A stretch of 64,000 bases of DNA, from the NCBI RefSeq assembly GCF_904846315.1, contig NZ_CAJHAF010000001.1, positions 1,922,001 to 1,986,000 of the forward strand. Reading direction: 5' to 3'. Numbering within the stretch: position 1 is the first letter of the stretch; each line of letters opens with the position of its first letter. The translations under genes and the position numbers were made by a program. This DNA comes from Psychrobacter jeotgali (GTDB lineage Bacteria; Pseudomonadota; Gammaproteobacteria; Pseudomonadales; Moraxellaceae). Shown here in pieces: positions 1-64,000 of the stretch. The notes under the pieces are model-generated. The model ran no database searches. It worked only from the letters and a program-made list of their open reading frames with translations, and had not been told where the DNA came from.

Positions 1-1898
1 TCGATAGCAGTACGTTGACTAATGCGCGCGGTCACTCCAGAGGAGTGCGCTGCTTGCTTGGCTTGCAGCTCGTAAGCGTCCATTGTGTCCGTACCCAGCT
101 CTGATATTAGGCTGAGATAAATCGGCAGCAAGGGGTGATTAATAGCGTCGTTTGCTGGGAGCGCTTCTGCATTGCTGTCATTAATAGCATCGGTTAACGG
201 CACTATCACCTGATAGTAATATAAGCCATTGGTTCCGGCTTCATACTGGAATAAAGTACTGGCTTTGCCACTGAGCTCCACCTGCTTTTGGCTACCTTCT
301 TTAAAGCTGATATCCGTTGGAATATCCTCTAAACCCACCTTTGGCAATAAACTCAAATCATCAGGAGCGGCCTGACGCGCTGCTAAATCAAGCGCTTGTT
401 TATGCAAAATATCTTTATCATCAGCGGTTAGATTCATCGCAATAGTATCAAGGCGTACTTGTTCAGCGGCGGCTAACCGAGCTGACTTTTCGCTATCAGG
501 AACCATCGTCAAGCGTACACGGTGGTTGTTGTCTAGCAGATGAGTCTTGATCAAATTGGGCAACCACTGCTCGTCTTTTACCTGCTCTCGTAACCACGCT
601 AGATGCTCGTCAACCTCCCAAACATCAAGTGGATTACCATCATGAATGGCGGTACTAAAGCCCTCTAACATGAGATTAAGTCCATAAGGCATACCGTCAC
701 CGCCGATATGGCGCTGATCAATCTCAATTTGATGCAAGATAGTCTCAATGGTTTCATTATCAATCGGCTGGTTGGCAACTTGGGTTAGCAAATCGATAAT
801 ACCCTGCTCAACCGCTTCAGCATGCTCCGGCTCTGACCCACGCAGACCAGTATAAAACACCATTTCATAATGACTGTCATCCAGCCCTAATAGTGGACTG
901 GGCGCTTTACCTAGCGGATGGCTGTCTAAATAAGCCCGCAATGGCGAACCAGCATGCTCAACCAGCACCCCTTCTAATAGACGTAATGCTAAACGCTGCT
1001 TGGGATCGGTAATCGCAGGCAATAACCAAGCCACCACATGGTGGGTCTGATTCGCTCCGACCTCATCTGCCGTATAAGTCTCAGTGACGCTAATGGGCGT
1101 AGATAGACGCTGCTCTGGGCGCGATACGTGCTTTTTGCCCGCTGCAAATTGCACCAGCGCATCTTCATGTATTTTCGCTTGCGTCTCCGCGACCGGAATA
1201 TTGCCAAAGCTCATAATAACGCTATTTGCAGGATGGTAGTGGCTTTGATGAAACTCAAGCAGCTCATGATGGCTTAGATCTGGAATATCAGCAGGATCGC
1301 CGCCAGAATTATAATGATAAGTGGTGGTTGGGAACAAATGATGCGCCACGGCATGATAAAGCTGATCAATCTCGCCGCTCATTGCCCCTTTCATCTCATT
1401 GAATACGATACCTTTAAACTGCGGTTTGTCATTCTCGTCCAATTCAACTCGAATACCTTCTTGCGCAAAGTCGAGCGGATGAATATTAGGAAAGAACGCC
1501 GCATCAAGATAGACCTCAAGTAAATTAAAGTAGTCATTCTTGTTTTGAGTCGCATACGGATAGGCGGTCCAATCGGCGGCGGTCATGGCGTTCATAAAGG
1601 TATTCAATGAGCGTTTGATCATCGAAAAAAACGGATCACGTACCGGAAACTTCTCCGAGCCACATAGAGCCACATGCTCTAAAATGTGCGCTTCACCTTT
1701 GGAGTCCATCGGCTGGGTGCGAAAACCTACTAAAAAGGCATTTTCGTCACTCGGGTGTGCCAAATGGTAATGCATTGCACCGGTCTTGACATGCTGGCTG
1801 ATCAGCACATCCATCGATAACGCCTCGATATGGCGATGTTCAAGCAGCTCAAAGGCAGGATGTAAGGTTAAGTCAGCGGTAAATGCAGTGTCAGTCAT
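1..1898 (-). CDS. M16 family zinc metallopeptidase, PreP-like (partial, 3' end outside window)
   Basis: An open frame runs from the ATG at 1898 off the left edge, giving about 632 residues without a stop. The inverted zinc motif HILEH lies at residues 71-75, followed by ALCGS. A VFNEMKG motif near residues 165-171 carries the Glu that is the third zinc ligand in PreP/M16C enzymes. Full-length members are near 1000 residues, so roughly a third is missing here. M16C enzymes form a closed chamber that degrades short unfolded peptides. Location in this organism is unclear: no signal peptide is visible at the N-terminus, so cytoplasmic or periplasm-independent action is an inference. No obvious operon partner lies upstream. 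Confidence 0.9.
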   Translation of the reverse strand, partial: MTDTAFTADLTLHPAFELLEHRHIEALSMDVLISQHVKTGAMHYHLAHPSDENAFLVGFRTQPMDSKGEAHILEHVALCGSEKFPVRDPFFSMIKRSLNTFMNAMTAADWTAYPYATQNKNDYFNLLEVYLDAAFFPNIHPLDFAQEGIRVELDENDKPQFKGIVFNEMKGAMSGEIDQLYHAVAHHLFPTTTYHYNSGGDPADIPDLSHHELLEFHQSHYHPANSVIMSFGNIPVAETQAKIHEDALVQFAAGKKHVSRPEQRLSTPISVTETYTADEVGANQTHHVVAWLLPAITDPKQRLALRLLEGVLVEHAGSPLRAYLDSHPLGKAPSPLLGLDDSHYEMVFYTGLRGSEPEHAEAVEQGIIDLLTQVANQPIDNETIETILHQIEIDQRHIGGDGMPYGLNLMLEGFSTAIHDGNPLDVWEVDEHLAWLREQVKDEQWLPNLIKTHLLDNNHRVRLTMVPDSEKSARLAAAEQVRLDTIAMNLTADDKDILHKQALDLAARQAAPDDLSLLPKVGLEDIPTDISFKEGSQKQVELSGKASTLFQYEAGTNGLYYYQVIVPLTDAINDSNAEALPANDAINHPLLPIYLSLISELGTDTMDAYELQAKQAAHSSGVTARISQRTAI

Positions 1899-2191
1899 AA
1901 TGTTCCTTGTAGATTAAAAATATAGCTTACAAAAAGCAGCTTAAAAAATGCCCTAAATAGCAGGGTGAAAAGTAAAAAATGATGAAAGTTATAATTATAA
2001 GAAGTCACTTATAGGTGTTATGAATTCAGACGTTATAAATCACCTATAAATTCATAAGTATTAGCCTGTCAAAATAGATGGGGCTAGGCTGCTGATAAGT
2101 CAAGTTTAGCGACTTTAAAGAACTATCCTGACGGTAATTATTTCACTTTAAAAATCCACAAACGGCTATTCAGAAGGAGGTTACGCACGCC

Positions 2192-2233
2192 GTGTTTAAC
2201 TTGGTTCAGCCGATAAAAAGCTTATACCAATAA
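2192..2233 (+). CDS. possible 13-codon leader-like micro-ORF
   Basis: AAGGAGG at 2174-2180 is a near-perfect complement to the 16S rRNA tail. It is followed about 10 bases later by a GTG that opens a 13-codon frame ending in TAA. The frame sits some 130 bases upstream of the first usp gene. No regulatory hairpin or codon bias typical of an attenuator is obvious. It may be a translated leader, a remnant of a lost gene, or chance. Confidence 0.2.
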   Translation: MFNLVQPIKSLYQ

Positions 2234-2247
2234 CTTTCCCTTAGTTG

Positions 2248-2275
2248 TTTTGCATAAACCATTTTGCATAAACTA
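2248..2275. repeat. 14-bp tandem duplication
   Basis: Two adjacent copies of TTTTGCATAAACCA, the second with one change (CTA ending). It lies upstream of the first usp gene and belongs to the set of intergenic 14-17 bp duplications seen across the window. Confidence 0.75.
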
Positions 2276-2363
2276 TATAGACAAGATGGCAACCTTTGAT
2301 ACCTTAACAAAGGCTAATAGTAATGCTACTCTATTATAAAGCCATTTTTAAAAGGAGTTTCTT

Positions 2364-2825
2364 ATGAGTTATAAACACATTTTATTGGTCACCGATTTGT
2401 TATCTGATGCTGATATTGTCGCTCAACGCGCCAGAAGCATCGTTGCTAATCGTCCAGAGTCCAAATTATCCGTACTGCATATCGTTGAAGACGATATGGT
2501 GCGCTTTGGCTATGAGCTAGTTCCGGCCTCCAGCTTAACTGGAGAAAAAGATGGTGAACAATGGCAGGAAGCACGTGCAAAGCTGGCTAAATTTCTTGAG
2601 CGTAATGATTTACAGGCAGTCAATACCAAAGTCACTGCTGCTATCTCAAACGACAAAGGTATCGTCAACTATTGCCACGAAAACGATGTTGATCTATTGG
2701 TCATTGGACGCCATGAGCGCCGCGGTATCGCCGCTTGGTTAGTAGGTGCTACGGCTGATAACATTCTCCCTAACGTACCTTGTGATAGCTTGGTGGTCAA
2801 ACTTGACAAGCCTGTAGCAGAATAA
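2364..2825 (+). CDS. universal stress protein family, copy 1
   Basis: A 153-residue single UspA domain. The N-terminus HILLVTDLLSDAD is the usual first beta strand and acidic loop. The C-terminal half carries VDLLVIGRH and then GATADNILPNVPCDSLVV, matching the last strand and helix of the fold. The glycine arrangement is closer to the E. coli UspA type than to the clear ATP-binding G-2X-G-9X-G-S/T type, so nucleotide binding is uncertain. Family members are cytoplasmic dimers induced by stress and growth arrest. AAGGAG sits 7-8 bases before the ATG. A paralogue of nearly the same sequence follows, and a strong terminator separates the two, so each is probably its own transcript. Confidence 0.92.
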   Translation: MSYKHILLVTDLLSDADIVAQRARSIVANRPESKLSVLHIVEDDMVRFGYELVPASSLTGEKDGEQWQEARAKLAKFLERNDLQAVNTKVTAAISNDKGIVNYCHENDVDLLVIGRHERRGIAAWLVGATADNILPNVPCDSLVVKLDKPVAE

Positions 2826-2840
2826 CTGTAAAGCTACTAT

Positions 2841-2872
2841 TGTATTGACTGATAGTTGTATTGGCTGATAGT
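2841..2872. repeat. 16-bp tandem duplication
   Basis: Two adjacent 16-bp units (TGTATTGACTGATAGT and a copy with one A-to-G change) between the first usp stop codon and its terminator. Confidence 0.8.
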
Positions 2873-2879
2873 CAAAAAT

Positions 2880-2916
2880 GAGCGTATCGTATAGGTAAAT
2901 GTACGATACGCTTTTT
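2880..2916 (+). terminator. rho-independent terminator of usp copy 1
   Basis: Arms GCGTATCGTA and TACGATACGC enclose a short loop and are followed directly by TTTTT. It lies about 55 bases after the usp stop codon. Confidence 0.88.
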
Positions 2917-3094
2917 AATAGCTGCCTAAATGTTATAAAAACTCTACATAAATTCGAATAATAAAAATTTAACCCGTATTAAAGATAAACCATCAACTAA
3001 AACCTTCATATAAAGCATGAGATAGTGAGCAGCTACTTAACAGTCGTCAGTAGTAATGCTATAGTTAAAGCTATCTGACACAAGGATTATCACT

Positions 3095-3556
3095 ATGACT
3101 TACCAACATATTCTATTAGTCACAGATTTACTCTCGGATGCCGATATTGTCGCCCAAAGAGCCAAACATATCGTTGCCAATCGCCCAGAGTCTCGACTAT
3201 CAGTACTGCATATTGTTAAAGACACCATGGTTGGTTTTGGCTACGAGTTGGTGCCAGCTTCAAGTCTATATGACGAAATTGATGACGAGCGTTGCCAAGA
3301 AGCTCGTGCGAAACTGGCCCAGTTCTTACAACGTAATGGTCTAGAAGTAGTGAACTCCGAGGTAACCACCGCCATCTCTAGTAGTGAAGGCATTGTTAAT
3401 TATTGCCATAAAAATGACGTCGATCTGCTGGTTATTGGACGTCATGAACGTCATGGCCTAGCAGCATGGTTAAGCGGTGCTACGGCCGACAATATCTTGC
3501 CAAACGTTCCTTGCGATAGCTTGGTGGTGAAACTTGATAAGCCTGTAGCAGAATAA
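3095..3556 (+). CDS. universal stress protein family, copy 2 (tandem paralogue)
   Basis: 153 residues, the same length as the preceding usp gene and colinear with it without gaps. Most differences fall in the middle (residues about 40-85), while the first 35 and last 30 residues are nearly identical, including an identical final DKPVAE. It carries the same UspA fold signatures (HILLVTDLLSDAD, VDLLVIGRH, GATADNILP). The region upstream shares the string AGTAATGCTA with the promoter area of copy 1 at about the same distance from the start, so both may answer to the same control. This is a recent tandem duplication that has begun to diverge. ACAAGGATTATCACT before the ATG supplies the ribosome-binding site. 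Confidence 0.92.
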   Translation: MTYQHILLVTDLLSDADIVAQRAKHIVANRPESRLSVLHIVKDTMVGFGYELVPASSLYDEIDDERCQEARAKLAQFLQRNGLEVVNSEVTTAISSSEGIVNYCHKNDVDLLVIGRHERHGLAAWLSGATADNILPNVPCDSLVVKLDKPVAE

Positions 3557-3622
3557 AGCTAGGTCAATAAGTAGCAATACAGCTCTCCTCTTGCTAGGAA
3601 TTGTTGCTATAAAAACAACATA

Positions 3623-3702
3623 GGGCTACTGGAAGTAATTTTGCGCAGCCTTTGTGAGGAGTACGCAAACAGCCAGCAAGGCAAATTTATACCAGTAGCA
3701 CC
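3623..3702. repeat. palindromic intergenic repeat, family of about 80 bp, copy 1
   Basis: The ends are inverted: GCTACTGG-A-GTAATTT at the left and the complement-related AAATTTATACCAGTAGC at the right. The centre holds GCGCAGCC and GTACGCAA. It starts about 67 bases after the second usp stop. Related copies lie at 24036-24111 and 28507-28587. Confidence 0.8.
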
Positions 3703-3746
3703 TTCAAATCTATTTAACAGTTTTAATTTCAACTAACTATAAATGA

Positions 3747-4727
3747 CTATTCCTGCTTGATAATATCAATAAAGGTCTGCCATATTGGACTTTGATGACG
3801 AGCTTTATGCCATACCAGCCACCAAGTCCGTGACAAATCTATTCCGAGCACTTTTACCTGTACCAGCTTGCCTGTTGCTAGTTCATTTTCAATCACATGC
3901 TGCGATAGACATCCAAGCCCAATATCAGCGCTGACCATATGCTTGATTGCTTCCGATTGCTGAATAGCCATAATGACCTCTGAATCTGGTAGATACTTTA
4001 GTAGTTGCTCATCAATAATCTGCCTAGTCCCTGAACCAGCTTCCCGTACCAATAATGGTAATTTTGCTAACTGCGTCACACTGAGCTCATAGCAGTCATC
4101 GACTTTATTATAAGTCTCTGTTTCTATAAGCCATCTGCTATCACGTTTGGCAAACACCATTAGAGTATCGGTACGCCAAGCCCGCTGCTCCAGCACCTTT
4201 ATATCATTAGGTCGCGGCACCCCTTCTACTAAAGCAATGTCAATATTTAATTGCTCAACCTCATTAATCACCTCTTGAGTATTGGCTATATAAACATCCA
4301 CACTAGCGGCGCTGTTATGAGTAGCACTATCACTAGCAGAGACTCTGTTATATAGCTTTGCAATCAACGGCGGCAATACATAGTTGCCAATAGTCGTACT
4401 AGCCCCTATATGAATCTGACCGGCTTGATGCTTATGGTAATGCTCAAGCGTCAAGGATTGCTCCAAAATCGCTTGCGCTTGGACATAAACCGGATAAGCA
4501 TTAGGGTGTCGATTCAGTCTACGACCTACTCTCTCAAACAATGGCATCTGCAATCGAGATTCGAGCGCCGTCAATGCACTACTGATAGCCGACTGCGACA
4601 AATGCAGCGCTGCACTGGCAGCACTGGTGCTACCTGTCTGATAAATGCTCACAAAAATAGCCAATTGCTTTAAAGTAATCTTCGGTAAAACTTGCTGCGG
4701 TTTTTTCATAGTTTTTATACCGTTCAC
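3747..4727 (-). CDS. LysR-family transcriptional regulator
   Basis: 326 residues, the normal LTTR length. Residues about 17-76 form the winged helix-turn-helix (LKQLAIFV, then the recognition segment LSQSAISSALTALE, then LFERVGRR). The rest is a periplasmic-binding-protein-like effector domain starting near IHIGAS, with a VREAGSGTR segment typical of CysB/CbbR/YeiE-type members. It is divergent from the YeiH-type exporter, a pairing known from yeiE-yeiH, so it most probably controls that gene and itself. An inverted repeat in the shared intergenic region (4757-4769) is a candidate binding site. The effector is unknown from sequence; sulfite or another small anion is a guess from the family context. 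Confidence 0.9.
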   Translation of the reverse strand: MNGIKTMKKPQQVLPKITLKQLAIFVSIYQTGSTSAASAALHLSQSAISSALTALESRLQMPLFERVGRRLNRHPNAYPVYVQAQAILEQSLTLEHYHKHQAGQIHIGASTTIGNYVLPPLIAKLYNRVSASDSATHNSAASVDVYIANTQEVINEVEQLNIDIALVEGVPRPNDIKVLEQRAWRTDTLMVFAKRDSRWLIETETYNKVDDCYELSVTQLAKLPLLVREAGSGTRQIIDEQLLKYLPDSEVIMAIQQSEAIKHMVSADIGLGCLSQHVIENELATGKLVQVKVLGIDLSRTWWLVWHKARHQSPIWQTFIDIIKQE

Positions 4728-4756
4728 TAGACATCGGCTTATTAACCTAAAAAACC

Positions 4757-4769
4757 GATAGTTTCTATC
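4757..4769. promoter_or_regulatory. candidate LysR-family operator
   Basis: A perfect inverted repeat GATAG-TTT-CTATC lies between the divergent regulator and exporter genes. A -10-like TATACT at 4805-4810 on the plus strand has no good -35, as expected of an activator-dependent promoter. The palindrome would be centred about 54 bases before the implied start site, within the usual LTTR binding range. Confidence 0.45.
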
Positions 4770-4861
4770 TTATTAATCTGTTTTTATTATAAATGAGCTT
4801 GCCTTATACTGTCCATTCATAAGTATATGCCTATTTCGATTATCCATAAGATGAGTTTTTT

Positions 4862-5944
4862 ATGAGTGCTTTTAGCCAATCCTTAATTAGCTATTTTCCC
4901 CGTAAACAGCACTTAGTAGGGTTGATGGTGGTATTAGTAGGGAGTGTGTTTTGTTTATGGCTCAATAATAGCTTAGATAGTTGGTCAAACGGGCGACTTA
5001 TCGGCTTGTCATCATTAACGCTAGCCATCTTGATAGGTATACTGCTGGGCAATACGATTTATCCAAAATTTTCTGAGGGTCTTGAGGATGGGGTTAACTT
5101 TGCAAAAGGTCAAATACTGCGGCTCGCAATCATGTTCTACGGTTTTAAGCTTACCTTTACCCAAGTAGCTAGTGTCGGGATGCCCGCCGTTATCAGTGAC
5201 GCCTTAGTACTCACCTCGACTTTTTTATTGACCTATTGGATAGGCACAAAATGGCTCAAAGTTGATAAAAAGACGACTCTTTTAATTGGTTCAGGCGCCA
5301 GTATTTGCGGAGCAGCTGCGGTGATCGCTGCCGAGCCCGTAGTAAAAGCTGAGGCGCATAAGGTCACTATTGCGGTGGCAACGGTAGTAGTATTCGGCAC
5401 CATTGCTATGCTGCTCTATCCATTTTTGTATCATTTGGGCTGGCTGCAACCGTGGTTAAGTCCACAAGATTATGGGGTATATACCGGTTCGACGGTGCAT
5501 GAAGTGGCACAGGTGGTGGTCGCTGGTAACGCTATTAGTAGTGATGTCGGTGATACCGCTGTGGTGACTAAGATGATTCGAGTCATGATGCTAGCGCCAT
5601 TTTTACTGATACTATCCTTCGCTTTGACCCAAGGCAGCAGCGAGAACGGCGACAAGCCCACACTCCTCAGCCGTATTCAACAAGTCAAAGTGCCTTGGTT
5701 TGCCTTCATTTTTATCGCTATTGTGCTACTACATACTTGGCTACCAATGTCTAATAGCTTTGAGAACACTATGGTGCGGTTAGATGATTTATTACTGACT
5801 ATGGCGATGTTTTCTTTAGGTTTGACCACTCATTTGAGCGCTATTAAACAAGCTGGGATAAAACCCTTGATACTAGGAGCAATTATGTTTGGCTGGTTGC
5901 TACTGGGGGGTGGACTTATTAATGTTGGAATTAGCTTTATTTAG
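4862..5944 (+). CDS. yeiH: YeiH-type (UPF0324) integral membrane exporter
   Basis: 360 residues with about ten hydrophobic segments. It carries the UPF0324 signatures near the middle: GSGASICGAAAVIAAEPVVKA and GSTVHEVAQVVVAGNAI. The family is annotated as putative sulfate/sulfite exporters in the inner membrane; the substrate is not proven by sequence. It is transcribed away from a LysR gene, the classical yeiE-yeiH arrangement. The ATG follows AAGATGAGTTTTTT, a weak ribosome-binding site. The C-terminus ends in a complete last helix, so the gene looks intact. Confidence 0.9.
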   Translation: MSAFSQSLISYFPRKQHLVGLMVVLVGSVFCLWLNNSLDSWSNGRLIGLSSLTLAILIGILLGNTIYPKFSEGLEDGVNFAKGQILRLAIMFYGFKLTFTQVASVGMPAVISDALVLTSTFLLTYWIGTKWLKVDKKTTLLIGSGASICGAAAVIAAEPVVKAEAHKVTIAVATVVVFGTIAMLLYPFLYHLGWLQPWLSPQDYGVYTGSTVHEVAQVVVAGNAISSDVGDTAVVTKMIRVMMLAPFLLILSFALTQGSSENGDKPTLLSRIQQVKVPWFAFIFIAIVLLHTWLPMSNSFENTMVRLDDLLLTMAMFSLGLTTHLSAIKQAGIKPLILGAIMFGWLLLGGGLINVGISFI

Positions 5945-5970
5945 TGGTTATAAGTTATAACCTTAAAAAA

Positions 5971-6004
5971 ACCCTTAAGCTATTTCAAATAATAGCTTAA
6001 GGGT
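5971..6004 (-). terminator. hairpin between yeiH and csp genes
   Basis: Arms ACCCTTAAGCTATT and AATAGCTTAAGGGT form a 14-bp stem with a 6-base loop. Run-of-A on the plus side (5965-5971) becomes a T-tract on the minus strand, so it would best stop leftward transcription. It may also protect the 3' end of the convergent yeiH transcript. Confidence 0.7.
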
Positions 6005-6091
6005 GGTTAATAGTTACTATAATTGATGAGCGAGACTTTAACTTACCCTAATTACAGCCTAAATATGAGCTAAAATGACAAATTTTAGACG

Positions 6092-6118
6092 AAAAAAAAC
6101 GAACCCTTAGGTTCGTTT
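6092..6118 (-). terminator. terminator of the cold-shock gene
   Basis: Arms AAACGAAC and GTTCGTTT with a 6-base loop. Eight A residues upstream on the plus strand give the T-tract on the minus strand. It lies about 28 bases after the csp stop codon. Confidence 0.85.
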
Positions 6119-6145
6119 CTTAAACATCTACTTATCTAATTAAAA

Positions 6146-6355
6146 TTAGATAGCAACGATGTTATGTGCTTGTGGGCCTTTTTGGCCTTGAGTTACAGTG
6201 AACTCAACTTCTTGGCCTTCAGCCAAAGTTTTGAAACCAGAACCTGAGATTTCGCTGTAATGAGCAAAAACGTCGGCGCCGTTTTCTGGAGCGATGAAAC
6301 CAAAGCCTTTAGCTTCGTTGAACCACTTAACTGTACCTTTTTGAGTATCAGACAT
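6146..6355 (-). CDS. cold-shock domain protein, CspA family
   Basis: 69 residues, a single five-stranded OB-fold cold-shock domain. RNP1 is KGFGFI and RNP2 is VFAHYS. The protein starts [15 protein letters not shown], the family hallmark, and ends [13 protein letters not shown]. It binds single-stranded RNA and DNA and acts as an RNA chaperone in the cytoplasm. It is transcribed alone, with its own terminator 28 bases downstream. A consensus-like sigma-70 promoter (6504-6532) places the start site about 140 bases before the ATG, the long leader typical of cold-inducible csp genes. TAGGATTATTAGT before the ATG gives the ribosome-binding site. Confidence 0.96.
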
Positions 6356-6532
6356 ACTAATAATCCTACTTTTTAATTTATTGGTGGTCTAATTGACCGG
6401 TAACGCTTGCAAATAGCTACTGAACGATAAATATTAAAACGAAGGATTATAACTAATACTACGAGGTAATGATTTGTGCAGAACTGCTCTTAAGCTTGTG
6501 TGTATTATAGGGATGGTTTTGGGTTTGCGCAA
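6356..6532 (-). promoter_or_regulatory. csp promoter and long 5' leader
   Basis: On the minus strand TTGCGC (6532-6527) and TATAAT (6509-6504) are separated by exactly 17 bases, a near-consensus sigma-70 promoter. Transcription would begin near 6497, leaving about 140 untranslated bases before the csp ATG. In E. coli cspA a leader of similar length refolds with temperature and governs mRNA stability and translation. The structure here was not computed. Confidence 0.65.
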
Positions 6533-6596
6533 GTCTTATAACAGACTTTTATGTAACTAAATGATAAATATTTATTTTTTTGCATATAAATGAATA

Positions 6597-7022
6597 TTAA
6601 TTAGCATTTGGCAACCTAAATAAATAGATGGCTACTCCTGCACAGACTGCTGCCACCACCCATGCTACCCATAAAATATCAGCCGGCAAACGATAAAATA
6701 ACATAGCCGATGATATCGCCATCATAATAGTGGCCAGCCATTTAGCGTAACGCGGCACCGCATGGTTTTCTTCCCAATCACGGACAAACTTACCAAAGTA
6801 TCTATGATTAATTAGCCAAAAATGAAAACGTCTTGAGCTTCGTGCCCAGCAACCCGCCGCTAAAAGTATAAAAGGCGCGGTCGGCATGACTGGTAACGCA
6901 ATACCTATGATGCCCAAAACGAAAAACATCCAGCCCAATATAACAAACGTCCAACGCAGCGCAGCGCTGTTAGATTGATTGGTCTTGGGCCGATAATAAA
7001 AAGCTTTTTTCTTTTCGGTCAT
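6597..7022 (-). CDS. YbaN-like (DUF454) inner-membrane protein
   Basis: 141 residues from the ATG at 7022. A TTG at 7058 would add 12 residues but has no better ribosome-binding site. The core LGIIGIALPVMPTAPFILLAAGCWARSS, followed by FHFWLINHRYFG and a conserved W-E pair, is the DUF454 signature. There are two hydrophobic hairpins: residues about 20-60, then two segments near the C-terminus. The function of the family is unknown; YbaN is an inner-membrane protein of about 125 residues in E. coli. It stands alone between the csp gene and a lipoprotein gene. Confidence 0.85.
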   Translation of the reverse strand: MTEKKKAFYYRPKTNQSNSAALRWTFVILGWMFFVLGIIGIALPVMPTAPFILLAAGCWARSSRRFHFWLINHRYFGKFVRDWEENHAVPRYAKWLATIMMAISSAMLFYRLPADILWVAWVVAAVCAGVAIYLFRLPNAN

Positions 7023-7365
7023 GGTTTTATTAAGGATATTGTTTATGTTAATGGACAATAGTTGTGGTACAGAGATATAAGCTGGTCTAAGCCCTTAAGG
7101 ATGCAAGAAATCATAGTAAGGAGCAAGATTGTTTTTGCGTCTTTATGTCGCTCTTTGATAACAAAGTAATTTTTTCATTAAGGGTTAATCTTATACCTAA
7201 TAGACTGCGCTTACAAACCACTCCTCAGTTCACTTTTTATAATCATAAAAATAAAATATAGCTTAAATGAAATGAGTTCATTTATTAAAAAAACCGCTCG
7301 TAGTCTAAAACTAAAGCGGTTTTTTCATTAAAGCGGCTGTAAATACTGCTAAGTGAGTAAAAATA
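7023..7365. other. intergenic region between DUF454 and lipoprotein genes
   Basis: It contains the terminator of the upstream lipoprotein gene (7287-7325) and AT-rich DNA that must include the DUF454 promoter. I see no gene or repeat beyond that. Confidence 0.6.
7287..7325 (-). terminator. terminator of the lipoprotein gene
   Basis: Arms AAAAACCGCT and AGCGGTTTTT with a loop of about 17 bases. Runs of A and T on both sides allow function in either direction. It lies 40 bases after the stop codon of the minus-strand lipoprotein gene. Confidence 0.8.
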
Positions 7366-7848
7366 TCATAGCGAGCAAAGCGGCTCTAAAGTCGGCTTAT
7401 AAATATAAGCATACTCTTGACCATCAGGGAGCACTCGTTGTAACTCAGGATCGCTGTAGCTTTGATTGAGCATTAACACCTGCTTAGGCGCAAGTCTCAC
7501 CACTTTAATCTCCGAGAATACCGGCTCATTCTCATACTGCAATCCGACTGCCGTCGGGTTCGGTTTTAGTTTATATTTCTCTACTGCTACCTGCTGATAA
7601 CTGCCATCAGCGTTACACTTAAAGCGATAGTTATAGGTCATGCCATCTCGAAAGCTCACCACCCCAGCTTGACCATTGATCTTTGAAGTCATGGCCCAGT
7701 AGCCTTCATAGATCTCTTGCGGCAGCTGATAGTTATTATTGACTTGATTATTCGGAGTCGATGGCGACATACCAGTGCTGGCACAGCCTGATAACAGTAA
7801 AGCACCCGTTAGCATGGCGGCAGCTGATAACTTAAAACGATAGCTCAT
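7366..7848 (-). CDS. putative lipoprotein, unrecognised family
   Basis: 160 residues with a clear lipoprotein signal: a basic N-terminus (SYRFK), hydrophobic stretch AAAMLTGALLLSGC, then Cys near residue 22 as lipidation site, followed by ASTG. Position +2 is Ala, which favours sorting to the outer membrane. The mature part has a beta-rich look (GYWAMTSKINGQAGVVSFRDGMTYNYRFKCNADG...). One Cys near the middle and one near the C-terminus could form a disulfide. AAAGGATTAACT before the ATG is a good ribosome-binding site. I do not recognise a named domain. Confidence 0.8.
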   Translation of the reverse strand: MSYRFKLSAAAMLTGALLLSGCASTGMSPSTPNNQVNNNYQLPQEIYEGYWAMTSKINGQAGVVSFRDGMTYNYRFKCNADGSYQQVAVEKYKLKPNPTAVGLQYENEPVFSEIKVVRLAPKQVLMLNQSYSDPELQRVLPDGQEYAYIYKPTLEPLCSL

Positions 7849-8039
7849 AGTTAATCCTTTAATAGTAATGAGTAAATAATAGTGATCGTATCTTAGCGTA
7901 GCTTACAGGTTCTGGCAGATTTAAAGCCTTACAGTAAAGGTCTCTTTAAATAGTAGTACCGCTACACTTACTTTTAATCTTAGCACTCTAAATATAGTAA
8001 TAGTGTGTTTTTTTGAGCTATTATTTTTAGGCTTGATTG

Positions 8040-9347
8040 CTATATCGTCGCCACCAACCCTATCTTTCGTGCTTCTTTCAGCCAGCTTGGAAACTCTTCT
8101 AACATATTCTCATACAAAGCGTCTTCGCTAATATCGTCTAAATCATCCAATTCAAAAAAGCTGCAATTATCAAGTAGTCGTCCAGTCATGTTATCTAAGT
8201 CTTTTAAAATGCCATAACTGCGCCCGCCCAAACCCACGAATTGCCAAAATATCGGTAGCTTTGCAGCTTCCGTCATTATTTTGGTGATACCGCGAGTATC
8301 ACGCACACCGCCATCACTGATAAATAAAATATAAACTGGCACGTTAAGTCCGTCATTCTGATAAAAGTCAGTGACGGCTTTCATTACTCCAGCTTCATTA
8401 TTGGTGCGTGCGCCCAGCTCCCATTTACGCCAACCACCTTGGACGGTATCGATAAAGTCAGCGTAGTTATTAAGTCCAGCCTCACCTAAATATGAGCAGT
8501 GTTCACCGAATGCCCAACAGTCTAACGCTTGGTCATCGTCAAAGCTGACGGCTAGTGGCAATAAGCGATTGACCACTTCTTGTACGCGTCCTTGTTTATA
8601 TTGTTGATGCATTGAACCTGTCGCATCCAATACTAAGGCAACCTTAGCGGTTAGTTGCTGTAATTGGCGTTTTTCTAAAGATATAGTAGCTTTTTTGGCA
8701 AGGTTGACGAGCTTTGGGGCTTGCTCTAACATCACCTTTTCTAAAGCGACTTTTGAGGTATTTACTTTAGGTGGTTGCGGAGCTGGTGAAGCGACATTTC
8801 CGCTATCATCCTCTGCTACATCACCACCGAAGTGCTGCACTATCGCAGCTAAGCCACCGTTAAACCCTTGTGCGACGTTGGCTAAGCGCCAAACTCCACT
8901 TTTACGATAAATTTGCATGAGCATACTGGCTTGCTGCTGAGCAAAGTCTGCTGCTTGGTAGTGCGCTTGTGCTTTTTGGGCTTGTTGCCAAACGCCTATT
9001 TCTAACGATTGGATTTGATTGAGTGGCGTATCGGCTGATAACACGAAATATAAACTATCTATATTAGCAGCTAGTTTGGATAAGTTAATCTCAAACTCGG
9101 CTTGAATGCCTTTGTCGGTACTGGGCTGCGATTCATAATGAGTGAGCTTAATTTGTCCACAGGGCGAGGTTGGCTGATTATAAAACACCATGTAATCATC
9201 GTTTATCAGCTTGCCTGCACTATCTAAGGCAAAGCAGCTAACGTCTATCTCTATCGGACTTTGACGGGTGAATTTTAGAGTTATTGGTAAAGTTACGTCG
9301 ATGTTGAGATTGCTTAGAGGTAGGCGTTGTCCGATGGTTAGGTTCAT
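8040..9347 (-). CDS. TerF-like protein: TerD-type N-terminus plus VWA domain
   Basis: 435 residues. The first 180 or so resemble a TerD/stress-protein fold (IEIDVSCFALDSAGKLINDDYMVFYNQP, then FEINLSKLAANIDSLYFVLSA). The C-terminal half is the vWA domain of TerF: metal-site motif LVLDATGSM near residue 240 and FISDGGV near residue 340. Ter proteins link tellurite resistance, colicin tolerance and phage exclusion to the cell envelope, with Ca2+-binding TerD domains. No other ter gene (terZABCDE) is present in the window, so this is a solo member. AAGGAACACC before the ATG is a good ribosome-binding site. It lies downstream of an AT-rich pair but is separated from it by a terminator. Confidence 0.82.
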   Translation of the reverse strand: MNLTIGQRLPLSNLNIDVTLPITLKFTRQSPIEIDVSCFALDSAGKLINDDYMVFYNQPTSPCGQIKLTHYESQPSTDKGIQAEFEINLSKLAANIDSLYFVLSADTPLNQIQSLEIGVWQQAQKAQAHYQAADFAQQQASMLMQIYRKSGVWRLANVAQGFNGGLAAIVQHFGGDVAEDDSGNVASPAPQPPKVNTSKVALEKVMLEQAPKLVNLAKKATISLEKRQLQQLTAKVALVLDATGSMHQQYKQGRVQEVVNRLLPLAVSFDDDQALDCWAFGEHCSYLGEAGLNNYADFIDTVQGGWRKWELGARTNNEAGVMKAVTDFYQNDGLNVPVYILFISDGGVRDTRGITKIMTEAAKLPIFWQFVGLGGRSYGILKDLDNMTGRLLDNCSFFELDDLDDISEDALYENMLEEFPSWLKEARKIGLVATI

Positions 9348-9405
9348 GGTGTTCCTTGCGTTAGAGTGTTATGCTTTTAAAAACAATAGATTGATTAATG
9401 ATATT

Positions 9406-9440
9406 AAAAAGCCGCTCACAGCAAGGACTGAAGCGGCTTC
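9406..9440 (-). terminator. terminator of the 61-residue ORF / GAF-like operon
   Basis: Arms AAGCCGCT and AGCGGCTT with a 15-base loop. The AAAAA before it on the plus strand gives the T-tract on the minus strand. It closes the transcript of the two AT-rich genes upstream, which supports the small ORF as a genuine last gene. Confidence 0.78.
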
Positions 9441-9460
9441 AATTAAAATACAACAAGTAG

Positions 9461-9646
9461 TTAACTTATTTGCATATCACGACTACATATTCTACTTTCC
9501 AAATTACTCTCTTTTCTATGCTCTGCACTTCCCAAAAATGCTGATAAATATCTAATAGATTCATGTCTTTTAGCAATTTTTTCAGGGTTTACTTTATGAC
9601 TACTTTGTGAAGAAATAATCACTCTTACTTTAGTCTTTGAATCCAT
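9461..9646 (-). CDS. small protein (61 residues), partner of the GAF-like membrane protein
   Basis: The ATG is preceded by AAGGAGTATATGTC, a near-ideal ribosome-binding site with 8-base spacing. It starts 18 bases after the stop of the gene upstream, and a terminator follows the stop codon. The protein is basic and soluble (SKTKVRVIISSQSSHK..., ...SAEHRKESNLESRICSRD), with no membrane segment and one Cys near the C-terminus. I do not recognise the family. The tight spacing suggests that it works with the upstream membrane protein. Confidence 0.6.
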   Translation of the reverse strand: MDSKTKVRVIISSQSSHKVNPEKIAKRHESIRYLSAFLGSAEHRKESNLESRICSRDMQIS

Positions 9647-9663
9647 GACATATACTCCTTAAA

Positions 9664-10563
9664 TTAGGACTTACTTTTATGCTGCTTCATTGCTAACAAG
9701 TAAAGCTCCAACTCTACCCGATCGCCTATCTCATCTAAAATCATAGACATTTGATTTGCTTCAATTATATCAGTTGGTTGGCACAAGTATGTTCCATATG
9801 ATACAACAGAAAAGACATACCTGTAAGTAACGTCTTGAATTTTAATTGTAACTGGTTTACAGTAAATTGAGCCTATGTTATTAGATTCTTGAGAACGTTC
9901 TGACTGAAGAAATACTTGTTGGAAAATACCTTCATTTAAATCTGCTAAAAAAATAGGTACACCATTATCTATAGCTTTCCTTGCCAAAGAATCACCTTTC
10001 ATCAAGGTATTAGCACTCGTGTGACTTCTTTGATGGTCTAATTTCAAAATAAACCGCCAATTTTCATTATCACTTCCGTCTTTTGCTACGCTACTTAATA
10101 TGGTTACTGCCAACTGATTGCGATTAACGCCCCAGAACTCAAAAAAACCACTTAACTGATTCATTATGAATTTAATCTGATCTTGGGGATGTGTAATCTC
10201 TTGAAAGAAATTAACACGTCTACTTTCTGTTTTTAATCTTGTTGCTTTTTCATAAAATCTGTTCTTTTTAGTCGTTACAATACTTCTTATAAGACCAATA
10301 AATCTTTGTAAAACAAGCTCATTCTCTTTTTTATTCTTATCTGACATATAGTCATAATACGCTTTAAACAGAACACTTATTACGGTAGCGACTATTAAAA
10401 ACTTATAAAAATTTCCGTGTGCTTCTTTATTTAAGGCTATCCAATCCCATTCATCACCCCAAATATCTAGAGTAGTGTAATACAAAAATAGGAAAATCGA
10501 TAAAACTGAACTTAACCATGAAGTCTTAAAAATATGTTCAAATTTTTTCAGAAGTTTTTTCAA
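9664..10563 (-). CDS. two-TM membrane protein with GAF-like cytoplasmic domain
   Basis: 299 residues starting with TTG; AGGATAGACT just before it fixes the start. Hydrophobic segments lie at about residues 16-33 and 54-70, the rest being cytoplasmic. A basic, helical linker (residues 75-125) leads to a domain with a GAF-like pattern: AIDNGVPIFLADL, then IGSIYCKPVTI, then YVFSVVSYGTYL, ending in a long helix SMILDEIGDRVELELYLLAM. GAF domains bind small ligands or cyclic nucleotides and signal through coiled helices; the ligand here cannot be told. Base composition is markedly AT-rich (17 G or C in 10261-10320, against 29 of 60 in a sample of valS), pointing to acquisition by transfer. It forms an operon with the 61-residue ORF. 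A catalytic output domain is lacking, so the small protein may be the effector or a regulator. Confidence 0.65.
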   Translation of the reverse strand: MKKLLKKFEHIFKTSWLSSVLSIFLFLYYTTLDIWGDEWDWIALNKEAHGNFYKFLIVATVISVLFKAYYDYMSDKNKKENELVLQRFIGLIRSIVTTKKNRFYEKATRLKTESRRVNFFQEITHPQDQIKFIMNQLSGFFEFWGVNRNQLAVTILSSVAKDGSDNENWRFILKLDHQRSHTSANTLMKGDSLARKAIDNGVPIFLADLNEGIFQQVFLQSERSQESNNIGSIYCKPVTIKIQDVTYRYVFSVVSYGTYLCQPTDIIEANQMSMILDEIGDRVELELYLLAMKQHKSKS

Positions 10564-10797
10564 AGTCTATCCTAAATAATATTTCTTAATATGTGATTAT
10601 AATTAAAAAAATAAGTCTATCCAAAACCCTTGAAAATTCACTTAAAATAGTATATTCATCATCAATATAATCACATCCATTTTATGCACTTTAAGCGATA
10701 AAATTGCACCACGAAAGCTGATAGATAATATCATACAAATATCTAGCTATAGAATAATAATAGAGGTTGAGAGAGAAATCTATCTAATACTAAATAA

Positions 10798-10836
10798 AAA
10801 AACGCCATCATAAATTATGACGACGTTCTTTTTTAA
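10798..10836 (-). terminator. terminator, probably that of the ancestral valS
   Basis: AAAAAAACGCCATCATAA pairs with TTATGACGACGTTCTTTTTT through a stem with two G-U/A-C variations, with A and T runs on both sides. It lies 22 bases past the stop codon of the valS-tail remnant, the spot expected for the original valS terminator. Confidence 0.65.
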
Positions 10837-10857
10837 TACAGATATTTACGTTTCAAT

Positions 10858-10893
10858 TATAAAGCCTTTAATTTCTCAATCTGCGCCGCTAGA
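10858..10893 (-). pseudogene. valS 3'-terminal remnant (copy C)
   Basis: Read on the minus strand it encodes LAAQIEKLKAL and a TAA stop. The intact ValRS ends in [11 protein letters not shown] at 13138, with the DNA TATAAAGCCTT shared at the stop. An in-frame TAG precedes the remnant, so it is not expressed as part of a protein. It is read here as the displaced original end of valS. Confidence 0.65.
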
Positions 10894-10989
10894 ATCTAGG
10901 AAGTGATCATTTACCTCGAACATAAGCTACTTTTCATTTATGGCTGTTACTCTATTTAAAATTTGTGGACAGATTATTGTGTGCAGTGC

Positions 10990-11187
10990 GTACTTGCGCG
11001 AGGGACGAGCGCCGAGCAAAGCCTTTAAAAAAACACCGTCTCATGCATCGCATATTTCTATAGTTTAAAGAACTCCAATGCTGAGGCCATGCTCTTTAAG
11101 CTTTTGCTTTTTTCTTCTCTGAAACTTAGCCAATTCAGTTCTTTCAGTATCAACCACCTCAACAGATACCTCACCAACAAATTTTCA
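10990..11187 (-). pseudogene. decayed second copy of the valS 3' end plus downstream flank (copy B)
   Basis: Bases 10996-11110 match the DNA directly downstream of valS (13029-13137) with small indels; shared strings include CGCATATTT, TTAAAGAACT and GCCATGCTCTTTAA. Bases 11111-11187 translate on the minus strand to a peptide with EVV-[DE]-x-E-[RK]-x-x-LA, parallel to ValRS residues about 40 before its end. About 50 bases containing the true stop are missing. Same orientation as valS. Confidence 0.72.
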
Positions 11188-11209
11188 AACTAACAAAGCA
11201 ACTAACATA

Positions 11210-12202
11210 TTAGCCCAACAACTGACTACTTTCTACCTCTATTCTCAATCCATCAACAACCATATTGATCTTACTCGACAACTCAATCTCTTCCTTATTA
11301 TAATCACCCTTCTTAAATAACGCCTTCGACTTCTTCGCCGCCTTGATATAAGCACTATTCTTATAGAGTGCTGCGGTGACTTCTCGATTTATACTAGCCA
11401 GCTGATTCAGATAGGACTCTAACTCTCTGTTGTTAGTATTAAGCAGAATAATAGTGTTCTCTAGCTTTTCTGAGTTGTCTAAAATAGCTTTTATCTTTTC
11501 TATTAGTGCCTTATCTTGCTGCTCAAATTTCTTAGTATTCGCACGTGATTTGAAAGTCGAGAATGCAACTATAGGGATAATCATGATGGCTAGAACCAGT
11601 AAATAACTCATGAGAGTCGTACCGCTACCGCCCAAGGCTAATAGTAGAAACCAGATGACCATTATGATTAACAGTCCTGCCATAATCCCAGTGAATATCG
11701 TAAATGACGGGAACCATGTTTTGAGCCGAGCGACTTTAGTAAAGCCAAGGCCATCAATCATATTAACTTGACTGTCTATTTTATCGGTATTTTTGAGCGC
11801 TTCTATTACTTCTCTTATCAGTGCCACGTCAGTGACTAAGCGACTACTCGCCTTTAGCTCTTTTATGGTCAATGAGATGTTTTGCTCTAACTTGGCGATA
11901 CCTACGTTTATCTGCTCTTGTAGCTCGGTGACTTTATTAAAGATATAACTATATTGCTCATAGGTATTATCATACGAGTTGCGACTTTTTATCGACGCTT
12001 CATGATGACCTAAAGTCGCCAAATACAGCAGCGTACTTTTAAAATCGCTTTCATAATACTCTTGTCTATCGTAGGTAATATTAGAGTAAGTCTTGAGTTG
12101 TTTATATTTTGGCGAATCTTTTTGCTTGCTTTGATGTATGAGATAGCCAACGATAGCTAGTAGCAAAGCTACGATGACAAGCTTGAGATAAATACTATCC
12201 AT
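11210..12202 (-). CDS. membrane protein with coiled-coil flanks, unrecognised
   Basis: 330 residues. An N-terminal hydrophobic segment (about residues 7-22, YLKLVIVALLLAIVGYLI) is followed by a polar helical stretch (about 35-150), then two closely spaced membrane segments (about 170-195 and 198-215), and a second long helical stretch to the C-terminus (KKFEQQDKALIEKIKAILDNSEKLENTI...). The helical parts have heptad-like hydrophobic spacing suggestive of coiled coils. No enzymatic motif is visible. It lies between decayed valS repeats next to a toxin-antitoxin pair, so it is probably island cargo. Possible roles include membrane stress sensing or phage exclusion, but nothing in the sequence proves either. 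GGAAAACGCTT precedes the ATG. Confidence 0.7.
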   Translation of the reverse strand: MDSIYLKLVIVALLLAIVGYLIHQSKQKDSPKYKQLKTYSNITYDRQEYYESDFKSTLLYLATLGHHEASIKSRNSYDNTYEQYSYIFNKVTELQEQINVGIAKLEQNISLTIKELKASSRLVTDVALIREVIEALKNTDKIDSQVNMIDGLGFTKVARLKTWFPSFTIFTGIMAGLLIIMVIWFLLLALGGSGTTLMSYLLVLAIMIIPIVAFSTFKSRANTKKFEQQDKALIEKIKAILDNSEKLENTIILLNTNNRELESYLNQLASINREVTAALYKNSAYIKAAKKSKALFKKGDYNKEEIELSSKINMVVDGLRIEVESSQLLG

Positions 12203-12313
12203 AAGCGTTTTCCGGTTTTGATAAGGGGTTATGGATAGCGCTAACTATAGCTAGTTAATTATAAATTAAGCAAAATATTGACTTCTTTAACTTGGCATAG
12301 GGAATCTATACAA

Positions 12314-12700
12314 CTAAGCCTTCTTAACACTCAGATCATACTTCCAAATTGACGCATCATGCGTAATCAAAGTCAAATCTTCATCTAAAGCCTGAACTAT
12401 CAGCAGCCTATCAAAAGGATCTTTATGATGACTTGGAAGGCTCTCTAACAACAGAGTATGCTTAGAGAGTACAGGCAATTCAATAAAACCATGCTCAAGC
12501 ATCTGCTCATATAGTTTTACGCTATCAACCTGAAAATTACTCTTATCAAGCTGGTTTTTAATAGCGATTTCCCAAAAGTTAACCGCGCTAAAGTAAATGT
12601 CATAATCAATATTTTTTAGTATCGACTTAACAGAGGGATTGATTTTATCGGGACTATTTGCCAGCCAAAGTACTATATGAGTATCAAGAAGATAACCCAT
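12314..12700 (-). CDS. vapC: PIN-domain toxin, VapC type
   Basis: 128 residues from the ATG at 12700, which overlaps the antitoxin TGA (TGATG); a GTG at 12703 is an alternative. PIN signatures: LLDTHIVLWL with the first acidic residue near position 6, SAVNFWEIAIK with the conserved Glu, HHKDPFDRLLIVQA with two Asp, and LITHDASI near the end. PIN toxins are Mg2+-dependent ribonucleases, often cutting initiator tRNA or rRNA. Translation is coupled to the antitoxin directly upstream. The protein appears complete. Confidence 0.9.
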   Translation of the reverse strand: MGYLLDTHIVLWLANSPDKINPSVKSILKNIDYDIYFSAVNFWEIAIKNQLDKSNFQVDSVKLYEQMLEHGFIELPVLSKHTLLLESLPSHHKDPFDRLLIVQALDEDLTLITHDASIWKYDLSVKKA

Positions 12701-12942
12701 CACTCTACCCCAAACAAATCTTGCACTCGCTCATCGCCCCAATGAATATCGTCCGGCACCGTCATCTCACCTTGCATAAACCCAAGTTTTCGTTTTTGCT
12801 TAACGCCTTGAGTATCTTCTGACGTATCTTTTTCTACAGGCGATAATACCGTGACAATCACTTGCGCAGAAGTGACCAATGGCGGTGTATCTAACCATTT
12901 GATTTTTCCTTCTTCTATCACTGCTCGATAACTATTTAGCAT
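12697..12942 (-). CDS. antitoxin of the PIN toxin (VapB-like)
   Basis: 81 residues or slightly less from the ATG at 12942; an upstream GTG at 12954 would add four residues. The N-terminus MLNSYRAVIEEGKIKWLD resembles small beta-strand antitoxins, and the C-terminal region KRKLGFMQGEMTVPDDIHWGDERVQDLFG is a common toxin-binding tail in antitoxins paired with PIN proteins. The stop codon overlaps the start of the toxin gene, the normal gene order for type II systems. It is expected to bind DNA upstream and repress the pair. The pair lies just downstream of valS and its repeated flank. Confidence 0.82.
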
Positions 12943-13023
12943 GACGAATCTCACTTATATTATTTCTGCTTATCACTCATCTTATAATCATTCTACGCTT
13001 TTTGCTAGAAAGTCATAATATAA

Positions 13024-13137
13024 GCACTGCGCGAGCGCCGAGCGAAGCTTTTAAAGAACACCGAGCAATGACCCGCATATTTGCCCCCTATTAAAGAACT
13101 CAATGCTGAAGCCATGCTCTTTAATCTTTTGCCTTTT
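13024..13137 (-). repeat. valS downstream flank, copy A of the duplicated block
   Basis: This AT/GC-mixed flank (including GCGCGAGCGCCGAGCGAAGC and GCCATGCTCTTTAA) recurs in decayed form at 10990-11110. Together with the valS 3' end it makes a direct repeat bracketing the 330-residue gene and the toxin-antitoxin pair. No terminator of usual form follows the valS stop here. Confidence 0.7.
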
Positions 13138-16113
13138 TTATAAAGCCTTCAACTCTTCCATCTGCTTATCCATAGTCTTAAGCTGCCCTTCTAGCTCAGC
13201 CAATTTTACCTTCTCAGCCTCAACCACTTCAGCAGGCGCTTTACTGGTAAAGCCTTCATTACTCAGCTTACGTGAGATGCCGTCCGCTTGCTTTTGTAGC
13301 TTCTCATAGGATTTACCTAAACGCTTAAGCTCGGCGGTTGGATCGATTAGTCCTTTCATCGGGACAAGGACGCGCAGTTGCCCGACCATACTGGATGACG
13401 ATAGTGGCACCTCATCGCCTTCTTTGAGTGTTTCCAAACTATCGACTTTCGCCAGCGCCTTAAACTGGTTCTTAATCCGTGCTAGGCGCTGCTCTTCCTC
13501 GTCAGAGATGTTTTGTAGCAGCACGGGCAAGCGCACGGCATTACCCAGTTTCATTTCACCACGGATATTACGCACACTGGCGATAAGCTGTTGTAGCCAG
13601 TCCATATCGGCTTCGATTTGCTCGCTGATTTTGTCAGGATTGGCGGTTGGATAATCAGCAATGACGATGCTATCGGTATTTTTACGTTCTAAAAGTGGCG
13701 CGATGGTTTGCCAAATCTGCTCGGTCAGGTACGGCATGATCGGATGGGTAAAGCGCATCGAGGTCTCAAGCACATGCAACAGCACGTAGCGAATTTGTGC
13801 TTTACGCGCGTCCGATACTGAGTCGTCATTCAGACTGGCTTTGGCAAGCTCAACGTACCAATCGCAGTATTCGTTCCAAATAAAGTCATAGATATCATGG
13901 CTGACCATATCGAGACGATACTGGGCAAAATGTTGATGGATACTAGTAATTGTCGAATTCAGACGGCTGACGATCCATTTTTCGGGTAGCTCCCATACTT
14001 CGGTATTGACGCTTTGGTCGATTGGTAGCGCATTGCCTTCTTTATCTACGCAGTTCATCAACACAAAACGGCTGGCGTTCCAGATTTTATTACAGAAGTT
14101 GCGATAGCCCTCGACCCGCTTGAGATCAAAGTTAATATCACGTCCCGTACTGGCTAAAGAGGTAAAGGTAAAGCGCAGTGCGTCCGTACCGTAGGCGGCG
14201 ATGCCTTCAGGGAACTCTTTACGGGTTTGCTTTTCGATCTTGGCAGCGTCTTTGGGGTTCATCATGTTGCTGGTACGTTTTTCGACCAAGCTTTCAAGGT
14301 CGATACCATCGATAATATCAATAGGGTCTAAGACGTTACCTTTGGATTTGGACATTTTTTGACCTTGTCCATCACGCACCAAACCATGCACATAAACGGT
14401 TTTGAACGGGACTTGCGGACTGCCATCGTCATTTTTCACAAAGTGCATGGTCATCATGATCATGCGCGCCACCCAAAAGAAGATAATGTCGAAGCCAGTA
14501 ACCAAGACGCTAGTCGGATGGAAGGTGTCCATGACTCGAGGATCAGCGCTGTCATCTGCCCAGCCCAGCGTACTAAAAGTCCAAAGACCGGAGCTGAACC
14601 AAGTATCGAGGACGTCATCGTCTTGACGCAATTTGACATCATCACTCAAGTTATATTTGCTACGGACTTCTGCCTCATTACGCGCCACATAAATCTCGCC
14701 GGTCGCATCGTCATACCACGCCGGAATACGGTGCCCCCACCACAATTGACGGCTGATACACCAGTCCTGTAGTCCATTCATCCAGGCCATGTACATGTTT
14801 TTATACTGCGCAGGGACAAACTCAATACGCCCATCTTCTACCGCTTCAATCGCAGGCTGAGCCAGCTTTTCAACCGCTACATACCACTGATCGGTCAACC
14901 ACGGCTCCACGATGACCCCACTACGGTCACCACGTGGCGCTTTTAGTTGATAGTCTTCAACTTCCTCGAGCCAGCCCTGTGCTTGCGCTTGCGCTACCAG
15001 ATGTTTGCGAGCACTAAAACGCTCAAGCCCAGCATAGCTATTGCCTAAATGGTCGCTAGGGGTCGCCTCTAATGTCGGCTCACGGGTTTGCAGATCAGGA
15101 TAAACCTCCATCTCTGGCAAAATATTGGCATGTGCATCTAACACATTGATCAGCGGTAAGTTATGGCGGCGACCCAGCTCATAATCATTAAAATCATGAG
15201 CAGGAGTAATTTTGACACAACCGGTACCAAAGTCGCTCTCGACATAATCGTCGGCAACGATAGGTACGACACGATTGGTGATTGGTAAGGTAACGGTTTT
15301 ACCGACCAAATGGGCGTAACGCTCATCACTAGGGTTGACCGCAACCGCCGTATCACCCAGCAGAGTTTCTGGACGGGTAGTCGCTACAATTAAATAGTCT
15401 TTGCCATCTTGAGTACGCAAGTCTTTATCGGTGAAGTGATAACGAAAGTGCCATAGATTGCCTTTTTCGTCATGGTTTTCGACTTCCAAATCAGAAAGCG
15501 CCGTCTGAAACTTAGGATCCCAGTTCACCAGACGTTTACCACGATAAATCAAACCGTCATCGAATAGGCGCACGAACACTTCTTTTACCGCATTAGACAG
15601 CCCTTCATCCATAGTAAAGCGCTCACGCGACCAATCTACCGAGCTACCCAAACGGCGAATCTGACGGCTAATATTATCACCCGACTCTTCTTTCCATTCC
15701 CACACCTTGTCAATAAAAGCTTCACGGCCAATATCATGGCGCTTGATGCCCTCGGCATTGAGGCGACGCTCAACTACCATTTGGGTGGCGATACCGGCGT
15801 GATCACTACCCGGCTGCCACAGCGTATTGTCGCCATCCATACGGTGATAACGGGTCAGCGCATCCATAATCGCATTATTAAACCCGTGCCCCATGTGCAG
15901 GGAACCTGTGACATTAGGCGGTGGCAAAGCGATTGAAAACGACTCATCTTTATCAAAAGTGGGCTGAAAGTAACCACTTTCTTCCCAGCCTTGGTACATG
16001 CCCGCCTCAACCTCGCTGGGGTTATAGGCATTCTCAAGTTGACCTAAGGCGGCTTGGATGGACTGGGTTAAATGACTTGGGTTAGCAGTAGATTTAATGT
16101 TAGATTGGCTCAT
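13138..16113 (-). CDS. valS: valyl-tRNA synthetase
   Basis: 991 residues from the ATG at 16113; an upstream in-frame ATG at 16131 would add six. It charges tRNA-Val with valine in the cytoplasm. The class I HIGH-type motif is [14 protein letters not shown] (about residues 65-78) and the KMSKS loop is [14 protein letters not shown] near residue 585. The editing domain that hydrolyses Thr-tRNA-Val lies between them ([15 protein letters not shown]). The C-terminal helical coiled coil ([18 protein letters not shown]... KLAELEGQL) contacts the tRNA. Length is slightly above the E. coli enzyme (951), from an N-terminal extension of about 30 residues. The 3' end has been duplicated twice downstream, indicating an insertion hotspot. 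Confidence 0.98.
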
Positions 16114-16364
16114 AAGTATGGTCTTTATCATTTTTTGATTGGTAAGTTTTTGCTTAAAAATAAGCGCAAAATTAGTAGTAAGTTGATTTTAACGCAGATA
16201 GCATTATTTTGTTAGATGCGAAGGTCATTTATAGGGTTAGAAGTCTCTGATTAAACAATTAACAACATCAATCGCCCTCTACCCTCATATAATAGGGTGA
16301 CGCTATGCGCTAGCATAAGCATTATTTCTCTTAAAGCTATTTTATAATTAACAGCGAGTTTAAA

Positions 16365-17549
16365 GTGTCCCAAAATACTGAGAACCAAGACCAAGCCAAA
16401 ATTGACTTTTTAGCAGAAGATCCTTCAGCTACTGATGACTCTAATGATGATAATACACCAAGCGATGAACAGCAGCGTGATGATCAAGAGTACGACCATA
16501 AAAAAGAAAATGCAGATAAGTCTGATACTGAAAATGATGACGACAATAGCGATGAAGAAGGTGGTGCAGATGAAGATCAAGATAGTGAAAACGAAGATGA
16601 GGGTGAAGCTACTGAGAATCTAAAGGATGAAGACTTTCCTGAAGAATTCAGCGAAGAAGACAAAGAAAGTATCAAAAAAGTTGCCAGCGATGATAATTTA
16701 AGTAAGGCTAAAAGCTCGGCTAGTATTTTATTTGAGCAATTCCTTGATGCTAACGAAACCTTCAAACGCTCACTAAGCTCGCTGTTTACCAGCGCCTTTA
16801 CCGCTGGACTTGAGCTTGGTATCAGCTTTTTTATGATATTAGCCGCTTTTGCTTTATTGGTCGACGTGCTACCTAACGAATATGCGATGGTGCTATCGTC
16901 ATTACTCTATCCTATCGGCTTTATCATTGTGGTCATTGGTCAATCGCTATTGTTCACCGAGCAAACCTCCTTATTGAGCTTACCGGTGTTGAATAAAGTA
17001 GAGCCCCTCAGCAGGCTGCTGCGCTTATGGGGTATCGTGATCGCCGGTAACCTCGTGGGCGGTTGTATTTTTGCTGCCTTAATGATGGGCTTGGGGTTAA
17101 ATATGCAGCTGTTTACCGTTGCTGATATTGACGCTTATGCTCACCATGTTTTGGGCTTTGACTGGTGGATTATCTTTGGTAGCGCTATTTTAGCAGGCTG
17201 GATGATGGGCGTAGCTGCGTGGCTAGTAACCTCCGCACGCGACACCATTAGCCGCATAGTACTGGTCACCCTTATCACCGGTAGCATTGGGTTTTTGGGA
17301 CTGCACCATAGTATCGTTGGCAATATCGAGGTGTTTTCTGCTTTACTTTATGGCGAGAGCGTCAGCTTTTTAAATTATCTAGTATTTCTAATCGTAGTAT
17401 TAGCGGGTAATACTGTAGGCGGGGTGGTGTTCGTAGCCGTCCTCAAAAACCGAACTTTCTTATTTGATATTGCCAAAGTGAAAGAAGAAAGCGCCGAGGA
17501 TAAGAGAAATAAAATAGCCCGTTTAAATAGTGGTGAGCCTAATAACTGA
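16365..17549 (+). CDS. formate/nitrite transporter family channel with acidic N-terminal extension
   Basis: 394 residues starting with GTG. Residues about 1-110 are highly acidic and disordered (runs of D, E and N), and the rest is an FNT fold with six membrane segments (GLELGISFFMILAAF..., LWGIVIAGNLVGG..., GNTVGGVVFVAVL). It resembles YfdC of E. coli more than FocA or NirC. FNT proteins are pentameric anion channels of the inner membrane. The acidic extension is much longer than in FocA. It is divergent from valS, with a TATAAT-like -10 at 16288-16293. The start codon has only a weak ribosome-binding site, so an alternative start cannot be excluded. Confidence 0.85.
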   Translation: MSQNTENQDQAKIDFLAEDPSATDDSNDDNTPSDEQQRDDQEYDHKKENADKSDTENDDDNSDEEGGADEDQDSENEDEGEATENLKDEDFPEEFSEEDKESIKKVASDDNLSKAKSSASILFEQFLDANETFKRSLSSLFTSAFTAGLELGISFFMILAAFALLVDVLPNEYAMVLSSLLYPIGFIIVVIGQSLLFTEQTSLLSLPVLNKVEPLSRLLRLWGIVIAGNLVGGCIFAALMMGLGLNMQLFTVADIDAYAHHVLGFDWWIIFGSAILAGWMMGVAAWLVTSARDTISRIVLVTLITGSIGFLGLHHSIVGNIEVFSALLYGESVSFLNYLVFLIVVLAGNTVGGVVFVAVLKNRTFLFDIAKVKEESAEDKRNKIARLNSGEPNN

Positions 17550-17598
17550 TAGCAGCGCCCTAATAAACTATAAATTTTAAAGCTTACATCATTATATC

Positions 17599-18069
17599 TT
17601 AGAGGCTTTCAATACTCATCACCGCGGTGCCATAGGCAATTGCTTCGACCATACTGCCGAGCTGATTGACGTTGGTAACTTCAAAACGTAAACCGTAGAT
17701 ATAGTTATAGCCTTTAAGATGTGCTTGGGTACGCATACGTACTACGGCCTCACGGCGAGCTCGATCAAGCAGGGTCTCATAAGTGATTAAGTTGAGTCCA
17801 AATAAGCTCATTACCCGAGCAATCACCATTTTGAAGTAATCCTGGGCAATTACTACGCTACCCAGTACCAACTCGCCTTCGCTATGTGCTGCTAATTTAG
17901 GTCGATAAAAACGCTCAGTAGATACCGTAATATGACTAAGCTCTTGCTCTGAGAGTAGCAAACGCTCTAAATGCTGACGCTCGTGACGGGCACCAAAATA
18001 CCAACCGACTACAAACAAGACGATAAGCGGCGCATAATTAATCAGCATCTGCGTAACAGAATTATTCAT
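17599..18069 (-). CDS. membrane-anchored YbjQ-type (UPF0145) protein
   Basis: 156 residues. An N-terminal membrane anchor (about residues 9-24, YAPLIVLFVVGWYFGA) is followed by a YbjQ/DUF74 domain: VLGSVVIAQDYFKMV, then TYETLLDRARREAVVRM, then AHLKGYNYIYGLRFE, ending AYGTAVMSIES. YbjQ proteins are small pentameric beta-alpha proteins annotated as heavy-metal-binding; the function is not established. The next gene upstream is a second, soluble YbjQ paralogue, 51 bases away on the same strand, so they probably form one transcript. The domain is complete. Confidence 0.83.
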   Translation of the reverse strand: MNNSVTQMLINYAPLIVLFVVGWYFGARHERQHLERLLLSEQELSHITVSTERFYRPKLAAHSEGELVLGSVVIAQDYFKMVIARVMSLFGLNLITYETLLDRARREAVVRMRTQAHLKGYNYIYGLRFEVTNVNQLGSMVEAIAYGTAVMSIESL

Positions 18070-18120
18070 AACACGTCTCTTATCATAGGAAGCGGTAGGA
18101 TTGCCCTAATGTTAAATGGA

Positions 18121-18561
18121 TTAACCAAAAGGATTGAAGCGTGGCAAATCATCAGTTGGCGCAGGCTGCGTGGGTTGATTAGACGGATGATGGTCATCGG
18201 AAGGTGGGTAAGGGGGATGTTGGTAGGACTGCTGTTGCACCGGTATTGCCTTGACTGCTGTACCATAAACAAACAGCTCTGATGCGCCTTGGGCAATACT
18301 AGAGGTCGAAAAACGCAAACCAACCACAGCATCTGCTCCTAACGCTTCCGCCTTGACCACCATACGATCTATCGCTTCTTGGCGTGACTCTTCCAATAGC
18401 TCAGTATAAGCGGTCAGCTCGCCGCCCACGATATTTTTGAGACCAGCGAATAAGTCTTTACCGACATGTTTTGAGCGTACTGTACTACCATAGACCACAT
18501 CCAAACGCTCGGTAATTTGATGATTGGGTAAATGCTCAAGATTGGAGAGTTGCACAGTCAT
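18121..18561 (-). CDS. YbjQ-type (UPF0145) protein, soluble paralogue
   Basis: 146 residues. Residues about 15-110 are the YbjQ/DUF74 domain with its hallmarks: VYGSTVRSKHVGKDLFAGLKNIVGGE, YTELLEESRQEAIDRMV, ALGADAVVGLRFSTSS. A Pro/Gln/Ser-rich tail of about 35 residues follows (QQQSYQHPPYPP...) and ends FNPFG. It has no membrane segment. The gene lies upstream of the membrane-anchored paralogue. Since YbjQ proteins assemble as rings, a mixed assembly recruited to the membrane is possible but is inference. Confidence 0.87.
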   Translation of the reverse strand: MTVQLSNLEHLPNHQITERLDVVYGSTVRSKHVGKDLFAGLKNIVGGELTAYTELLEESRQEAIDRMVVKAEALGADAVVGLRFSTSSIAQGASELFVYGTAVKAIPVQQQSYQHPPYPPSDDHHPSNQPTQPAPTDDLPRFNPFG

Positions 18562-18642
18562 GGTTTTGCCTTATCGGTGAACTTCAAAGTTAAAATAATA
18601 CTTATAGGGGACTAAAGTGCTTCAGTTACTTTAGTAGCTCCT

Positions 18643-19200
18643 TTAGTCATTGGTATGAAACAATAAGAACAGCTCAGTTAAGTTACCTTCAATACTATTG
18701 GCCATTTGTGCCAACTTATCGTTATCTTGACGCATTTGAGCCAGCTCTGGATCTTCATCATCAATACCGCTAAGCACGATCATAGGCAAGGTCAATACCG
18801 CTACATCCTCGCTAGTGTCTTCATCTGCAAACCAATCGCTGGCTTCATCGCCATACATAGCATCTACAAAACCAATCGACCAAGCGACAATGTCAGACTC
18901 GTCAGAGAAATCAACAGCAACCTCTTCATTACCGGCGTCTTCACCAAAAGGGAGTTCAATAGGGGTCTCGTTTTTGAGCTCAGACTCAATAGCGGCACGC
19001 CAGCGCTTAATCCCATCGATTACGTTTGCTGGAATCTCACTGACATGACCTTCAAATAGCGCATCGATCCAGTTAGGTAGTTCAGGACCAACGACGGTAG
19101 CGGTCAAAAAGCCATGAGTGGCAATACTATCAAGCACATATTGGCTCTCTTGATTGTCTAGATAGTCTAATAATTCATCAAAACTTAAAGGGTTACTCAT
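18643..19200 (-). CDS. UPF0149 (YgfB/YecA) family protein
   Basis: 185 residues from the ATG at 19200, chosen because AAGGATAA precedes it at a fitting distance; a TTG at 19224 has no such site. The pattern SFDELLDYLDNQESQYVLDSIATHGFLTA, VVGPELPNWIDALF and WSIGFVDAMYGDEASDWF is the UPF0149 fold. The protein is strongly acidic. YgfB members modulate gene expression (for example AlpA-dependent ampDh3 in Pseudomonas), but this role cannot be transferred on sequence alone. No zinc-binding SEC-C tail of the YecA type is present. Confidence 0.85.
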   Translation of the reverse strand: MSNPLSFDELLDYLDNQESQYVLDSIATHGFLTATVVGPELPNWIDALFEGHVSEIPANVIDGIKRWRAAIESELKNETPIELPFGEDAGNEEVAVDFSDESDIVAWSIGFVDAMYGDEASDWFADEDTSEDVAVLTLPMIVLSGIDDEDPELAQMRQDNDKLAQMANSIEGNLTELFLLFHTND

Positions 19201-19395
19201 AATATGATTATCCTTGGGTCGCAAGCTTCTGCTTAAAAAGTGAGCTTGCGATTGAACATTAGGTGATCAGCAGTACTTTTAATAGAAACTTCTTAATAAA
19301 AACTTTTTATCGAACTTTCACTAGTTTCTTTAATGGACTACTTCTCAGAATTAACTTTATTATAACTTTCAGTAGCGAGCTTGGAATCATACCAT

Positions 19396-19635
19396 CTAAA
19401 GATCGTCGTCATCCCAATCCTCATCCCAGTCGTCATTTAAATTATCTAAATCATCAAGCTCATCTTTTAACTCTTTTTCTAGACGCTTTTCTTCTAACAA
19501 GTTATCAATTAGACGGCGCTTCTCAAGGCTACTTAAACGGGTGCGTACACTCGTTTCTGCCTCTTCTACCATTTTTGCATCATCATCATCAATGAAGTCA
19601 TCATCAAAATCATCATCAATATCGGCATCACTCAT
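19396..19635 (-). CDS. small acidic protein, possibly PA3496-like
   Basis: 79 residues, extremely acidic at both ends (DDDFDDDFIDDDDAK and DDWDEDWDDDDL), with a basic-acidic helical centre RTRLSSLEKRRLIDNLLEEKRLEKELKD. This centre resembles the PA3496 family of small proteins, which are annotated as putative envelope integrity factors; that assignment is tentative. AATAGGAGTAGGTC before the ATG is an excellent ribosome-binding site, supporting a real gene. It has no membrane segment or signal peptide. Confidence 0.75.
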   Translation of the reverse strand: MSDADIDDDFDDDFIDDDDAKMVEEAETSVRTRLSSLEKRRLIDNLLEEKRLEKELKDELDDLDNLNDDWDEDWDDDDL

Positions 19636-19782
19636 GACCTACTCCTATTTTTCGGACAAGATTATAAAACTTACTAATATATATATGCCTTATAATGGCT
19701 CTATCCAATCTTGTCAATTCTTTTTACGCAGATGCTACTTTATTATGGGTTATAACCGTCGTTATTTCTATATTAATATCAA

Positions 19783-21243
19783 TTACTGCTCTTTATCCTC
19801 TGTCATTAGGACGGCGTTGCGTACATCAGCTAACCGCTGAATCATAGCATCATTACCACCATCGAATACGGCACACTCACGCTCGTAGACAGTCGTTGGA
19901 CGCTTAAGGCTACGCACTTGGACATGATTACCTATTTGTTTTAAGCCTGCATTGGGCAATAAAATAAGTAACTGTTCTTTAGTAGCGACACTTTTGAGTA
20001 ACTGGGTCATACCGTCAGCTTGCGCATTGTCACTAACCCCCGCTTTAGCAGGTAAAGCAAAACGTGACAACTCCACATGCTTATCATGAATGATTTTATT
20101 TAACATTAAATAAAGCTTACCTAGCATCACCCCCGCTAGCGCTACTTTAGCATGACTGTTGTCCGCTTTGAGCTCCACACAAGCGCCATTTTTTTCAAAT
20201 TCAGGCTTATTAATAGCGCTTACTCCCTGTAGTAAGGGTTGTTTCAGTAGCTCAGTTATAGCTTGATTTAATAATTGAGTACATAATGCCAGATAAGGTA
20301 GGCGCATCTCAGGCGCTAGACGCTCAAGCATATTGTATTCATCATGGAACATAATCTGCACACTGACCTTGTCAAAGGGGCGCGTAGTAGATAGTTTTGA
20401 GGCATTAGCAGTATGACTCTTCGCTGGCACTGGGTTGATGCTCTCAATCACGGTATCGGCTGCATCTGCATCTACGTTATCCCTATCTTTTGAGGGTAAG
20501 CTGTCTGATGAGTTCTCTACAGAGCTAGTGCTATCTCCAGCTTGTTGCGCTTTTAGATAAGCATTTAATTCACTATGAATATCCGCTGTATTAACTTGAG
20601 ATGGTTTATTAGCGGGTTGTTTAGCGCGCTCATTAGAACTATCATCAAACGTGGTCTCATTATTATCAGCAAGCGTACGGCCGTAGTCTACTCGCCCGCC
20701 CTGAGAATACTGATCTCGGTGCAGCTCTAAGATATCACGGCTGAGGGCATTGATTTGCTCTTTGGTAGGACGAGCAACATAACCGTATAATAGCCATAAA
20801 AACAGATGCATAATCAGTGAGCTGATGACAAAGGGCCACTGCATCGCTACAATCTCGCCTTTACTGATATCTTTTAGCGTCAGCGCTACACTACCGATGA
20901 CCGCATCACCTTGAGTAGCAATCTGACGAATAGTATCACCCTGCTGCATGGGAGCGTTGCCCACAGGGACTAAGATCTCATCGTTACTATCTTTGATCAC
21001 CAAGCGAGCCACATCCTGCTCGCTAGTATAACGATTAGCAATCACACTTAGGCTTACCCGGTCTTTATTTTCTAAAGACAGACGTGCTTCGTCGATAAGT
21101 TGGGCGACCATTTGTTCGCCTTTTTGTACCCGACTTTTGCTCAATTGATGATCAGTACTGAGCACGAGCAATAAAGTATGCAAGCAAAAACTAACCAGAA
21201 TAATAATGGCAAATAAACCTTGCCGCGGCGCTAAATACGTCAT
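19783..21243 (-). CDS. Smp/AhpA (YtjB)-like membrane protein
   Basis: 486 residues. A first membrane segment (about residues 10-27) and a second (about 135-155) bracket a periplasmic domain that contains VSVIANRYTSEQDVARLVIKDS. A long low-complexity cytoplasmic stretch (about 195-285, Ser/Asn/Asp-rich) follows, then a conserved C-terminal part (VSVQIMFHDEYNMLERLAPEM...). It is divergent from serB, the arrangement of smp/ytjB and serB in E. coli and of a similar gene next to serB in Pseudomonas; this context is the main evidence for the family. The function of the family is not settled. Confidence 0.7.
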   Translation of the reverse strand: MTYLAPRQGLFAIIILVSFCLHTLLLVLSTDHQLSKSRVQKGEQMVAQLIDEARLSLENKDRVSLSVIANRYTSEQDVARLVIKDSNDEILVPVGNAPMQQGDTIRQIATQGDAVIGSVALTLKDISKGEIVAMQWPFVISSLIMHLFLWLLYGYVARPTKEQINALSRDILELHRDQYSQGGRVDYGRTLADNNETTFDDSSNERAKQPANKPSQVNTADIHSELNAYLKAQQAGDSTSSVENSSDSLPSKDRDNVDADAADTVIESINPVPAKSHTANASKLSTTRPFDKVSVQIMFHDEYNMLERLAPEMRLPYLALCTQLLNQAITELLKQPLLQGVSAINKPEFEKNGACVELKADNSHAKVALAGVMLGKLYLMLNKIIHDKHVELSRFALPAKAGVSDNAQADGMTQLLKSVATKEQLLILLPNAGLKQIGNHVQVRSLKRPTTVYERECAVFDGGNDAMIQRLADVRNAVLMTEDKEQ

Positions 21244-21634
21244 GATATGTTAAACTTTTTTGAATAGAGGAAGTTAAAAACGAGCGTTTTATTTATAGGC
21301 TCATTTTTTGAGAAAATTGGGCGACCATTTAGGGCGCTTTGAACAAACGAACCGCTTATATTGCCTACTATATCACCATCATAGTGGTCATAGTTTGCTT
21401 GCCCTGATAAATTTTATAATTTATTGTCGCTACTGATAATCTCATTTAATTTGATTATTGACTATATATCGATTACCGCTTACTTGAAGACGCTGCTATT
21501 TTAACGCAACCCTTTCGCAGCAATAATTTTATATTGTAGCCTATGGTTGAGATTTGCATACCATGTATAGGTGATATAGAGTAAAACTGTTATTATTCCT
21601 AATCTTATCTAAGCATACAAGGGACCATTGAGCC
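21244..21634. other. divergent promoter region, Smp-like gene and serB
   Basis: AT-rich, no gene. It must hold promoters for both directions. A TATAGA at 21575-21580 with TTTGCA at 21553-21558 (16-base spacing) is a plausible serB promoter, but not a strong match. I see no repeat. Confidence 0.4.
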
Positions 21635-22843
21635 ATGCCAAAAAATACGCCATACTCGTTACCAAAAGACAGCAAAGCATGGCAACAAGCGGTTAATTCT
21701 ATAGCATCGCTGTTGCCTGAAAACACTGACTTGCATGATTTTGATGCGCTACAATCTTTGCCTGTTTTTGCCCTAATCGTGGTATTGCCCGCTCATATTC
21801 CAGCGATGGATATTCATCAGTACGTACAGTCATGGGTTGATGAGCAGCCCAACTGGCACTTAGTCACGGTAGCAGAAGATAAAGACGCCACTTTTGTAAA
21901 TATAAATATTGATGACACCCCAAGTGTTGCTACTGATAATACGGCTAGACAGTCTTTTGTGCCTGCGCAAGTGTTCCGTTATCTATTGGTGCCGGTCAAT
22001 AATACGCTTATGCACCCCGCTAAAAAAACCGCTGCTGCCCATATTATTGACGATCAGCTGACTACTCGCCTACGCCGTGATTTAGCAGAAAACTATGATA
22101 AAGCGCAGAATACTAGCACCGAGCAAGCCTCAACCATAGACAATTTGGACTTGGTGGATTGTCATATCTTATCGGTGGGCCATATGCTGCGCACCCATAA
22201 ACTGGCGTGCTTCGATATGGACTCCACTTTAATTGAGCAAGAGGTGATCGTTGAGCTGGCAAAAACGGCGGGTATTGGCGAGCAAGTAGAGGCCATCACT
22301 GAAGCGGCTATGCGCGGTGAGATTGATTTTGATGAGTCATTTGCCCAGCGTATGGCGTTATTACAAGGTATTCCAACTTCGGTACTCGACGAGATTTGCA
22401 CCAAGCTGACCTTGTCGACAGGCGCCCGTACAACCATCAGTGCGCTGAAGACTTTGGGTTATCATACGGTGCTGGTGTCAGGTGGCTTTACTTATTTTGC
22501 CAATTATATCGCTGAGCAACTGGGTATTGACGAGGTTCATGCCAACCATTTAGATATTGATGAAGATGAAGTTACCGGTTACGTGCAACTGCCTATCGTT
22601 AATGGTGACAAAAAAGCTGAAATCGTTGCCCATACTGCTGAGCACTTAGGTATCGCTATGTCACAAGTGGTCTGTGTTGGCGACGGTGCCAATGATTTAC
22701 CGATGATGGCCATTGCAGATTTGGGTATCGCCTATAATGCTAAGCCTATTGTGCAAGCCCGTGCCGATGCGGCGGTCAATGTCACCGGACTTGAAGGGGT
22801 GCTCTACGCACTTGGCCATCCTGCATTGGTGCCTGCCAAATAA
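21635..22843 (+). CDS. serB: phosphoserine phosphatase
   Basis: 402 residues. It hydrolyses O-phosphoserine to serine, the last step of serine synthesis. The HAD motif I FDMDST with its nucleophile Asp is near residue 194, followed by the SerB-specific ELAKTAGIGEQVEAITEAAMRGEIDFDESF. Motif II is VLVSGGFT and motif III/IV is VCVGDGANDLPM. The N-terminal 185 residues form an ACT-like extension as in Pseudomonas and Mycobacterium SerB2 rather than the shorter enzymes. It is followed by a clear terminator, and divergent upstream is the Smp-like gene. Confidence 0.96.
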   Translation: MPKNTPYSLPKDSKAWQQAVNSIASLLPENTDLHDFDALQSLPVFALIVVLPAHIPAMDIHQYVQSWVDEQPNWHLVTVAEDKDATFVNINIDDTPSVATDNTARQSFVPAQVFRYLLVPVNNTLMHPAKKTAAAHIIDDQLTTRLRRDLAENYDKAQNTSTEQASTIDNLDLVDCHILSVGHMLRTHKLACFDMDSTLIEQEVIVELAKTAGIGEQVEAITEAAMRGEIDFDESFAQRMALLQGIPTSVLDEICTKLTLSTGARTTISALKTLGYHTVLVSGGFTYFANYIAEQLGIDEVHANHLDIDEDEVTGYVQLPIVNGDKKAEIVAHTAEHLGIAMSQVVCVGDGANDLPMMAIADLGIAYNAKPIVQARADAAVNVTGLEGVLYALGHPALVPAK

Positions 22844-22882
22844 AGCTCACTTATCTTAGAAGCTATAAGCTATAGAGACCGC

Positions 22883-22916
22883 AAGCTGGATTAAGTACGC
22901 TATTAATCCAGCTTTT
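22883..22916 (+). terminator. serB terminator
   Basis: Arms AAGCTGGATTAA and TTAATCCAGCTT with an 8-base loop, then TTTATT. It lies 40 bases after the serB stop. Confidence 0.85.
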
Positions 22917-22979
22917 ATTATCTGTTTGACCCACCCAGCTTCAAGCTATAGCTTAATAATTATCATTTAACCAACTTTA

Positions 22980-23013
22980 TTCAACAACCTCAGAACTTCA
23001 ACAACCTCAGAAC
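22980..23013. repeat. 17-bp exact tandem duplication
   Basis: Two exact adjacent copies of TTCAACAACCTCAGAAC just upstream of the ribosome-binding site of the DUF368 gene. A change in copy number would alter the leader of that mRNA. Confidence 0.9.
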
Positions 23014-23027
23014 AGCAAGGAATATCC

Positions 23028-24020
23028 ATGACGGCATCACCATCACCGCGGCCCGATACGCCGTCGCCAAGCTTAGCAGCTAAGTCCACAGCTACCCCAG
23101 CCAAATCTAATAGCCCCAAGCAGCTATTTGGCGTTTATATCAAAGGAATGGCGATGGGAGCCGCTGACATTGTACCGGGAGTATCCGGCGGTACGATAGC
23201 GCTAATTGCTGGTATTTATGAGCGTTTAATCAATGCCATTAGTAGTATCGGTCCCAGCTTATGGCAAGTATTTCGCCAACAAGGTGGCATAAAAGGCTTA
23301 TGGGCGGTATGGCGCCAAGTAGATGCGACTTTTTTATTGTTTCTACTCTTAGGTATCGTCTCCAGCTTTGCGACCTTAGCGGGCATAATTAAGCATTTAC
23401 TTGATAATGAGCCGCTGCTGATTTGGTCGTTTTTCTTTGGCTTAGTAGCTGCTACCGTGGTTATTTTATTAACTGAAATTAAGCGCTGGAATATCGGTCG
23501 GATCAGTTTATTCGCTATCGGTCTTATTATAGCCGTCACCGTTAGCAATCTGCCGTTGTCGACGGCTACTCCTGGGTTGCCCTACTTGTTTTTCGCAGGG
23601 GCGATTGCGATTTGTGCCATGGTATTACCCGGGGTATCTGGCTCCTTTATCTTATTATTAATGGGTGCCTATGACACCGTTTTAGAAGCCGTCGATACCA
23701 TGAACCTGAGCGTAATCTTTACCGTTATCGCTGGCATGGCGACCGGTTTGCTGTTATTTACGCGCTTACTCAAATGGCTACTGTCACACTATTATCAGGC
23801 GACTTTAGCTTTACTAATAGGATTTATTGCAGGCTCTCTAGTGAAAGTATGGCCATGGAAAATCGATGCTGTAGGCACTTTAAATGGGGATGCTATCCAT
23901 AACGTTGCCCCGTGGCACTATCCCACTGGCGCTCAGTGGCTGACTACCATAGGATTGATGGTATTAGGAGCGGTATTGGTCTCGCTATTATCTTGGTGGG
24001 GTCACCGTAGAGTTGATTGA
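23028..24020 (+). CDS. DUF368 membrane protein (undecaprenyl-phosphate translocase family)
   Basis: 330 residues; a polar Pro/Ser-rich N-terminus of about 35 residues precedes a membrane domain of eight or so segments. The two repeat halves carry the same motif: MGAADIVPGVSGGTIALI near residue 45 and MVLPGVSGSFILLLMG near residue 200. Members were recently shown to recycle the C55-phosphate carrier across the inner membrane (PopT family, alongside DedA proteins). That is established for homologues and inferred here. AGCAAGGAATATCC precedes the ATG. A palindromic repeat starts 16 bases after the stop. Confidence 0.92.
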   Translation: MTASPSPRPDTPSPSLAAKSTATPAKSNSPKQLFGVYIKGMAMGAADIVPGVSGGTIALIAGIYERLINAISSIGPSLWQVFRQQGGIKGLWAVWRQVDATFLLFLLLGIVSSFATLAGIIKHLLDNEPLLIWSFFFGLVAATVVILLTEIKRWNIGRISLFAIGLIIAVTVSNLPLSTATPGLPYLFFAGAIAICAMVLPGVSGSFILLLMGAYDTVLEAVDTMNLSVIFTVIAGMATGLLLFTRLLKWLLSHYYQATLALLIGFIAGSLVKVWPWKIDAVGTLNGDAIHNVAPWHYPTGAQWLTTIGLMVLGAVLVSLLSWWGHRRVD

Positions 24021-24035
24021 CTCTAAAACTGATAC

Positions 24036-24111
24036 CGTGCTATTGGTATAAACTTTCGCAGACACGGTCTAAGAAGCCCAGTACGCAAGGAAATTCTGTA
24101 CTGATAGCACC
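24036..24111. repeat. palindromic intergenic repeat, copy 2
   Basis: Left end GTGCTATTGGTA and right end TACTGATAGCAC are inverted relatives. The inner strings CGCAG and GTACGCAA match copies 1 and 3, but the centre is more diverged. It begins 16 bases after the DUF368 stop codon. Confidence 0.72.
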
Positions 24112-24231
24112 ATAACATTAGGGTCTGTTGAAAAAATTTTATACCTAAAAACTAAGCGTCATCTGCTGTCGTAACCTAGTAGTTACCCTCTTTAGCTTCT
24201 ATCAAAATGCTTCCATAATACTGTCATTGGA

Positions 24232-24261
24232 ATTCACCTTTTAAGTATTCACCTTTTAAAT
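24232..24261. repeat. 15-bp tandem duplication
   Basis: ATTCACCTTTTAAGT is followed immediately by a copy with one change (ending AAT), directly upstream of the small membrane protein gene at 24277. Confidence 0.85.
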
Positions 24262-24276
24262 AGTGAGATAAATGAA

Positions 24277-24669
24277 ATGATGTTATTAACGATACTATCG
24301 GGTGTGGGCATAGAGGCTTGGGACACGGGGATATTGTTCAGTTTTGGCATATTGGCAGGGCTAGTAGTAGCGCTCGCATTTACCGCCCAGCGCTGGCTGA
24401 TCGCCTATTTACTAGGCGGTATCGCTTACTGGCTTGTCGTCGAAGGCATTCATAGCGCACTACTAAGCTGGCTGACGCTTAGCGAATGGCACAGTTATGT
24501 AGCGGCAATGGGTATCAGCTGGTTGCCTTTATTTGCATGGGTACTTTATCGAGCATTACGCTATGATAGCGTCAGCTATGCTATGCAAAAAGAGCGTGAA
24601 TTAGCCGTCGCTCGTTATATTGAGCACAGCCCTATTTATGATGAAAATTATCAGCCCCGTTTTGAATAG
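24277..24669 (+). CDS. small membrane protein, unrecognised
   Basis: 130 residues with three hydrophobic segments (about residues 18-35, 40-62 and 73-92) and a polar C-terminal tail of about 35 residues rich in charged residues (MQKERELAVARYIEHSPIYDENYQPRF). The start is ATG-ATG after GTGAGATAAATGAA, a weak ribosome-binding site. No known domain is recognised. It stands alone between the DUF368 and SCP2 genes on the same strand, and I have no functional clue. Confidence 0.7.
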   Translation: MMLLTILSGVGIEAWDTGILFSFGILAGLVVALAFTAQRWLIAYLLGGIAYWLVVEGIHSALLSWLTLSEWHSYVAAMGISWLPLFAWVLYRALRYDSVSYAMQKERELAVARYIEHSPIYDENYQPRFE

Positions 24670-24988
24670 TTAATGGACTATAGCTAAGATTAAGCTAGCT
24701 TATTTTTATATTTTATTTAAGCCGATTTTGCGCCTATCATGAGCGCATTTTTTGCGTCTGCTAGTGCTATTATTGTTACAATACACTTAATGCTCTCTAC
24801 CTAACTACTAAAGATTAAACTAGCATTAATCGTTACAATCTGCTCAGTTAATTCTGTTTTGCTCTGAATAGGGCGAAATTGGAATTTTTAGTTTAAATAC
24901 TTTTAGTTTAAATACTTTTATATTTATTTCTAATGTAGATAGCTTTTTAGTTTAAATAACTTATTCACCCATTTTTAGGAGTTCGACT
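24670..24988. other. AT-rich intergenic region before the SCP2 gene
   Basis: It holds three copies of TTTTAGTTTAAATA, two in exact tandem (24886-24915) and one at 24945-24959, close to the start of the SCP2 gene. I see no gene or clear terminator. Confidence 0.55.
24886..24960. repeat. 15-bp tandem duplication plus a third copy
   Basis: TTTTAGTTTAAATAC occurs at 24886-24900 and exactly again at 24901-24915; TTTTAGTTTAAATAAC is at 24945-24960. The spacing of copy 3 is about 44 bases from copy 2. Such AT-rich repeats could be protein-binding sites or replication slippage products. Confidence 0.85.
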
Positions 24989-25495
24989 ATGTTTAACATT
25001 CCTGTTTTAGATATCAAATCCGACCCGTTAGACGTACTATTGGCCGTGGTTGGCTACCGTCTATCTATGCTCGCTGATAGCGACGATGAAGAGGTTCAAG
25101 CGTTATTTGCTGATCGTAAAGTAATCATCGAGATTGCCAGCGAAGAAGCTGATATCGCTCGTTATTTTAGCTTTGATAATGGCGAGTTTAGCCAGCGTAG
25201 TGGTCATGCAGATAACGCTGACTTGACCATCAATTTCAAAGACTCTATGACTGGCGTAAAGCTTTTGACCAAAGGCAGCCTGCCCGCCTTTATGACTGCA
25301 GTACAAGAGAATAAACTAAGCATAGAAGGCGATTACAGCCTGATGATGTGGTTTAATAAACTGGCTAAGCATATCGTGCCGACTATTCCAGAACAGTATG
25401 AGCCTTATATTCAAAAAGCAAAGCCCTACGCCTATAAAGCCCAGCAGTTCGCTAATCATTGGATCGGGGTTGCTAAGCATAAGCTTGGTAAGTAA
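24989..25495 (+). CDS. SCP2 sterol-binding domain protein
   Basis: 168 residues. The middle (about residues 45-125) has the SCP2 pattern: IEIASEEADIARYFSFDNGEFSQRSGHADNADLTINFKDSMTGVKLLT, then ENKLSIEGDYSLMMWFNKL. SCP2 domains bind lipids in a hydrophobic tunnel; bacterial single-domain members include UbiJ (ubiquinone synthesis) and less known lipid-handling proteins. This protein is shorter than UbiJ and not next to ubi genes, so UbiJ function is unproven. AGGAGTTCGACT before the ATG is a good ribosome-binding site, and a terminator follows. Confidence 0.85.
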   Translation: MFNIPVLDIKSDPLDVLLAVVGYRLSMLADSDDEEVQALFADRKVIIEIASEEADIARYFSFDNGEFSQRSGHADNADLTINFKDSMTGVKLLTKGSLPAFMTAVQENKLSIEGDYSLMMWFNKLAKHIVPTIPEQYEPYIQKAKPYAYKAQQFANHWIGVAKHKLGK

Positions 25496-25585
25496 TAATA
25501 TCAAAGGGACTAAAAGGGTACTAAAAAGCCACTAAAATTGCTTGAAATGAATTTCATGTATCAATTTTAGCGGTCTAGCCTTATA

Positions 25586-25624
25586 CAAGGCTGCGGTAAA
25601 CCAAAGTTATCGTAGCCTTTTTTA
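25586..25624 (+). terminator. terminator of the SCP2 gene
   Basis: Arms CAAGGCTGCG and CGTAGCCTT with a loop of about 15 bases, followed by TTTTTT. It is about 90 bases after the stop codon. Confidence 0.7.
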
Positions 25625-25700
25625 TTGTCTGCTGAGGCATTGGCTATCTCAGCTTATTTTACATTTTGGTTTCAATTCAACTTAAAAAGGACTTAAAAAA

Positions 25701-26807
25701 ATGGCAGGACTGCTCTGTATCTCCGAACCTAATGATAAAAACACTGACTTATTTACTTTAGCTAACCATAGCTCGCCGATAAAATATAGCCGTGAACAAA
25801 TATCTCAGCTGTTTGACTTACCCTTAATGGACTTATTACTCCAAGCACAAACTATTCATCGCCAGTATTTTAAGCCCAACCAAGTACAAATTAGCACCCT
25901 CTTATCGATCAAAACTGGCAACTGTCCAGAAGATTGTGGTTACTGCTCACAATCAGGTCATCACCGCAATAAGACTAAATTGCAGGCTGAAAAACGCTTG
26001 GAAGTTGATAAGGTTATTGCAGCGGCTAAACGTGCCAAAGCCGCAGGCTCGTCACGGTTCTGTATGGGCGCAGCTTGGAAACATCCTAGTAGCAAGGATA
26101 TGCCCTATGTCATAGAGTTGATCCAAGAGGTCAAAGGCTTAGGGCTTGAGACTTGCATGACGCTTGGCATGCTTGATGCCACCCAAGCTAAACAATTAGC
26201 GGACGCTGGACTCGATTACTATAATCATAACTTAGATACTTCGCGGCGTTACTATGAACAGGTAGTTAGTACACGTAGTTATGATGAGCGCTTAGATACT
26301 TTAAACCATGTACGCAACTCTGGTATCAATGTTTGTAGTGGTAATATCGTTGGTATGGGTGAGAGCCGTGAGGATCGTATTGATTGGCTCTATGAGCTGA
26401 TTAAAATGCCAAAGCCACCTGAATCTATACCGGTGAACTTACTGGTGCCTATTGCCGGGACTCCGATTGGTGACAAAGTGTTAGCAGAAGGTCAGCTACC
26501 AATCATTGAGTGGATACGTACCATTGCAGTAACACGTATCTGCTGCCCAGACAGTTATGTCCGTCTGTCTGCTGGACGCGAAAGCCTTTCAGATGCTGAG
26601 CAAGCATTGGCTTTTATGGCCGGCGCTAACTCCTTTTTTTATGGTGACAAGTTACTGACAACAGGTAACGCTAGCCAATCAGATGACGATCGACTTATGC
26701 GTCAGCTAGGCTTGAGCGCGCAACTTGCAGCTCCTGTCACAGCTAAGCCGTTAGAAGTAATAGACGCTATGAGCGGTCAACAGTCGCAAATTCATATTAG
26801 AGGTTAA
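25701..26807 (+). CDS. bioB: biotin synthase
   Basis: 368 residues. A radical SAM enzyme that inserts sulfur into dethiobiotin. The iron-sulfur ligand motif is [15 protein letters not shown] (CxxxCxxC), followed by [15 protein letters not shown] and [10 protein letters not shown]. The region after it has [13 protein letters not shown], MARNxP-type [12 protein letters not shown] and the C-terminal SAGRES. The N-terminus is extended by about 30 residues relative to E. coli BioB. AAAAAGGACTTAAAAAA precedes the ATG. None of bioAFCD lies nearby, so biotin genes are scattered. Confidence 0.97.
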
Positions 26808-26866
26808 ATAATCTATTACTCTATTAGATAATACTACTACTGTATAATTTACTGAACTGGTAGGCA

Positions 26867-26910
26867 CTAAGCATACAGATTCTAAGCATACAGATTCTAA
26901 GTATACAATT
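26867..26910. repeat. 15-bp tandem repeat, about 2.9 copies
   Basis: CTAAGCATACAGATT occurs twice exactly (26867-26881, 26882-26896), then as CTAAGTATACAATT (26897-26910). It lies between bioB and hemJ. Confidence 0.88.
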
Positions 26911-26997
26911 AGTTAGGCTTGCTAGCGCTGCTACTTGAGTTTAGACTGTTCAGCATTTATAAGACCCCACATATACAGAGTATAAAGAGACTGAGCT

Positions 26998-27432
26998 ATG
27001 ATAGATTATCTTAACTGGATTAAAGCGGCGCACATTATCGCCGTAGTGTGCTGGTTTGCAGCAATTTTTTACTTGCCACGTTTGTTTGTTTATCATGCGA
27101 TGAGTGAGGATCTGGTGAGTCAAGAGCGCTTCATCGTTATGGAGCGCAAACTCTATCGCGGCATTATGACGCCCTCCATGATAGCCACCTGGATACTTGG
27201 TCTATGGATGGTGGGATTAGGCTGGGAGGTTTATAAAACTCAAGGTTGGCTACACGTGAAAATAGTGCTAGTAATTTTGCTGTCAGCATATCACGGCGCT
27301 TGTGGATTTTATCGTAAAAAACTGGTTCGCAATCCTCAATATAAAACCCATGTCTTCTGGCGCTGGTTCAATGAAGTGCCAGTATTCGCCCTGATATTTA
27401 TTGTCATTCTAGCAGTAGTAAAACCCTTTTAA
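26998..27432 (+). CDS. hemJ: protoporphyrinogen oxidase HemJ
   Basis: 144 residues with four membrane segments. The first has the family motif IKAAHIIAVVCWFAAIFYLPRLFVYH with its conserved His and Arg. MERKLYRGIMTPSM and WLHVKIVLVILLSAYHGACGFYRK match the rest of HemJ (CopD-related family). It oxidises protoporphyrinogen IX to protoporphyrin IX in the heme pathway. Its length matches known HemJ of Acinetobacter and Synechocystis type. Transcribed alone, with a strong bidirectional terminator after it. Confidence 0.9.
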   Translation: MIDYLNWIKAAHIIAVVCWFAAIFYLPRLFVYHAMSEDLVSQERFIVMERKLYRGIMTPSMIATWILGLWMVGLGWEVYKTQGWLHVKIVLVILLSAYHGACGFYRKKLVRNPQYKTHVFWRWFNEVPVFALIFIVILAVVKPF

Positions 27433-27492
27433 TTAAAGCAAACAAGAGTCAAAGCCAGTTAATAACTTTTACTCAGAAGACTTATTAACAAC

Positions 27493-27545
27493 AAAAAGCG
27501 TCCGTAGCTCATACTACACTGGATATGAGCTACGGACGCTTTTTT
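27493..27545. terminator. bidirectional terminator between hemJ and the secreted Cys/His protein
   Basis: A 17-bp perfect stem (AGCGTCCGTAGCTCATA and its complement) with a 9-base loop, flanked by AAAAA and TTTTTT. It serves convergent genes on both strands. Confidence 0.92.
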
Positions 27546-27571
27546 ATAGATTTATGCAGCTGGTTGAAGCC

Positions 27572-28360
27572 TTAAATAGTCGGTCGCATGATTTGATACA
27601 CATTACTTAAATCATAAACTCGGTAGCGCGCAGGCTCGCGACGACTCTCTCCTGCATAACTCAAAATTAAAGCTTGTTTGGCGGATTCATCTACCCAACC
27701 GACAAACAAACCACTATGCTCTACACCGTTATAGCCATGATTAATATAATAAAGCCAATCACCAACTTCAATGGATTCACTATTGGCATAAGGACCTTGT
27801 CTATAAGCGCCTTTATGCACGGTATCACGGGTAACTCCAGCACGTTTGAATACTTCATTTAGATAGTCCCAACACCCCCCTTGAATGATCGTGCGTTCAT
27901 TGAGCGCCATCTTACGGGCGGTGCTAATAACTTCGCGGGCGGCCATACTACTCTGCGCTTCAGCACTACTAAGCAGGGGCAGATATTCGCTATCAACATT
28001 ATCGTAATAACCGGATAAAAACGCCGGCAATACAGCTGGTGGCTGGTTTTGAATCGCAGGATAGTTATAGGAATTAGTATCACTTGACCGTTTAGTGCGT
28101 ACGCGCTGGATAGTCGAGCGAGTATTAATTCTGGCAGAAGGGACCGCTGATGGCGGCGGAGTATAGCGTGCTGTAAACTCAGACTGCGAGGTTTTTTGGT
28201 CAATAAGAGCACTCATACTATCCGCTTGAGCATAATTGATACTGCCTAGTGACAGTATCAATAAAGTGGAAAAGACTGCCTTTTTTATAACGGTAAAGGG
28301 CGTCGTAGAAGATTGAACCAAGGGTGCATTATGCAGGGTAATAACCGGCAACGGTGACAT
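27572..28360 (-). CDS. secreted NlpC/CHAP-like cysteine hydrolase candidate
   Basis: 262 residues from the ATG at 28360, preceded by GAGGATTTGGTT; a TTG two codons upstream is rejected because it lacks that spacing. A signal sequence is internal: VIKKAVFSTLLILSLGSINYAQA ends near residue 46. A basic/Ser-rich linker follows. The C-terminal 110 residues contain GGCWDYLNEVFKRAGV (Cys near 163), then VGDWLYYINHGYNGVEHSGLFVGWVD (His near 215), the Cys-His order and spacing of papain-like peptidoglycan peptidases. The specific family is not recognised, so enzymatic activity is inference. Convergent to hemJ. Confidence 0.6.
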   Translation of the reverse strand: MSPLPVITLHNAPLVQSSTTPFTVIKKAVFSTLLILSLGSINYAQADSMSALIDQKTSQSEFTARYTPPPSAVPSARINTRSTIQRVRTKRSSDTNSYNYPAIQNQPPAVLPAFLSGYYDNVDSEYLPLLSSAEAQSSMAAREVISTARKMALNERTIIQGGCWDYLNEVFKRAGVTRDTVHKGAYRQGPYANSESIEVGDWLYYINHGYNGVEHSGLFVGWVDESAKQALILSYAGESRREPARYRVYDLSNVYQIMRPTI

Positions 28361-28506
28361 AACCAAATCCTCATCAAGACTAAAGTAATGGTAATTATTA
28401 TTAAATTATAGTCTCTAGTTATAAACCATTTAGTCGATAGACTGCAAGTGCTATTATCATCATTAAGAAGCTTAAAGGTATTAGTGCGAGGTGAAAGATA
28501 GGAGAT

Positions 28507-28587
28507 AGTGCTACTGGAATGAATTTTGCGCAGCCTCTGTGAAGTATACGCAAGCAGCTAGCAAAAAAGGTTTATAGCAGTAGCACG
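28507..28587. repeat. palindromic intergenic repeat, copy 3
   Basis: Left end GTGCTACTGGAATGAATTTTGC and right end GGTTTATAGCAGTAGCAC are inverted relatives, with GCGCAGCC and TACGCAAGCAG inside. It is the copy most similar to copy 1, and lies about 41 bases past the stop codon of the minus-strand gene at 28628. Confidence 0.82.
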
Positions 28588-28627
28588 CTATAATTTTCAA
28601 AGTGGATCAACTACAACTAGCTGTTCT

Positions 28628-29119
28628 TTAGCTGTCCTGCATTTTTATATTAACATGGCGTTTATTCAGCGCCTGCCCTTGCAAAATAGCTTTTGTCGCT
28701 TGCGCCTCTTGCTCTGTTGCAAAGCCACTAATATGATATTTGCGCATATTATTAACGTCTACGATTTGCAGCTGCTCACCATAGAGGGTGACCTTATCAC
28801 CCTCAGCGAGAATAATATGATTACGTTTACCCAGCGCATCATGAACCAGCTCGCCATTACGTATCCATAAGATACCACTACTAATGACGCCGCTCGCAGC
28901 CTGTTTACGCTTTTGGCGCTGTAGGTTAAAAATAAAGCTGCCAATAATTAATAGTGCAAGCGCACCAATCGCCCAGCGCTCTGGTAATACACTCATAGCC
29001 AAAGCAACGGCCACCGCTCCTATTAACAGCGCCGAACCAAACCAAAACAGTCCGCTGTCACCTGCTGGCGGCTGTCCTTGTAAAGTAATTTTGGCGCCAT
29101 CATCAGTCAGCTTAAGCAT
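28628..29119 (-). CDS. two-TM membrane protein, unrecognised
   Basis: 163 residues. Two adjacent hydrophobic segments (about 23-45 and 50-66, LFWFGSALLIGAVAVALAMSV and WAIGALALLIIGSFIF) are followed by a basic loop and a C-terminal soluble domain of about 85 residues with a beta-rich pattern (GILWIRNGELVHDALGKRNHIILAEGDKVTLYGEQLQIVD). TAGGTGTAATCC before the ATG gives a weak ribosome-binding site. No known domain is recognised. It lies just after rph on the same strand and may share its transcript (54 bases apart). Confidence 0.72.
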   Translation of the reverse strand: MLKLTDDGAKITLQGQPPAGDSGLFWFGSALLIGAVAVALAMSVLPERWAIGALALLIIGSFIFNLQRQKRKQAASGVISSGILWIRNGELVHDALGKRNHIILAEGDKVTLYGEQLQIVDVNNMRKYHISGFATEQEAQATKAILQGQALNKRHVNIKMQDS

Positions 29120-29173
29120 GGATTACACCTATTAATTAGCAGCTTATCAACAATAAAAAGTCGCTAGATTATT

Positions 29174-29890
29174 TTACCAACCAAGTGCAGTTTGCTGCAT
29201 TGCTATCAACTCAGCAATACCTTTTTCGGCCATTGATAACATTCTATCCGCTTGCTCGCGGGTAAATGGTTTGTCTTCTGCTGTGCCTTGTAGCTCGATA
29301 TACTCGCCTTTTTGAGTTATTACTACGTTCAAATCAGTGTCGCAGCTCGAATCTTCTTCATAGTTTAGATCTAAATAGACCTCACCATCTTTGATACCAA
29401 CCGATACTGCAGCAACCAAACCAATTAAGGGATCAGCTTTAAGCTTTTTAGTCTTTTGAATACTCTCAAGCGCATCGATCAGAGCAATAGCTGCGCCAGT
29501 GATACTAGCGGTACGGGTGCCACCATCTGCTTGCAATACATCACAATCTAGATAAATGGTATTTTCGCCCAGCTTACTCAAGTCAATCATGGCACGCAGA
29601 CTACGACCGATCAAGCGTTGAATCTCTTGAGTACGTCCTGATTGCTTACCGCGAGTCGCTTCACGTTGGTTCCGGGTATTAGTAGCGCGTGGTAACATGC
29701 CGTATTCAGCGGTAATCCAGCCTTTACCTTTGCCTTTTAACCAGCGTGGTACGCCGGACTCAACACTGGCTGTACACAACACTTTAGTTTCGCCAAAGCT
29801 GACTAACACTGAGCCTTCGGCATGCTTGGTATAATGGCGCTCAAAGCTAATCGAACGAAGTTGGTCGAGCTCACGGTTGTCAATACGCAT
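29174..29890 (-). CDS. rph: ribonuclease PH
   Basis: 238 residues from the ATG at 29890, the position that matches E. coli RNase PH; a longer upstream frame (to 29968) is not needed. The sequence [66 protein letters not shown] and [20 protein letters not shown] is diagnostic. It is a phosphorolytic 3' exonuclease that trims tRNA and rRNA ends in the cytoplasm. GGATTATTT before the ATG supplies the ribosome-binding site. Confidence 0.97.
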
Positions 29891-29950
29891 AAATAATCCT
29901 AGTACAGTGTCATAAGCATTAAAATAAATAAAACATCCTAACGTCACAAA

Positions 29951-29985
29951 CGCCCAATAGCAAGACAAAGGCTTGCTATTGGGCG
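29951..29985 (-). terminator. hairpin between fadD copy 1 and rph
   Basis: Fourteen perfectly paired bases, CGCCCAATAGCAAG with CTTGCTATTGGGCG, and a loop of 7. It follows the stop of the upstream fadD gene by about 37 bases. The T-tract on the minus strand is weak, so termination efficiency is uncertain. Confidence 0.68.
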
Positions 29986-30022
29986 AATTTTTGCTAGCGC
30001 TACGCTAATAAAACGGCAGGTT

Positions 30023-31843
30023 TTATTCTAAACCTTCCATTTTACGCAGCTCTTTACGTAGGATTTTACCGACGTTTGATTTGGGTAGCTCATCGACGAA
30101 CTGGATATGGCGTGGGCGCTTGTAACCCGTTAGATTTTTCTTACCATAATCAAGCAGCTCTTTTTCTGTGACCTTGCCTTTTTTGACCACAAAAAGCTTG
30201 GGATCTTCGCCGCGCAAATCATTGGGTATCCCAATCGCTCCACATTCTACAACGTTAGGATGCTCAGTCATGACCTCTTCGATTTCGTTTGGATAGACAT
30301 TAAAGCCTGAAACGATAATCATATCTTTTTTGCGATCGACGATTTTGATAAAACCTTTATCATCCATAATACCGATATCGCCTGTTTTTAAGTAACCGTG
30401 CTCGGTAAAGGTTTTAGCGGTCTCATCAGGACGATTTTGGTAACCGATCATGACTTGTGGACCTTTGACACAAATCTCACCACGCTCACCGATAGCGACT
30501 TCGTTGTCTTCATCATCGATTAGTATGACGTCAGTATTGGAGGCTGGAATACCAATCTTGCCAGTGAATTCAGAGATGGTCATAGGGTTAAAAGCCACCA
30601 CTGGTGAGGTTTCTGATAGTCCGTAACCCTCTACAATAGGTAGTCCAGTGATCTTATGCCACTCTTTTGCAACGCTAGGTAATACTGACATACCGCCGCC
30701 AATAGAGGCTTTGAGGTTGGAGAAGTCCAATTTAGCAAAGCTATCCTTATGGACTAAACCATTAAATAAAGTATTAACGGCTGGGACAAAGGCTGGTTTA
30801 TATTTATCCATCTCTTTGATGAGACCATCAAGATCGCGCGGGTTAGGAATTAATAATCCGGTCAAACCTTGGTACATGGCATACATGCCGCAGACCATGA
30901 ACGAGAATACATGATATAAAGGCAAAGCGGTCAGGATAACGTCGTCGCTATTAACGTCTTCTTCAAAAGCACTGTTAATCAGTACGCTAATCTGCAGCAT
31001 ATTAGCGACTAAGTTACCATGAGATAACATCGCACCTTTAGCCACCCCAGTGGTACCACCGGTATATTGTAATAAGGCTACGTCGCTTAAGTTCAAATCT
31101 GGACGCTTATACTTACTGGCCGATACTGCATTAAGAGCATGCTTAAAACTAGTACTTTCAGGTAAGCTATAAGAGGGAATCATCTTTTTGACATAACGTG
31201 CTACCAGATTAACCACTGCTCCTTTGACGGTACCCAGCATATCACCGATCTTACAGACGATCACATGTTCCACTTGACCTTTATCTTCTGCTTCTTGATA
31301 GGTTTTAGCAAAGTTCTCTACGATAAAGATAGCTTTTGCACCGCTATCATGCAATTGATGAGAGAGCTCACGGCTGGTATATAAAGGGTTGACGTTCACC
31401 AAAACCATACCCGCTCTAATAATACCCAGCGCCACGATAGGATATTGTAAAAGGTTGGGCATCATAACCGCCACTTTATCGCCTTTTACTAGCCCTATGG
31501 ATTGCAAATAGCTTGCGATTTGACGACTGTATAAATCCAATTGTTTATAGCTGATAGAAGCATCCATACAGACATAAGCGGTCTTTTGGCCATAACGGCT
31601 AAAGTTGCGCTCAAACACCTCTAATAATGAGGTTTCATCATCTGGCATCTCAATAGTAGAGTCGATGCCGTAACGCTCATAGACATCAAGCCATGGACGA
31701 TCCGTTGGAATATCGGGCATAGTCGGAAACGCAGTCATATCAGACATTGATTGAGCACTATTGTTCTGGATTGCTTTATCATCAGCTTGATCTTTACTAG
31801 CGCGGATATGATCGGCGCTATTTTTATTGGTATTGTCAGTCAT
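30023..31843 (-). CDS. fadD: long-chain acyl-CoA synthetase, copy 1
   Basis: 606 residues. It activates fatty acids to acyl-CoA via acyl-AMP. Key motifs: P-loop YTGGTTGVAKGAMLSH near residue 265, GYGLSETSPVV, YLKTGDIGIMDDKGF, and the hinge/catalytic end KSNVGKILRKELR with the conserved Lys. The N-terminal 50 residues are an extra polar extension (TDNTNKNSADHI...), poorly conserved relative to E. coli FadD. AGGAAAAGTT before the ATG is a good ribosome-binding site. A paralogue sits directly upstream on the same strand, the fadD1-fadD2 arrangement known from Pseudomonas. Confidence 0.95.
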   Translation of the reverse strand: MTDNTNKNSADHIRASKDQADDKAIQNNSAQSMSDMTAFPTMPDIPTDRPWLDVYERYGIDSTIEMPDDETSLLEVFERNFSRYGQKTAYVCMDASISYKQLDLYSRQIASYLQSIGLVKGDKVAVMMPNLLQYPIVALGIIRAGMVLVNVNPLYTSRELSHQLHDSGAKAIFIVENFAKTYQEAEDKGQVEHVIVCKIGDMLGTVKGAVVNLVARYVKKMIPSYSLPESTSFKHALNAVSASKYKRPDLNLSDVALLQYTGGTTGVAKGAMLSHGNLVANMLQISVLINSAFEEDVNSDDVILTALPLYHVFSFMVCGMYAMYQGLTGLLIPNPRDLDGLIKEMDKYKPAFVPAVNTLFNGLVHKDSFAKLDFSNLKASIGGGMSVLPSVAKEWHKITGLPIVEGYGLSETSPVVAFNPMTISEFTGKIGIPASNTDVILIDDEDNEVAIGERGEICVKGPQVMIGYQNRPDETAKTFTEHGYLKTGDIGIMDDKGFIKIVDRKKDMIIVSGFNVYPNEIEEVMTEHPNVVECGAIGIPNDLRGEDPKLFVVKKGKVTEKELLDYGKKNLTGYKRPRHIQFVDELPKSNVGKILRKELRKMEGLE

Positions 31844-32193
31844 AACTTTTCCTAAGCGTTACTATTAAAGATGTGAGGTAATCTAGGGGCTGAATTCTAT
31901 ATAGCTCCTAACAATGGAGTAAAAATACGGGTTATTTTTGAGCCAAAAATTACTCATTTAAAAATTAAGACAATAACTTTTTGGCGGCTTTTTAAGTATA
32001 AAATTAAATTTATTTTCTCTGGCACTATAGCATTTCTGCTAAAAATTCTCTATATATGGCAAAGGCTTATCTAACAAAAATCGTAACCTAGGACAAAATT
32101 ATACGTAAAAAATGATAAGGCAGCCTCTAAGCTACCTTACCATTTTTAGTTTTATTGAGCCGCCTTAAACACTGATAAATCGGCTCTACTTAA
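31844..32193. other. intergenic region between the two fadD genes
   Basis: AT-rich. It contains a probable terminator of the upstream fadD copy (32105-32138) and the promoter area of copy 1. No gene is visible. Confidence 0.5.
32105..32138 (-). terminator. probable terminator of fadD copy 2
   Basis: Minus-strand arms AAGGTAGC and GCTGCCTT with a 6-base loop and one mismatch or wobble, followed by TATCATTTTTTA. About 56 bases past the stop codon. Confidence 0.6.
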
Positions 32194-33927
32194 TTAAGCA
32201 CTACCCTTCTCTTCAAGCTTACGTAGGTCCTTATGTAGAATTTTACCGACATTTGACTTCGGTAATTCTTCAATAAACTCGACATAACGTGGGCGCTTGT
32301 AACCGGTTAAATTTTCTTTGGCGTAATTTAGGACGTCATCTTTGGTTAAGCTAGTATCTTGACGTACCACAAATATCTTTGGCACTTCGCCGCTTTTATC
32401 ATCTTCAACGCCAATCACGCCGCACTCTAGAATCTTTGGATGGCCAGCCATTATCTCTTCAACTTCGTTAGGATAAACGTTGAAGCCTGAAACTAAAATC
32501 ATGTTCTTTTTACGATCAACGATAGTTACATAACCTCTTTCATCCATAATGCCAATGTCACCGGTACGGAAGAAACCATCAGGAGTCATAACCTCCGCTG
32601 TCGCATCCTCGCGCTGCCAGTAACCCTTCATGACTTGCGGACCACGGACACTAATCTCACCGCGCGCACCTAACTCGACTTCGTTGCCCTCTTCATCTAG
32701 AATCGCCACGTCAGTCGCTGGCATCGGTACCCCGATATTGCCACTAAAAGTCACGCTATTCATAGGGTTAGCAGTGGCAACAGGTGAAGTTTCAGATAGA
32801 CCGTAACCTTGTAAAACAATATTACCGGTCACCTGACGCCATTTTTCAGCAGTAGAGCTTACTACCGCCATGCCGCCGCCCATCGACATCTTAAGCTTGC
32901 TATGATCCAAAGTTTTAAAGGTCTCATTATTGGCTAAAGCGTTAAATAGCGTATTGACCGCTGGAAAAAACGACGGAGGATTATTTTTATAAGCTTTCAT
33001 TAAGCTATCTAAATCGCGCGGATTCGGCACCAATAAGCCAATACAGCCGCGATGAATACCAAACATACCGCATACGGTAAAGGAGAAGATATGATAAAGT
33101 GGTAAAGCAGTCATAATAACAGGCTGCTCGTTAGCCCGATCAAACTCATCAAAAGCACTACCCAAAAAGGTATTACTTTGTACTAAGTTTGCCACCAAGT
33201 TTCTATGAGTCAGCATCGCACCTTTAGCGACTCCCGTAGTACCACCGGTATATTGTAAAACAGCAACGTCATCCAATTGGATATCGGTCGGACGTTTATA
33301 CTTGTTAACAGAGACCTTTTTGAGTGCGCTCTTAAAGTCGACACTATTAGCAATGTTATAATCGGGTACCATCTTTTTGACATGACGGACAACGGTGTTG
33401 ACCATAAAGCCTTTGAGCGTCCCCATCATATCGCCCATACTAGTAATGACCACATGATCCACTACTTTATGGCCGATATCTTGATAAGTCTTGGCAAAGT
33501 TTTCTACTAAGATTAGAGCCTTGGCATCTGAGTCAGTCAGCTGATGCTCAAGCTCACGACTGGTATATAAAGGGTTGACGTTAACTAAGGTCAAGCCTGC
33601 ACGCAGCACGCCAATAACTGTTACTGGCAACTGTAAAATATTAGGCATCATTACCGCTACTTTATCGCCCTTAGTTAGTCCCAAAGACTGCAAATAAGCG
33701 GCGACTTGCCGGCTGTACAAATCTACTTCTTGGAAACTTAGCGATGATCCCATACAGATAAAAGCGGTTTTATCTTTGTATTTAGCAAAACTATCTTCAA
33801 AAATATCAATCAGCGAGGTGTCATCGCTTGGCATGTCGATATCATAAGTCATGCCAAGCTCTTCATAAGTCTTAAGCCAAACTTTATCATTGCGGCGGGT
33901 TAAGTTGTCTTGGCCTTGATTATCCAT
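32194..33927 (-). CDS. fadD: long-chain acyl-CoA synthetase, copy 2
   Basis: 577 residues from the ATG at 33927, chosen because TAGGAG lies 10 bases upstream; the frame is open to 34017 but without such a site. P-loop YTGGTTGVAKGAMLTH, GYGLSETSPVATANP, FFRTGDIGIMDERGY and KSNVGKILHKDLRKLEE identify a FadD enzyme. It is closely related in sequence and length to the copy downstream but clearly diverged across the whole protein. In Pseudomonas two such paralogues have different chain-length preference; that is a guess here. A terminator-like hairpin separates the two genes. Confidence 0.94.
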   Translation of the reverse strand: MDNQGQDNLTRRNDKVWLKTYEELGMTYDIDMPSDDTSLIDIFEDSFAKYKDKTAFICMGSSLSFQEVDLYSRQVAAYLQSLGLTKGDKVAVMMPNILQLPVTVIGVLRAGLTLVNVNPLYTSRELEHQLTDSDAKALILVENFAKTYQDIGHKVVDHVVITSMGDMMGTLKGFMVNTVVRHVKKMVPDYNIANSVDFKSALKKVSVNKYKRPTDIQLDDVAVLQYTGGTTGVAKGAMLTHRNLVANLVQSNTFLGSAFDEFDRANEQPVIMTALPLYHIFSFTVCGMFGIHRGCIGLLVPNPRDLDSLMKAYKNNPPSFFPAVNTLFNALANNETFKTLDHSKLKMSMGGGMAVVSSTAEKWRQVTGNIVLQGYGLSETSPVATANPMNSVTFSGNIGVPMPATDVAILDEEGNEVELGARGEISVRGPQVMKGYWQREDATAEVMTPDGFFRTGDIGIMDERGYVTIVDRKKNMILVSGFNVYPNEVEEIMAGHPKILECGVIGVEDDKSGEVPKIFVVRQDTSLTKDDVLNYAKENLTGYKRPRYVEFIEELPKSNVGKILHKDLRKLEEKGSA

Positions 33928-34414
33928 AATCTTCATGCTCCTAGTAGGTTGTGGTAATGGGTGTAGATATTGTTTATTCTTTGGTATCTTTGACATACAT
34001 GGTTCTTTAACATACACACTTTGTAGAGACTACTCAATATAAAAGATTGTTACTTGAGTTCTCAATCTTACTTGACGGTATTTATTACTAATAAAATCAA
34101 TAATATAATTCAAAAAATATAGACTTTTTTGGCTTTTTTACTAGTAGTAAACGCTTGTTTATCATTGTGCCCATTTCGGCTATTTAGGTCTTTAAATAAT
34201 CCGTTTAATCTAGCCAAACCATACTACTTTAGCTAAAAAAATAGACGTCATACTTTGTCGTTTACTGCACTAAATCCCTTTTTAATTGTGTCAATATCCT
34301 TTACGATAGCGTTATCAAATTTTATTGTAAGCCTGCCTTTCTAATAAGCTGGGCGATGCTTTATAAATGACCTAAAAACCATACTAATTAAAACATATAA
34401 GCGAAACTGATTTT
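33928..34414. other. divergent intergenic region, fadD copy 2 and parC
   Basis: AT-rich with no convincing gene; the first 90 bases are an in-frame extension of fadD that I regard as upstream leader. I see no repeat or strong hairpin. It must contain promoters for both genes. Confidence 0.45.
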
Positions 34415-36709
34415 ATGCCTGATATTATTGATACTCCCCCGATGCCATCAGATGACGTGATGGATACCCGCTCTGTGGCCGAGTTCACTGAGCAAGCCTA
34501 TCTCAACTATGCCATGTACGTCATTATGGATCGCGCCTTGCCGCATATTGCTGATGGTCTGAAACCGGTACAACGCCGGATTGTCTACGCCATGAGCGAG
34601 TTGGGTCTTAAGTCTACCGCCAAGCCCAAAAAGTCGGCGCGTACGGTTGGTGACGTGCTGGGTAAATACCACCCGCACGGCGATAGTGCCTGTTATGAGG
34701 CGATGGTATTGATGGCGCAGCCGTTTAGTTATCGCTATCCGCTGATTACTGGACAAGGCAACTGGGGTAGCCCTGATGATCCCAAATCCTTTGCAGCCAT
34801 GCGTTATACCGAAGCCAAAATGTCCGCTTATGCCAACACTTTGCTAAGCGAGCTCGGTCAAGGCACCGTCGATTGGCAAGATAACTTCGATGGCTCCATG
34901 CAAGAGCCCGTTACTCTGCCAGCACGCTTACCGAATATTTTACTCAATGGCACTACGGGTATCGCCGTGGGTATGGCAACCGATATCCCGCCGCACAATC
35001 TCAATGAAGTGGTACGAGCTGCTATTCGTCTATTGAAGAACCCTGAACTATCAGTCAAGCAGCTGACCCAATCCATACCAGCGCCGGATTTGCCAACGCC
35101 TGCCGAGATTATTACTAGCAAAAAAGATCTGCAAGCGATGTATGAGAGCGGACGTGGCAGTTATAAAATGCGTGCTACCTACCATATTGATCCTAAAGAG
35201 AAAAACCTGGTCATTATTGATGCGCTGCCTTTTCAAGTCTCAGGTAATAAGATCCAAGAGCAAATCGCCAAGCTTATGACCGAGAAAAAGCTGCCCTGGG
35301 TTACTGATATCCATGATGAGTCTGACCACGAAAACGCCTGCCGTATTGTCTTGGAGCTACGCTCAAGTCGTGTCGATGTCGAGCGAGTTATGAGTCATTT
35401 ATTTGCCAGTACCGATCTTGAGAGCAATTATCGGGTCAATATGAATATGATTGGCCTTAATGGTAAGCCGCAAGTCAAAAACTTAAAAGAAATCTTGGAA
35501 GAATGGCTAGTCAGCCGCCGCTCAGTGGTCACCCGCCGCATACAATTTCGCTTAGATAAAATAGATAAGCGTTTGCACATTTTGGCAGGTCTATTGATTG
35601 CTTATCTACATATTGATGAAGTCATTCGTATCATCCGTGAAGAAGACGATCCAAAAGCAGCATTGATGCAAGGTTATGATTTAACTGAGATTCAAGCTAA
35701 CGCTATTTTGGATATTCGCCTACGTCAATTGGCCAAGCTTGAAGAGATTGAGCTTAGAAGCGAGCAAGATGAACTCAAAGCTGAGCGTGCCACCCTGCAA
35801 GAGTATCTGGATAATCCAGAGAGTTTGACTAATCTGATTATTGATGAGCTCACCGCAGATATGAAGGAGCACGGCAACGAGCGTATGTCGCCATTAGCAG
35901 AACGCGCCGAGGCGCAAGCGCTGAAAGAATCGGATCTCGTACCCAGCGAGCCCATTACTGCTATCTTATCCAAAGCGGGTTGGATTCGTGCCGCCAAGGG
36001 TCATGATGTTGACGCCGCTGGCATGACTTACCGCTCGGGCGATGGCTATCAAGCGCACGTACGCGGTAAATCAAATGAGAAAATCTACGTCCTCGATAGC
36101 ACCGGACGCAGTTATAGCATTGAGGCGCATAATCTTGCCTCCGCCCGCGGTCAAGGCGATCCGCTCACCAGCGTGTTAAAGCCTCCCGCAGGCGCAAGTT
36201 TCGAGCAATTATTAACTGGTAATGACGAGCAGCGTATCATTCTTGCTAGTTCGCAAGGCTACGGCTTTATCAATACGCTGGGCAACCTCGATAGTAATCA
36301 AAAAGCGGGGAAAAAAATCATCAACTTGCCTGCTGACAGTAAACTATTAACTGTCGCCCGTATTGACGCCCCTGCTAATGACGCTAGTAGCGAAGATGAG
36401 CAGGTCAGTACAGCCGCACCTGACCATGTCGCAGTAGTCACTAATGCAGGATATTTACTGGTATTTGCGCTCGATGATTTGCCAGAACAAGCGCGCGGTA
36501 AAGGCAATAAAATGATTAACTTAAAAGGTGATGAAGAAGTGTTGGCTGTCACACCACTGAGCTTGCAAGACAGTTTAATTATCACCGCTGGCAAGCGCCA
36601 TGTAACTCTAAAGCCAATGGACTTAGCCAATTATACTGGCACGCGTGGCAATCGTGGCGGTCAATTGCCAAGAGGCTTTCAGAATGTGACTGCGGTTGAG
36701 GTTGGATAA
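34415..36709 (+). CDS. parC: DNA topoisomerase IV subunit A
   Basis: 764 residues. With ParE it decatenates daughter chromosomes. [29 protein letters not shown] opens the breakage-rejoining domain, and the catalytic Tyr is at residue 131 (MRYTEAKM). The quinolone-determining region [12 protein letters not shown] shows Ser91 and Glu95, the positions equal to Ser80 and Glu84 of E. coli, in their susceptible forms. The C-terminal 260 residues form the beta-propeller. Length agrees with other ParC. The start lacks a strong ribosome-binding site (AAAACATATAAGCG...). Confidence 0.97.
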
Positions 36710-36729
36710 TTGGGGCTTTAAATTTTGGA

Positions 36730-36752
36730 AAGCTGGGTTAATAGCCCAGCTT
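36730..36752. terminator. hairpin after parC
   Basis: AAGCTGGG and CCCAGCTT with a 7-base loop, 20 bases after the parC stop. There is no T-tract on the plus strand, so it is only a possible terminator for parC or for the convergent gene. Confidence 0.45.
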
Positions 36753-36777
36753 ACACAAATAGCGCCTTTAACAGTCT

Positions 36778-37386
36778 CTAACCCTGCCGCAATCCCAGAA
36801 TAGGAATCACCAAATCCTCTTCATCGGTCAAATGCTGCGAAAGCAAATCGCTACCAGCAACCAAAGTCTGATGTAATTGCTCGGCAAGTGCTTTGTCCTC
36901 AACCTCAGCTCTAGCCAGCTTATTATTTTGTGCTTGCAGCTCATCAAGTAGCGCATCTAGGCGTATATGGTCTTGGCTCAATATCTCAAACCCTGCCTTT
37001 AACTTTGGGTATCTACCTATAAATTCAGGGAAAAACCCAGCGTCCTCGACACTGTGATGCTGATGCAGTTTGAGCACATGCATATTAATGCGCTTTAGCA
37101 TCTGCGAGCGATACTCTGCCCAATCGAACTCTTTATTTTGGTAGGCCTCACTAATTTGGGTGAGGATTCGTTGGCGTTTACGTATGTTAGTATGTACCTT
37201 TAACCAACCTGAGGTTTTGTAGGCATAATCTGCGCTAAACCATTGCTCAGGAGGTAGTTTTTCGTACAAAAATAGCCAGTCGCGCTCAAGCCGACTATCT
37301 GGATGGCGTGGGGATATATCAAATTCAAATAGAGAGTCCTCGGCAATATTCGAAACGGTAGCGTTGTGCTTAGAGTTATTCATCAT
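36778..37386 (-). CDS. hemerythrin-like (HHE domain) protein, copy 1
   Basis: 202 residues. An N-terminal part with FDISPRHPDSRLERDWLFLYEKLPPEQWF is followed by an HHE cation-binding domain (about residues 110-200): MHVLKLHQHHSVEDAGFFPEF, then LSQDHIRLDALLDEL, then LSQHLTDEEDLVIPIL. The His and Glu/Asp spacing is that of the four-helix diiron hemerythrin fold, which binds O2 or senses oxygen, iron or NO. The N-terminal segment is not in E. coli relatives. A close paralogue lies 1.2 kb away (38621-39235), with a HAD gene on the other strand between. Confidence 0.85.
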   Translation of the reverse strand: MMNNSKHNATVSNIAEDSLFEFDISPRHPDSRLERDWLFLYEKLPPEQWFSADYAYKTSGWLKVHTNIRKRQRILTQISEAYQNKEFDWAEYRSQMLKRINMHVLKLHQHHSVEDAGFFPEFIGRYPKLKAGFEILSQDHIRLDALLDELQAQNNKLARAEVEDKALAEQLHQTLVAGSDLLSQHLTDEEDLVIPILGLRQG

Positions 37387-37693
37387 ATAGTCCTAATGTC
37401 TCAATTTTTAACGATTATATTATTAGTAATAAATAAGCACTAGCGAAAACTCATAAGTACCAACTATTAGAATTACTAATATATAGCTATCATATATGTA
37501 GGCGATAGCTAAGATAAACTAGCTTTGCGTTGCTATTAATCAGTAAAGTATCAGATAGATTTGACCAATCATCTAGATTTACATAACCATGCCTTACACC
37601 CTATCAAGACCTACCTTATAATATGAGGTATTGTTAAATCATTAAATATGATAACCCGCTTAAAATTAGTCTCATAAAATTAATAGGATAACC
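37387..37693. other. intergenic region upstream of the HAD phosphatase
   Basis: AT-rich, divergent promoters for hemerythrin copy 1 and the HAD gene. An inverted repeat TAGCTATC (37484-37491) and GATAGCTA (37504-37511) with a 12-base loop may be an operator or a weak hairpin. No gene. Confidence 0.45.
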
Positions 37694-38527
37694 ATGTTTA
37701 CAGAATACAAAGCTAGCGGAGCACTGACAAATACCGCTATACCCGTACCCAAAATTATATTTTTCGACATTGATGATACGCTCAGCCGTAACGGTGTCAT
37801 TGCTGAGCACAATAAAGCCACCCTTGAGCGCCTTGCTCACGATACCGATATCAAGCTGGTCATCTCAACCGGTCGCTCCAAAGCGATCATACCCGATGAC
37901 ATCTTGGCACTACTGGACGCTGATGTATTGGACGCGATTATCTGTATGAATGGACAATATAGCTTTGATAAAAGCGGTATGATTAGTCACTACCCATTAT
38001 CAGCTGAGCAGACCACTAACATTGTTAAGTTATGCCAAACCAGTGGACTGATATACAAGTTTGATGGTGCCACGCATATTGCTTGGTCTGGTGAAAATGA
38101 TCGTCTACGAGTTTTTAATGCTATAACCCCAAACTCTATCGTTGACCCTGATTATTATAAATCAAATGACGTTTATCAATGTTCCGTATTCTTTAATAAT
38201 CAACAAGAGAAGATGCAGGATGTTGACTTTGCTCAGTATGGTCTCAAACTGGTGCACTGGCATAATACCGGTGCTGATATACTGCCATTAGAGGCGTCAA
38301 AAGCACGGGGAATTAAAGATATCTGTCAGCATTATGCTATAGATGTGAGCACTAGTATGGCGTTTGGCGATGGTATGAATGATCTTGAGATGTTTGATTT
38401 GGTTGGTTTTGCCGTATCTATGGGCGATGGACAACCGGCTTTAAAAGCGCGGGCAGACTTTATTACCGGTACCATCGAAGAGCACGGTATCCAAGCAGTG
38501 CTTGATCAGTTCCATATTAAATCGTAA
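37694..38527 (+). CDS. HAD-superfamily hydrolase, Cof type
   Basis: 277 residues. Motif I is FFDIDDT with the nucleophile Asp near residue 25, motif II ISTGRSK, and motif IV FGDGMNDLEMF. The cap domain between motifs II and III is of the C2 (Cof) type that acts on sugar phosphates, nucleotides or pyridoxal phosphate. The substrate cannot be told. AGGATAACC precedes the ATG. The gene is transcribed against its two hemerythrin-like neighbours. Confidence 0.9.
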   Translation: MFTEYKASGALTNTAIPVPKIIFFDIDDTLSRNGVIAEHNKATLERLAHDTDIKLVISTGRSKAIIPDDILALLDADVLDAIICMNGQYSFDKSGMISHYPLSAEQTTNIVKLCQTSGLIYKFDGATHIAWSGENDRLRVFNAITPNSIVDPDYYKSNDVYQCSVFFNNQQEKMQDVDFAQYGLKLVHWHNTGADILPLEASKARGIKDICQHYAIDVSTSMAFGDGMNDLEMFDLVGFAVSMGDGQPALKARADFITGTIEEHGIQAVLDQFHIKS

Positions 38528-38620
38528 ACAAGCGTAGTTAGTAAAAGGGTAATAAAGGCAACGATAATAAATTACTGATAATAAAGACCAAATAAACAGG
38601 CGACATATAAAGTGCTGACT

Positions 38621-39235
38621 TTAATCTTGACGCAAACCCAAAATAGGAATAACCAGATCCTCTTCATCGCTTAGATGACTTGCCAGCAAATCACTACTGG
38701 CAATCAAGGTATGGTGCAAGCGTTCGGCAAGCGCATTATCTTCTACTGTGCTCATAGCAAGTGTGTTATTGAGCGTTTGCAATTCATTGAGTAATGCATC
38801 TAAACGCTCATGGTCACGCTCTAATAACTCAAAGCCTGCTTTTAATTGTGGATATTCCTGTATAAAACGAGGAAAGTATCTTTTGTCCTCAATACTATGA
38901 TGTTGATGTAGTTTAAAAACATGTTCCTCGATACGTGGCAATACTTGCAAGCGATAGTTCGACCAATTTAGTGCGCCCATTTGATACTCGGCGCTCAGCT
39001 GCTTCAAAACTTTCTGGCGTTTGCGTATGCCATTATGAGTATTAAGCCAGTTGGCAGTTCTATTGACATATTCAGCATTACGCCAGTGACTGGCAGGCAG
39101 TTTTTCATATAGAAACAACCAGTCTAGCTGCAGTCGACTGTCAGGATGACGGGGAGATATTTTCGCTAGCTTTTCATTTGAGGTATTCTGATTATCTTTA
39201 TTGTGAGTAGCGTTTTTTGTGTCGAAGGTATCCAC
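38621..39235 (-). CDS. hemerythrin-like (HHE domain) protein, copy 2
   Basis: 204 residues, colinear with copy 1 over almost the whole length. Shared blocks include ISPRHPDSRL, DWLFLYEKLP, HVFKLHQHHSIEDKRYFPRF, ERDHERLDALLNELQ, ASHLSDEEDLVIPILGLRQ. The metal-ligand His/Glu/Asp set is kept. Copies differ mainly at the first 25 residues and in scattered positions, so the duplication is not recent. Coiled, soluble; no signal peptide. The function follows copy 1. Confidence 0.85.
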   Translation of the reverse strand: MDTFDTKNATHNKDNQNTSNEKLAKISPRHPDSRLQLDWLFLYEKLPASHWRNAEYVNRTANWLNTHNGIRKRQKVLKQLSAEYQMGALNWSNYRLQVLPRIEEHVFKLHQHHSIEDKRYFPRFIQEYPQLKAGFELLERDHERLDALLNELQTLNNTLAMSTVEDNALAERLHHTLIASSDLLASHLSDEEDLVIPILGLRQD

Positions 39236-39432
39236 TTTATCGTCCTCATTTGTAATCGACTGGTTGCCAGCTCTATAAGCTACTTATTAATAATACTAAT
39301 ACAACTCAGTCGATTATATAATATACATATCTAATATATAAAGGCTATAAAAGCAAAAACAAGCTGACTTTAGACACTTGTGCCTTCAATAGAGTGGTCC
39401 TTAAATTAGCCCGTTATAAAGACCAACATCAA

Positions 39433-39465
39433 AAAACCCTTGCCATTAATAGCAAGGGTTTTCTG
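39433..39465 (-). terminator. terminator of the AbgT-family gene
   Basis: Arms AAAACCCTTGC and GCAAGGGTTTT with an 8-base loop and A/T runs at both sides. It lies 31 bases after the stop of the minus-strand transporter. Confidence 0.85.
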
Positions 39466-39495
39466 TTTTTTAAAATAGCTTTTATAATTTAACCA

Positions 39496-41124
39496 TTATT
39501 TTGCTGGATAAAAAGTTTCCGCACCTGGACCTACAGGGAGACCAAACACAAATACCCAAATACAGAATAATAGCGTCCAACCAATGAGGAAAGTTATAGA
39601 GTAAGGCAACATCATAGCCATCAAAGTCCCTACCCCAGTATCCTTTTTATAACGCATGGCTACCGCCAAAATAAGCCCAAAATAGCTCATCATTGGGGTA
39701 ATAATATTGGTTGTCGAGTCGCCAATACGATAAGCGGCTTGAATCATTTCAGGAGCATAGCCCGTTAGCATAAGCATCGGCACAAATATCGGTGCGGTCA
39801 CCGCCCACTGGGCAGAAGCTGAACCTAACATCAAGTTGACCATCGCACAGATAAGGATGAAGCCAACCAGTAGCAAAGGTCCTGTCAGACCTATATCATT
39901 TAGGAAGGTCGCTCCTGATACGGCCATGACCGAGCCTAAGTTTGACCAGTTGAAAAAAGCAGTAAACTGGGCAGCAAAGAATACCAGGACAATATAAATA
40001 CTGAGTGAGCTCATGGCTTGGCTCATGGCATCTACCACGTCTTGATTGTTCTTTATGCTCCCAGTAATCTTGCCGTAAATATAACCCGGTATAGCAAAGA
40101 ATACAAAAATAAAGACTACAATACCTTTCAAAAATGGCGAGCCAGATACTAGTCCGGTCTCAGCGTTACGCAATATACCCTCAGTAGGCACCACCGTCCA
40201 AGCCAGTAGTAAGCAAAATATCAGCATACTGATACCTGCCCACATCAGACCCTTTTTCTCAAGAGACGTTACTTTTTCAATTTGAGTTTCTAATACTGAA
40301 GGATCATCAGCATCACTCGGATTGTATTTACCAAGGCTGGGCTCAACGACTTTTTCAGTGATAAGATAACCTAGCCCACTAATCAGGAAGGTACTGGCCA
40401 CCATAAAATACCAATTGGCCTCTGCCCCAACAGTATAAGCAGGATCGATAATACGCGCCGCTTCTTGGGTAATTCCTGATAATAAAGGGTCTACCGTGCC
40501 CAGTAACAAGTTAGCACTATAGCCTGCTGAAACCCCAGCAAATGCAGCAGCGATACCTGCCAGCGGATGCCTCCCAAGTGAGTGGAAGATCACTGCCGCC
40601 AGCGGGATCAATACCACGTAGCCAAGCTCAGCGGCGGTATTTGACATAATACCGGCGAACACTATCGTTAGCGTGACTATCTTTGGTGGGGCATTCATTA
40701 CTAGTCCGCGTAGTGCCGCTGATATCATCCCTGAATACTCAGCGATACCCACCCCTAGTAATGCCACTAATACCGTACCCAGAGGTACAAAACCTGTGAA
40801 ATTGGTGACTAGGTTTTCGACGATACGAGCAAGTCCTTCACCGTTTAATAAGTTAACCACATAAATAATGCCATCGGCACTACGGCCTGCTGTGCCTTCA
40901 GGTCTAGGATCGATAACCGACACGCCAAAATAGGATAATAGAGCCGATAGGAGCAATAAAAATACCGACATCCAGACAAATAGAATTACGGGATGCGGTA
41001 ATAAATTGCCTAACCATTCCACGCCTCTTAAAAAGCGCTGCATACGAGAGCTTTGCGCTCTGGTTTCAAATTCATTATCTGACGGATTTGGCGGGCTGCC
41101 ATTGGGAGATTGACTTCCTTGCAT
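39496..41124 (-). CDS. AbgT-family transporter
   Basis: 542 residues with about 12-13 membrane segments. Signatures of the AbgT/p-aminobenzoyl-glutamate transporter family include WLGNLLPHPVILFVWMSVFLLL near the start, AAAFAGVSAGYSANLLLGTVDPLLSGITQEAA, and the C-terminal YRIGDSTTNIITPMMSYFGLIL. Members import p-aminobenzoyl-glutamate or export antifolates (MtrF, YdaH). No folate or peptidase genes (abgAB) flank it, so direction and substrate are uncertain. The first 35 residues are polar (QGSQSPNGSPPNPSDNE...). Confidence 0.93.
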   Translation of the reverse strand: MQGSQSPNGSPPNPSDNEFETRAQSSRMQRFLRGVEWLGNLLPHPVILFVWMSVFLLLLSALLSYFGVSVIDPRPEGTAGRSADGIIYVVNLLNGEGLARIVENLVTNFTGFVPLGTVLVALLGVGIAEYSGMISAALRGLVMNAPPKIVTLTIVFAGIMSNTAAELGYVVLIPLAAVIFHSLGRHPLAGIAAAFAGVSAGYSANLLLGTVDPLLSGITQEAARIIDPAYTVGAEANWYFMVASTFLISGLGYLITEKVVEPSLGKYNPSDADDPSVLETQIEKVTSLEKKGLMWAGISMLIFCLLLAWTVVPTEGILRNAETGLVSGSPFLKGIVVFIFVFFAIPGYIYGKITGSIKNNQDVVDAMSQAMSSLSIYIVLVFFAAQFTAFFNWSNLGSVMAVSGATFLNDIGLTGPLLLVGFILICAMVNLMLGSASAQWAVTAPIFVPMLMLTGYAPEMIQAAYRIGDSTTNIITPMMSYFGLILAVAMRYKKDTGVGTLMAMMLPYSITFLIGWTLLFCIWVFVFGLPVGPGAETFYPAK

Positions 41125-41305
41125 AGCTTATGATTTCCATATAAGGTTTGAATGAGATTCATGTTTAATGAAACACGGATGGTTTATAAAAATGTGGGAT
41201 TGAACCACAGTTCTATCTTAAAAACAAACCTTTTTAGTGGGCTATACAAATTTTTAGGAATACGAGAAAGATACTGTATCAGCACCATTTGACGCCAAGT
41301 ATCTT

Positions 41306-41566
41306 TTAACGAGGCCTAGTCAACAAGCGATAAATCCCACTACCCAGCATATAACAGACGACAATCATCACAATAAATACCAACGCCGCTAAGATATAAA
41401 CAAACCAGGCTGGCAAACGGGTTAACCAACCGATAGTAAAAGCTGCACCCAAGTAAGCTTCAATGGGCCAGTAAATCACCGGTGTAGAAGTACTAGCATT
41501 CAGCAGAGCAATTAATCCTCCTAAACCCAAAATAGCGGTTATTATTCCAACAGTTCTATGGTTCAT
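41306..41566 (-). CDS. small membrane protein, unrecognised
   Basis: 86 residues with two to three hydrophobic segments (about 7-23, 35-48 and 53-75). TAAAGGATGAACC reads as AGGAT close to the ATG. No known domain is recognised. It lies between the AbgT gene and the solute-binding protein gene, divergent from the latter. A hairpin with a 22-base loop overlaps its stop (41267-41306). Confidence 0.65.
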   Translation of the reverse strand: MNHRTVGIITAILGLGGLIALLNASTSTPVIYWPIEAYLGAAFTIGWLTRLPAWFVYILAALVFIVMIVVCYMLGSGIYRLLTRPR

Positions 41567-41793
41567 CCTTTAATCCTTTTTTTTAATTAGATAACGCTGT
41601 GTTGATACTAGTAGCCTTATCCATAATTACTTTATTGCTGCTACTCGATGAAAACCAAATCAATTCAAGTCGTTACCTATCAAATTACGGTGTACAATAG
41701 GTAGCATATTATAATCTTTGACCCTGCACCCATGATACAATTTAGGGGTTATGTCTCAGTCATTCATTTGTTGTTTTATTTAGGAGAGCTATT

Positions 41794-42903
41794 TTGTCAC
41801 GTTTATCTTCACAGACTTCTACTCATATTGTCCCTAAAGTCCTGCTATGTGGCGCTATCGGACTTGCGCTTGCCAGTTGTAGTAACTCTGATAATGGCAC
41901 CAATGCTAACGTCGCTGATAATGATGTGACCCTAAATTTATATAACTGGTCAGAATATATGCCGCAAGAAATTCTTGATGGCTTTAAAAAAGAGACTGGT
42001 ATCAATGTCAATTACACTACTTTTGATTCTAACGAAGCCATGTACGCCAAACTAAAGTTGTTAGATGATTCCAGCCAATATGATCTTGCCATTCCGTCCA
42101 CTTATTATGTTGAAAAAATGGCTAAAGAAGGCTTATTACAGGAGCTTGATAAATCAAAGCTGAGCAACTTCAAAAATCTAGACACTTCCTTTACTAATAT
42201 TAAAGTCGATCCCGAGAATAAATACTCAATCCCCTATATGTGGGGCAGCACAGGTCTGGCTATCAACGGTGATGTCATCGACCCTGCCACTGTAAATAGC
42301 TGGAATGATTTATGGCGCCCTGAATACAAAAATCAAGTCATGTTGATGAACGATATGCGCGAAGTATTTGGCATGGCGTTATTAACCCTTGGCTACTCCG
42401 GCAACAGCAGTAATCCTGATGAGATTAAAGCCGCCTACGATAAGCTCACCACTCTTATGCCCAATGTTAAAACCTTTAACTCCGATGCGACCCGCATCCC
42501 TTATATCGAAGGTGAGACCAATATAGGCATGACCTGGAATGGTGAAGCAGTTATGGCTAATGACGAGGGCTTGACTAGCTTGGTCTATAAATATCCAACC
42601 GAGGGCGCGATACTTTGGATGGATAACTTTGTGATACCCAAGAACGCCAAACAAGTAGATGCCGCTCATCAATTTATCGATTATCTGATGCGCCCTGAAA
42701 ACGCTAAAATTGTTAGTGAAGAGATTGGTTATGCCTCGCCCAATATGGCAGCGCGTGAGCTTATGGATGAGGACGTTCGTAACAATCCAACCATTTATCC
42801 TTCTCAAGCAGTGCTTACCAAAGCTGAGTTCCAAGAAGACGTCGGTGATGAAGCGTTACAAGTCTATCAGCAGTACTGGGATATGCTAAAGACTGGCCGC
42901 TAG
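41794..42903 (+). CDS. PotD/PotF-like solute-binding lipoprotein
   Basis: 369 residues starting with TTG, fixed by AGGAGAGCTATT just before. Lipobox LALASC gives Cys near residue 29, so the protein is anchored at the inner membrane. The mature part is a polyamine-type binding protein: LNLYNWSEYMPQEILDGFKKETGINVNY, then LAIPSTYYVEKM, IPYMWGSTGL and MTWNGEAVMAND, with a C-terminal segment FQEDVGDEALQVYQQYWD. Family members bind spermidine or putrescine for an ABC importer. No ATPase or permease lies beside it, so it must pair with a transporter elsewhere. Confidence 0.9.
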   Translation: MSRLSSQTSTHIVPKVLLCGAIGLALASCSNSDNGTNANVADNDVTLNLYNWSEYMPQEILDGFKKETGINVNYTTFDSNEAMYAKLKLLDDSSQYDLAIPSTYYVEKMAKEGLLQELDKSKLSNFKNLDTSFTNIKVDPENKYSIPYMWGSTGLAINGDVIDPATVNSWNDLWRPEYKNQVMLMNDMREVFGMALLTLGYSGNSSNPDEIKAAYDKLTTLMPNVKTFNSDATRIPYIEGETNIGMTWNGEAVMANDEGLTSLVYKYPTEGAILWMDNFVIPKNAKQVDAAHQFIDYLMRPENAKIVSEEIGYASPNMAARELMDEDVRNNPTIYPSQAVLTKAEFQEDVGDEALQVYQQYWDMLKTGR

Positions 42904-42930
42904 TATCTAACCAATGCTTAAGCCTTTATT

Positions 42931-42958
42931 ATTAATAAATAAAAATTAATAAATAAAA
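42931..42958. repeat. 14-bp exact tandem duplication
   Basis: ATTAATAAATAAAA occurs twice in a row between the PotD-like gene and its terminator. Confidence 0.8.
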
Positions 42959-42988
42959 ACGCTAGTGGATCTCCACTAGCGTTTTTTT
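42956..42988. terminator. bidirectional terminator, PotD-like and FUSC genes
   Basis: A perfect 10-bp stem CGCTAGTGGA/TCCACTAGCG with a 2-base loop, AAAA on the left and seven T on the right. It lies 52 bases after the PotD-like stop and 31 bases after the stop of the convergent gene. Confidence 0.9.
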
Positions 42989-43019
42989 AGTTTTAACCTC
43001 TGTGCTTATTAATTCTCTA

Positions 43020-44252
43020 TTAAAGATGCAAATCTGTCTCCCCGCCTCGCTCCTCAATTCGGCGCTGCTCGCGGCGTTGGTAGCGTAGACCGGAGGCGTT
43101 ATACCACTGCGGACTGGTCTTTTGCAATAAGTCGCTTAAGCGTTGTAGCTGTGATTGCAGCGTTTGAGTTAGCCAAAAATAGCCTTGCCATTCAAAGGCT
43201 AGATTTTGCACACTCGGATAGTCTGACACCGTAATACGAGTAATGGGGCGAAAGACTTCATCACTAGGACTACGAAGCACTGCTGCCATATGCTGCATAG
43301 CTTGGGTCAACTCGTGCTGATAATGGGTGAGTAAAATATGATTATCTTCATCAATCTCAATACTTGCTAACCGCGGCGCCGCTGACAACAGTAAGTCAAT
43401 AGTACCAATGATATTGCGATGAGTTCGCTGAATAGTCTCAATGGTCTCTTTTTTGATACCGGATTCACTGATAGTCGCTGCCATGTGGGGGCGTACTGCT
43501 AACAGGCGCTTGTTGATCTCTTTTAACTCTTTAACCAATGCTTTGTTGACCGGGATGTCAGGCACTTTATTGGTAGCATAAATGACATTAGTAGAGTCAC
43601 CGTTTTTAATAGGCTGAAACGTATGATGGGTCAAGGTATCAGCACCGATATGGTCGCCTACTCCTGAATATAAATTGCTACAAGCTTCCAAATTACTGGC
43701 TAATAAAAAACGCCACATCAAAGTCGACTTGAGCGGTAATATCAAGGTAGCTCCTACCGCCACACCAGCCCCAATCAGAATATTAAAAGCGCGATATAAG
43801 CCATCTTGGCTGACATTGCTTTGGTCAGGGCTTGAGACAATCATTAGCATAGTAATGCCAGTCAGCAAACCAATATAACCTAATTGCTTGACCGCTACAT
43901 AACCGATGATGCCGCTAATAGTGCCAATCAACAGGCAGTACAACCATAACCAGTTGCCCATATCTTGACTTAACCACAAAAAGCCCAAGCCGACAACCAC
44001 GCCCAATAGCGTCCCTAAGATACGCTCTTTGGCTTTGGTATAAATAGCTCCTTGATACTGTAACAACCCTAATATCACAAACACCGTAATGGTCGTCCAT
44101 TCACCGTGCGGTAAATGAGTAAGCGTATTGAGCAACAACGCTACTAATACCGCTACACCCAAACGTATGGCATGTAAAATGTCAGCGTAAAGGTAACGAG
44201 CATAAGGTTCAACAAAGGGCGCAATAATACGCTGCCAAAGGGTCAGTTTCAC
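43020..44252 (-). CDS. FUSC-family inner-membrane protein (aromatic acid exporter type)
   Basis: 410 residues. About six membrane segments occupy residues 20-170 (LGVAVLVALLLNTL, TTITVFVILGLLQYQGAIYTKAKERILGTLLGVVVGLGFLWL...), followed by a cytoplasmic helical domain of about 230 residues. This is the half-size FUSC arrangement (YccS/YjcC/AaeB relatives), with the AKERILGTLLG motif. AaeB-type members export hydroxylated aromatic acids with a periplasmic partner; no such partner gene is seen. The substrate is unknown. Confidence 0.83.
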   Translation of the reverse strand: MKLTLWQRIIAPFVEPYARYLYADILHAIRLGVAVLVALLLNTLTHLPHGEWTTITVFVILGLLQYQGAIYTKAKERILGTLLGVVVGLGFLWLSQDMGNWLWLYCLLIGTISGIIGYVAVKQLGYIGLLTGITMLMIVSSPDQSNVSQDGLYRAFNILIGAGVAVGATLILPLKSTLMWRFLLASNLEACSNLYSGVGDHIGADTLTHHTFQPIKNGDSTNVIYATNKVPDIPVNKALVKELKEINKRLLAVRPHMAATISESGIKKETIETIQRTHRNIIGTIDLLLSAAPRLASIEIDEDNHILLTHYQHELTQAMQHMAAVLRSPSDEVFRPITRITVSDYPSVQNLAFEWQGYFWLTQTLQSQLQRLSDLLQKTSPQWYNASGLRYQRREQRRIEERGGETDLHL

Positions 44253-44701
44253 TTAACGGCACTCTTCTCTTTCAGAGGATTAAATAATATAGGTTAAAAA
44301 ACAACGTCTTCTATCTATTAAAAGATAAAAGACGTTAAAGGTCAAAGGATGCTAACACATAATATAAAAAACACCCTAATTAACAAAGGTTAAAATTACC
44401 AAGTATTACACTGCAAGTAGATCTGAGAGGCTTACAGCGGCTTGCCAAGCTGCTCAGTAAGCAGACTATAAATATAATATTGGATAGAAATACAAGCCCC
44501 CTCATTCTCAAGCATTTTAATCATGATAGAAAAAAGTAAGCAAATAGTATCGTTTTTGATGAGCAGAATATGCAATAAAAAAATATTAAAGCAAGTGCTT
44601 GCGCTTAGATCATGACAGCAATCAGAATATAAAAACCCCATTATATCAATAATATAACGGGGTTTTAGTTACTCTAATTAGCAGTAGTTATTATGAGCAT
44701 C
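44253..44701. other. intergenic region between FUSC and SPOR genes
   Basis: AT-rich, contains the SPOR-gene terminator (44632-44666) and promoter DNA for the FUSC gene. A 69-codon minus-strand frame (44432-44641) begins inside that terminator hairpin and is rejected. I see nothing else. Confidence 0.5.
44632..44666 (-). terminator. terminator of the SPOR-aroB-aroK transcript
   Basis: AAAACCCC(A)TTATAT pairs with ATATAACGGGGTTTT, with a short loop and A/T runs. It is 36 bases after the SPOR gene stop codon. Confidence 0.83.
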
Positions 44702-45775
44702 TTAATTGGTCTTTTCTTCAATTAACTCTTTAATGCTATCATTATTACCTTTATTCGCATTAGTCTCACTATTGCTATTTGAGCCAGCACTATTATTAGC
44801 ATTAGCGCTATTTTTATTAGCATTCGCACTACTGCCATTGTTACTACTAGGTGGTTTTGGAGCAGCAACAACAGGTGGTTTACTGGCTTCCGCAGCTTTG
44901 TCTTCTTTTTTCACAGAGTCAGAAGGTTGGCCCCCTTCAACACCAACCGTGCGCTCTTCATTTACGGACAAAGTCGCAGAAGTATCCGCTGACTGACGGA
45001 TGCTTTCATTAGTATTAATACTGCTATCACTACCATTTCTCGCAGGTGATTTATCAGTATCGGACTCTGCATTTTCCGCTGCAGGGGTAGTTTCTTGACG
45101 TACCGGTACCTCACGCTTAGTAGGCTGCAGCTTAACCGAGCGGGAACGTTTGGTACTCAAATCCTTAAGGGGTTCAGGGCGCTCATAGTTATCAATAATA
45201 CTAACATAACGGTTAATCTCCTCTGGTATTACCCTGACGTCAGATGGCAAGCCAAAATCCACTAATTTTGCTGCTCCAACCGCCTCTTGAGGACTGCTCA
45301 TCAGCCCATAAGTGAGCATATAACGCAGCTGATTGTCTTCATCACGGTAGCGGAAATAGGAAAACTTATTACGGTCCTTACGGCCTTCTAAATAGCTGAC
45401 AATTACGTCGTTTTCAGCTACGTTCATTACCTGTACAGTCCACTTGCCCTTATTCGCCAACAGATAGCGTTTGTCTTTAAATTCATCAGGATAACTACGT
45501 AAATCTCGTACCGTATCTTCAAAGTTAATCGGCTGTACGTCAGTATCAAGTTCATGTAACGCCTCGATAGAGAGCGGCTGCTTGAGCTCTTGGACAGTTA
45601 CATTGGGCGTAGCTATCGGAGCATTTTCTATTTTCGTTCCAATCGCCGGGGTTTGCACAAACATCCACAGTAATGCTGTTATCACCCCAAGTATCAAGGT
45701 CATCATCAACCATATTAATGCCTGGCGGCGATAGGACTTGCTAGCTTGGCGAGTCGTTGAAGGTGATACAGCCAT
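44702..45775 (-). CDS. SPOR-domain membrane protein of the aroKB locus
   Basis: 357 residues. One membrane anchor (about residues 19-40, ALIWLMMTLILGVITALLWMFV), then a SPOR-type domain near residues 108-200 (GKWTVQVMNVAENDVIVSYLEG..., then YGLMSSPQEAVGAAKLVDFGLPSDVRVIPEEINRYVSIID), then a C-terminal low-complexity tail of about 140 residues rich in Ser, Asn and Ala. SPOR domains bind denuded peptidoglycan glycan strands, as in FtsN and DamX. The gene follows aroB as damX does in E. coli, but in DamX the SPOR domain is at the C-terminus. The ATG follows ATCAAGGAAACTTC. Confidence 0.8.
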   Translation of the reverse strand: MAVSPSTTRQASKSYRRQALIWLMMTLILGVITALLWMFVQTPAIGTKIENAPIATPNVTVQELKQPLSIEALHELDTDVQPINFEDTVRDLRSYPDEFKDKRYLLANKGKWTVQVMNVAENDVIVSYLEGRKDRNKFSYFRYRDEDNQLRYMLTYGLMSSPQEAVGAAKLVDFGLPSDVRVIPEEINRYVSIIDNYERPEPLKDLSTKRSRSVKLQPTKREVPVRQETTPAAENAESDTDKSPARNGSDSSINTNESIRQSADTSATLSVNEERTVGVEGGQPSDSVKKEDKAAEASKPPVVAAPKPPSSNNGSSANANKNSANANNSAGSNSNSETNANKGNNDSIKELIEEKTN

Positions 45776-45928
45776 GAAGTTTCCTTGATAGAACTATTAT
45801 GATAAATAGAGCCGTTATGTTAAAAATATAATAATAACAAAGACAGCCTATCGCTTGATAATCACCATTAGTTGAACGGACTATAAGCTCAGGTTTTATT
45901 GGTATTAGTAAAGCTACATTATAACGCC

Positions 45929-47038
45929 TTATTGCACCGGCATGGATAGTACATCCGTTAATAACTGGCTCTCAAAGTCATCTGTTAATGCCGCCTCTCC
46001 TAATGATTTTAACAAAATTAGCCGAATTTGTCCGCCTTTGACCTTTTTATCATGACCCATTAAATTCAAAGCAATAGCAGGATCGATAGGCGGCGGAGTC
46101 ACTGGCAGATTAGCAAGTTTTAGTATGTGCTTAATGCGAGCTACCTCTTCTATAGTCAGCCAGCCCATGCGCTGTGATAGCTCGGCGGCCTGTACCATGC
46201 CGGCCGCGACCGCTTCACCATGCAGCCAATTACCATAGCCTTCGTGGGTCTCAATCACATGACCAAAAGTGTGACCAAAATTGAGCAAGGCACGGACGCC
46301 CGCCTCCCTTTCATCTTGGGCTACCACCTCTGCTTTATACTCACAGCAACGCTTGACAGCTTCACCGAGTACAGCCAAATCAAGCGCCATCATCGCCGGC
46401 AAATTTTCTTCAAGCCAACTCAAAAACTCCGCATCCATAATCAGCGCATACTTGATAACTTCAGCTAAGCCTGCTGATAGCTCACGCGGCGCTAAAGTCT
46501 GTAAAGTACTCATATCTGCAAGCACCATTTGTGGCTGCCAAAAGGCACCAATCATATTTTTGCCCTGCGGATGATTGATACCGGTTTTGCCGCCTACACT
46601 AGAATCTACTTGGGATAACAAAGTGGTTGGGATTTGAATAAAGTTAACTCCGCGCATAAAACTTGCCGCTGCAAAGCCCGTCATGTCTCCAATAACGCCG
46701 CCACCAAGCGCAATTAAAGTAACATCACGATTGAAATGCTGTGCCATTAATACGTCATAAATCTGATTAATACTGGACTGGTTTTTATATTGCTCACCAT
46801 CCGGCAGAATACAAGTCGCTACTGTGAACTGTGCCTCCAGCTCTGCTTGTAAAGGCTGCAAATATAAAGGAGCAACCGTATCATTAGTCACAATCAATAC
46901 TTGCTGACCACTAATATAAGGGGTAATCTGAGTCGCCATACTGCTGTTATCAGCGCTACTTTTTTCAGTAATGACTATAGGGTAGTCATGACTTTGGGCA
47001 TGTACTATTAAACTATCATGAAACAACGACCTTACCAT
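45929..47038 (-). CDS. aroB: 3-dehydroquinate synthase
   Basis: 369 residues. It converts DAHP to 3-dehydroquinate in the shikimate pathway. The NAD-binding and catalytic blocks are [60 protein letters not shown], and the zinc-binding region includes [15 protein letters not shown] and HGEAVAAGM. It follows aroK and precedes the SPOR gene. AGGAATGTTTT before the ATG is a good ribosome-binding site. The N-terminus is about 10 residues longer than E. coli AroB. Confidence 0.97.
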
Positions 47039-47083
47039 AAAACATTCCTATCCAATGATACCATTAATATTGAGCCAGCTAAA

Positions 47084-47644
47084 TTATGATGATTGTTGGT
47101 CAATGTCTACAGCTTCAGGCAACAAAAAAGACTCCAGCTTATGTATGAGCTGATTGACCATGTGCCTTGGATAAGTATGACCGGTGGGCATGACAATATG
47201 CGCAATTTCCCGATATAAAGGATCGCGAACACTATACAAATCTTGTAATATTTTTCTAGGATTAGGCTGCTGTAATAATGGTCTTGATTTGTCCTTGGCG
47301 GTACGTGCCATTTGCACATCAACCGGTGCATTAAGATAAACCACCACACCGCGCTGCTGTAAAAAATCACGATTTTCAGCCGATAAGACGGCACCGCCGC
47401 CAGTGGCAAGCACAATTTGCTTACGCTGGGTCAGCTCATCTATGGCTTTGGTCTCGCGTTCACGAAAACCTGCTTCACCTTCCTTGGCGAATATCCAAGC
47501 TATATCAGCGCCAGTCTGCGCTTCGATATACCAGTCACTATCCACAAAATCACGGCCTAGCTGTTTGGCCAATAATCGTCCAACCGTGGTCTTCCCCGCT
47601 CCCATCGGCCCGATTATAAATACCGACGGCAATTCCTCCAACAT
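47084..47644 (-). CDS. aroK: shikimate kinase
   Basis: 186 residues. It phosphorylates shikimate at O-3. Walker A is GPMGAGKTTVGRLLAKQL near residue 12, followed by DSDxxIE (FVDSDWYIE), the shikimate-binding FREREx motif FRERETKAI, and the GGGA motif ATGGGAVLS. The lid is RPLL. A short gap separates it from aroB. It precedes pilQ on the same strand with a terminator between them. The length is close to E. coli AroK (173), plus a short C-terminal extension. Confidence 0.96.
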   Translation of the reverse strand: MLEELPSVFIIGPMGAGKTTVGRLLAKQLGRDFVDSDWYIEAQTGADIAWIFAKEGEAGFRERETKAIDELTQRKQIVLATGGGAVLSAENRDFLQQRGVVVYLNAPVDVQMARTAKDKSRPLLQQPNPRKILQDLYSVRDPLYREIAHIVMPTGHTYPRHMVNQLIHKLESFLLPEAVDIDQQSS

Positions 47645-47755
47645 AATACTTACTCGGCTAAATTAACTATCATACAACGTCAAGGATATTCTGGCTAGTA
47701 ACAAGCGGTGATTAATAATCGCAAACCAATCAAAGCATCCTAAAAATTAGACCCT

Positions 47756-47785
47756 AAAAAAGCAAGCACTGAGGCTTGCTTTTTA
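47756..47785 (-). terminator. pilQ terminator
   Basis: Arms AAAAGCAAGC and GCTTGCTTTT with a loop of about 7 bases, flanked by A and T. It is 32 bases after the pilQ stop codon and separates the pil block from aroK. Confidence 0.85.
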
Positions 47786-47816
47786 GTAGGAAGATAAAAA
47801 CTTCGGCTAGGGCTCT

Positions 47817-50246
47817 TTAATCTAAACGGCTCATGCCATTATTAATAAGCTTGGGCGTGACAAAGATCAGTAATTCTTCTTTATTGTTACTGCGCACATC
47901 TTTACGGAATGCTCGACCAATATAAGGCAGATCACCTAAGAAAGGCACCTTATCAACGCCATTATTTGAGCGATTTCTAAAGATTCCGCCTAGTACCACC
48001 GTCTGTCCATCTTCAACGATGACATTGGTAGAGATAGAATCCTCAGAGATAGCCACCTGATTATTAATAATCATGGGTGTACCATTAGTAATCAATAACT
48101 GTAAGCCGATTTTGCCATCTGGGGTAATGTTTGGGGTAGCTTCCAAACTTAGTGCCGCCTCCTTAAAGCTAGTAGAAGTGGCACCACTAGCCGCCGCTTC
48201 TTGATAAGGAATTTGCGTACCTGATGAGACTTTCGCAGTCTGCTTGTCCGCTGTCAAAATCTTCGGCGTCGAGATAACTTCACCGCGATTGTCCGCTTGC
48301 AGGGCTGATAACTCTAAATCCAGCATAACATCTGACATAGCCAGCAAACCAAAAGCAATACTGCCCGCTGGATTCGCTACGCCTAAGTCCACATTTAAAT
48401 TGTCTGGACGGCTGATATCATAGGAAGGATAAGATACGGTTTGTCCATTCACCGTAGTAGTCTCTATATCGAAGTCTTTTAGATCCCACAAGGTTTGATC
48501 ACTACCACCAACTAATAGATTACGATTATTAGCAGCACCATTCGATAATATCCCCCAACGTACGCCAATCTCTTTACTAAAGCTATCGGTCGCGCTGACG
48601 ATCCGCGCCTCAATCATAACTTGCCGTACTGGAATGTCGATTTTACTGATAAGTCTGCGAATATTCTCGATGCTCTGCGCCACATCTTTTACAATCAAGG
48701 TATTAGTACGCTCATCAATAGTCACCGTCCCACGATTGGATAGTAGCGTATTGTTATCTCCAGCTCCATCTAGACGGCTATTTATACCACTACTGCCTCT
48801 ATTTGATGGCCCACTGCCTTGAGAAATTAAGTTGGAGATATCTTTGGCAATAGCGTAGCTGAGGCGAATATATTCCGTGCGTAGCGGTGCATAAGCTTCA
48901 ACCGCTTGCTGTGCTTCTAACTCTTGTGCTTCTTGGGTAGCAAGCTCAGTAGCAGGTGCAATTAAGATAACATTGCCATTTTCACGCTTATCGAGATTTT
49001 TACTTTTTAGGATAATATCAAGTGCTTGATCCCAAGGTACGTTGATGAGACGCAAAGTGATACTGCCACTTACCGAGTCGCTGGCAACAATATTCATATC
49101 GGTAAACTGGGCTAGAATATCCAGAACACTGCGCACCTCTACATCTTGGAACTCCATAGATAAGGGTTCGCCAGTATACACTTTTTCTTCAAGCGTAGGC
49201 TCGCGTAGGAGCTTAGGTTTTTCGATGCTGATATTTAGCTGATTGCCTGATTGATAAGCTTGATACTCATAATCATCCGTCATATTAATAGTAATGACAC
49301 CATTTTGACCTTGATTCCTAGTATCAATGCTGTCAACCAAACCACTATTAACATTGAGACGACGCAGCAGATTTCTGGGTATAGTGCTTCCGGTCATGCG
49401 CACTACCAGCTTGTTACCTTGACGTTGTACATCAACTGGAATGGCTTCGCTGACCAAAGCCATACTGATATTGCCGCCGCCATTACCTCCAGCGGTAAAA
49501 TTAAGTGCCGATAAACCATCATAGCTATACTGTCTACTGACCTGAGAGGCTGCGAGATTGGGATCCAACAATGGATTGACTCGCACTACCATAGTATCAG
49601 CAGGGACAGTGGTTTTGATAACCGACGTACGACTAACGCTTGGGGCAACCACGACATTACTAGCTTCTACAATAGGGGTGACCATTGGCGTAGTAATGAG
49701 CGTATTGGTATTGCTGATGACATTATTTGTGGTGGTAACTGGGCTAATCGTAGTCGCTGTGACAGCCGTTGGGGTAATAGTAGTCGTTGAAGTAGTAGCC
49801 GCTGGCGCTCTTAGCGCCCTACTGCCATCCGTCAGGGTTAATAATAACTCATTGCCATCAATCGCCGTAGTGTAATTACCGCTTTGCTCTAAACCTACAA
49901 TCAGCCGAGTCGTGCTATCATTACTCAGGGTGGTAACATCCTTAACCATACCGATATTATAATCACTATAGCGACTGGCAAGTCCATTTTGCACCTGCTC
50001 AAAATCTAATACCAAGCGGCTGGGAGCATCTAGCTGATAGGCGGTTGGCAACACAGGTTCACCAGTAAACCCTAAGCGTAGCTGCGTGACGGCAGGTGCT
50101 GTTTGTACTACCGAGACATTATTGATCCGCGGCTCAGCATAGGCGTTACTACTTATTGCAACCATACTGACTGCCAATGCTGAAATGGCAAAAGTAGAGG
50201 AAACTCGGTTACTCATCATCGTTACCTTGTTATTACGTCCTGTCAT
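47817..50246 (-). CDS. pilQ: type IV pilus secretin PilQ
   Basis: 809 residues; forms the outer-membrane pore for the pilus. The first ATG (50246) is supported by GAGGAATAAGTA. A signal peptide ends near AYA-E at about residue 38. Domains in order: two AMIN peptidoglycan-binding domains (about 40-140 and 245-350), a STN/N0 domain (SMEFQDVEVRSVLDILAQFTDMNIVA), N1 domain (RTEYIRLSYAIAKDISNLI), and the secretin core with IDIPVRQVMIEARIVSA and VPFLGDLPYIGRAFR near the C-terminus. Thr-rich linker at about 150-225. It is the last gene of pilMNOPQ. Confidence 0.96.
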   Translation of the reverse strand: MTGRNNKVTMMSNRVSSTFAISALAVSMVAISSNAYAEPRINNVSVVQTAPAVTQLRLGFTGEPVLPTAYQLDAPSRLVLDFEQVQNGLASRYSDYNIGMVKDVTTLSNDSTTRLIVGLEQSGNYTTAIDGNELLLTLTDGSRALRAPAATTSTTTITPTAVTATTISPVTTTNNVISNTNTLITTPMVTPIVEASNVVVAPSVSRTSVIKTTVPADTMVVRVNPLLDPNLAASQVSRQYSYDGLSALNFTAGGNGGGNISMALVSEAIPVDVQRQGNKLVVRMTGSTIPRNLLRRLNVNSGLVDSIDTRNQGQNGVITINMTDDYEYQAYQSGNQLNISIEKPKLLREPTLEEKVYTGEPLSMEFQDVEVRSVLDILAQFTDMNIVASDSVSGSITLRLINVPWDQALDIILKSKNLDKRENGNVILIAPATELATQEAQELEAQQAVEAYAPLRTEYIRLSYAIAKDISNLISQGSGPSNRGSSGINSRLDGAGDNNTLLSNRGTVTIDERTNTLIVKDVAQSIENIRRLISKIDIPVRQVMIEARIVSATDSFSKEIGVRWGILSNGAANNRNLLVGGSDQTLWDLKDFDIETTTVNGQTVSYPSYDISRPDNLNVDLGVANPAGSIAFGLLAMSDVMLDLELSALQADNRGEVISTPKILTADKQTAKVSSGTQIPYQEAAASGATSTSFKEAALSLEATPNITPDGKIGLQLLITNGTPMIINNQVAISEDSISTNVIVEDGQTVVLGGIFRNRSNNGVDKVPFLGDLPYIGRAFRKDVRSNNKEELLIFVTPKLINNGMSRLD

Positions 50247-50272
50247 TACTTATTCCTCAAAAACTTACCAAT

Positions 50273-50800
50273 TTAACTTATGGGAGAAACCAGCGACTGC
50301 GGTCTTTCAATAAACCCTGCGCGGCTGTCTGGTACAATTTCAATCAAATTAATCTGGGTGGGAGTGATCTCAACCACGCGTCCATCATTGAGTCCAAGAT
50401 AATCACCAACGGTTATGCTGGCGACCGAACCATCTGGACGCTGGATCAAAGCATATTGCAGCCCCTCAGGTGAGATAACCATCCCACGGAAGGTTAATTG
50501 TGCAAGCTCATACTGCTCGAGTGCATCCTTAGCTCTCGTAATATCTGGGCGTACACCATCTATAGAAGTCTGAGTATTCTGTACATTTACCAAACTGGGA
50601 GGTAAAAACGGACTACGTAGCAAGCTAGCACTATAAACAAAGTCTTCTATCAGCTCAGCTTGAGGTGGAGGCTCGATAGGCTGAGCCTGCTCATTACGAA
50701 TCTCATTCATTGACTGCTCTGCCATTCCAATACGGTCTGAACAACCTGTCGTCAAAGTTGCCATACTAACTATCAATAACGCCGGTAACTGCTTCATCAT
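50273..50800 (-). CDS. pilP: type IV pilus assembly lipoprotein PilP
   Basis: 175 residues. Lipobox LTTGC gives Cys near residue 20. The N-terminal stretch is disordered (residues 25-60) and ends in YSASLLRSPFLPPSL, the PilP pattern. The C-terminal beta domain has LTFRGMVISPEGLQYALIQRPDGSVASITVGDYLGLNDGRVVEI, the region that contacts PilQ. It bridges the PilNO inner-membrane subcomplex to the secretin. The start overlaps the pilO stop (TAATGATG), so translation is coupled. The family usually has about 175 residues. Confidence 0.94.
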   Translation of the reverse strand: MMKQLPALLIVSMATLTTGCSDRIGMAEQSMNEIRNEQAQPIEPPPQAELIEDFVYSASLLRSPFLPPSLVNVQNTQTSIDGVRPDITRAKDALEQYELAQLTFRGMVISPEGLQYALIQRPDGSVASITVGDYLGLNDGRVVEITPTQINLIEIVPDSRAGFIERPQSLVSPIS

Positions 50801-51549
50801 TAGTTGCTCCCTGCATCATCAATAACGGCATCATCTTCCGATGCTGAGTCTTTCGAGCGATAAGTTTTGGTTTGCAGCACCAAGTTCAGCTCAGGAATAG
50901 CCTCTAGCGTTGGTTGTGGGTTACTAACTTCAAAGTCATGCATAGTGATAATACGTGGCAAAGCAGCAAGGCCACTCATAAAGCTGCCGAACTGATGGTA
51001 TTCACCCAATGCAGCGATACGAATAGGCTGCTCAATGAAGAATTCATTTTCAACTTCAGGCTCTACAGAGATATCTTGGAAACGTATATTACTACCGACA
51101 CCAGTCATATTAATGCCTTCAACCAACTCAGATACTCGGGTGTCTTTAGGCAGCTGATCTAACAGGGTATTGAATTCTGTTTCCATCTGCGCTACTTGGA
51201 GCTTATAAGCTTCCAGATGACGGGCACGTGATTCTTTTTCGCGGTAGCTATCAAGTAAGGTTTGTTGCTCACTTTCAGCGGCATTGATTTGATCAATTTT
51301 ACTGCTGATGGGCAACGCCCAAGATAAAGCGGCAATAAAAGCGACGATGAATATTAATACCGTAACTTTGACCACTATTGGCCAACTACCATAGTTTTCG
51401 CTGTCTAGCGACTGAAAGCTGCTACGAAAATCATTAAAAGTAAACGGTTTTTTTGCGCTAATCACAGCATTAGTAGTGTTTGTTTTTTTAACGACACTTT
51501 TTTTGAGGTTGCTTTTATTAAGCAGACTGCTTTTACGGGTAATTTTCAT
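50800..51549 (-). CDS. pilO: type IV pilus inner-membrane protein PilO
   Basis: 249 residues. A basic cytoplasmic N-terminus of about 60 residues (RKSSLLNKSNLKKSVVKK...) precedes one membrane segment near residues 62-83 (TVLIFIVAFIAALSWALPI), then coiled coil, then a periplasmic ferredoxin-like domain (GVGSNIRFQDISVEPEV...). It forms a heterodimer with PilN in the alignment complex. It overlaps pilN by four bases (ATGA). The basic N-terminus is longer than in Pseudomonas PilO. Confidence 0.94.
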   Translation of the reverse strand: MKITRKSSLLNKSNLKKSVVKKTNTTNAVISAKKPFTFNDFRSSFQSLDSENYGSWPIVVKVTVLIFIVAFIAALSWALPISSKIDQINAAESEQQTLLDSYREKESRARHLEAYKLQVAQMETEFNTLLDQLPKDTRVSELVEGINMTGVGSNIRFQDISVEPEVENEFFIEQPIRIAALGEYHQFGSFMSGLAALPRIITMHDFEVSNPQPTLEAIPELNLVLQTKTYRSKDSASEDDAVIDDAGSN

Positions 51550-52223
51550 GAGTCACCTCCAGCTTTAGCGGTAACACTAGCCAGCGTAGCTGTCTCATCA
51601 ACGGTTGGCACGGTATTTTGCGACTGTACTTGAGTAGTGACTACAAACTGTACATAACTATCTTCAGGATAGACGGGGCGTGGTTGCCCATTGACAGTCT
51701 GAGTCTCATTTAGATCAGGTGCAGGCTGATAAGCACTGATATTCTGCTGAATATTACGTACTGCTGAGTTGCCCATCCATTGACTGTCATCGAGGTTGCG
51801 AATTAGACTTGATACCACATTTGGATTGTCAGCAAGACCCGTTAAGGTTAATAAATCCCCTTCTCGCTTTAAGCTATTTAGATACAGTGCTGGTGGCAGA
51901 GCTCTAGCCATGTCGTCCCATAAATGCACTGGTACTGGTCGACGGCCTTGCAAGTCTTGAATAACCTGCATGCGCGAGATAATATCTTCTCGGCGCTGCT
52001 CTAAAGTATCGATTTCTACTAAAGCGGCATCTAAGCGACTGTTTTCTTGTTTAATCAGCGCATTGGCATCAAGCTGCTCATCAAGCTCACTATTAAAATA
52101 ACTCCACGTTGCAAGTGCCGCTAATAGCGCCAACAAAGTAACGGTTGCCACTAACATGATAAATTCTTTGTTACGGCGCAAACGCTCTTCTTGTCGCCAC
52201 GGTAGTAAATTAATATGAGCCAT
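51546..52223 (-). CDS. pilN: type IV pilus inner-membrane protein PilN
   Basis: 225 residues. Its N-terminus MAHINLLPWRQEERLRRNKEF has the INLLPWR motif that docks into PilM. A membrane segment (about 22-43) is followed by coiled coil and a periplasmic domain (PPALYLNSLKREGDLLTLTGLADN). The C-terminal 45 residues are a polar tail. The gene overlaps pilM at its start (TAATG) and pilO at its end, so the operon is translationally coupled. Confidence 0.96.
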   Translation of the reverse strand: MAHINLLPWRQEERLRRNKEFIMLVATVTLLALLAALATWSYFNSELDEQLDANALIKQENSRLDAALVEIDTLEQRREDIISRMQVIQDLQGRRPVPVHLWDDMARALPPALYLNSLKREGDLLTLTGLADNPNVVSSLIRNLDDSQWMGNSAVRNIQQNISAYQPAPDLNETQTVNGQPRPVYPEDSYVQFVVTTQVQSQNTVPTVDETATLASVTAKAGGDS

Positions 52224-53278
52224 TAGTCAAAGCTCCTTAGGGCTAAACCACACGCAGCCATTAAGCTCGGTGCATCATTTATTAGCTGCTCGCTATCAAT
52301 ATGGGAGTTGATGGTCATATTAATAAATGGATTGGCAACCGAGACTGGCACATTAAGTTTTTGCTGTACCATGCCAGCAAGCCCTGGAATAGCGCTACTG
52401 CCACCAGCGATTACCAAATGGTCGATAGTATTGTATTGGCTAGAAGAGAAATAAAACTGTAGAGAGCGGGTAATTTGTTGCAGGATACTTTCCATAAAGG
52501 GCGTCAAAATCTCAGGATAATAATCATCCGGTAGAGTGTTGGTACGCTTATTAATCATGGCCTCTTCAAAGGATAGTCCGTAACGATTTTGGATAGATTC
52601 TGTGAGTTGTAGACCACCAAATAGCTGTTCACGGTTATAAACAAACTCACCATTTTTGGCTATATATAAGGTCGTTTGATTGTGGCCGATATCTACCAAA
52701 GCCACCAACTCAGGTAAATAAGGCAAGCTATCAACCATTAATTTAAAAGCACGCTCAATGGCATGAGACTCAATGTCTATCACTTTTGCCTTCAACCCCC
52801 CAAAAGCTAGCGCATCGATACGTTGTTCGACATTCTCTGAACGTGAGGCGGCCAATAATACCTGCACCATATTATCGCCTACTAAGGAAGGGCCTAGTAC
52901 TTCAAAATCTAGGTTGACTTCATCTAGTGGATACGGAATATATTGATCGGCATCTAAGCGAATTTGCGCTTCACGTTCAATATCACTAAGTGCCATATCC
53001 ATATCGATAACTTTAGTAATCACTGATGAACCTGATACTGAAGTTGCCGCCTCATTAGCGCTTATTTGGCAGCGTTTTAGCAAGCGGCCAATAGCTTCTC
53101 CCACAGCTTCAGTATCAACAATAAGCTTATCTATCACCACCCCCGGTGATAAACTTTCAATACCATAGGACTTCAGATGAAATAGGCCTTGCTGACGCTG
53201 AACGTCAGCTAGCTTCACTGAAGTGGCACAAATATCCACTCCAATAAAATGTTGACTCTTAGAAGGAAATATCTTCAC
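52223..53278 (-). CDS. pilM: type IV pilus actin-like ATPase PilM
   Basis: 351 residues starting with GTG; AAGGTGTAGAGTTC before it supplies the ribosome-binding site. The actin-like fold is shown by IGVDICATSVKLADVQ (phosphate 1), LVALVDIGHNQTTLYIAKNGEFVYNREQLFGG (phosphate 2) and HLVIAGGSSAIPGLAGMV (adenosine). PilM is cytoplasmic, binds ATP and the N-terminus of PilN, and links the motors to the pilus platform. First gene of pilMNOPQ; divergent from the PBP1A gene, the arrangement in Pseudomonas. Confidence 0.96.
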   Translation of the reverse strand: MKIFPSKSQHFIGVDICATSVKLADVQRQQGLFHLKSYGIESLSPGVVIDKLIVDTEAVGEAIGRLLKRCQISANEAATSVSGSSVITKVIDMDMALSDIEREAQIRLDADQYIPYPLDEVNLDFEVLGPSLVGDNMVQVLLAASRSENVEQRIDALAFGGLKAKVIDIESHAIERAFKLMVDSLPYLPELVALVDIGHNQTTLYIAKNGEFVYNREQLFGGLQLTESIQNRYGLSFEEAMINKRTNTLPDDYYPEILTPFMESILQQITRSLQFYFSSSQYNTIDHLVIAGGSSAIPGLAGMVQQKLNVPVSVANPFINMTINSHIDSEQLINDAPSLMAACGLALRSFD

Positions 53279-53468
53279 GAACTCTACACCTTACATGGGA
53301 GGTTTAGGTTAACATTAATGCAATAATTAGATACAATACTTTACTTTGTAGTAATACTCAAGTATTTAAATAGCTAGACGTGATAAATTACACATTTAGT
53401 ATGACCCACCTGTTTTGTTCAAGGTATAATGTGCTATTCGTTGCAATTTTTAATCGATAAGTCTTATT

Positions 53469-56135
53469 ATGACCCAGAAAAATACTACCGCTCGTCTTCT
53501 TCACTTTTTGGTAGGGCTTGTCATTGCTTGCTTAGCTCTGGCCATCATCCTAGCTTTAGCCGTGCCCATTGGGTTCTATGGCATGGCGATGTATTTATCG
53601 CCAACCTTGCCTAGCATTCAAGAGATTAAAACCGCTAATCTAGAAATGCCGCTACAAATTTATAGTCAAGACGATAAGCTTATTGGTCAGTATGGCAATC
53701 GTTTGTCGTTACCAGTTACCTTCGATGAGATTCCTGAAGATCTAACTAATGCTTTTTTGGCAGCAGAAGATTCTTCCTTTTTTCAGCATAGCGGTATTAG
53801 TATTAAAGGACTTGGTCGGGCAGTCACTGAAGCAGTCACTGACGATGAGGGTCAGACCGGCGGTTCAACCATCACCATGCAGGTAGCAAAAAACTACTTT
53901 TTAAGCTCAGAGCGTACTTTAAACCGTAAGCTTACTGAGCTTTTTTTAGCTCGAAAAATGGAAGATGAGCTTAGTAAAGATGAGATTTTGACTTTATATG
54001 TCAATAAAATTTATTTGGGTGAAGGCGCATACGGGATACGTGCAGCAGCCAAAAAATATTATAGTAAATCTTTAGAGAATCTCACTATTGCTGAAATGGC
54101 TATGCTTGCAGGCCTGCCAAAAGCCCCTTCGAAATATAACCCTGTAGCCAATCCTAGTCGTGCCCTTACTCGTCGCAACTGGATTATTGGGCGCATGCAT
54201 GAGCTTGGTTATATCGATGCAGCGCAACAGGATGAAGCTATCAATTCGCCTGTTGGTCTCAACTTGTATCAAGAAAAGCTTGATGTAAATATGCCTTATT
54301 TGGCAGAAATGACTCGTTATGCTTTGGTCAGTCGCTATGGTGAACAAGTGGTTAATGGGGGTTGGCGTGTACGGCTAACGATCGATAGCCAAGCCCAACA
54401 AGATGCAGAAGCTGCGGTACTCAAAGGCTTGATTGCCTATGATCATCGTCACGGTTGGCGCGGTCCCGAAGCAGTTGATGAGCCGGTTGAGAACTTCAGA
54501 CGTTATAGCAGTATGTATCCTGCTAAAGTAACCAAAGTAAACTCTCGTAGCTTTGAGGCAACTATGCCCTCAGGCGAGAATGTAACGGTTAACTGGTCTG
54601 GCATGAGCTGGGCACGTAAGTACATATCCGCCGACCGTTTTGGTCATCTACCAAGTAATGCCTCCCAAGTCGTTAGCGAAAAAGATATTGTGCGTTTAAT
54701 CAAAACTGATAACGGCAATTGGCAGTTAGCGCAGATACCAGATATTCAAGGTAGCTTAGTCTCCTTAAATCCAGATACAGGCGCTGTTAGAGCACTCGTT
54801 GGCGGTTTCGACTTTAATCACAGTAAATTTAATCGTGCTTTACAAGGCTGGCGTCAGCCCGGATCAATTATCAAACCCCTGATATATACTACTGCTCTTG
54901 AAAAAGGCTATCGTCCTGACAGTATTGTCTCAGATCGCCCCATTCAAGTTGGAGATTGGAAGCCAAACAACTCTGATGGTCGTTTTTTGGGGGATATTAC
55001 CTTGCGTCGTGGACTTTATTTGTCGCGCAACTTAGTCTCTATTCGCTTATTACAAGCGATTGGTATCTCTGATTCTCGTGATTTATTAGACCAATTTGGC
55101 CTCGATAAAGAAAAGCTTCCAACCACACTGTCATTAGCTTTAGGTACTGGTCAAGCCACTCCTTTACAGATGGCAACCGCCTATGCAACCTTTGCTAATG
55201 GTGGGCATCGTATTCAGCCTTACTTTATTGAACAAATTTATAATTATGATAATGATTTATTATTTCAAGCCAACCCGCAACAAGCTTGTGCTCTATGTTT
55301 TAACGACCAGCTTGATGAGCTTAATGCGCAACTAATAGCGGATGGTCAGGAAGGCGAAGAAGATAAGGATAGCCCTGACAGCGAACAGCTTACTACCACT
55401 GATGCGACAGAGAGCAGTGAGAGCGAAAAAGATAGCGAGCAGGTAAACTCAACTGTGGATTTGAGCGTTTATGATGCTAGTCCAACAGCGGATCGGCTAA
55501 AAGCTCCCGTAGTGCAATACCTACCTGCTGCTCAAGCACCCCGTATTTTGAAGCCAAGAGTAGCTTACGAGATGGCTGATATCTTACGCGACGTGATACA
55601 ACGGGGTACGGGTGTGCGCGCAAAAGCATTGGGCCGCAATGACGTAGGTGGTAAAACAGGGACCACTAACGAAGCAAAAGATGCTTGGTTTGCAGGATTC
55701 CATCCTACTAATACTACGGTAGTATGGATGGGTTTTGATCAGCCCTCCACTATGGGTCGCCGTGAGTATGGCGGTGTCGCTGCTCTACCGGTTTGGATAG
55801 ACTTTATGCGAGCACAATTGAAAAACACTCCCAATCAATGGGTATCGCTAGACAATCGTTCAAAATCTGAAAAGCAGCGTCAGCGTATTATTGAAATGAC
55901 GGACGCTGGTGTAGTTACCTCTGATGAGGAAAATGGGGCTAATAGCAGCAATACCTCCAAACCTGCTAAACCTAAAGTACAGCAACGTAAAGCACCTGAG
56001 CCTGAACCGTCAGTAGAAAATGATGCTAATGAAAGTGGCAGTAATACTACTAACCGCAATAACGGTGGCAGTAGTACTAGACAAAACCAACTACCATTAA
56101 CCCCTGTAGAACAAATGCCTCCAATGCCAGAATAG
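53469..56135 (+). CDS. mrcA: penicillin-binding protein 1A (bifunctional)
   Basis: 888 residues. N-terminal membrane anchor (about 14-40), then a GT51 transglycosylase domain (AAEDSSFFQHSGISIKG with the catalytic Glu, TGGSTITMQVAKN, ELFLARKMEDELSKDEIL, YLGEGAYGIRAAAKKY), an OB-like linker, and the transpeptidase with SIIK near Ser466, SRN (YLSRNLVSI) and KTGT near Lys729. It polymerises and cross-links peptidoglycan in the periplasm. An acidic insertion of about 65 residues (residues about 614-678) lies between the SRN and KTGT motifs. The tail from about residue 810 is low complexity. Divergent from pilM. Confidence 0.96.
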   Translation: MTQKNTTARLLHFLVGLVIACLALAIILALAVPIGFYGMAMYLSPTLPSIQEIKTANLEMPLQIYSQDDKLIGQYGNRLSLPVTFDEIPEDLTNAFLAAEDSSFFQHSGISIKGLGRAVTEAVTDDEGQTGGSTITMQVAKNYFLSSERTLNRKLTELFLARKMEDELSKDEILTLYVNKIYLGEGAYGIRAAAKKYYSKSLENLTIAEMAMLAGLPKAPSKYNPVANPSRALTRRNWIIGRMHELGYIDAAQQDEAINSPVGLNLYQEKLDVNMPYLAEMTRYALVSRYGEQVVNGGWRVRLTIDSQAQQDAEAAVLKGLIAYDHRHGWRGPEAVDEPVENFRRYSSMYPAKVTKVNSRSFEATMPSGENVTVNWSGMSWARKYISADRFGHLPSNASQVVSEKDIVRLIKTDNGNWQLAQIPDIQGSLVSLNPDTGAVRALVGGFDFNHSKFNRALQGWRQPGSIIKPLIYTTALEKGYRPDSIVSDRPIQVGDWKPNNSDGRFLGDITLRRGLYLSRNLVSIRLLQAIGISDSRDLLDQFGLDKEKLPTTLSLALGTGQATPLQMATAYATFANGGHRIQPYFIEQIYNYDNDLLFQANPQQACALCFNDQLDELNAQLIADGQEGEEDKDSPDSEQLTTTDATESSESEKDSEQVNSTVDLSVYDASPTADRLKAPVVQYLPAAQAPRILKPRVAYEMADILRDVIQRGTGVRAKALGRNDVGGKTGTTNEAKDAWFAGFHPTNTTVVWMGFDQPSTMGRREYGGVAALPVWIDFMRAQLKNTPNQWVSLDNRSKSEKQRQRIIEMTDAGVVTSDEENGANSSNTSKPAKPKVQQRKAPEPEPSVENDANESGSNTTNRNNGGSSTRQNQLPLTPVEQMPPMPE

Positions 56136-56182
56136 TAATGTTTCAATAACTGACTTATTTCATGAATAATTAAATCACTATT

Positions 56183-56218
56183 AAAAAGGCCCGCTCAATG
56201 CTATTGAGCGGGCCTTTT
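56183..56218 (+). terminator. PBP1A gene terminator
   Basis: A 13-16 bp stem (AAAAGGCCCGCTCAAT and ATTGAGCGGGCCTTTT) with a 4-base loop, followed by TTTT within the arm. It is 48 bases after the stop codon. Confidence 0.9.
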
Positions 56219-56311
56219 CACTTCAACCTGTTAGCCTTGCTGCAAACGCTAGACTTCGATTAATAGCTTGAAGAAACTCTAAAAAATTATTTTTCCCTAA
56301 AATTCAGCAAC

Positions 56312-56342
56312 AAAAAAAAGCCAGCAACAAGGCTGGCTTTTT
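56312..56342 (-). terminator. rpoC terminator
   Basis: AAAGCCAGC pairs with GCTGGCTTT through a 6-base loop. Eight A upstream on the plus strand give a T-tract on the minus strand. It lies 29 bases after the rpoC stop, convergent to the PBP1A terminator. Confidence 0.88.
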
Positions 56343-56370
56343 GATTATGATATCAGAATTATTGAGACAA

Positions 56371-59300
56371 TTAGTTGTCTTGATTAAGCTCTTGTGCAAA
56401 CGCTTCATCGAAGCTGGCGAAGTCTTTACTATCCGTACTAGCACCCATATCGAACGCTGCATTAAGATCTTTATCTTGCAACTTCTGCTCAGCTTTCTCT
56501 TTACGAGCTTTATGATACGCAAGACCCGTACCTGCAGGGATTAAGCGACCAACAACCACGTTTTCTTTCAAGCCGCGCAGCTCATCAACTTTACCCGTTA
56601 CCGCTGCTGCTGTTAATACTCGAGTAGTCTCTTGGAAAGAGGCAGCTGAGATAAAGCTTTCAGTGGCCAAGCTGGCTTTTGTGATACCTAGCAATTGACG
56701 CTCATACTGAATTGGGAATTTATCTTCTTCAATCAGCTTAGCATTAAGGGCTTTGATATCAGCATATTCAACTTGATCGCCTTTAAAGTAGTTTGAATCA
56801 CCAGCGTCAGTAACTTCAACTTTGCGCAGCATCTGACGAATAATAACTTCAATATGCTTATCGTTGATTTTTACCCCTTGTAAGCGGTAAACGTCCTGTA
56901 CTTCGTTAACGATATAGTTAGCAAGCGCTGTCTGACCTTTTAGACGCAAAATATCGTGCGGATTCTGCGGTCCATCAGCGATAACTTCACCACGTGCTAC
57001 CGTTTCGTTTTCAAAGACGTTGATTTGACGCCATTTTGGAATCAGCTCTTCATGCACTTCACCATCTTCATTGGTAATGATAAAGCGGTTCTTACCTTTA
57101 GTCTCTTTACCAAAGCTTACTACACCCGTCATCTCAGCCATAATAGCGTGATCTTTCGGACGACGTGCTTCGAATAAGTCAGCAACACGAGGTAGACCAC
57201 CGGTAATATCTTTAGTACCTGAAGTCGCTTGTGGTACACGGCCTAAAATAGAACCAGCCGCTACTTTTTCGCCATCACTAACGCGAATGATAGTCTCAGC
57301 AGGTAAGAAGTAAACCACTTCTTTACCTTCGTCAGTATTCAAGATAATAGCGGGACGTAAGTCTTTTGCTGTACTTGAACGATCACGAGTAGCCAAGATC
57401 TCAAACGAGCTCATACCAGTGGCATCATCGACTTTAACTGTCGCAGTCATACCGTCAGTAATATCACTGAAACGTGCCGTACCGGCGAATTCAGTAATAA
57501 TAGGATGCGTATGCGGATCCCATTTAGCGATAGTCTGGCCGCCTTCAACTTGCTCTTCATTTTTGACCAAAACGCTTGAACCATAAGGTACTTTATAACG
57601 CTCACGCTCACGGCCAAGCTCATCAGTTAGAGCAATTTCAGCTGAACGTGACACAATAACTAAGTGCCCATCGGTATGCTGAACCGTTTTCATATTTTCA
57701 AAATGTGCTTGACCGGCATTACGTACCGAGATGCTGTTATCTACTGAAGCTGAGCTTGCGGCCCCGCCCACGTGGAAAGTACGCATAGTTAACTGAGTGC
57801 CTGGCTCACCGATAGACTGGGCAGCCATAACCCCTACTGACTCACCAATGTTAACTTTGTGACCACGAGCAAGGTCACGACCGTAACACTGTGAACAAAC
57901 ACCATGCGGTACATCACAAGTAATAACCGAGCGCACCCAGATATCATCAATAGCGTTTTCGTCAAGAATATCAACCCAGTGCTCATCGATCAGCGTACCT
58001 GCTGGAATCAGAACCTTATCGGCATCATCATTGTAGGTCACGTCACGTGCGGTTACTCGACCAAGAACCAGCTCACCGAGTTTTTCGATGATCTCGCCAC
58101 CTTGGATATGCGGCGTCATGAGTAAACCTTCTTCAGTACCACAGTCTTCACTAGTGATAACTAAATCTTGCGCTACGTCGACCAATCGACGAGTCAGATA
58201 ACCAGAGTTAGCGGTTTTCAATGCCGTATCTGCCAGACCTTTACGTGCACCGTGAGTAGAAATAAAGTACTGCAGTACAGTTAGACCTTCACGGAAGTTG
58301 GCTTTAATCGGGGTCTCAATAATTGAGCCATCCGGTTTTGCCATCAAACCACGCATACCTGCCAACTGACGAATCTGTGCGGCACTACCACGAGCACCTG
58401 AATCGGACATGATAAAGATCGAGTTAAACGACTTCTGCTCTTCTTCTTCACCTTGCGCATTGATTACTTTGTCAGTAGCTAAGTTGTCCATCATCGCTTT
58501 GGCGACTTTATCATTGGTACGCGACCAGATGTCGACCACTTTGTTATAACGCTCACCAGCAGTAACAAAACCTTGCTCGAACTGGTCTTCAATTTCACGC
58601 ACTTCAGCTTCTGCTACGCCAATAATTTGCTTTTTGCTTGGCGGAATAACCATATCATCGATACCGATAGATACCCCTGATAAGGTCGCTTGAGCGAATC
58701 CTAAGTACATCAATTGGTCAGCGAACATTACGCTGTCTTTAACACCCATCTTACGGTAGCAAGAGTTGATTAAACGTGAGATGTTTTTCTTAGTCATCTC
58801 TTGATTGCACTCATCAAACGCCATACCTTTAGGCATGATGTTCCAGATAAGTAAACGACCAGCAACCGTATCTTTTAGACTGGTTGTTTTAGTTCGATTA
58901 CCTTCTTCATCAATGTGTGTTTCTGTCACACGAACTTTGATTCTAGCGTTCACATGCAAATCGTTTGAACCAATAGCGCGTAATGCTTCATTGACGGTAG
59001 CAAAGATCATGCCCTCGCCTTTAGCATTCACTGATGAGCGACTAATATAATACAGGCCTAAGACCACATCTTGTGACGGTACGATAATCGGATCACCGTT
59101 AGCGGGCGATAAGATGTTGTTGGTTGACATCATTAAAGCGCGCGACTCAAGCTGTGCTTCTAAGGTCAATGGCACGTGTACCGCCATTTGGTCACCATCA
59201 AAGTCAGCGTTAAATGCGGTACAAACCAGAGGGTGCAGCTGAATCGCCTTACCTTCAATAAGTACTGGCTCAAACGCTTGTAGACCCAAACGGTGCAAAG

Positions 59301-60588
59301 TCGGCGCACGGTTTAGTAGTACTGGGTGCTCACGAATAACCATCGCTAGCATATCCCACACTTGCGGCTCTTCACGCTCAACCATCTTTTTGGCAGCTTT
59401 GATGGTGGTAGCCATACCGTGTGACAGCAGTTTTGAATAAGTGAATGGCTTGAATAGTTCAAGCGCCATTTTCTTCGGCAAACCGCACTGATGCAAACGC
59501 AGTGTTGGACCAACCACAATAACCGAACGACCTGAATAGTCGACACGCTTACCTAGTAAGTTCTGACGGAAACGACCTTGCTTACCTTTGATCATGTCTG
59601 CCAAAGATTTGAGAGGACGCTTATTACTACCGGTAATCGCACGACCACGGCGGCCATTATCAAGCAGGGCATCAACTGATTCTTGTAGCATACGTTTTTC
59701 GTTACGCACAATGATATCAGGGGCGCTGAGCTCAAGCAGACGCTTTAGACGGTTATTACGGTTAATAACGCGGCGGTACAAATCGTTTAGATCTGAAGTC
59801 GCAAAACGGCCGCCTTCTAGAGGTACTAGTGGACGCAAGTCTGGTGGCAATACTGGCAAAATGGTCATCACCATCCACTCAGGCTTATTATTAGAATCAC
59901 GGAAAGCTTCTAATAATTTAAGACGCTTAGACATCTTTTTAAGCTTGGTTTCAGAACCCGTTTGCGGAATCGCTTCACGTAACTCGTCAATCTCGATATC
60001 TAAATCGATATCTTTTAACAAGTCTTGAACCGCTTCAGCACCCATTTTGGCGACGAATTCATCACCGAACTCTTCAAGCGCACGATAATAATCTTCATCG
60101 TCCAGCAATTGATACTTCTCTAAGCTGGTTAGACCTGGCTCAGTAACGATATAGCTCTCAAAATAAAGGACACGCTCAATGTCACGCAAGGTCATATCGA
60201 GTAGCAAACCGATACGGCTTGGTAATGATTTTAAGAACCAAATATGAGCAACAGGACTGGCAAGATCGATATGACCCATACGGTCACGGCGAACTTTAGC
60301 GGTAGTGACTTCAACGCCACACTTCTCACAAATAACGCCTTGGAATTTACGACGCTTATATTTACCACATAGACATTCAAAGTCTTTTACCGGGCCAAAG
60401 ATTTTGGCACAGAATAGACCATCACGCTCAGGCTTAAAAGTACGGTAGTTAATCGTTTCAGGTTTTTTAACTTCACCGTGTGACCATGATTTAATCACAT
60501 CAGGTGAGGCAAGGGTAATCTGGATACTATCAAATTCCTGATTACCACTTGCGGTAGGGCTTTGCATGATATCGAGTAAATCTTTCAA
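56371..60588 (-). CDS. rpoC: RNA polymerase beta' subunit
   Basis: 1405 residues. It starts with TTG, fixed by GGAGAAGCAAC immediately before. The zinc ribbon near residues 70-90 has [20 protein letters not shown], and the catalytic loop NADFDGDQM near residue 460 carries the three Asp for Mg2+. Bridge helix and trigger loop regions are present: [21 protein letters not shown]. The C-terminal zinc-binding Cys set ([13 protein letters not shown]) is intact. Length agrees with E. coli RpoC (1407). rpoB lies 147 bases upstream on the same strand, with a weak hairpin between. Confidence 0.98.
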
Positions 60589-60684
60589 GTTGCTTCTCCG
60601 TTATCTTTATAATCATCTGATAGCGTATTACTGACGCAAATAAGATGAATGAAGGCAATGAATAGGGTTGAGATAAAAGGTTAA

Positions 60685-60713
60685 TAGCAGCCCCAACCTA
60701 GCTGGTTGCTGCT
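60685..60713 (-). other. weak hairpin in the rpoB-rpoC intercistronic gap
   Basis: AGCAGC...AACC can pair with GGTT...GCTGCT, leaving an unpaired CCC bulge. The T-run after it on the minus strand is lacking. It may be an mRNA processing or pausing site in the rpoBC message, or chance. Confidence 0.35.
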
Positions 60714-60735
60714 TTTAACCTTACTTAGAGCTAGC

Positions 60736-63700
60736 CTAGTTGCTTTGCTTTAACTCAATATTAATACCCAATGATTTGATTTCTTTGGTCAGTACGTTAA
60801 ATGATTCAGGCATACCTGGATCCATGTACTGCTCACCATCGACGATGTTTTTATACATACGAGTACGGCCTTCAACGTCATCCGATTTCACCGTCAACAT
60901 CTCTTGCAAGGTGTAAGTCGCACCGTAAGCTTCTAGTGCCCACACTTCCATCTCACCGAAGCGCTGACCACCGAACTGAGCTTTACCACCAAGTGGCTGC
61001 TGAGTAACCAGTGAATAAGAACCGGTAGAACGCGCATGCATTTTGTCATCAACCAAGTGGTTAAGCTTCAGCATATACATGTAACCTACCGTCACTTTAC
61101 GGTCAAACTTCTGACCGGTACGACCGTCATACAAGGTTTGCTGACCATCACGTGCTAGACCTGCAAGCTCTAACAGATCTTTGACTTGGTGCTCATGCGC
61201 TCCGTCAAATACTGCCGTACCCATAGGTACACCGCCACGCAGGTTATTAGCTAAGGCCATGATATCGTCGTCTGACAAGCTATCAAGGTCAACGCTCTCG
61301 CCGCCCACTTGGTTGTAAATTTTATCTAAGAAATCACGCAAGTCTTTCATCGCCGCTTGCGCTTTTAGCATCTCATCAATCTTATCACCCAAGCCTTTTG
61401 CTGCCATACCCAAATGGGTCTCTAGCACCTGACCGATGTTCATACGTGATGGAACACCTAGTGGGTTCAAAATGATGTCAACGGTATTACCATTTTCGTC
61501 ATAAGGCATGTCTTCAACCGGCATAATGCGCGACACCACCCCTTTGTTACCATGACGACCCGCCATCTTATCACCGGGCTGGATACGACGTTTAACCGCT
61601 AGATATACCTTAACGATTTTTTGTACGCCGTGCTGTAGATCATCACCAGCCGTTAGCTTGCGTTTTTTCTCAGCAAACTTACTATCGATATCTTTTTGCT
61701 TGTCGACTAAATAGTCAGCGATCTGCGTTAGACGCTCAGAGATCTCTTCTTCAACCGGCTGAATATCAAGCAAGGTCTCAAGGGTCATATCTTTCATATC
61801 AGCAGCAGCCATAACCGTACCAGCTTTTAGACCGGCACCGCCACTAACTTTTTGACCGTCAAGTAGCGTACTAATACGTCCACGAGCGGCCTCTTCAAAG
61901 ATACGGAGCTCTTCTTTTAAATCTTTACGGTAGCTATCGAGCTGCGACTTTTCAATCGCACGTGCTCGCGCGTCTTTTTCTACGCCATCACGGGTAAAGA
62001 CTTGCACGTCAATAACCGTGCCTTTGCTTGATGTAGGTACACGTAATGAGGTGTCTTTTACATCAGCAGCTTTTTCACCAAAGATGGCCCGCAGTAGTTT
62101 CTCTTCTGGCGTTAGTTGGGTTTCACCTTTTGGCGTAACTTTACCCACTAAAATATCACCAGCGTCTACTTCGGCACCGATATAAACAATACCGGCTTCA
62201 TCGAGACTAGATAGCGCTGCCTCACCGACGTTTGGAATATCAGCAGTGATCTCTTCTGTACCCAGCTTGGTATCACGGGCCACACAAGTTAGCTCTTGAA
62301 TATGAATAGTAGTAAAGCGATCTTCTTTCACTACTTTTTCAGACAGCAAGATGGAGTCTTCAAAGTTATAACCATTCCAAGGCATAAAGGCGATGCGGAT
62401 GTTCTGACCCAAAGCCAGCTCACCTAAATCCGTTGAAGGACCGTCAGCTAAGATATCACCTGAAGCGATAGCATCACCTTGGTTAACGATGATACGCTGG
62501 TTAATACAAGTGTTTTGGTTTGAACGGGTGTATTTGATCAAGTTATAGATATCAATACCCGCTTCACCAGCGGTCATCTCATCTTCATTTACTCGCACCA
62601 CAATACGAGACGCATCAACGTCTTCGATCACACCGCCACGCTTGGCAATCACACAAACACCAGAGTCACGAGCTACGTGACGCTCCATACCCGTACCCAC
62701 TAACGGCTTATCAGCACGTAGGGTTGGCACTGCCTGACGCTGCATGTTCGAGCCCATAAGCGCTCGGTTAGCATCATCATGCTCTAGGAATGGAATCAGA
62801 CCCGCTGCTACCGAAACTACCTGACTTGGTGATACATCCATATGCGTCACTTTGTCAGCGGGCATCCGTACAAACTCACCATAGCTACGCACACTGATCA
62901 TCTCTTCACTGAGCTCACCTTTATCATTCATTGGTGAATCAGCCTGTGCAATAACAGTACCGACTTCTTCAATCGCTGATAAGTACTCAATCTCATCAGT
63001 AACCTTACCATCAACCACACGGCGATAAGGAGTCTCGAGGAAACCAAAACTATTGGTCTTAGCAAAAGTTGCTAACGAGTTAATCAAACCAATGTTCGGA
63101 CCTTCAGGCGTTTCAATAGGGCAAACCCGGCCGTAATGAGTATCATGGACGTCACGTACTTCAAAACCTGCACGCTCACGAGTCAAACCACCAGGCCCTA
63201 ACGCAGATACACGGCGTTTATGGGTAACTTCAGACAACGGGTTGTTCTGATCCATAAACTGCGATAATTGGCTTGAGCCAAAGAATTCTTTTACCGCCGC
63301 CGCTACTGGCTTAGAGTTAATCAAATCCTGTGGCGACAAGTTATCAGATTCAGCTGACGATAAGCGCTCTTTTACCGCACGCTCAACACGGACTAAACCA
63401 ACACGGAATTGGTTTTCAGCCATCTCACCTACTGAGCGAATACGGCGGTTACCTAAATGGTCAATATCATCGACTTCACCGCGGCCGTTACGAATCTCGA
63501 TCAACTCTTTGAGCACATTAACAATATCATCATTAGTTAATACACTACGTTCGCGCTGAACATCTGGATCATCAGTATTCTCGAAATCCAGACCCAAACG
63601 ACGGTTGAACTTCATACGACCAACGTTAGACAAATCATAACGATCAGCGTTAAAGAACATACTGTCGAATAACTTCTCAGCAGTCTCGACCGTTGGTGGC

Positions 63701-64000
63701 TCACCTGGACGCATGACTTTGTAGATTTCAATCAATGCTTCTTCACGACTTGAAGTACTATCAGCACGTAGAGTATCGGCAATATAAGTCCCTTGATCGA
63801 TATCATTAGTGAATAAAATAGTGAACTCTTTTATTGAATCACTCGCTTCAAAAGCACTTAACTTAACCAATAATTCATGATCAATCAAAGTGTTAGCATG
63901 AGCGATAACTTCATCACCTACTACAATATCTTCTGCTAAAATACGCTCGTATAGATACTCATCAGGCACCGCAATACGAGTCATACCCGCTTCTTCGATT
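60736..64000 (-). CDS. rpoB: RNA polymerase beta subunit (partial, 5' end outside window)
   Basis: The frame is open through the right edge; at least 1087 codons are present of about 1360. Residues preceding the internal ATG at 63984 (IEEAG) are in frame, so that ATG is not the start. Hallmarks: [47 protein letters not shown], the rifampicin region [30 protein letters not shown], and the C-terminal [18 protein letters not shown]. The rifampicin region has no resistance-type change at the Asp, His and Ser positions. It forms the beta half of the catalytic cleft with RpoC. Confidence 0.98.

Follow-up and report, generated by a model that had tools for sequence, protein, structure and literature searches.

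Integron cassette arrays possess a single entry point and a promoter, their cassettes are co-oriented and the newest one lies nearest to the entry. The definition of the minimal mobile element reportedly dates from 2002. In Neisseria, such elements consist of variable cassettes that lie between conserved genes and move by homologous recombination without mobility genes of their own, according to PMC2649163. Core defence hotspots of Pseudomonas aeruginosa, described in PMC10250203, combine conserved flanks, with tRNA or tmRNA genes, and changing defence genes; the same paper names as future work how hotspots assemble between core genes and whether homologous recombination moves them. The integrase island SGI1 enters the 3′ end of trmE (PMC8409611), and Kobayashi, as cited in PMC3031569, reported restriction-modification genes inserted with a long target duplication. 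Among the retrieved titles and abstract beginnings, including those on Psychrobacter, none described valS as a landing site. The analyses presented below indicate that the valS 3′ end is probably a landing site for cassettes, which would spread through homologous recombination between valS-tail copies.

The window, which is the whole stretch of 64,000 nucleotides from Psychrobacter jeotgali that was analysed, carries the features listed in Table 1. The original prediction held that the stop-proximal end of valS is present three times in the same orientation, and the intact copy A ending at 13138 was found as described. The blocks containing A and B aligned with a score of 60.5 (shuffle maximum 19), and the repetition was real, given the DNA matches of both B and C to valS ends elsewhere. 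In a comparison with valS ends from 98 further loci, the tail part of copy B corresponded to -111 to -47 and copy C plus the DNA following it to -27 to +124 (numbers relative to the end of valS). Aligned inside the window alone, copy C was marginal (18.5, with shuffles reaching up to 17.5). In the panel search at protein level, B was the only copy detected in the window, and weakly, and it missed the E-value cut-off in another protein search. Since B corresponds to valS from -111 to -47 while the beginning of C lies at -27, the window holds three tails or, alternatively, two, the older one being split by repeat R. B and C may thus be the halves of one old tail.

Table 1. Features around the valS 3′ end in the window
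Feature	Position	Strand	Evidence
valS, intact, 997 aa; insertion target, carrying tail copy A	13138..16131	-	Pfam tRNA-synt_1, Anticodon_1, Val_tRNA-synt_C
Repeat R, dispersed, ~106 nt, directly 3′ of the valS stop	13024..13137	-	7 own-genome matches at E <= 1; 53/105 genus genomes
84-aa ORF, antitoxin-like by position only, 4-nt overlap with the PIN gene	12700..12954	-	ORF list; without Pfam match
PIN-domain protein, toxin-like	12314..12703	-	PF01850, E 2.1e-10
330-aa cargo protein, cluster 13	11210..12202	-	Behind valS in 9 loci including the window; weak PADLOC LeoBC, E 1.4e-6
Copy B, decayed valS tail, corresponding to valS -111 to -47	11114..11181	-	DNA score 55 vs 38 for the best of 30 crude shuffles; panel E 0.036
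Repeat R, second copy, behind copy B	11006..11112	-	80% identity, E 7.4e-19
Copy C, final 27 nt plus stop of the valS tail	10857..10886	-	With flank, score 139 vs 45 for the best of 30 shuffles
Terminator-like hairpin, resembling the one directly behind valS in many relatives	10796..10832	-	Match to relatives
Degenerate version of an extended -10-like motif that is conserved behind the valS terminator of relatives	10725..10744	-	Alignment with relatives; 4 mismatches by eye
299-aa cargo behind copy C	9664..10563	-	Without family match
TerD/TerF-like protein, with which the conserved right-hand block begins	8040..9347	-	PF02342, PF10138; cluster 5, 48 loci

The flank shared by A and B had been read as a further sign of a valS copy. 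It turned out to be a dispersed repeat that is not specific to valS; the A and B copies are counted among its seven matches in the own genome, and the genus-wide matches were recorded at E <= 0.01. As this flank (13024-13137 and 11006-11112) recurs in this genome and in other genomes of the genus, it constitutes by itself no evidence of a valS copy. Repeat R was also considered as a structured RNA and was found unconvincing in this role (consensus fold of -3.4 kcal/mol, 1 of 20 pairs compensatory), and the stretch 10500-13700 had no Rfam match at E <= 1. Regarding the terminator proposed behind copy C, the hairpin was one of 6 terminator-like sites, shuffles giving 6.0 on average; being no commoner than in shuffles, such sites leave the hairpin supported by its match to the valS-end DNA of relatives. 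Some relatives have this terminator immediately after valS. For the region separating B from A, the predicted cargo was a toxin-antitoxin pair, which agrees with the PIN gene and its small upstream partner, and an unknown membrane protein, whose place is taken by the weakly LeoBC-like 330-aa protein. The latter had at least 50 homologues and, among the matches listed, all 6 with an organism name belonged to Psychrobacter.

Extra valS tails were searched for in 105 genomes assigned to Psychrobacter according to protein names, 101 of which had valS. They were located downstream of the gene in 25 of the 101 genomes (24 recognised in protein searches and the window recognised at DNA level) and were missing from 76, 14 loci having less than 1.5 kb behind valS. 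Locus L038 carried two extra tails, stacked, and a sister genus likewise carried extra valS tails. A single distant chance match, with 28% identity, was seen in genome G006. As a control, the panel method was applied in identical form to gene ends of the same loci that are followed by 1.5 kb or more, and valS showed an extra tail at 21 of 86 ends (two at E 0.036; the short L118 match at this value is probably chance). The four neighbouring conserved genes showed matches at 14 of 209 ends (cluster 1, 12/67; cluster 4, 0/34; cluster 5, 2/42; cluster 2, 0/66), and 13 of these, which began 6 nt or less from the stop, represent the gene itself in an extended or interrupted form. The sole displaced tail-like piece among the 209 was that of L090, 2.3 kb off. 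Genus-wide, an 888-aa control gene had no more than two matches in any genome among the matches listed, the second ones being distant paralogues with long frames, while an 809-aa control gene had more than two in 4 of 104 genomes among those listed (split frames in G066 and G075; the others were G032 and G060). Another control, in which each gene of the window was compared with no tail but its own (0/41), was discarded as too blunt, having missed valS, itself one of the 41.

The C-terminal arms of ValRS are coiled coils, and the tails could accordingly be chance coiled-coil similarities, of which the G006 and L118 matches are examples, or duplications in place that mark no insertion. We consider this very unlikely, since the DNA-level matches continue through the stop codon and the terminator, the 209 control ends yielded the one displaced piece and the two tails of genome G100 belong to different lineages. 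Specifically, the present valS tail of G100 is foreign from approximately -130, and the native sequence continues on the far side of the cassette. Upstream, G100 shares 95% identity with its nearest relative, G014, and the G014 tail matches the displaced tail of G100 better than the present one over both the last 105 nt (98% versus 82%) and the whole copy (93% versus 82%). Of the 78 diagnostic sites before -130, 64 were native, whereas 12 of the 13 sites from that point onwards were donor-like, and the leftover tail begins at -131 to -127. Genome G052 presents the same arrangement without the first cassette, with cargo 10 directly after valS and R, and this cargo is 90-100% identical per 60 nt to that behind the G100 leftover tail from +110 to +2030. 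Taken against G014 and G052, the replacement tail of G100 restores the target gene and a locus without the insert exists. Both boundaries in G100 are close to -130, an outcome equally expected from a site-specific recombinase.

Such a recombinase, lost or acting from elsewhere, could integrate inside the valS tail and supply a replacement tail as happens at tRNA genes. The resemblance of G100 to a clean point insertion fits this explanation, as do the consistent starts of the leftover tails of cassette 19 (-127 to -131 in 3 of 3 loci) and cassette 11 (approximately -150 in 6 loci), and tyrosine-recombinase-family genes were present somewhere in 105 of 105 genomes, those listed being mostly XerC/XerD-like in length and uniformity. 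We nevertheless judge it rather unlikely, because the leftover tails, in the 17 of 25 copies with a readable start, begin anywhere from about -58 to -189 depending on cassette type, and the borders of the tract shared by L041 and L051 (left -66, right approximately -111) misfit a single core. Some leftover tails may have been shortened by deletion, as in cassette 20, which would weaken the evidence from the spread of junctions. No tyrosine integrase was encountered near valS: none of 103 PF00589 matches, read by eye in 12 genomes, lay within 200 kb of valS on the same contig (four valS contigs end less than 75 kb from valS on one side). Similarly, the Pfam and PADLOC scan of 123 of 149 cluster representatives of at least 85 aa, covering cargo and neighbours, revealed no Phage_integrase among the Pfam families listed (25 per batch), and the transposase-type families among them were rve, DDE_3 and DDE_Tnp_1, with one member each.

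The DNA behind valS was hypervariable, with 47 kinds of first cargo in 90 loci, and a conserved right-hand block was located in 76 loci. Within the interval, 182 ORFs of at least 100 aa were co-oriented with valS and 32 opposed. Many defence-family matches appeared among the scanned cluster representatives, PADLOC matches occurred in 4 of the 10 frequent cargo families (one weak), and the cargo would be partly defence-like as far as its sequence indicates. Among the cargos behind a leftover tail, only 6 of 23 were adjacent to valS in other loci, which speaks against the explanation favoured below. Arrangements differed widely among relatives, and a wholly empty site was not among them, the shortest distance from valS to the block being 744 nt. 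In 21 of 100 loci, a conserved motif was positioned 60-220 nt past the end of valS, and it had itself been derived from loci of this kind; elsewhere in 749 kb, six copies lay behind a leftover tail, one other was on the plus strand and none on the minus strand. The window copy, with its 4 mismatches, was left out of this count.

This diversity of first cargos between conserved flanks, together with the 76 genomes lacking an extra tail, would also be expected from plain flank exchange of the minimal-mobile-element kind, in which homologous recombination in valS and the right-hand block swaps whole intervals and the tails are accidental products of occasional illegitimate events with no role in mobility. 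We find this explanation unlikely in view of cassette 11, which precedes differing downstream contents. In L040, L041 and L051 this cassette is 96-100% identical per 60 nt although their valS genes differ by 7-10% upstream; among the three, the shared tracts have borders at -66 or -14 and at +385. Since these loci have the cassette and the start of its leftover tail in common without the DNA beyond, a crossover at the tail is needed. Other pairs with cassette 11, such as L038 and L040, were no closer than their valS. Tract borders varied in the four pairs compared. Among 12 pairs with near-identical flanks, the upstream valS was diverged in 10, mismatches towards the stop went down in 6 and up in 4, and a switch to zero mismatches was found only in L041/L051 and L039/L043; changepoint mapping over 600 nt of valS gave few and mixed signals. 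In 17 of 19 testable loci, the tail of the nearest relative resembled the current tail more than it did the leftover, the reverse being observed in G100 and G003. This speaks against simple displacement, which is therefore clean in only one or two loci, and a fixed upstream core would have predicted the contrary result; the decay of leftover copies biases the test. Altogether, the repeated insertion at the valS 3′ end that had been proposed, with a replacement tail and the old tail left downstream, is supported by the 25 genomes and by G100, while a classic integrase element with a single attachment core is not supported, given the scattered starts and tracts, the lack of a nearby tyrosine integrase in the 12 genomes and the nearest-relative test.

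In the explanation that we favour, recombination on tail copies, the cassettes, which contain one gene or a few and are mostly oriented like valS, would enter just behind it. Many would be bracketed by valS-tail copies of about 60-190 nt, some with the terminator and the promoter-like motif. These copies would act as homology arms, so that RecA-type recombination between an incoming and a resident tail could add, swap or remove a cassette. The valS reading frame would stay intact and the prior tail would be displaced downstream and decay. We infer homologous recombination as the engine and natural transformation as the route; the cargo may be transcribed from the promoter-like motif, and the first tail duplication could have arisen by one-sided or circle insertion. 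A bolder version, which we put forward tentatively as possible, is that the 3′ end of valS, an essential gene, is an integrase-free attachment site where host recombination excises and re-inserts any cassette lying between tails, resulting in an integron-like promoter-proximal stack that includes defence genes and is assembled with no mobile-element enzyme. As the tail scars record insertions, the assembly of a hotspot could be reconstructed and tested here, and valS would join the 3′ ends of protein genes that serve as landing sites. Those frequent cargo families that lack a firm match (clusters 10, 11, 13 and 27) are, by position, candidates for functional study.

Compared with the minimal mobile element, the valS locus has the same conserved flanks, alternative cassettes and conserved block, and mobility genes seem to be lacking, three single transposase-type matches having come from the 123 scanned representatives. 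It differs in that its cassettes are separated by tail copies from the flanking gene itself, which mark the stack. With the P. aeruginosa hotspots, it shares core flanks, cargo turnover and the lack of a single mobile element, whereas its landing site is inside a synthetase gene, tail scars are present and the cargo is only partly defence-like. Entry at a 3′ end that leaves the gene whole recalls SGI1 at trmE; unlike integrase islands, the valS locus has no nearby integrase in the genomes checked and apparently no single core. Defence-type genes within long, variable target duplications resemble the insertions with long target duplication, but here a single fixed target is hit recurrently, the tails stack and the two copies in G100 are of different origin. 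Finally, the locus is integron-like in its promoter-like motif at the entry, its co-oriented cassettes and the newest cassette nearest to the entry, and unlike an integron in that no integron integrase lies near valS (PF00589, 12 genomes) and its repeats are pieces of valS itself.

The end of valS is indeed repeated in the window, as the original prediction had claimed, since both additional pieces downstream of the intact end (A), termed B and C, were clear when compared with 98 other valS ends. In the comparison inside the window only, the A/B similarity was strong and the A/C similarity marginal. C and its flank aligned to valS of another genome (G005) from -27 to +124 (negative positions are nucleotides upstream of the stop), including the stop, the terminator and most of the spacer. 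Because B covers the segment from -111 to -47, B and C could be two halves of a single tail, split by R. At E <= 1, this repeat of about 106 nt had 7 matches in the P. jeotgali genome, counting those at A and B; it was matched in 53 of 105 genus genomes and, by pattern search, immediately followed valS in 18 of 100 loci, window included. As it is present at other places too, R is a dispersed repeat and no part of valS. It had no Rfam match and its structure was weak. R terminates in GCTCGTCCCTCG, noted in both window copies and in loci L003-L007; between L042 and L071, similarity shifts inside R.

Layout of the valS downstream interval in the window
Feature	Position	Strand	Placement
valS	end at 13138	minus	
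Repeat R, first copy	13137-13024		directly after valS
Small ORF and PIN-domain gene			downstream of first R
330-aa gene			downstream of PIN-domain gene
Copy B, decayed valS tail			downstream of 330-aa gene, before second R
Repeat R, second copy	11112-11006		behind B
Copy C, last valS codons and terminator	10886-10796		
299-aa gene			behind copy C
TerD/TerF-like gene	8040-9347		after 299-aa gene; start of conserved block

A valS match was obtained in 101 of the 105 genus genomes, and a protein search revealed a second, truncated tail nearby in 21 of them (a distant 28% match in G006 excluded). A 74-tail panel run on the fetched loci added L102, L106 and L123, giving 24 (L135, a broken valS, was excluded and L136 was unreadable). 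Counting the window, whose tail was detected by DNA, extra tails occurred in 25 of 101 genomes, and L038 carried two. In another genus of the same family (g15), they lay 0.55-0.75 kb behind valS in G168, G205, G255 and G259. With a g15-derived query, 4 of 147 valS-bearing genomes showed a second match, including G314, which carries two complete copies at 7% contamination, and G232, whose match position was not listed. Truncated valS tails were noted in g15 at L137-L144.

Using a uniform method with at least 1.5 kb searchable, extra tails were present in 21 of 86 valS loci, among them window B and L118, both at E 0.036, the latter probably by chance. The same method applied to four conserved neighbour genes returned 14 of 209, of which 13 began within 6 nt of the stop and represent extended or disrupted forms of the gene itself; the remaining case was the TerF-like gene of L090. 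Genus-wide, no pattern comparable to valS was seen for two other genes among the matches listed. A control with window genes (0/41) was too blunt, because valS itself was likewise missed. Short fragments of the TerD/TerF-like gene, with which the conserved right-hand block begins, were observed in some loci (L038, L043, L090 and L098) and L090 carried a tail-like piece 2.3 kb behind this gene, so the conserved-block end may also have been hit by insertions.

In many relatives, valS is directly followed by a C-type terminator and the motif GAATATTTGTGTGCTATTAT, after which the sequences diverge. The motif occurred behind valS in 21 of 100 loci and behind a leftover tail, that is, a displaced downstream copy, at 6 places; elsewhere in 749 kb it turned up once on the plus strand and never on the minus strand. 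The motif, which was derived from the same valS loci, is thus nearly exclusive to these sites; by inspection it resembles an extended -10 promoter. An additional copy at +914 of L057, with no detectable preceding tail, is possibly a fully decayed older unit. Of the cargos behind leftover tails, 6/23 were valS-adjacent in another genome; cargo 10 of L042 is too, yet it was missed in this count as a small ORF precedes it.

The conserved block was located in 76 loci, where its distance from valS ranged from 744 nt to 6.2 kb with a median of 2.5 kb. Of 214 ORFs of at least 100 aa, taken from before the block or, if it was not found, from the entire fetched stretch, 182 were co-oriented with valS. 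The first position was held by 47 different clusters across 90 loci; both counts include related genomes, so that loci are not independent. Family matches, from representatives drawn from the fetched stretches and in part lying beyond the interval, comprised AAA_15/AAA_21 ATPases (AriA/PtuA-like), a protein kinase (PD-T4-6-like), an NYN protein (HEC-09), GmrSD, TIR, SIR2, HEPN, RloB, DUF4435, BrnT and a cytosine methylase, together with transporters (e.g. a Na+/H+ antiporter), three hits to transposase-type families and ordinary enzymes. PADLOC matched 4 of 10 frequent cargo families, one weakly, and clusters 10, 11, 13 and 27 had no firm family match.

The direction of insertion was clearest in G100 (locus L042). 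Upstream of -130, its valS agreed with the relative G014 at 64 of 78 diagnostic sites, and from -130 on 12 of 13 sites were donor-like (hand-counted; a second native reference leaves one site, -97, native). The leftover tail begins at -131 to -127 and over 105 nt shares 98% identity with the G014 tail, compared with 82% for the present tail. The DNA behind it matched the DNA directly following valS in G052 at 90-100% per 60 nt from +110 on, whereas the tail and R themselves reached 80-85%. The point of entry thus lay within valS, and a new tail came in with the insert. Most loci do not look so clean: in 17 of 19, the tail of the nearest relative resembled the present tail more than the leftover one. 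Neutral decay of leftover tails biases the comparison in this direction, and crossovers near the stop codon would have the same effect.

An integrase with a fixed core, inserting at a site within the valS tail, would fit G100, but neither the spread of leftover-tail starts (cassette 11 at -150, cassette 19 at about -130, cassette 20 at -58 to -137 and L037 at -189) nor L041 and L051, which have little in common beyond -66 to +385, fits it. Starts can differ between near-identical copies of cassette 20 (98% protein identity), and post-insertion deletion must therefore be allowed for. No tyrosine integrase was found near valS in the 12 genomes with full match lists, contigs ending less than 75 kb from valS on one side in G026, G035, G047 and G088. 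Cassette 11 was nearly identical in L040, L041 and L051 with different downstream DNA, an arrangement for which homologous recombination via tail copies can account; natural transformation would be the route of entry. Altogether, the end of valS is a real, recurrent landing site, as had been proposed, rather than what is left of a single ordinary integrase island. Homology-facilitated illegitimate recombination, as published, usually entails a deletion in the recipient (PMC3240628); in contrast, such loss is absent in G100, which points to entry there by single crossover of a circle or by break repair. The valS site is a variant of known cassette hotspots.
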